A program made the translations under genes and the position numbers. Below are positions 1-13,006 of a stretch of 13,006 nt of DNA, in pieces. The notes beneath the pieces were generated by a model that saw only the letters and a list, made by a program, of their open reading frames with translations, searched no databases and was not told the origin of the DNA. Origin of the DNA: an uncultured Bacteroidales bacterium. Lineage in GTDB: Bacteria > Bacteroidota > Bacteroidia > Bacteroidales > UBA932. The stretch is taken from the NCBI GenBank assembly GCA_934702165.1, contig CAKUYG010000046.1, positions 1-13,006 on the forward strand, in the 5' to 3' direction. Within the stretch, counting starts at the first letter, position 1. Every line of letters begins with the position of its first letter.

Positions 1-3000
1 GGGTTATACCGTCCATCACAGGCATTACCACATCGCTTACGATGATGTCCGGAGCCTTATCGAAGGCTGCATCCAGAGCTTCTTTTCCGTTGGAGCACTG
101 GATGATATGGAAATCCCTGGATAGTTCCGAGGCGACGTAGCCACGCAGCTCATCATCGTCATCGACAAGCAGCAGACGGTACTTCGTGCGCGGTGACTCA
201 TGGGCGGATTCAGGGATCGTGATCGCCTCAGGCAGCACGGCAGCCGGAGACGGAGAGGTTGCCGGATCGGCCACAGTCTGTGACAGAGGCGAACATGCCA
301 CCTGGCTCTCAGGCACATGGCTCCTTCCGAGAGGGAGGGTCACTATGAAGCGGGCGCCCGGCGCATCCGGATTGTTCTCTGCATGGATCTCACCGGAATG
401 CAGTTCCACAAGAGAGCGTGCCAGATCCAGGCCGACACCTGTTCCGCCCTTGTACACAGCCTGACCAGACGAAGACTGGTAGAAACGCTTGAAAATGTTT
501 TCAAGCTCTCCTTCCGGTATCCCTATACCGTTGTCCATTACCGAAATGCGAGCATGTCTGGCGTCATCGGTCTTCTCAAGCAGTACTGTTACTTTCCCGT
601 TTGCGGGGGTGAATTTGAAGGCGTTGGAAAGGAGGTTCACAAAGACCTTGTCCAAATTGGACGGATCAAACCACATGTCCAGGCTGTCAATCCCCGGATG
701 CTCGAAAGAGAGCAGAATACCTTTCTGCGAGAACTGGCTTTCCATACCGTCCACTATGCCTCCGAGGAAAGAAACCATATCATTCTCGCTGAAAGAAAGC
801 TTCATGCCCCCCTTGTCAATTTTTCGTACGTCAAGCAGTTGGTTGATAAGCTGGAGCATTTTCTCGACATTGCGGTACATCAGCCTGTAATTGCGCTGAT
901 GTTCCGGATCGCCATCGCTGCTCATAAGTTTGCGCAAAGGGTTGACCACCATGGAGAGCGGATTCTTTAGTTCGTGCGATATGTTGACGAAGAACTGAAG
1001 TTTCGACTCGTTGATACGGTCGGCCATAGCATACTCCTTGAGTTTCTGCTGAGCACGCCAGTGGTTGAGAAGCCAGACATAAACCCCGACACATAGGCCG
1101 ACCAGCAGCAGGACATACATCACTTTGGCAAATCCGCTCGCCCAGAAAGATGGCCGTATGTCTATTGTAAGGGATATCGGATCCGACTCCAGAAAAGAAT
1201 CCCGGCATTTCAGGCTGAAATCATGCTTTCCGGCCGGCAGACTGCTGAAAGACAGGCGGTTCGTGCCCGCCGGCAGAGTCACCCAACCATGGTCATCCAT
1301 CTTGTACATGAATCGAAGACGGTCAGGATAATTGTGCTCCCTGGTGGAGAACAACAAGGTGAATGCGTTGTCTTTATAGGATAGATTAATCTTGTCAGCC
1401 TCCCAGATGGCCTTGTCCAGCACTTCCTTATCTCCAGACCTTGTGTCTGTAGTGACAGGGCTGTTGTGAAGGTACATGCCGGTGAGCCTTACGGTCCAGC
1501 GCTTGAGAGGGCTGACGATCTCACGAGGATAGAAACTTGTCAGCCCCCCGACTCCCCCGAACCACAGACGGAAGTCGCTGTCCTTCCAAGACGTGTTCTT
1601 GCTGAACTCATTTCCCTGGATCCCGTCTTCTGCAAGGAAATTGACTAAAACGCTATAATCAGGCCTCAAACGGCACAATCCGCTGCCGGTTCCGAGCCAG
1701 GTCATTCCGTCTTCATCCTGACGTACAGAATAGACAGTATCTGAAGGAAGACCTTCTTTTGTGGTGTAGTGCTCCGTCTGTCCGCTCTTTTTGAGGACAA
1801 TAAGTCCGTTGTCACAGCCAAAGGCGATATTTCCGTCATTCTGCTCGTTTACAGTATGCACTATATTGCCTTCGGAAATCATTTTCAAAGAAACACCGTC
1901 AGAGAAATCGATTACGCAAGCCCCATCATATGTCCCGAGATACAGACGGCCGTCCGTAGCAAAAACAAGGCTGGTTATATATAGAGGAATGTCACGACAA
2001 TATCTGGAAGCATCCGAAATCTCCCCGCTCCTGAGGTCATAGCACAGAAGGCCTGACCCCATGGTGGCGATCCACAACCTTTTCCCCTTGTCTTCCGCGA
2101 ATGCGGAGACATGCCTTGTCGCACGCCGGCGCAGTCCGCCGATGTCAAGCCGGCGATATTTCCCGCTGCTCCTGTCTACCACGCCGCAGCCTTTGTTGAA
2201 CGAAGAGACCCACAAATTGCCATCCGAGTCTTCGTACAGGCCGGTCACAGACACCGGGACGGAAGTCTCTGATTGGCCCGGGACGAAATGCTTCAGCCGG
2301 ATACCGTCCGATGATATGCCGTAGAGTCCGTCATTGTCAGTACCGACCCATAGTATCCCGTCACCTGTGCGGCACAAAGACACCACTGCACAAGAACCTA
2401 TTATGTCCCCGGTCTCTGACTGCGGCCCGTAGTATTTGAAATTGTTGCGTCTGAAAGGGATGAGATATACACCTTTCTGATAGACACCGACCCACAGGTT
2501 GCCGTTCTTGTCCCTCATTATGTCATGGACTTTCTTCCCGTCCAGTCCATAACGCCCGTCTGCAGTGACAAAGTCACAAAAACTGCCGTCCTCAGGATTG
2601 TAGACCTTTATGCCGGAACCGTCTGTTCCGACGAAAAGCCTATGCCTTGAGGACTGGGCGAGACACCGCGGCTCGAAAATGCTGTCACCATCGTAAGGCA
2701 CGGCTATGAAATCATCCTGCCTGCTGTCGTACTTCATCAGCCCGCCGTTGATTGATGCCGCATACAAGATGCCTTCATCGCTCTCAAACAAGCTCATCAC
2801 CGTGGCATCGCTGCCGGAAAGATAATCATGGACGCTGCCGTCACGGGCAATCCTCTGTATGCCGTGCTCGTGCTTTACTACCCATACGTCACTTTGCGAA
2901 CTCTCGAAAATGATATCAGCGTAGTTAACCACCGTCGGCAAGGAGCTCGGAGTCAGAGAAAGTACTCCGTCATTCACGTTGATGACCGACAATACCGCGC

Positions 3001-3421
3001 CTGCAGCTATCAGTTCCCCGTCTGATTTTTCGATAATGCGGGAGACCTGTCCGGTACCTGTGCCGTTCTCATAACGGGCAAGCGGGGAGAAACTGTCAGA
3101 ATCAGGGTGATAAAGTTGCACCCCAAGATGGCTTGCCACGAAAATCCGCCCCCTGCTGTCCTCAAATACCTGATTGACGTAATTGCTCGCCAGAGAGTTC
3201 TGATTGTCAGGATCGTGGAGATACTGGGTGAACTTGCTGCCGTCATAACGGTTCAAGCCGTCTTCGGTAGCTATCCAGACCATGGAGGAACTGTCTTCAA
3301 ATATCTGTTTGACCATGCTGCTGGTCAGCCCGTCGTCAGTGGAGAATATCTTATAGTCCTTCGCACCGCACATTATGGATACGGCAAAAGCGAAGAGAGC
3401 TGATGCTATCTTTAGTTTCAT
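1..3421 (-). CDS. Hybrid two-component system sensor kinase/response regulator (HTCS), 3' end beyond window
   Basis: One-protein signalling system of the inner membrane: a periplasmic ligand sensor fused to a histidine kinase and receiver, in this family normally followed by an AraC-type DNA-binding domain. I read 1140 codons without a stop from ATG 3421 to the left edge. Seen: signal peptide about 1-20; repeated two-bladed-propeller motifs such as VWIATEDGLNRYDG from about 22 to 640; Y_Y_Y-type beta-sandwich about 681-757; one membrane helix 767-787; H-box SHELKNP with His816; N-box NLLSNAFKFT (922-938); DNGIGIP (963-969); GGTGVGL (992-998); a Pro/Ser-rich linker about 1018-1080; receiver with acidic cluster D1087-D1090 and phospho-acceptor Asp1130 in SDVVMP. 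The rest of the receiver and any HTH_18 domain lie outside. HTCS proteins usually control glycan utilisation loci, but none is visible here. It is divergent from the GTPase gene with only 42 bp between. Confidence 0.95.
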   Translation of the reverse strand, partial: MKLKIASALFAFAVSIMCGAKDYKIFSTDDGLTSSMVKQIFEDSSSMVWIATEDGLNRYDGSKFTQYLHDPDNQNSLASNYVNQVFEDSRGRIFVASHLGVQLYHPDSDSFSPLARYENGTGTGQVSRIIEKSDGELIAAGAVLSVINVNDGVLSLTPSSLPTVVNYADIIFESSQSDVWVVKHEHGIQRIARDGSVHDYLSGSDATVMSLFESDEGILYAASINGGLMKYDSRQDDFIAVPYDGDSIFEPRCLAQSSRHRLFVGTDGSGIKVYNPEDGSFCDFVTADGRYGLDGKKVHDIMRDKNGNLWVGVYQKGVYLIPFRRNNFKYYGPQSETGDIIGSCAVVSLCRTGDGILWVGTDNDGLYGISSDGIRLKHFVPGQSETSVPVSVTGLYEDSDGNLWVSSFNKGCGVVDRSSGKYRRLDIGGLRRRATRHVSAFAEDKGKRLWIATMGSGLLCYDLRSGEISDASRYCRDIPLYITSLVFATDGRLYLGTYDGACVIDFSDGVSLKMISEGNIVHTVNEQNDGNIAFGCDNGLIVLKKSGQTEHYTTKEGLPSDTVYSVRQDEDGMTWLGTGSGLCRLRPDYSVLVNFLAEDGIQGNEFSKNTSWKDSDFRLWFGGVGGLTSFYPREIVSPLKRWTVRLTGMYLHNSPVTTDTRSGDKEVLDKAIWEADKINLSYKDNAFTLLFSTREHNYPDRLRFMYKMDDHGWVTLPAGTNRLSFSSLPAGKHDFSLKCRDSFLESDPISLTIDIRPSFWASGFAKVMYVLLLVGLCVGVYVWLLNHWRAQQKLKEYAMADRINESKLQFFVNISHELKNPLSMVVNPLRKLMSSDGDPEHQRNYRLMYRNVEKMLQLINQLLDVRKIDKGGMKLSFSENDMVSFLGGIVDGMESQFSQKGILLSFEHPGIDSLDMWFDPSNLDKVFVNLLSNAFKFTPANGKVTVLLEKTDDARHARISVMDNGIGIPEGELENIFKRFYQSSSGQAVYKGGTGVGLDLARSLVELHSGEIHAENNPDAPGARFIVTLPLGRSHVPESQVACSPLSQTVADPATSPSPAAVLPEAITIPESAHESPRTKYRLLLVDDDDELRGYVASELSRDFHIIQCSNGKEALDAAFDKAPDIIVSDVVMPVMDGIT

Positions 3422-3463
3422 TGTCAATAAACGTGGTTACAAGATGCTAATCTAAGAAGAAAA

Positions 3464-4654
3464 ATGCTATATTGCCACGATTTGAATATGAATATGGAAA
3501 ACAACATCAACGAAGTTCCGGTACTTCTGCTTACCGGTTACCTCGGGAGCGGCAAGACCACTCTCGTCAACCGCATCCTCTCAAACAGGAAAGGAATCAA
3601 GTTCGCCGTGATAGTAAACGACCTCGGAGAGGTCAACATAGACGCATCCCTGATAGAAAAGGGTGGAGTTGTAGGCAAAAAGGACGAGAGCCTTGTCGCC
3701 CTCCAGAACGGATGCATCTGCTGCACCCTGAAAATGGATCTTGTGGAACAGATCTGCCAGATCACTTCGACCGGCAAGTTCGACTACATAGTAATAGAGG
3801 CGAGCGGCATCTGCGAACCGGCGCCTATCGCACAGACCATCTGCTCCATACCAAACCTCACCCCGGAATATGTCCGCGGTGCCCTGCCAAGACTTGACTG
3901 CATCGTCACAGTGGTGGACGCTCTCAGGATGCAGACCGAGTTCAGCTGCGGAGACACTCTTCCGCTGCGCAATTTCGACGAGGACGATCTGGAAAGCCTT
4001 GTCATCCAACAGATAGAATTCTGCAATATTGTGATACTCAACAAGGTATCAGAAGTCAGCAGCGAAGATCTCGGGAGAGTCCGCAGCATCATCCACAAAC
4101 TCCAGCCGAAAGCTGAAATCATAGAGAGCAACTTCTGCGATATAGATCTGGACAAGATTCTGAACACGAAAATGTTCAATTTCGACAGCGTGGCTACGTC
4201 CGCATCCTGGATATCCGAGATAGAAGGTGACCCTCACGAAGCTTTGCACGACGAAGAGGAAGGAGAGGCCGAAGAATACGGGATATCGACATTCGTTTAT
4301 TTCCGCAGGGAACCGTTTGACATCAACCGCTTCGACGAATTCGTAGCCAAAAGGTGGCCGAAGTCTGTAATCAGGGCCAAAGGGGTATGCTACTTCACGG
4401 ATGATACGGACAAGTGCTACCTCTTCGAGCAGGCCGGTGTGCAAAAATCCCTCAAGGACGCAGGCCTGTGGTACGCTACCATGGAGAAGGAAGAACTTGC
4501 CGAGATGATGCTGCGAGACCCTTCGCTCGCCAGAGACTGGGACCAGAAGTGGGGGGACAGGATGGAGAAGATCGTCTTCATCGGACAGCACCTTGACAAA
4601 GAAGCCATCACCAAGGAGCTTGACAGCTGCCTTGATGATGGCGTGACACTATAA
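3464..4654 (+). CDS. COG0523/CobW-family metallochaperone GTPase
   Basis: Cytoplasmic G3E-family P-loop GTPase; relatives (CobW, ZigA/ZNG1, YeiR, YjiA, NHase activators) deliver metal ions, often Zn or Co, to client proteins. Seen: Walker A GYLGSGKT (25-32), NDLGEVNID (52-60), the metal-binding motif CICC (84-87), EASGICEP (112-119), a base-recognition motif NKVS (193-196), and a CobW C-terminal domain from about 272 to 385. The inter-domain linker (about 255-271) is strongly acidic with only two His, rather than the His-rich linker of many relatives. At 396 aa it is of normal length. ATG 3464 has an A-rich upstream typical of Bacteroidota; ATG 3488 or 3494 are possible alternatives. No Zur-type operator or TAnnTTTG promoter was recognised in the 42-bp upstream gap. 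It is convergent with the lipoprotein gene, 15 bp apart. The subfamily and the metal cannot be decided from sequence alone. Confidence 0.93.
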   Translation: MLYCHDLNMNMENNINEVPVLLLTGYLGSGKTTLVNRILSNRKGIKFAVIVNDLGEVNIDASLIEKGGVVGKKDESLVALQNGCICCTLKMDLVEQICQITSTGKFDYIVIEASGICEPAPIAQTICSIPNLTPEYVRGALPRLDCIVTVVDALRMQTEFSCGDTLPLRNFDEDDLESLVIQQIEFCNIVILNKVSEVSSEDLGRVRSIIHKLQPKAEIIESNFCDIDLDKILNTKMFNFDSVATSASWISEIEGDPHEALHDEEEGEAEEYGISTFVYFRREPFDINRFDEFVAKRWPKSVIRAKGVCYFTDDTDKCYLFEQAGVQKSLKDAGLWYATMEKEELAEMMLRDPSLARDWDQKWGDRMEKIVFIGQHLDKEAITKELDSCLDDGVTL

Positions 4655-4669
4655 TATGTAGACAAGTTT

Positions 4670-6181
4670 CTAGTACTTGGCGTTCTCAGGCCCGAACTCT
4701 GTCCAACCGGCGGTCCAATCTTCCGTACCGAAAGCGCCGATGTAGTTCACCTTGTCAAACCAGCTGTCAGCGCCATCGAAAGATGCTGCCGACAGCAGGG
4801 CGCTGCCGGAGAGCGGCATGTAACCGTTGGCAGCCACGAGATCAGCCCAGGACTCAAGCGCCTTGTTGCCATTCTGCTTAAGGAAGAATGTGCTTGAGAA
4901 AGACTTTTTGGTCTTGTCGTAGATCGGCTTTGACTTCTCGTCGTAACCGGTCACGAGCACATCCTCATAAGACTTGTTGGCATCAGTACCGGTGACATCC
5001 ATGCCGGCGAACCAGATGTTCTGAAGCTTGAGCTCACCTTTCTCGGCAGCGCCTTGGGTGTCACCCTTCTGGTTGTCGAGGATAAGGCCGATCGGGAATC
5101 CGAGAGCGAAAGAGGTGATGCAGTTGAGACGGGAGTTTCTTCTTATCTGCATGGCAGACTGGAACTTGCCGAGAGCTGAGCCGTTGTTCGGGTAGAGCTC
5201 GCCGCCATTGATATAGGAAGGATCGTTCTGGAAATTCGGATCAAGTTTCGGCCCGACAAAAGTCACATTGGAGAAAGTGGCTGTAGTGTAAGGCGATGTG
5301 GCTGAGCCGTCAGCGTTGTTGTCACTCTCGAAGCCGTTGCTCTGGGAGACGTCGGCGATGCGGGAATCCCTTACGGAAAGAGCATACTGAACCTTGCCTG
5401 AGAATCCGTTGTCGGTATCGAAGTCATCGTCCCAGCCTTTGTATGCTATGATGTACTTGGCATCCGGGCATCCTCCGAACCACTCGAAAGAATCATCGTT
5501 GGAATATGAAACCTGGATGTGGTCGAGTTTGGTGCCGCTGCCCACGGAGCCGAGAGTAAGACCGTTGATCTCCTTGTCGGTCTGGAAAGGATAGCCGGCG
5601 AACTCGATGCGGACATAGCTCAACACACCCGAGTTGTCACTGTTGGAGTCTCCGCCATGCTTTGAGCGCGGGCCGCCCTCGATCTGCATCTCGCCTTTGT
5701 TGTTGGCCGCCTTGCCGCAGAGGATGACTCCACCCCAGTCACCAGGCTTCCGGCTGCCTGCTTCAGCTTCGGAGGTGAAGACGATAGGGGCGCCCTGCTC
5801 GCCCTGGGCGATGAGTTTGCCGCCTCTCTCTACGATGAGGCTGGCCTTTGTGTCCTTGTCACCCTTGATTACAGTGCCCGGTTCTATTGTGAGCTGAGCC
5901 CCGTCTGCCACATACACCCAGCCTTTCAGAAGGTAAGTACCTTTCGCGAGAGTCTGTTTTCCGTAGAAGACGAACTCCTGATCTCCATTGCCGATCTCCT
6001 TTCCGTCCGGATCTTCTTTGCCGTCAGTGAAAAGGATGTGGTCGCAGGCCCTGAGACCTCCGTCGGTCTTCCAGACATATTCTTCAGTCTGAGGAGTTGC
6101 CGGTTTGTCTTTTTCGCAAGCCGCGAGTGCGGCCAGTGCGCCGAGGGTGCAGATGCACGCCCCAAAATTGATTTTTCTCAT
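4670..6181 (-). CDS. Parallel beta-helix outer-membrane lipoprotein, partner of TonB-dependent receptor
   Basis: Predicted 503-residue lipoprotein. The signal peptide ends in lipobox LAAC with Cys22, followed by EKDK, which resembles the Bacteroidota surface-export signal (charged residues right after Cys), so it may face outward. Short repeating beta-strand/Gly-Asn turns, such as AQLTIEPGTVIKG (95-107), WGGVILCGKA (149-158) and YVRIEFAG, suggest a right-handed parallel beta-helix. The C-terminus carries the GTEDWTAGWTEFGP block typical of homologues I remember as conserved beside TonB-dependent receptors. It lies 24 bp downstream of the receptor gene on the same strand, so the two are almost certainly one operon. 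It is not SusD-like: no TPR helices are evident. Likely role: substrate capture or lid for the receptor; the substrate is unknown. No terminator is visible after its stop; it converges with the GTPase gene across 15 bp. Confidence 0.88.
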   Translation of the reverse strand: MRKINFGACICTLGALAALAACEKDKPATPQTEEYVWKTDGGLRACDHILFTDGKEDPDGKEIGNGDQEFVFYGKQTLAKGTYLLKGWVYVADGAQLTIEPGTVIKGDKDTKASLIVERGGKLIAQGEQGAPIVFTSEAEAGSRKPGDWGGVILCGKAANNKGEMQIEGGPRSKHGGDSNSDNSGVLSYVRIEFAGYPFQTDKEINGLTLGSVGSGTKLDHIQVSYSNDDSFEWFGGCPDAKYIIAYKGWDDDFDTDNGFSGKVQYALSVRDSRIADVSQSNGFESDNNADGSATSPYTTATFSNVTFVGPKLDPNFQNDPSYINGGELYPNNGSALGKFQSAMQIRRNSRLNCITSFALGFPIGLILDNQKGDTQGAAEKGELKLQNIWFAGMDVTGTDANKSYEDVLVTGYDEKSKPIYDKTKKSFSSTFFLKQNGNKALESWADLVAANGYMPLSGSALLSAASFDGADSWFDKVNYIGAFGTEDWTAGWTEFGPENAKY

Positions 6182-6205
6182 TTGTTTGATAATAAAAGGG
6201 AAATT

Positions 6206-8947
6206 CTATAAGGTATAAGTAATTTGCAGTCCTATGTTGCGTCCCGGGTTGTAGGCTCGGGTTATCTGTCCTATCTCACCCTCGAACTGCTTGTAGGTTA
6301 TCCCCTCTCCAAGCAGGTTGCGGAAGTAGAGTTTGAGGTCGAAGTTCTCGCCTATCTTCTTGGAAAGCGTAAGGTCGAGGCTGTTTCGAGGCATCTCGTA
6401 GCTGTCCGGCACCCTCGCCTGATCCTCCCCTCCTATCGCCCCCTCGGTGCGGCCTACACCGATAATCCTCTTTCCGATCCTGTTGTAGAGCAGGGCTACG
6501 TCAAGACCGAGGTTCTTGCTCGAATAGAAGAGCCCGCCGTTGATCAAGTACGGGGACTGGCCCTGCATCGGGCGGTCTTCCTCTTTGGAGCCTTCCTCGA
6601 AATGCACCTTGCTGTGGATCAAGGCTCCGTTGAAAGAGAGCGAGAGGTTCTCAAGTCCGATGAAGGCGAGACTCTTGCGGATGTCCATCTCCAATCCCAG
6701 ATTGTCGGCGCTCAAGGCGTTCATGTAGGAATATACAAGGTCAGTGCCCCCGGAGACGGTATAGGTCCACTCTATCGGAGAGTCGAAATGCTTGTAGAAA
6801 GCCGCTATGCTGACCGTCTCGCTGCTTGAAGGGTAGAGCTCGTATCTCAGGTCCACATTGTCTATGTAACAGTTGCGGAGGTCGGTGTTGCCCTGCACAT
6901 CCGAGGCGAGATCGAAGTCGTAGTATACCGAGGAGGACACTTCGCGGAACTCCGGCCTGTTGATGCTCCGCCCGTATGAAAGCCTGAGATTCTGCTTCTC
7001 ATCGATGCGGAATGTAGCCGTGGCTGACGGGAAAAGGCCACCGCCAGTGTAATGTCTGCTGCTCTCGGAGAGCTCGTGGTCGCGGGTGTTTGATATGAGT
7101 TCCATGTCATTGTACTCATAGCGCAAGCCGCCAAGAATCTCCAGTCGTCCAAGCGGCACGGAAGCGTTGATGTAGCCTGCCGCCAACCAGTTGGCTCCGC
7201 GATAATTGTTGCGCATGTGCGGCTCTTCGAGCAGGTGGAGCTTGTCTTCACCGAAATATTCCGGATTGCTCAGCAACTGCGGCACATCCATTTTCTGGAA
7301 ACCGGCAGGCAGGGTGTTGTTGTACACGTTCCAGTTGTATATGAATACCCTGGTGTTGTATTTGCGCCCGCGGTATTCCCCGTACACGCCGCCCTTCACA
7401 TAACCTTCCCGGTCTCCGATATGGAAGACCTGCTTGTCATTGACACTCAAGGATGTTATGCCCTCCCTGAGATCCGTCCATTCACGGGAGATGTCGTTGC
7501 CGGTGGTGAGAGCCATCACCCCGCTTTCCAAGGCGTCGTTGACCAGATAACGTCTGCGGTCCGGAACGATCCTGTCCGCATAGGAGAAGCCGGTGCACCA
7601 GTCAAGGGTGTTGTCTCCCATATAGTGAGTACCTGTAATCTGGCCGTTGTAGGTCGTACGGCTGCGGTAGAAGTATTCAGCGCTCTTCTCCTCATTGGCC
7701 TGCGCGCTGATGCCGTCACGGAAAGTGTAGCGGTGGTTGTCTATACGGTTGAATATGTTTTTGAACTGGAACTTGGCCACGCCCGAAGGGATGATCCAGG
7801 TCATGTTGAGCATGGCACCGAAACGGCTGTTGTCATTGTACTGGCTGTCAACCGAATGGCGCAGATAGTTGGAACGGTTGTTCTGGTGGTCATAGACTCC
7901 GAAGAGGTTGTTCTGCATAGGGTCTAGGGTGCGGAACTCCTGCGACCAGTTCGCAGCCGCGCTGAGGCCGACCTGATGTCCGCCAATATCCCAACGCCTT
8001 GATAGCGAGGCAGAGAGTTTGCGGTCGCTGATCGGGTTGATCTTTTTGACTGACCAGTCATTGTCAAGCCCGTTGGCCTTCAGGTCCACAGTCTTGTTTC
8101 CGAAGCCCCGAAGCGAAGCGCCTATACCGTCAGGAAGCGAGCCGAGATGACTGTTGTAGGAAATGAAATCATTGTAAGAACGGTCGTTGAAGTTGCCTCC
8201 TGCCGAGATGTTGAAAGAGTTGCGCTCCGGCACGTCCCGAGTCTGTATGAGGATGAATCCGCCTGAATAGTCCGCCGGATACTCGGCCGAGAGGACTTTC
8301 ACGATGGTCAGGTTGTCTATCTGCGAACTCGGGATGAGGTCGAACGAGAAGGCCCTCGAATCGGCCTCGGAACTCGGGGCAGCGCCGCCATTGATCCACA
8401 CGTTGTTGTATCTCTGGGAGAGGCCGCGCACCATGACGAACTTGTCATCGATTAGGCTGATGCCAGGCACGCGCCTTATCACCTCCCCGGCGTTGGAGTC
8501 CTGTGTACGTCCTATCTCCTGGGCGGAGACATTGCTTATTATAAGAGGTGTCTCACGGGTTATCCTCATAAGCGATGCCTGGGTGTTGCGGCGCTGTTCG
8601 GCAGTCACCGTAGTGGCTGAAAGCATCTGGTCATCGGATGACATCTCTACTGTCACGCCCTCCGAGGGGCTCTTCACATTCTCGAGAAGAGCATCTATGT
8701 ATCCGAGATAACTCACTTTAAGACTGACCGTACCGGCGGGCACTCCCGTGAGGGAGAAAGTCCCGTCCAGATTGGTTATGGCTTTGGCGTTGCCGCCGAC
8801 AACCTCCACGAACGCCCCGATGAGCGTCTCTCCGCTCTGCGCATCCTTGACGATGCCGCTTACTGTGCCTGTCTTCGGCTGGGCTGCCAGAATCTGTGCG
8901 AAAACCGCTAAAACCAGAACTGCAAATCCTCTCTTTGATCTTTTCAT
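6206..8947 (-). CDS. TonB-dependent outer-membrane receptor with CarboxypepD_reg domain
   Basis: Energy-coupled outer-membrane importer, 913 aa from ATG 8947. An in-frame GTG at 8959 would add four residues (MKDT), but the ATG starts directly with a canonical signal peptide (MKRSKRGFAVL..., cleavage near A22/Q23). Domains: carboxypeptidase-regulatory-like beta-sandwich about 26-103 (VSGIVKDAQSGETLIGAFVEV, 29-49); TonB-box-like segment ATTVTAEQRR (111-120); plug about 128-240 with GEVIRRVPGI, MVRGLSQRYNNVWING and YSGGFILIQT; then a 22-strand-type barrel ending in the aromatic/hydrophobic GLQITYTL. There is no N-terminal FecR-signalling (STN) extension, and it does not look like SusC. It is first gene of an operon with the beta-helix lipoprotein and is preceded by its own promoter and Pho-box-like repeats. 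The cargo cannot be told from sequence; phosphate-containing compounds are an inference from the promoter, and a metal or siderophore is the alternative. Confidence 0.95.
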   Translation of the reverse strand: MKRSKRGFAVLVLAVFAQILAAQPKTGTVSGIVKDAQSGETLIGAFVEVVGGNAKAITNLDGTFSLTGVPAGTVSLKVSYLGYIDALLENVKSPSEGVTVEMSSDDQMLSATTVTAEQRRNTQASLMRITRETPLIISNVSAQEIGRTQDSNAGEVIRRVPGISLIDDKFVMVRGLSQRYNNVWINGGAAPSSEADSRAFSFDLIPSSQIDNLTIVKVLSAEYPADYSGGFILIQTRDVPERNSFNISAGGNFNDRSYNDFISYNSHLGSLPDGIGASLRGFGNKTVDLKANGLDNDWSVKKINPISDRKLSASLSRRWDIGGHQVGLSAAANWSQEFRTLDPMQNNLFGVYDHQNNRSNYLRHSVDSQYNDNSRFGAMLNMTWIIPSGVAKFQFKNIFNRIDNHRYTFRDGISAQANEEKSAEYFYRSRTTYNGQITGTHYMGDNTLDWCTGFSYADRIVPDRRRYLVNDALESGVMALTTGNDISREWTDLREGITSLSVNDKQVFHIGDREGYVKGGVYGEYRGRKYNTRVFIYNWNVYNNTLPAGFQKMDVPQLLSNPEYFGEDKLHLLEEPHMRNNYRGANWLAAGYINASVPLGRLEILGGLRYEYNDMELISNTRDHELSESSRHYTGGGLFPSATATFRIDEKQNLRLSYGRSINRPEFREVSSSVYYDFDLASDVQGNTDLRNCYIDNVDLRYELYPSSSETVSIAAFYKHFDSPIEWTYTVSGGTDLVYSYMNALSADNLGLEMDIRKSLAFIGLENLSLSFNGALIHSKVHFEEGSKEEDRPMQGQSPYLINGGLFYSSKNLGLDVALLYNRIGKRIIGVGRTEGAIGGEDQARVPDSYEMPRNSLDLTLSKKIGENFDLKLYFRNLLGEGITYKQFEGEIGQITRAYNPGRNIGLQITYTL

Positions 8948-8973
8948 CGTATCTTTCACTACTGATTACGATG

Positions 8974-8981
8974 CAAAAGTA
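8974..8981 (-). promoter_or_regulatory. -7 element of TonB-receptor operon promoter
   Basis: On the minus strand this reads TACTTTTG, a full match to the Bacteroidota -7 consensus TAnnTTTG. It would start transcription around 8969, giving a leader of about 22 nt before ATG 8947. No TTTG -33 box lies at the usual 19-21 bp distance; that space is taken by the direct repeats at 8991-9028, as expected for an activator-dependent promoter. Confidence 0.6.
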
Positions 8982-8990
8982 AAGAGAGGA

Positions 8991-9028
8991 TGTTACGAGG
9001 ATATTACCTCGTATTAAGTTTATGTTAC
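8991..9028 (-). promoter_or_regulatory. Four phased direct repeats resembling a Pho box, upstream of TonB-receptor operon
   Basis: On the minus strand, reading toward the gene, four hexamers follow one another: GTAACA (9023-9028), TTAATA (9012-9017), GTAATA (9002-9007) and GTAACA (8991-8996). Their start-to-start spacings are 11, 10 and 11 bp, so all face the same side of the helix. The two proximal 11-mers, GGTAATATCCT and CGTAACATCCT, agree at 9 of 11 positions. The last repeat ends 9 bp before the TA of the -7 element, replacing a -33 box. This geometry matches binding of OmpR/PhoB-family dimers (E. coli pho box, 11-bp half-sites about 10 bp from -10; B. subtilis PhoP repeats of TTAACA type). 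Which regulator binds is inference. Confidence 0.5.
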
Positions 9029-9035
9029 AAGAGGG

Positions 9036-9497
9036 CTATTTGAGTTTGCGGTTCTTGTAGGACTCAATGCATGCCGGGATGATGCGCTTATACTCGGTGC
9101 TGGAGAAGAGCGGTGAAGTGATGATGAAATCCGCCGTGCTCCGGTTGGTCGCAAACGGTATATTATATAGGGAAGCCAGACGGACAAGCCCCATGACGTC
9201 ATTCTGATGCCCCTGCATTATAAGATTGTCGCAGAAGAAGACAAGCATGTCTATCGCCCCCTCGGCAATCATCGCTCCGATCTCAAAGTCGCCGCCGAGA
9301 GGGCCGCTGAGTTTGCAGATCACGTCCAGCTGCGCGTCCTCATCCAAAGCTGCGGTGAGAGTCTCCCTGACAAGACGGCCGGTCGTCCCGGTACAATAGA
9401 GCCGGCAGTCCTTTAGAACCCTCGCGTTGAATTTAACCCAGCTCATAAGTTCCGCCTTGCGGGAATCGTGAGCGACCAATGCTATATTTTTGACCAT
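9036..9497 (-). CDS. mgsA: Methylglyoxal synthase
   Basis: Cytoplasmic lyase converting dihydroxyacetone phosphate to methylglyoxal and inorganic phosphate, a bypass of lower glycolysis that relieves sugar-phosphate stress. The 153-aa protein is collinear with E. coli MgsA (152 aa). Seen: VAHDSRKAELMSWV with H10, D11 and K14; the phosphate-binding CTGTTG (35-40); SGPLGGD with the catalytic Asp at D70 (E. coli D71); HQND with H97 and D100 (E. coli H98 and D101); then IPFATNRSTADFII. The frame is open up to 9584, but that longer version would run through the sHSP terminator and lacks homology, so ATG 9497 is chosen. The gene sits 88 bp upstream of the TonB-receptor start on the same strand and downstream of the sHSP gene. 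E. coli MgsA is allosterically inhibited by phosphate; whether this one is has not been shown. Confidence 0.96.
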   Translation of the reverse strand: MVKNIALVAHDSRKAELMSWVKFNARVLKDCRLYCTGTTGRLVRETLTAALDEDAQLDVICKLSGPLGGDFEIGAMIAEGAIDMLVFFCDNLIMQGHQNDVMGLVRLASLYNIPFATNRSTADFIITSPLFSSTEYKRIIPACIESYKNRKLK

Positions 9498-9513
9498 AAT
9501 ATGTGATTTTGGG

Positions 9514-9521
9514 CGAAGATA
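9514..9521 (-). promoter_or_regulatory. Possible weak -7 element for mgsA
   Basis: The minus strand reads TATCTTCG, one mismatch from TAnnTTTG, and would give a leader of about a dozen nucleotides before ATG 9497. No -33 TTTG is found at the right spacing; that place is taken by the terminator hairpin. Read-through from the sHSP gene is an alternative source of mgsA transcript. Confidence 0.3.
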
Positions 9522-9534
9522 AGCATTATTTACG

Positions 9535-9558
9535 AAAAAAGCCGCAACGCCTTGCGGC
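9535..9558 (-). terminator. Rho-independent terminator after the small heat-shock gene
   Basis: On the minus strand a perfect 7-bp GC-rich stem, GCCGCAA with TTGCGGC around a 4-nt loop (9541-9558), is followed directly by six T (9540-9535). It lies 28 bp after the sHSP stop codon and ends about 38 bp before the mgsA start, so it separates the two transcription units. A second small hairpin, GAAG-CAAAA-CTTC, lies between the stop codon and this stem. Confidence 0.9.
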
Positions 9559-9585
9559 GCCGCGGCTCTGAAGTTTTGCTTCAAG

Positions 9586-10017
9586 TTATTTCACTTCGAT
9601 AGACTTGTGCGCACCCTGTTCAGGGGTCTTGACAATCTTCGGAAGATTGATGTTCAGCACACCGTTCTCAACTTTAGCCTCGATATGCTCTTTGTCAACA
9701 TCCTCAGGCAGAGAGAGAACCTGCTGATATTTGGTGTATGAGAATTCACGGCGCAGATAATGGCCATGCTTCTTCTCTCCATTGTTCTCAACCTTCTTCT
9801 CCATGTCGATGGAGAGGTTGCCCTCGTGATCGAGACTTACCTTGAAGTCATCCTTGGTAAGACCAGGAGCGGCAAGCTCAACGTCATAGGACTTCTCGTT
9901 CTCAAGAACATTGATCGCCGGTGCGGTGGCGTTCGCTTTCTCCATCCAGTTGGTGTTGAAGAAATCATTGAAGATGTCAGGCAACCAAGCCTGTTCGTTT
10001 CTTTTTGCTGGTAACAT
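9586..10017 (-). CDS. Small heat-shock protein, Hsp20/alpha-crystallin family
   Basis: ATP-independent cytoplasmic holdase that binds unfolding proteins until DnaK/ClpB refold them. The 143-aa protein has a short N-terminal arm with the WLPDIFNDFF segment (11-20), an alpha-crystallin domain about 33-127 including YDVELAAPGLTKDDFKV (44-60) and the signature VENGVLNINLPK (116-127), and a short C-terminal tail. An IxI/V anchor could be formed by SIEV near the end (139-142). The start is supported by an AGGAGA Shine-Dalgarno-like stretch (10026-10031) eight bases upstream of ATG 10017, notable because Bacteroidota often lack one. A 20-nt hairpin sits in the leader. It is followed by a strong terminator, so it is probably monocistronic. 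No CIRCE element was found. Confidence 0.96.
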   Translation of the reverse strand: MLPAKRNEQAWLPDIFNDFFNTNWMEKANATAPAINVLENEKSYDVELAAPGLTKDDFKVSLDHEGNLSIDMEKKVENNGEKKHGHYLRREFSYTKYQQVLSLPEDVDKEHIEAKVENGVLNINLPKIVKTPEQGAHKSIEVK

Positions 10018-10060
10018 AATATCAATCTCCTATTTTTAAAATTTCTTTTTTGTTTTTCTC

Positions 10061-10080
10061 CGTCTCCCTTGCGGGCGACG
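10061..10080 (-). promoter_or_regulatory. Leader hairpin with GCAA tetraloop upstream of sHSP gene
   Basis: The minus strand can fold CGTC-g-CCC-GCAA-GGG-a-GACG: a 4-bp and a 3-bp stem with a G/A mismatch between them, closed by a GNRA tetraloop. It lies about 44 nt before the sHSP start, in an otherwise A-rich leader. sHSP mRNAs often carry RNA thermometers, but this stem does not include the ribosome-binding site, so a stability or structural role is as likely. On the plus strand the same hairpin is followed by TTTT and could act as a weak terminator for antisense transcription. Confidence 0.35.
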
Positions 10081-10155
10081 TTTTATGTATCTTCAAGCCC
10101 CGTACCAATTGCATTTTATTACATTTTAGAGCCAAACAGACACAAATAAAGCCAT

Positions 10156-10177
10156 TTTGTCGTATTTTAATGACAAA
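10156..10177. promoter_or_regulatory. Inverted repeat TTTGTC-N10-GACAAA between sHSP and lipoprotein genes
   Basis: Perfect 6-bp arms, TTTGTC (10156-10161) and GACAAA (10172-10177), separated by ten AT-rich bases. A third half-site in TGACAAAT recurs at 10209-10216, overlapping the -33 region of the lipoprotein promoter. The arrangement could be an operator for either divergent gene. The regulator is unknown. Confidence 0.35.
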
Positions 10178-10205
10178 TAGTCGCACGGCAGCACTATTGG
10201 GCCGC

Positions 10206-10238
10206 TCTTGACAAATTACGGGACAGAGAGTATCTTTG
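10206..10238 (+). promoter_or_regulatory. Bacteroidota-type promoter of the small lipoprotein gene
   Basis: The -7 element TATCTTTG (10231-10238) matches TAnnTTTG exactly. Twenty bases upstream is TCTTG (10206-10210), close to the -33 TTTG. Transcription would begin near 10242-10245, only a few bases before ATG 10247, so the mRNA should be leaderless or nearly so. Confidence 0.7.
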
Positions 10239-10246
10239 CCGGCATT

Positions 10247-10705
10247 ATGAGAAAAAGGATCTTAAGCAAAACAATTTCATGCCTTGCAGCGGCAGCCGGA
10301 CTGCTCGCCGCCGCAGGGTGCTCAAAGACAGATGACGGAAGCGTGCTCTATTGTATAGAAGTGCGCGACAACGGAAGCGAAGAGTTTTTCGGCAGCGCAG
10401 CCAGTGAGGTCAAGCCGGTCAGCCTGGAGATAGGCGATGAACTGGGAACTTTCGCCGACAAGTTTTCAGAAACGTGGACAGGAGATGCCGCGGAGAGGAG
10501 CGGCGCTCTCGAAAGATACGACAACGCGCTGTCTGCATTCAAACAGGTCGAGTCAGACGGCAAGGCCAAGATAAAAGCCCTTCCTTCCGGACTTCACGAC
10601 AGCTTCTCTTACAAAAAGACCCTAGTATTGACAAGCACAGATGAGGCAGCCGGAGAGGAAATCCTTAAATCATACAGCATCACGCTCGCCTACCCGGCAC
10701 GGTAG
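10247..10705 (+). CDS. Small predicted lipoprotein, function unknown
   Basis: A 152-aa protein with a clear lipoprotein signal peptide: basic MRKRILSK, a hydrophobic Ala/Leu stretch and lipobox AAGC with Cys25. The following SKTDDG is similar to the Lys-Asp-Asp surface-export signals of Bacteroidota lipoproteins. The mature part (about 128 residues) is soluble, acidic and has no domain I recognise; it contains one more Cys (VLYCIEV), and a helical stretch with YDNALSAFKQVESDGKAKIK is followed by probable beta strands (KTLVLTS, SYSITLAY). The frame extends upstream to a TTG at 10208, but that would place the promoter inside the gene and the signal peptide internally, so ATG 10247 is chosen. 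It is transcribed alone from the promoter just upstream, and its TAG stop abuts the stop codon of the convergent reductase gene. A 'hypothetical lipoprotein' label is all that can be supported. Confidence 0.85.
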   Translation: MRKRILSKTISCLAAAAGLLAAAGCSKTDDGSVLYCIEVRDNGSEEFFGSAASEVKPVSLEIGDELGTFADKFSETWTGDAAERSGALERYDNALSAFKQVESDGKAKIKALPSGLHDSFSYKKTLVLTSTDEAAGEEILKSYSITLAYPAR

Positions 10706-11845
10706 CTATTCTTCCACACCGGAATCGTAGAGGCGCGACACAAGCTTCAACTTGTCGATAATCTTTATATGCTGCGGGCAGTGCCTTTCGCACTGTCCGC
10801 ATTCTATGCAGTCCCCGGCCCTGCCGCGCTTTTCTGTCAGGAGCTTATAGTATTTGGCCGTATTGTGCTTCTGGTAAGCTCCGAACTGCTTGATCGAATT
10901 GATCATGGCAAAATATTCGGGGATAGCTATCTTCTTCGGACATCCGGGAGAACAGTAATTGCAGCCGGTGCAAGGAATAGCTATGGAATTCTGGATGATC
11001 CCTGCGGCACGCTCTATCGTCTCCCGGTGCAGCTCATCGAAAGGAGTGAAATGCTGCATGTAGCCGGTATTGTCGAGAACCTGCTCCATACTGCTCATCC
11101 CGCTCAAAACCACCTTGACCGAAGGCAGGGATGCCGCAAAACGTATCGCCCATGACGCTGGTGATGACCCCGGCTCCACTGCCTCGAACATGTCGGCCAC
11201 ACTCTGCGGGACCCTGGCCAGAGAGCCGCCTTTGACCGGTTCCATGACAAAGACATTCCTCCCATACTTCTCACAGAGCCTGTAGCACTCCCCGGATTCC
11301 ACGGACGGGGAATTCCAGTCTATGTAGTTGATCTGAAGCTGCACATACTCCAGTTCCGGATGATCACGCAGGATCTTCTCCAGAGTCCTGGAATCATCAT
11401 GAAAAGAGAAGCCGATATGCCGCACAAGACCTTCATCCCGCTTCCGCCTGATAAAGTCCCACCCGCCTACACGGTCCATCAGAGCAGCATAGCTCTTGTT
11501 CATCGCATGAAGCAGATACCAGTCGAAATATCCGGCACCGCTGCGCTCCAGCTGCGTATTGAAAATCCTTTCCATGTCCTCCGGGCGATGAATTTCCCAG
11601 CAGGGCAGCTTGTCGGTGATCGTGAAACTCCCCCGCGGATGCCTGCGGACAACAATATCACGGAGAATCTCCTCGCTATGGCCGAGATGGTACTGCCAGG
11701 CCGTGTCAAAATACGTGAATCCCCTGTCAAGGAACACATCTACCATCCTTGAAGCAAGCTGCATGTCAACCGAACTCAAGTCGTTGCTGTCCTTGAGAGG
11801 CAGACGCATCATTCCGAAACCGAGTTTCTTCATCGCGCCATCCAT
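10706..11845 (-). CDS. Aldo/keto reductase with two C-terminal [4Fe-4S] cluster motifs
   Basis: Predicted cytoplasmic oxidoreductase, 379 aa: an NADPH-type (beta/alpha)8 aldo/keto reductase barrel (about 5-285) followed by a ferredoxin-like tail. Seen: LGFGMMRLPL (8-17); catalytic tetrad candidates D47 and Y52 (YFDTAWQY), K79 (TDKLP) and H113 (LLHAM); GLVRHIGFSFH (139-149); and two cluster motifs CTGCNYCSPGCP (C292, C295, C298, C302) and CIECGQCERHCP (C346, C349, C352, C356), enough for two [4Fe-4S] centres. The family is common in anaerobes; substrate and electron partner are unknown. Start: ATG 11845 has AGGA a few bases upstream; GTG 11887, ATG 11881 and ATG 11833 are in-frame alternatives. 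It has its own strong promoter and ends tail to tail with the lipoprotein gene, with zero bases between. A role in reducing aldehydes such as methylglyoxal is speculation. Confidence 0.93.
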   Translation of the reverse strand: MDGAMKKLGFGMMRLPLKDSNDLSSVDMQLASRMVDVFLDRGFTYFDTAWQYHLGHSEEILRDIVVRRHPRGSFTITDKLPCWEIHRPEDMERIFNTQLERSGAGYFDWYLLHAMNKSYAALMDRVGGWDFIRRKRDEGLVRHIGFSFHDDSRTLEKILRDHPELEYVQLQINYIDWNSPSVESGECYRLCEKYGRNVFVMEPVKGGSLARVPQSVADMFEAVEPGSSPASWAIRFAASLPSVKVVLSGMSSMEQVLDNTGYMQHFTPFDELHRETIERAAGIIQNSIAIPCTGCNYCSPGCPKKIAIPEYFAMINSIKQFGAYQKHNTAKYYKLLTEKRGRAGDCIECGQCERHCPQHIKIIDKLKLVSRLYDSGVEE

Positions 11846-11905
11846 ATTTCCTGCCTGTATGCTGTCTTTTAGTACCGTCATCCTCACTTATGGTGAAAAA
11901 CTCGG

Positions 11906-11937
11906 CAAAGATACGGATAATAGGCCGAGCAAGCAAA
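11906..11937 (-). promoter_or_regulatory. Canonical Bacteroidota promoter of the aldo/keto reductase gene
   Basis: On the minus strand TTTG (11937-11934), exactly 20 bases, then TATCTTTG (11913-11906): a full match to both the -33 and the TAnnTTTG -7 elements. Transcription should start near 11901, leaving a leader of about 55 nt to ATG 11845. The 11 bases from the -7 element on, TATCTTTGCCG, are identical to those at the small lipoprotein promoter. Confidence 0.85.
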
Positions 11938-11967
11938 TTTCGACATTTCGGCCTCTACGATATACAA

Positions 11968-11979
11968 TTTGACGTCAAA
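11968..11979. promoter_or_regulatory. Perfect 12-bp palindrome TTTGACGTCAAA
   Basis: A complete palindrome between the two divergent promoters. It lies 24 bp upstream of the TATTTTTG -7 element of the outer-membrane-protein gene, just beyond where a -33 box would be, and 30 bp upstream of the -33 box of the reductase promoter. Position and symmetry suit a dimeric activator or repressor, but no regulator can be assigned. Confidence 0.35.
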
Positions 11980-12003
11980 CGGGGTCCGAACATTGAAAAT
12001 TGT

Positions 12004-12011
12004 TATTTTTG
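12004..12011 (+). promoter_or_regulatory. -7 element of the outer-membrane-protein promoter
   Basis: TATTTTTG matches TAnnTTTG exactly. A TTTG lies 32 bp upstream inside the palindrome, too far for a normal -33 box. Transcription from here would give a leader of about 70 nt before ATG 12088. Confidence 0.55.
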
Positions 12012-12087
12012 CACCACTTTTCCGTGCAACGTAATATCGGACGCCGACATCTACAATAGCGGAATACAAATAACAAATCATTATACG

Positions 12088-12693
12088 ATGAAAAAGATTA
12101 TCCTTACACTCGCTCTCGTTGCTGCAGCAGCAACCTCAGCCATGGCGCAGTTCAGCGTCGGAGCCGGCTACCTAAGCCAGAACAGCAAGTATTCTTACTC
12201 TTCAACATCTACCAACTCCACAGCAAACGGCTTTTATGCGGGAGCTGACGCCGACTACAACCTCGGGGCAGGGCTTTCAGTCGTTCCGGGAATCTACTAC
12301 GGGTACCTCAGCAGCGACGCTTCTTACCTCGGAGTGGCAAACAGCTCTACCAAGAGTCACTACATCGCCGTACCTGTCAACTTCAAGTACAGCATCGCAC
12401 CTGTAGAGATGCTCAAGGTCTTCGCCTACGCAGGTCCGCAGTTCGAACTCGGAGTCTCATCCAAGACCACAACTTCAGCACTCGGTGTCAGCACCTCCAT
12501 CGACAACTATGGCGATGACGGCAGCCTCAACCGCTTCAACATCTCTCTCGGCCTCGGCCTCGGAGTTGACGTATCAGACATCGTCCGCATCAATGGCGGC
12601 TACAGCTGGGGGCTCCTCAACATGCTCAAGAACAGCGACAACGGATCCATCAAGACTTCATATTGGCACATCGGGGCAGCTTTCCTGTTCTAA
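12088..12693 (+). CDS. Small outer-membrane beta-barrel protein
   Basis: Predicted outer-membrane protein of 201 aa. The signal peptide is textbook, MKKIILTLALVAAAATSAMA, with cleavage before Q21. The mature part alternates polar and hydrophobic/aromatic residues in short strands (FSVGAGYLSQ, GFYAGADADYNLG, LSVVPGIYYGYLS, HYIAVPVNFKYSI, FAYAGPQFELGV, ISLGLGLGVDV, IRINGGYSWGLL) and ends in YWHIGAAFLF, with a C-terminal Phe recognised by the BAM machinery. This fits an 8-stranded barrel of the OmpA-N/OMP_b-brl (porin-like) type. The frame is open from 11890, but the upstream 66 codons cross the promoter and precede the signal peptide, so ATG 12088 is used. It is monocistronic, with its own promoter and a strong terminator. 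Exact function is unknown; structural or small-porin roles are usual for such proteins. Confidence 0.9.
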   Translation: MKKIILTLALVAAAATSAMAQFSVGAGYLSQNSKYSYSSTSTNSTANGFYAGADADYNLGAGLSVVPGIYYGYLSSDASYLGVANSSTKSHYIAVPVNFKYSIAPVEMLKVFAYAGPQFELGVSSKTTTSALGVSTSIDNYGDDGSLNRFNISLGLGLGVDVSDIVRINGGYSWGLLNMLKNSDNGSIKTSYWHIGAAFLF

Positions 12694-12713
12694 GACGTCA
12701 ATTAAAGTGGTTT

Positions 12714-12751
12714 AAAACCGGCCGGCTCAGTGCAGCTGACCGGTTTTTTTT
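12714..12751 (+). terminator. Rho-independent terminator after outer-membrane-protein gene
   Basis: AAAACCGG (12714-12721) pairs with CCGGTTTT (12740-12747), with further imperfect pairing inside the loop, and the T run continues to 12751 (eight T in all). It begins 20 bp after the stop codon. On the minus strand the same hairpin is followed by TTTT and could also serve the converging gene at the right edge. Confidence 0.88.
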
Positions 12752-12769
12752 CATTAATGTGGCCGGGAT

Positions 12770-12797
12770 GTCATGCCGGTCCACTTGCCAGGATGAC
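12770..12797. repeat. Imperfect inverted repeat, REP-like
   Basis: GTCATGCCGG (12770-12779) and CCAGGATGAC (12788-12797) form an imperfect hairpin (8 of 10 positions) with an 8-nt loop. It lies between two converging genes and resembles the GTCATGCCGG-type and GTCATCCTG-type dispersed palindromes found in many bacterial genomes. Only one copy is in this window, so repeat status is unproven. Confidence 0.3.
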
Positions 12798-12799
12798 GC

Positions 12800-13006
12800 T
12801 CAGCTGCGCTTGGGCAGGATGACCCTGCTTCCAGTATAAACATATCCTCCTTTGTCGCTTGAGAAATAAAGGCGGAGATACTCGCTTCCAGTCAGCGAAG
12901 GATCTGCGCACCATCCATTGGAACCACCAATCCTGATATCGCTGAGCCAGCCGTAACGGCTGTCATAGAATGCCCTGCGGGCCAGAGTTTCATTCCACTT
13001 GTAGGC
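12800..13006 (-). CDS. C-terminal 68 codons of an unrecognised protein, 5' end beyond window
   Basis: An open minus-strand frame enters from the right edge and ends at TGA 12802-12800, giving 68 residues: it begins AYKWNETLARRAFYDSRYGW, continues through ISDIRIGG-like LSDIRIGGSNGWCADPSL and EYLRLYFSSDKGGYVY, and ends VILPKRS. It is rich in Tyr, Trp, Arg and Gly with beta-like patterning and one Cys, which looks like the end of a secreted or envelope enzyme domain rather than random translation, but I cannot place it in a family. It converges with the outer-membrane-protein gene and shares the intervening terminator region. The gene start and most of its length are outside the window. Confidence 0.6.
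   Translation of the reverse strand, partial: AYKWNETLARRAFYDSRYGWLSDIRIGGSNGWCADPSLTGSEYLRLYFSSDKGGYVYTGSRVILPKRS

Follow-up and report, generated by a model that had tools for sequence, protein, structure and literature searches.

A receptor operon preceded by a phased repeat array

The window that we analysed (the whole stretch of DNA, 13,006 nucleotides, or 13 kb) contains on its minus strand a two-gene operon for a TonB-dependent receptor and a probable surface lipoprotein, with an array of four short direct repeats and a -7 promoter element upstream of the receptor gene. The features are as follows (offsets are counted from the start of the -7 element; bit scores and consensus registers are those of the weight matrix and the orthologue promoters described below):

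9023..9028, minus strand: repeat unit 4 (distal), GTAACA, at -47 (consensus register 48), 10.1 bits
9012..9017, minus strand: repeat unit 3, TTAATA, at -36 (consensus register 37), 5.3 bits
9002..9007, minus strand: repeat unit 2, GTAATA, at -26, exact consensus register, 6.3 bits
8991..8996, minus strand: repeat unit 1 (promoter-proximal), GTAACA, at -15, exact consensus register, 8.9 bits
8974..8981, minus strand: -7 element TACTTTTG, a perfect TAnnTTTG, read from the sequence and serving as the anchor of the orthologue alignment
6206..8947, minus strand: TonB-dependent receptor, 913 amino acids from the ATG at 8947; PF13715, PF07715, PF00593, PF14905
4670..6181, minus strand: probable beta-helix surface lipoprotein, 503 amino acids, second gene of the operon

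The receptor combines carboxypeptidase-regulatory-like, plug and barrel domains; against TIGR01782 it reaches 211.3 of 310 bits, which is below the cut-off. The lipoprotein has no Pfam match in the library that we searched; PF28492 is the Pfam accession found on its relatives, and its Cys22 is invariant in 22 aligned sequences. The AlphaFold model of the lipoprotein is strand-rich (mean pLDDT 79.2; two of the five models are poor), and a Foldseek comparison with the PDB listed 50 matches, which we take to be mostly right-handed beta-helices (enzymes and tailspikes). Bearing in mind that the TM-scores of these listed matches are no higher than 0.35, and that none has E ≤ 0.001, we regard a beta-helix fold for the modelled protein as likely rather than proven.

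Three other genes lie near the operon. The methylglyoxal synthase ORF (9036-9584, minus strand) is separated from repeat unit 4 by 7 bases. Methylglyoxal synthase is linked to phosphate levels in E. coli; this ORF has no relatives in the 80 receptor loci considered below, so its adjacency to the array looks unconserved. Convergent with the lipoprotein gene is a gene for a CobW/ZigA-like GTPase (3464-4654, plus strand; 356.6 of 600 bits against NF038288), possibly a metal metallochaperone and, as far as we can see, unrelated to the array. A hybrid two-component protein (2-3427, minus strand), with propeller, HisKA, HATPase and receiver domains, runs off the edge of the window; hybrid two-component systems are typical of Bacteroidetes nutrient loci. 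No phosphate gene adjoins the operon in the window itself.

The array occupies part of the 88 bp of intergenic DNA that separate the methylglyoxal synthase ORF, which ends at 9036, from the ATG of the receptor (8947). A preliminary description of this DNA had reported four hexamers on the minus strand, repeated every 10-11 bp and ending 9 bp before a perfect TAnnTTTG that has no -33 box. Its coordinates are right, and the sequence agrees with the remainder: the units (KTAAYA) follow each other at spacings of 11, 10 and 11 bp, the gap from unit 1 to TACTTTTG is 9 bp, and by inspection there is neither TTG nor TTTG 17-23 bp upstream of that element. KTAAYA occurs six times on the minus strand of the window, and four of these occurrences belong to the array; neither strand of the 13 kb contains another chain of three or more such units at 10-12 bp. 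The consistency score of the four units was reached by 0/300 dinucleotide shuffles of the 88-bp intergenic region.

The array is conserved and locked in register with the -7 element

A scan of genome contigs by receptor alignment gave 265 confirmed places, and the best 80 of these 265 were taken as loci; among these 80, the closest receptor is 67% identical to that of the window and the rest are 50-62% identical. Upstream regions were taken from 76 of the 80 loci (at L040, L055, L056 and L080 the matched segment lacks a start), and anchoring on a -7 box was possible in 72 of the 76. In the 72 anchored promoters, GTAAY peaks at -70, -59, -48, -37, -26 and -15 from the start of the -7 element, an exact 11-bp period. 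A GTAA-like word stands at these six offsets in 46, 43, 60, 47, 62 and 71 of the 72 promoters, respectively, and at any other offset in no more than 11. When a unit is counted wherever at least three of the four letters of GTAA are present, 15 promoters have six units, 21 have five, 29 have four, four have three and three have two; that is, 65/72 have at least four units, and 36/72 have five or six. The column frequencies reach 94% for G at -15 and 100% for A at -12, and the bases that separate the last unit from the -7 element are hardly conserved.

Against this background, the two proximal units of the window (-26 and -15) are in exact register, and the two distal ones (-47 and -36) are one base out of it. 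Since the relatives keep a period of 11 and often have five or six units, the lone step of 10 bp and the total of four units are traits of the window copy. In the closest relative (locus L001), the four units keep strictly to 11-bp steps, and two of them are one letter off KTAAYA. At a strict cut-off, no nearer relative was found among 101 genomes of its genus, and a plasmid collection returned three records, in all of which the matches fall inside the methylglyoxal synthase part of the query.

The orthologue promoters also bear on a different operator that might be read from this DNA. The window has a perfect 5-6-5 inverted repeat, CGAGG-TAATAT-CCTCG (8996-9011), that could in principle be the true site of a palindrome-binding dimeric repressor or activator. 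An inverted repeat of this kind is found between -37 and -10 in 0/72 orthologue promoters, in which the direct repeats are conserved instead; we therefore reject the palindromic operator, to which we give almost no credence.

A loose IUPAC pattern, scanned through six genomes, produced a signal that in five of them was not separable from a reversed control, and for this reason a weight matrix was used in its place. The matrix describes an 8-position unit derived from the 72 orthologue promoters, with the window excluded; the scores of four units are summed, and steps of 10 or 12 bp are penalised. With this matrix, which had not been trained on the window, the window array scores 28.0 bits, and the whole window holds no second array (the next-best site has 8.4 bits). 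The maximum was 19.0 bits in 200 shuffles of the whole window, 21.1 bits in 5000 shuffles of the intergenic region, and 22.2 bits in a simulated 2-Mb strand. All of the intergenic and whole-window shuffles score below the observed site, and a chance origin of the array is thereby rejected.

The repeats had been expected to recur upstream of orthologous receptor operons, and they do: 74 of the 75 upstream regions scored (that of L001 was too short and was left out) reach at least 16 bits on the strand of the gene, versus 3/75 on the opposite strand, and at 20 bits or more the counts are 56/75 and 0/75; several of these loci come from near-identical sister species, so that the counts overstate independence. 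When the matrix was trained on 31 loci, 39/42 held-out loci were recovered at 16 bits (2/42 on the other strand), and the window scored 26.9 bits. Among 119 genomes from the family to which the closest relative belongs, 37 have a receptor match. A more independent set was formed by 29 distant receptor loci taken from these besides that of the closest relative; their receptors are 39-45% identical to that of the window, and none of the 29 entered the training of the matrix. An array of at least 16 bits lies upstream in 23/29. In the 22 of the 29 promoters that could be anchored, a GTAA-like word is at -15 in 22/22, and at -26, -37, -48, -59 and -70 in 13, 16, 18, 7 and 10, with 0-5 at other offsets.

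The array recurs at phosphate genes of related genomes

Another key observation concerns the genes that accompany the operon elsewhere. A relative of the lipoprotein is present in 74/80 receptor loci, and the fetched flank of 20/80 includes a phosphate gene (PiT in 11, polyphosphate kinase in 9, a porin in 5, PhoB in 5); at L063, the genes for PhoB, a kinase-like ORF, receptor, lipoprotein, porin and PiT stand in a row. In 8/29 of the distant relatives, phoB and the receptor gene diverge from a common intergenic region, which holds the array; all eight of these PhoB proteins pass the cut-off of the Bacteroides PhoB model NF053854. Further arrays of at least 19 bits within the receptor loci precede genes for PiT (PF01384), Porin_O_P (PF07396), polyphosphate kinase and PhoB, and also genes for a leucine-rich-repeat protein and a glycosyltransferase (gene identity was checked for one or two examples per class).

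The last two classes, and one additional receptor, are worth recording in their own right. The leucine-rich-repeat gene is of the BspA type (PF13306) and has an array in three loci (L055:10210-10926, L056:10559 and L069:11841-12527); its relatives occur in 5/80 loci, four of which also have polyphosphate kinase. The glycosyltransferase gene lies downstream of the receptor operon at L065, L075 and L078 (two Muribaculaceae and one other Bacteroidales MAG), with the array 152-250 bp upstream, and its product possibly takes part in lipid remodelling in phosphate shortage. In genome G012, a second TonB-dependent receptor (PF13715, PF07715; L193:1665-3028) has a 24.5-bit array 132 bp upstream and is a further candidate phosphorus receptor.

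The DNA around PhoU-domain matches, which are present in 20/20 genomes, was also analysed. In the six genomes with a stand-alone PhoU, arrays of 17.0-27.7 bits are found on the coding strand at 6/6 pst/phoU loci, 17-246 bp before pstS, pstC or phoU. At one of these pst loci (L115), a stronger match (21.1 bits) faces another gene on the opposite strand, and the match on the pstS side has 17.0 bits; at L116, the identity of PstS and PstC was confirmed by NCBIfam. PhoB-like regulators from 12 genomes were tested against NF053854: the best candidate is above the cut-off in 11/12 genomes, and a second copy (L174) also passes. In the resulting set of 13 phoB genes (the best candidate of each of the 12 genomes plus L174), an array of at least 15 bits is within 300 bp upstream of nine, and none was found within that distance for the other four. 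Among 16 other OmpR-family regulators of the same genomes, from which the hybrid kinase L184 was excluded, the array precedes none; one reaches 13.8 bits, and the control locus L187 has no match of 15 bits anywhere. The possibility raised in the preliminary description, that pst and pho promoters carry the same repeats, is thus realised in related genomes, at 6/6 pst/phoU loci and 9/13 phoB genes.

The register of these promoters resembles that upstream of the receptor. From 37 candidate promoters of phosphate genes, 31 could be anchored, a few of them on a later TTTG than the likely -7. A GTAA-like word is at -15 in 21/31, which is not an unbiased rate because most of the 37 were chosen for having an array (four regulator genes with no array within 300 bp are included, and some array-bearing genes, namely glycosyltransferases and sister-species copies, are left out); the words at -26, -37 and -48 number 19, 21 and 17, and those at other offsets 0-7.

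The PhoU-domain Na/Pi transporters form a separate group. Array-like matches occur at 9/14 of their loci (L117-L130) and overlap the start of the divergent thrS gene; we set them aside as ambiguous, since coding constraint on thrS is possible. At these nine loci (L120 and L123-L130), a TATTTTTG-like box lies upstream of the repeats at the divergent transporter/thrS start, an arrangement that would fit repression. The available part of a report on B. fragilis records a 101-fold drop at low phosphate for the Na-dependent phosphate transporter BF4351 (PMC3547664).

The same evidence bears on the identity of the regulator. It is conceivable that another member of the OmpR family (for example one that is RprY- or ArcA-like) acts on the array and has a regulon that overlaps only partly with the phosphate genes. 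Direct-repeat geometry is often common to the sites of OmpR-family proteins. Moreover, a DAP-seq analysis of R. anatipestifer PhoP, in the sections accessible to us, describes 583 peaks upstream of 764 genes and a motif, with TTTAACA as its most conserved bases, that is highly similar to that of ArcA (PMC9603813). On the other hand, the array distinguishes PhoB genes (9/13) from those of other OmpR-family regulators (0/16), it tracks pst, PiT, porin and polyphosphate kinase genes, and, according to the accessible text of the B. fragilis study, PhoB of that species (BF1576) binds the pstC promoter in vitro in a gel shift (PMC3547664). We consider a different OmpR-family regulator improbable.

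Our preferred interpretation is that the repeats constitute a Bacteroidales Pho box, bound by PhoB and induced at low phosphate, that drives the TonB receptor/beta-helix lipoprotein operon; judged from the sequence patterns described above, we hold this to be highly likely. The architecture of a promoter activated by an OmpR-family protein of the PhoB type, predicted at the outset, fits the 11-bp repeats and their position where a -33 box would otherwise stand. The placing of the importer in a phosphate-starvation regulon, predicted likewise, gains from the presence of the same array at pst/phoU, phoB, PiT, porin and polyphosphate kinase genes. Because its array matches the Pho box that precedes phosphate-uptake genes of its relatives, the importer is very likely to be induced when phosphate is limiting.

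Array sites in the genome of the closest relative

The closest relative, whose receptor is the one that is 67% identical to that of the window, is a MAG of a Bacteroidia bacterium (G001). In this genome, the IUPAC pattern has six matches in four places, versus three matches for the reversed pattern. Two of the four places are the receptor promoter and a PiT (PF01384) promoter, and both have the identical 9-bp gap to the -7 box. The weight matrix was scanned over 1.63 Mb (L221-L333) of about 2.3 Mb and found only three sites of at least 18 bits, the best of which is the PiT promoter, at 24.2 bits; the receptor promoter, which is on a separate piece, has 18.5 bits. Two sites (21.3 and 19.4 bits) outscore the receptor promoter and have no phosphate gene adjoining: one is just after a valyl-tRNA-synthetase-like ORF, and the other is without a clear target gene. 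By eye, neither has a -7 box, and we regard both as background. The PhoB-like regulator of G001 scores 264.3 bits, just below the NF053854 cut-off of 270, and the weight matrix found no array before its gene; both results speak against the Pho-box interpretation.

These counts also help to assess whether the phased AT-rich steps could be a constitutive promoter element, either UP-like or made of curved DNA, that acts with no regulator. The units are indeed AT-rich and in helical phase. However, conservation extends to particular G, T and C positions, and the array is strand-specific (3/75 on the opposite strand). Furthermore, three sites of at least 18 bits in 1.63 Mb of G001 are too few for a general promoter element. 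We find an unregulated element of this type barely credible.

Relation to known Pho systems

The Pho-box layout is recognisable here: tandem direct repeats of about 11 bp, all on one strand, at the -33 position and at a fixed distance from the -7 element. In E. coli, about 10 bp separate the Pho box from the downstream promoter element, and the B. subtilis PhoP box consists of four-fold TTAACA-like direct repeats at about 11 bp. The preliminary description had likened the units of the window to the B. subtilis repeats; this is fair for single units, which look alike, but the phylum and the sigma factor differ, and the element is better described by a consensus of its own, TGTAAY(A), with an 11-bp period and a lock to the -7 element. 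It is GTAAY together with the fixed 9-bp gap that defines the array here.

In general, Pho boxes have been described as two 11-nt direct repeats of a sequence that varies by species (CTGTCAT in E. coli), and PhoB-type regulators as binding head-to-tail on such 11-nt repeats and contacting the sigma subunit (PMC4415409, in the portion available). The E. coli system is similar in its 11-nt tandem direct repeats, in its OmpR-family regulator and in having pst among its classic members. It differs in the sequence of the unit, since the window and its relatives have TGTAAY(A) and the E. coli type was not found in them, and in the number of units, which is two per box in that description as compared with four to six in most orthologous promoters here. 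The E. coli promoter has, in addition, a sigma-70 -10 element, in contrast to the lock on the Bacteroidetes -7 TAnnTTTG.

The B. fragilis PhoB regulon belongs to the same order and is under the same regulator as we propose. Its PhoB-dependent genes include those for Pst, polyphosphate kinase and phosphatases; the words 'motif', 'consensus' and 'binding site' are absent from the text of that study, the available part of which states no box sequence, and the receptor/lipoprotein pair does not appear in its table of representative genes (PMC3547664). R. anatipestifer PhoP is likewise a Bacteroidetes response regulator, but the paper treats it in connection with pathogenicity and redox; neither 'pst' nor 'direct repeat' appears in the accessible text, which describes no fixed -7 register (PMC9603813). 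For marine bacteria, Pho boxes at plcP clusters have been predicted bioinformatically, with no sequence or phyla stated in the part of the report at hand (PMC4796936). In the open-access papers that we searched, we recognised no Pho-box sequence for Bacteroidales.

The receptor/lipoprotein pair itself has counterparts in phosphate-responsive systems. In F. johnsoniae, the PhoBR operon includes a TonB-dependent receptor (Fjoh_0545; pf07715, pf13715, pf14905) and lipoprotein FII (Fjoh_0546; pectin-lyase fold, IPR011050), with values on phosphate depletion of 8.02 and 9.91, which we take as log2 fold changes; an OprP beside phoBR is not induced (-1.3) (PMC8115612, in the sections available). The likeness to the pair in the window lies in the Pfam domains of the receptor and in the pectin-lyase-fold lipoprotein, and it is drawn from published descriptions; those sections mention neither a Pho box nor a promoter. 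In Caulobacter, ElpS (cc0170) is a phosphate-starvation lipoprotein encoded beside a TonB receptor and described as conserved in organisms that include gut Bacteroides; the receptor, cc0171, is reported to be constitutive (PMC2996285, as far as the accessible text extends). The layout of an ElpS/FII-type pair is present in the window, namely a TonB receptor and an adjoining lipoprotein gene, for which the beta-helix fold is only indicated.

A proposed mechanism and its implications

We hypothesize that, when phosphate is scarce, phosphorylated PhoB (the OmpR-family regulator of the PhoRB system) would bind head-to-tail on successive 11-bp units and hence along one face of the DNA. The fixed 9-bp gap and the nearly free sequence of the spacer suggest that the protein bound at the last unit stands where a -33 element would be and meets RNA polymerase at a fixed angle: PhoB bound to the proximal unit, 9 bp upstream of TAnnTTTG, would replace the absent -33 box and recruit RNA polymerase with the primary sigma factor, and the receptor/lipoprotein operon would be turned on. 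One-base shifts of the distal units, as seen in the window, would matter less.

The receptor operon would then belong to one regulon with the pst or PiT transporters, phoB, phosphate-selective porins and polyphosphate kinase. Its receptor and surface lipoprotein most likely capture and import a phosphorus source at the cell surface, and a natural guess for this cargo, by analogy with the company that the pair keeps in the Flavobacterium work, is an organic or polymeric source of phosphorus.

More broadly, we think it probable, at somewhat lower confidence than for the operon itself, that Bacteroidales read a phosphate regulon from a previously undescribed Pho box. This box would consist of up to six TGTAAY(A) units with an 11-bp period, the last of them 9 bp from the -7 element; up to three stacked PhoB dimers would replace the -33 element, and the receptor pair would be a core member of the regulon across Bacteroidales. 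The comparisons between genomes support this extension of the element, first seen as four repeats in a single promoter, to a putative Pho box of up to six units that is common to Bacteroidales phosphate genes.

The outcome is a description of the probable PhoB operator at the sequence level, precise enough to be used in genome scans, for an order with a prominent place in the human gut. In this setting PhoB was already known to be important, and the open-access papers searched yielded no box sequence that we recognised. The locked spacing to the -7 element also offers a clean system in which an OmpR-family activator would work with the divergent Bacteroidetes sigma factor and no -33 element. 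Finally, a widespread orphan receptor/lipoprotein pair would move from 'unknown nutrient' to 'phosphorus acquisition', and by this reassignment the substrate of the pair becomes testable.
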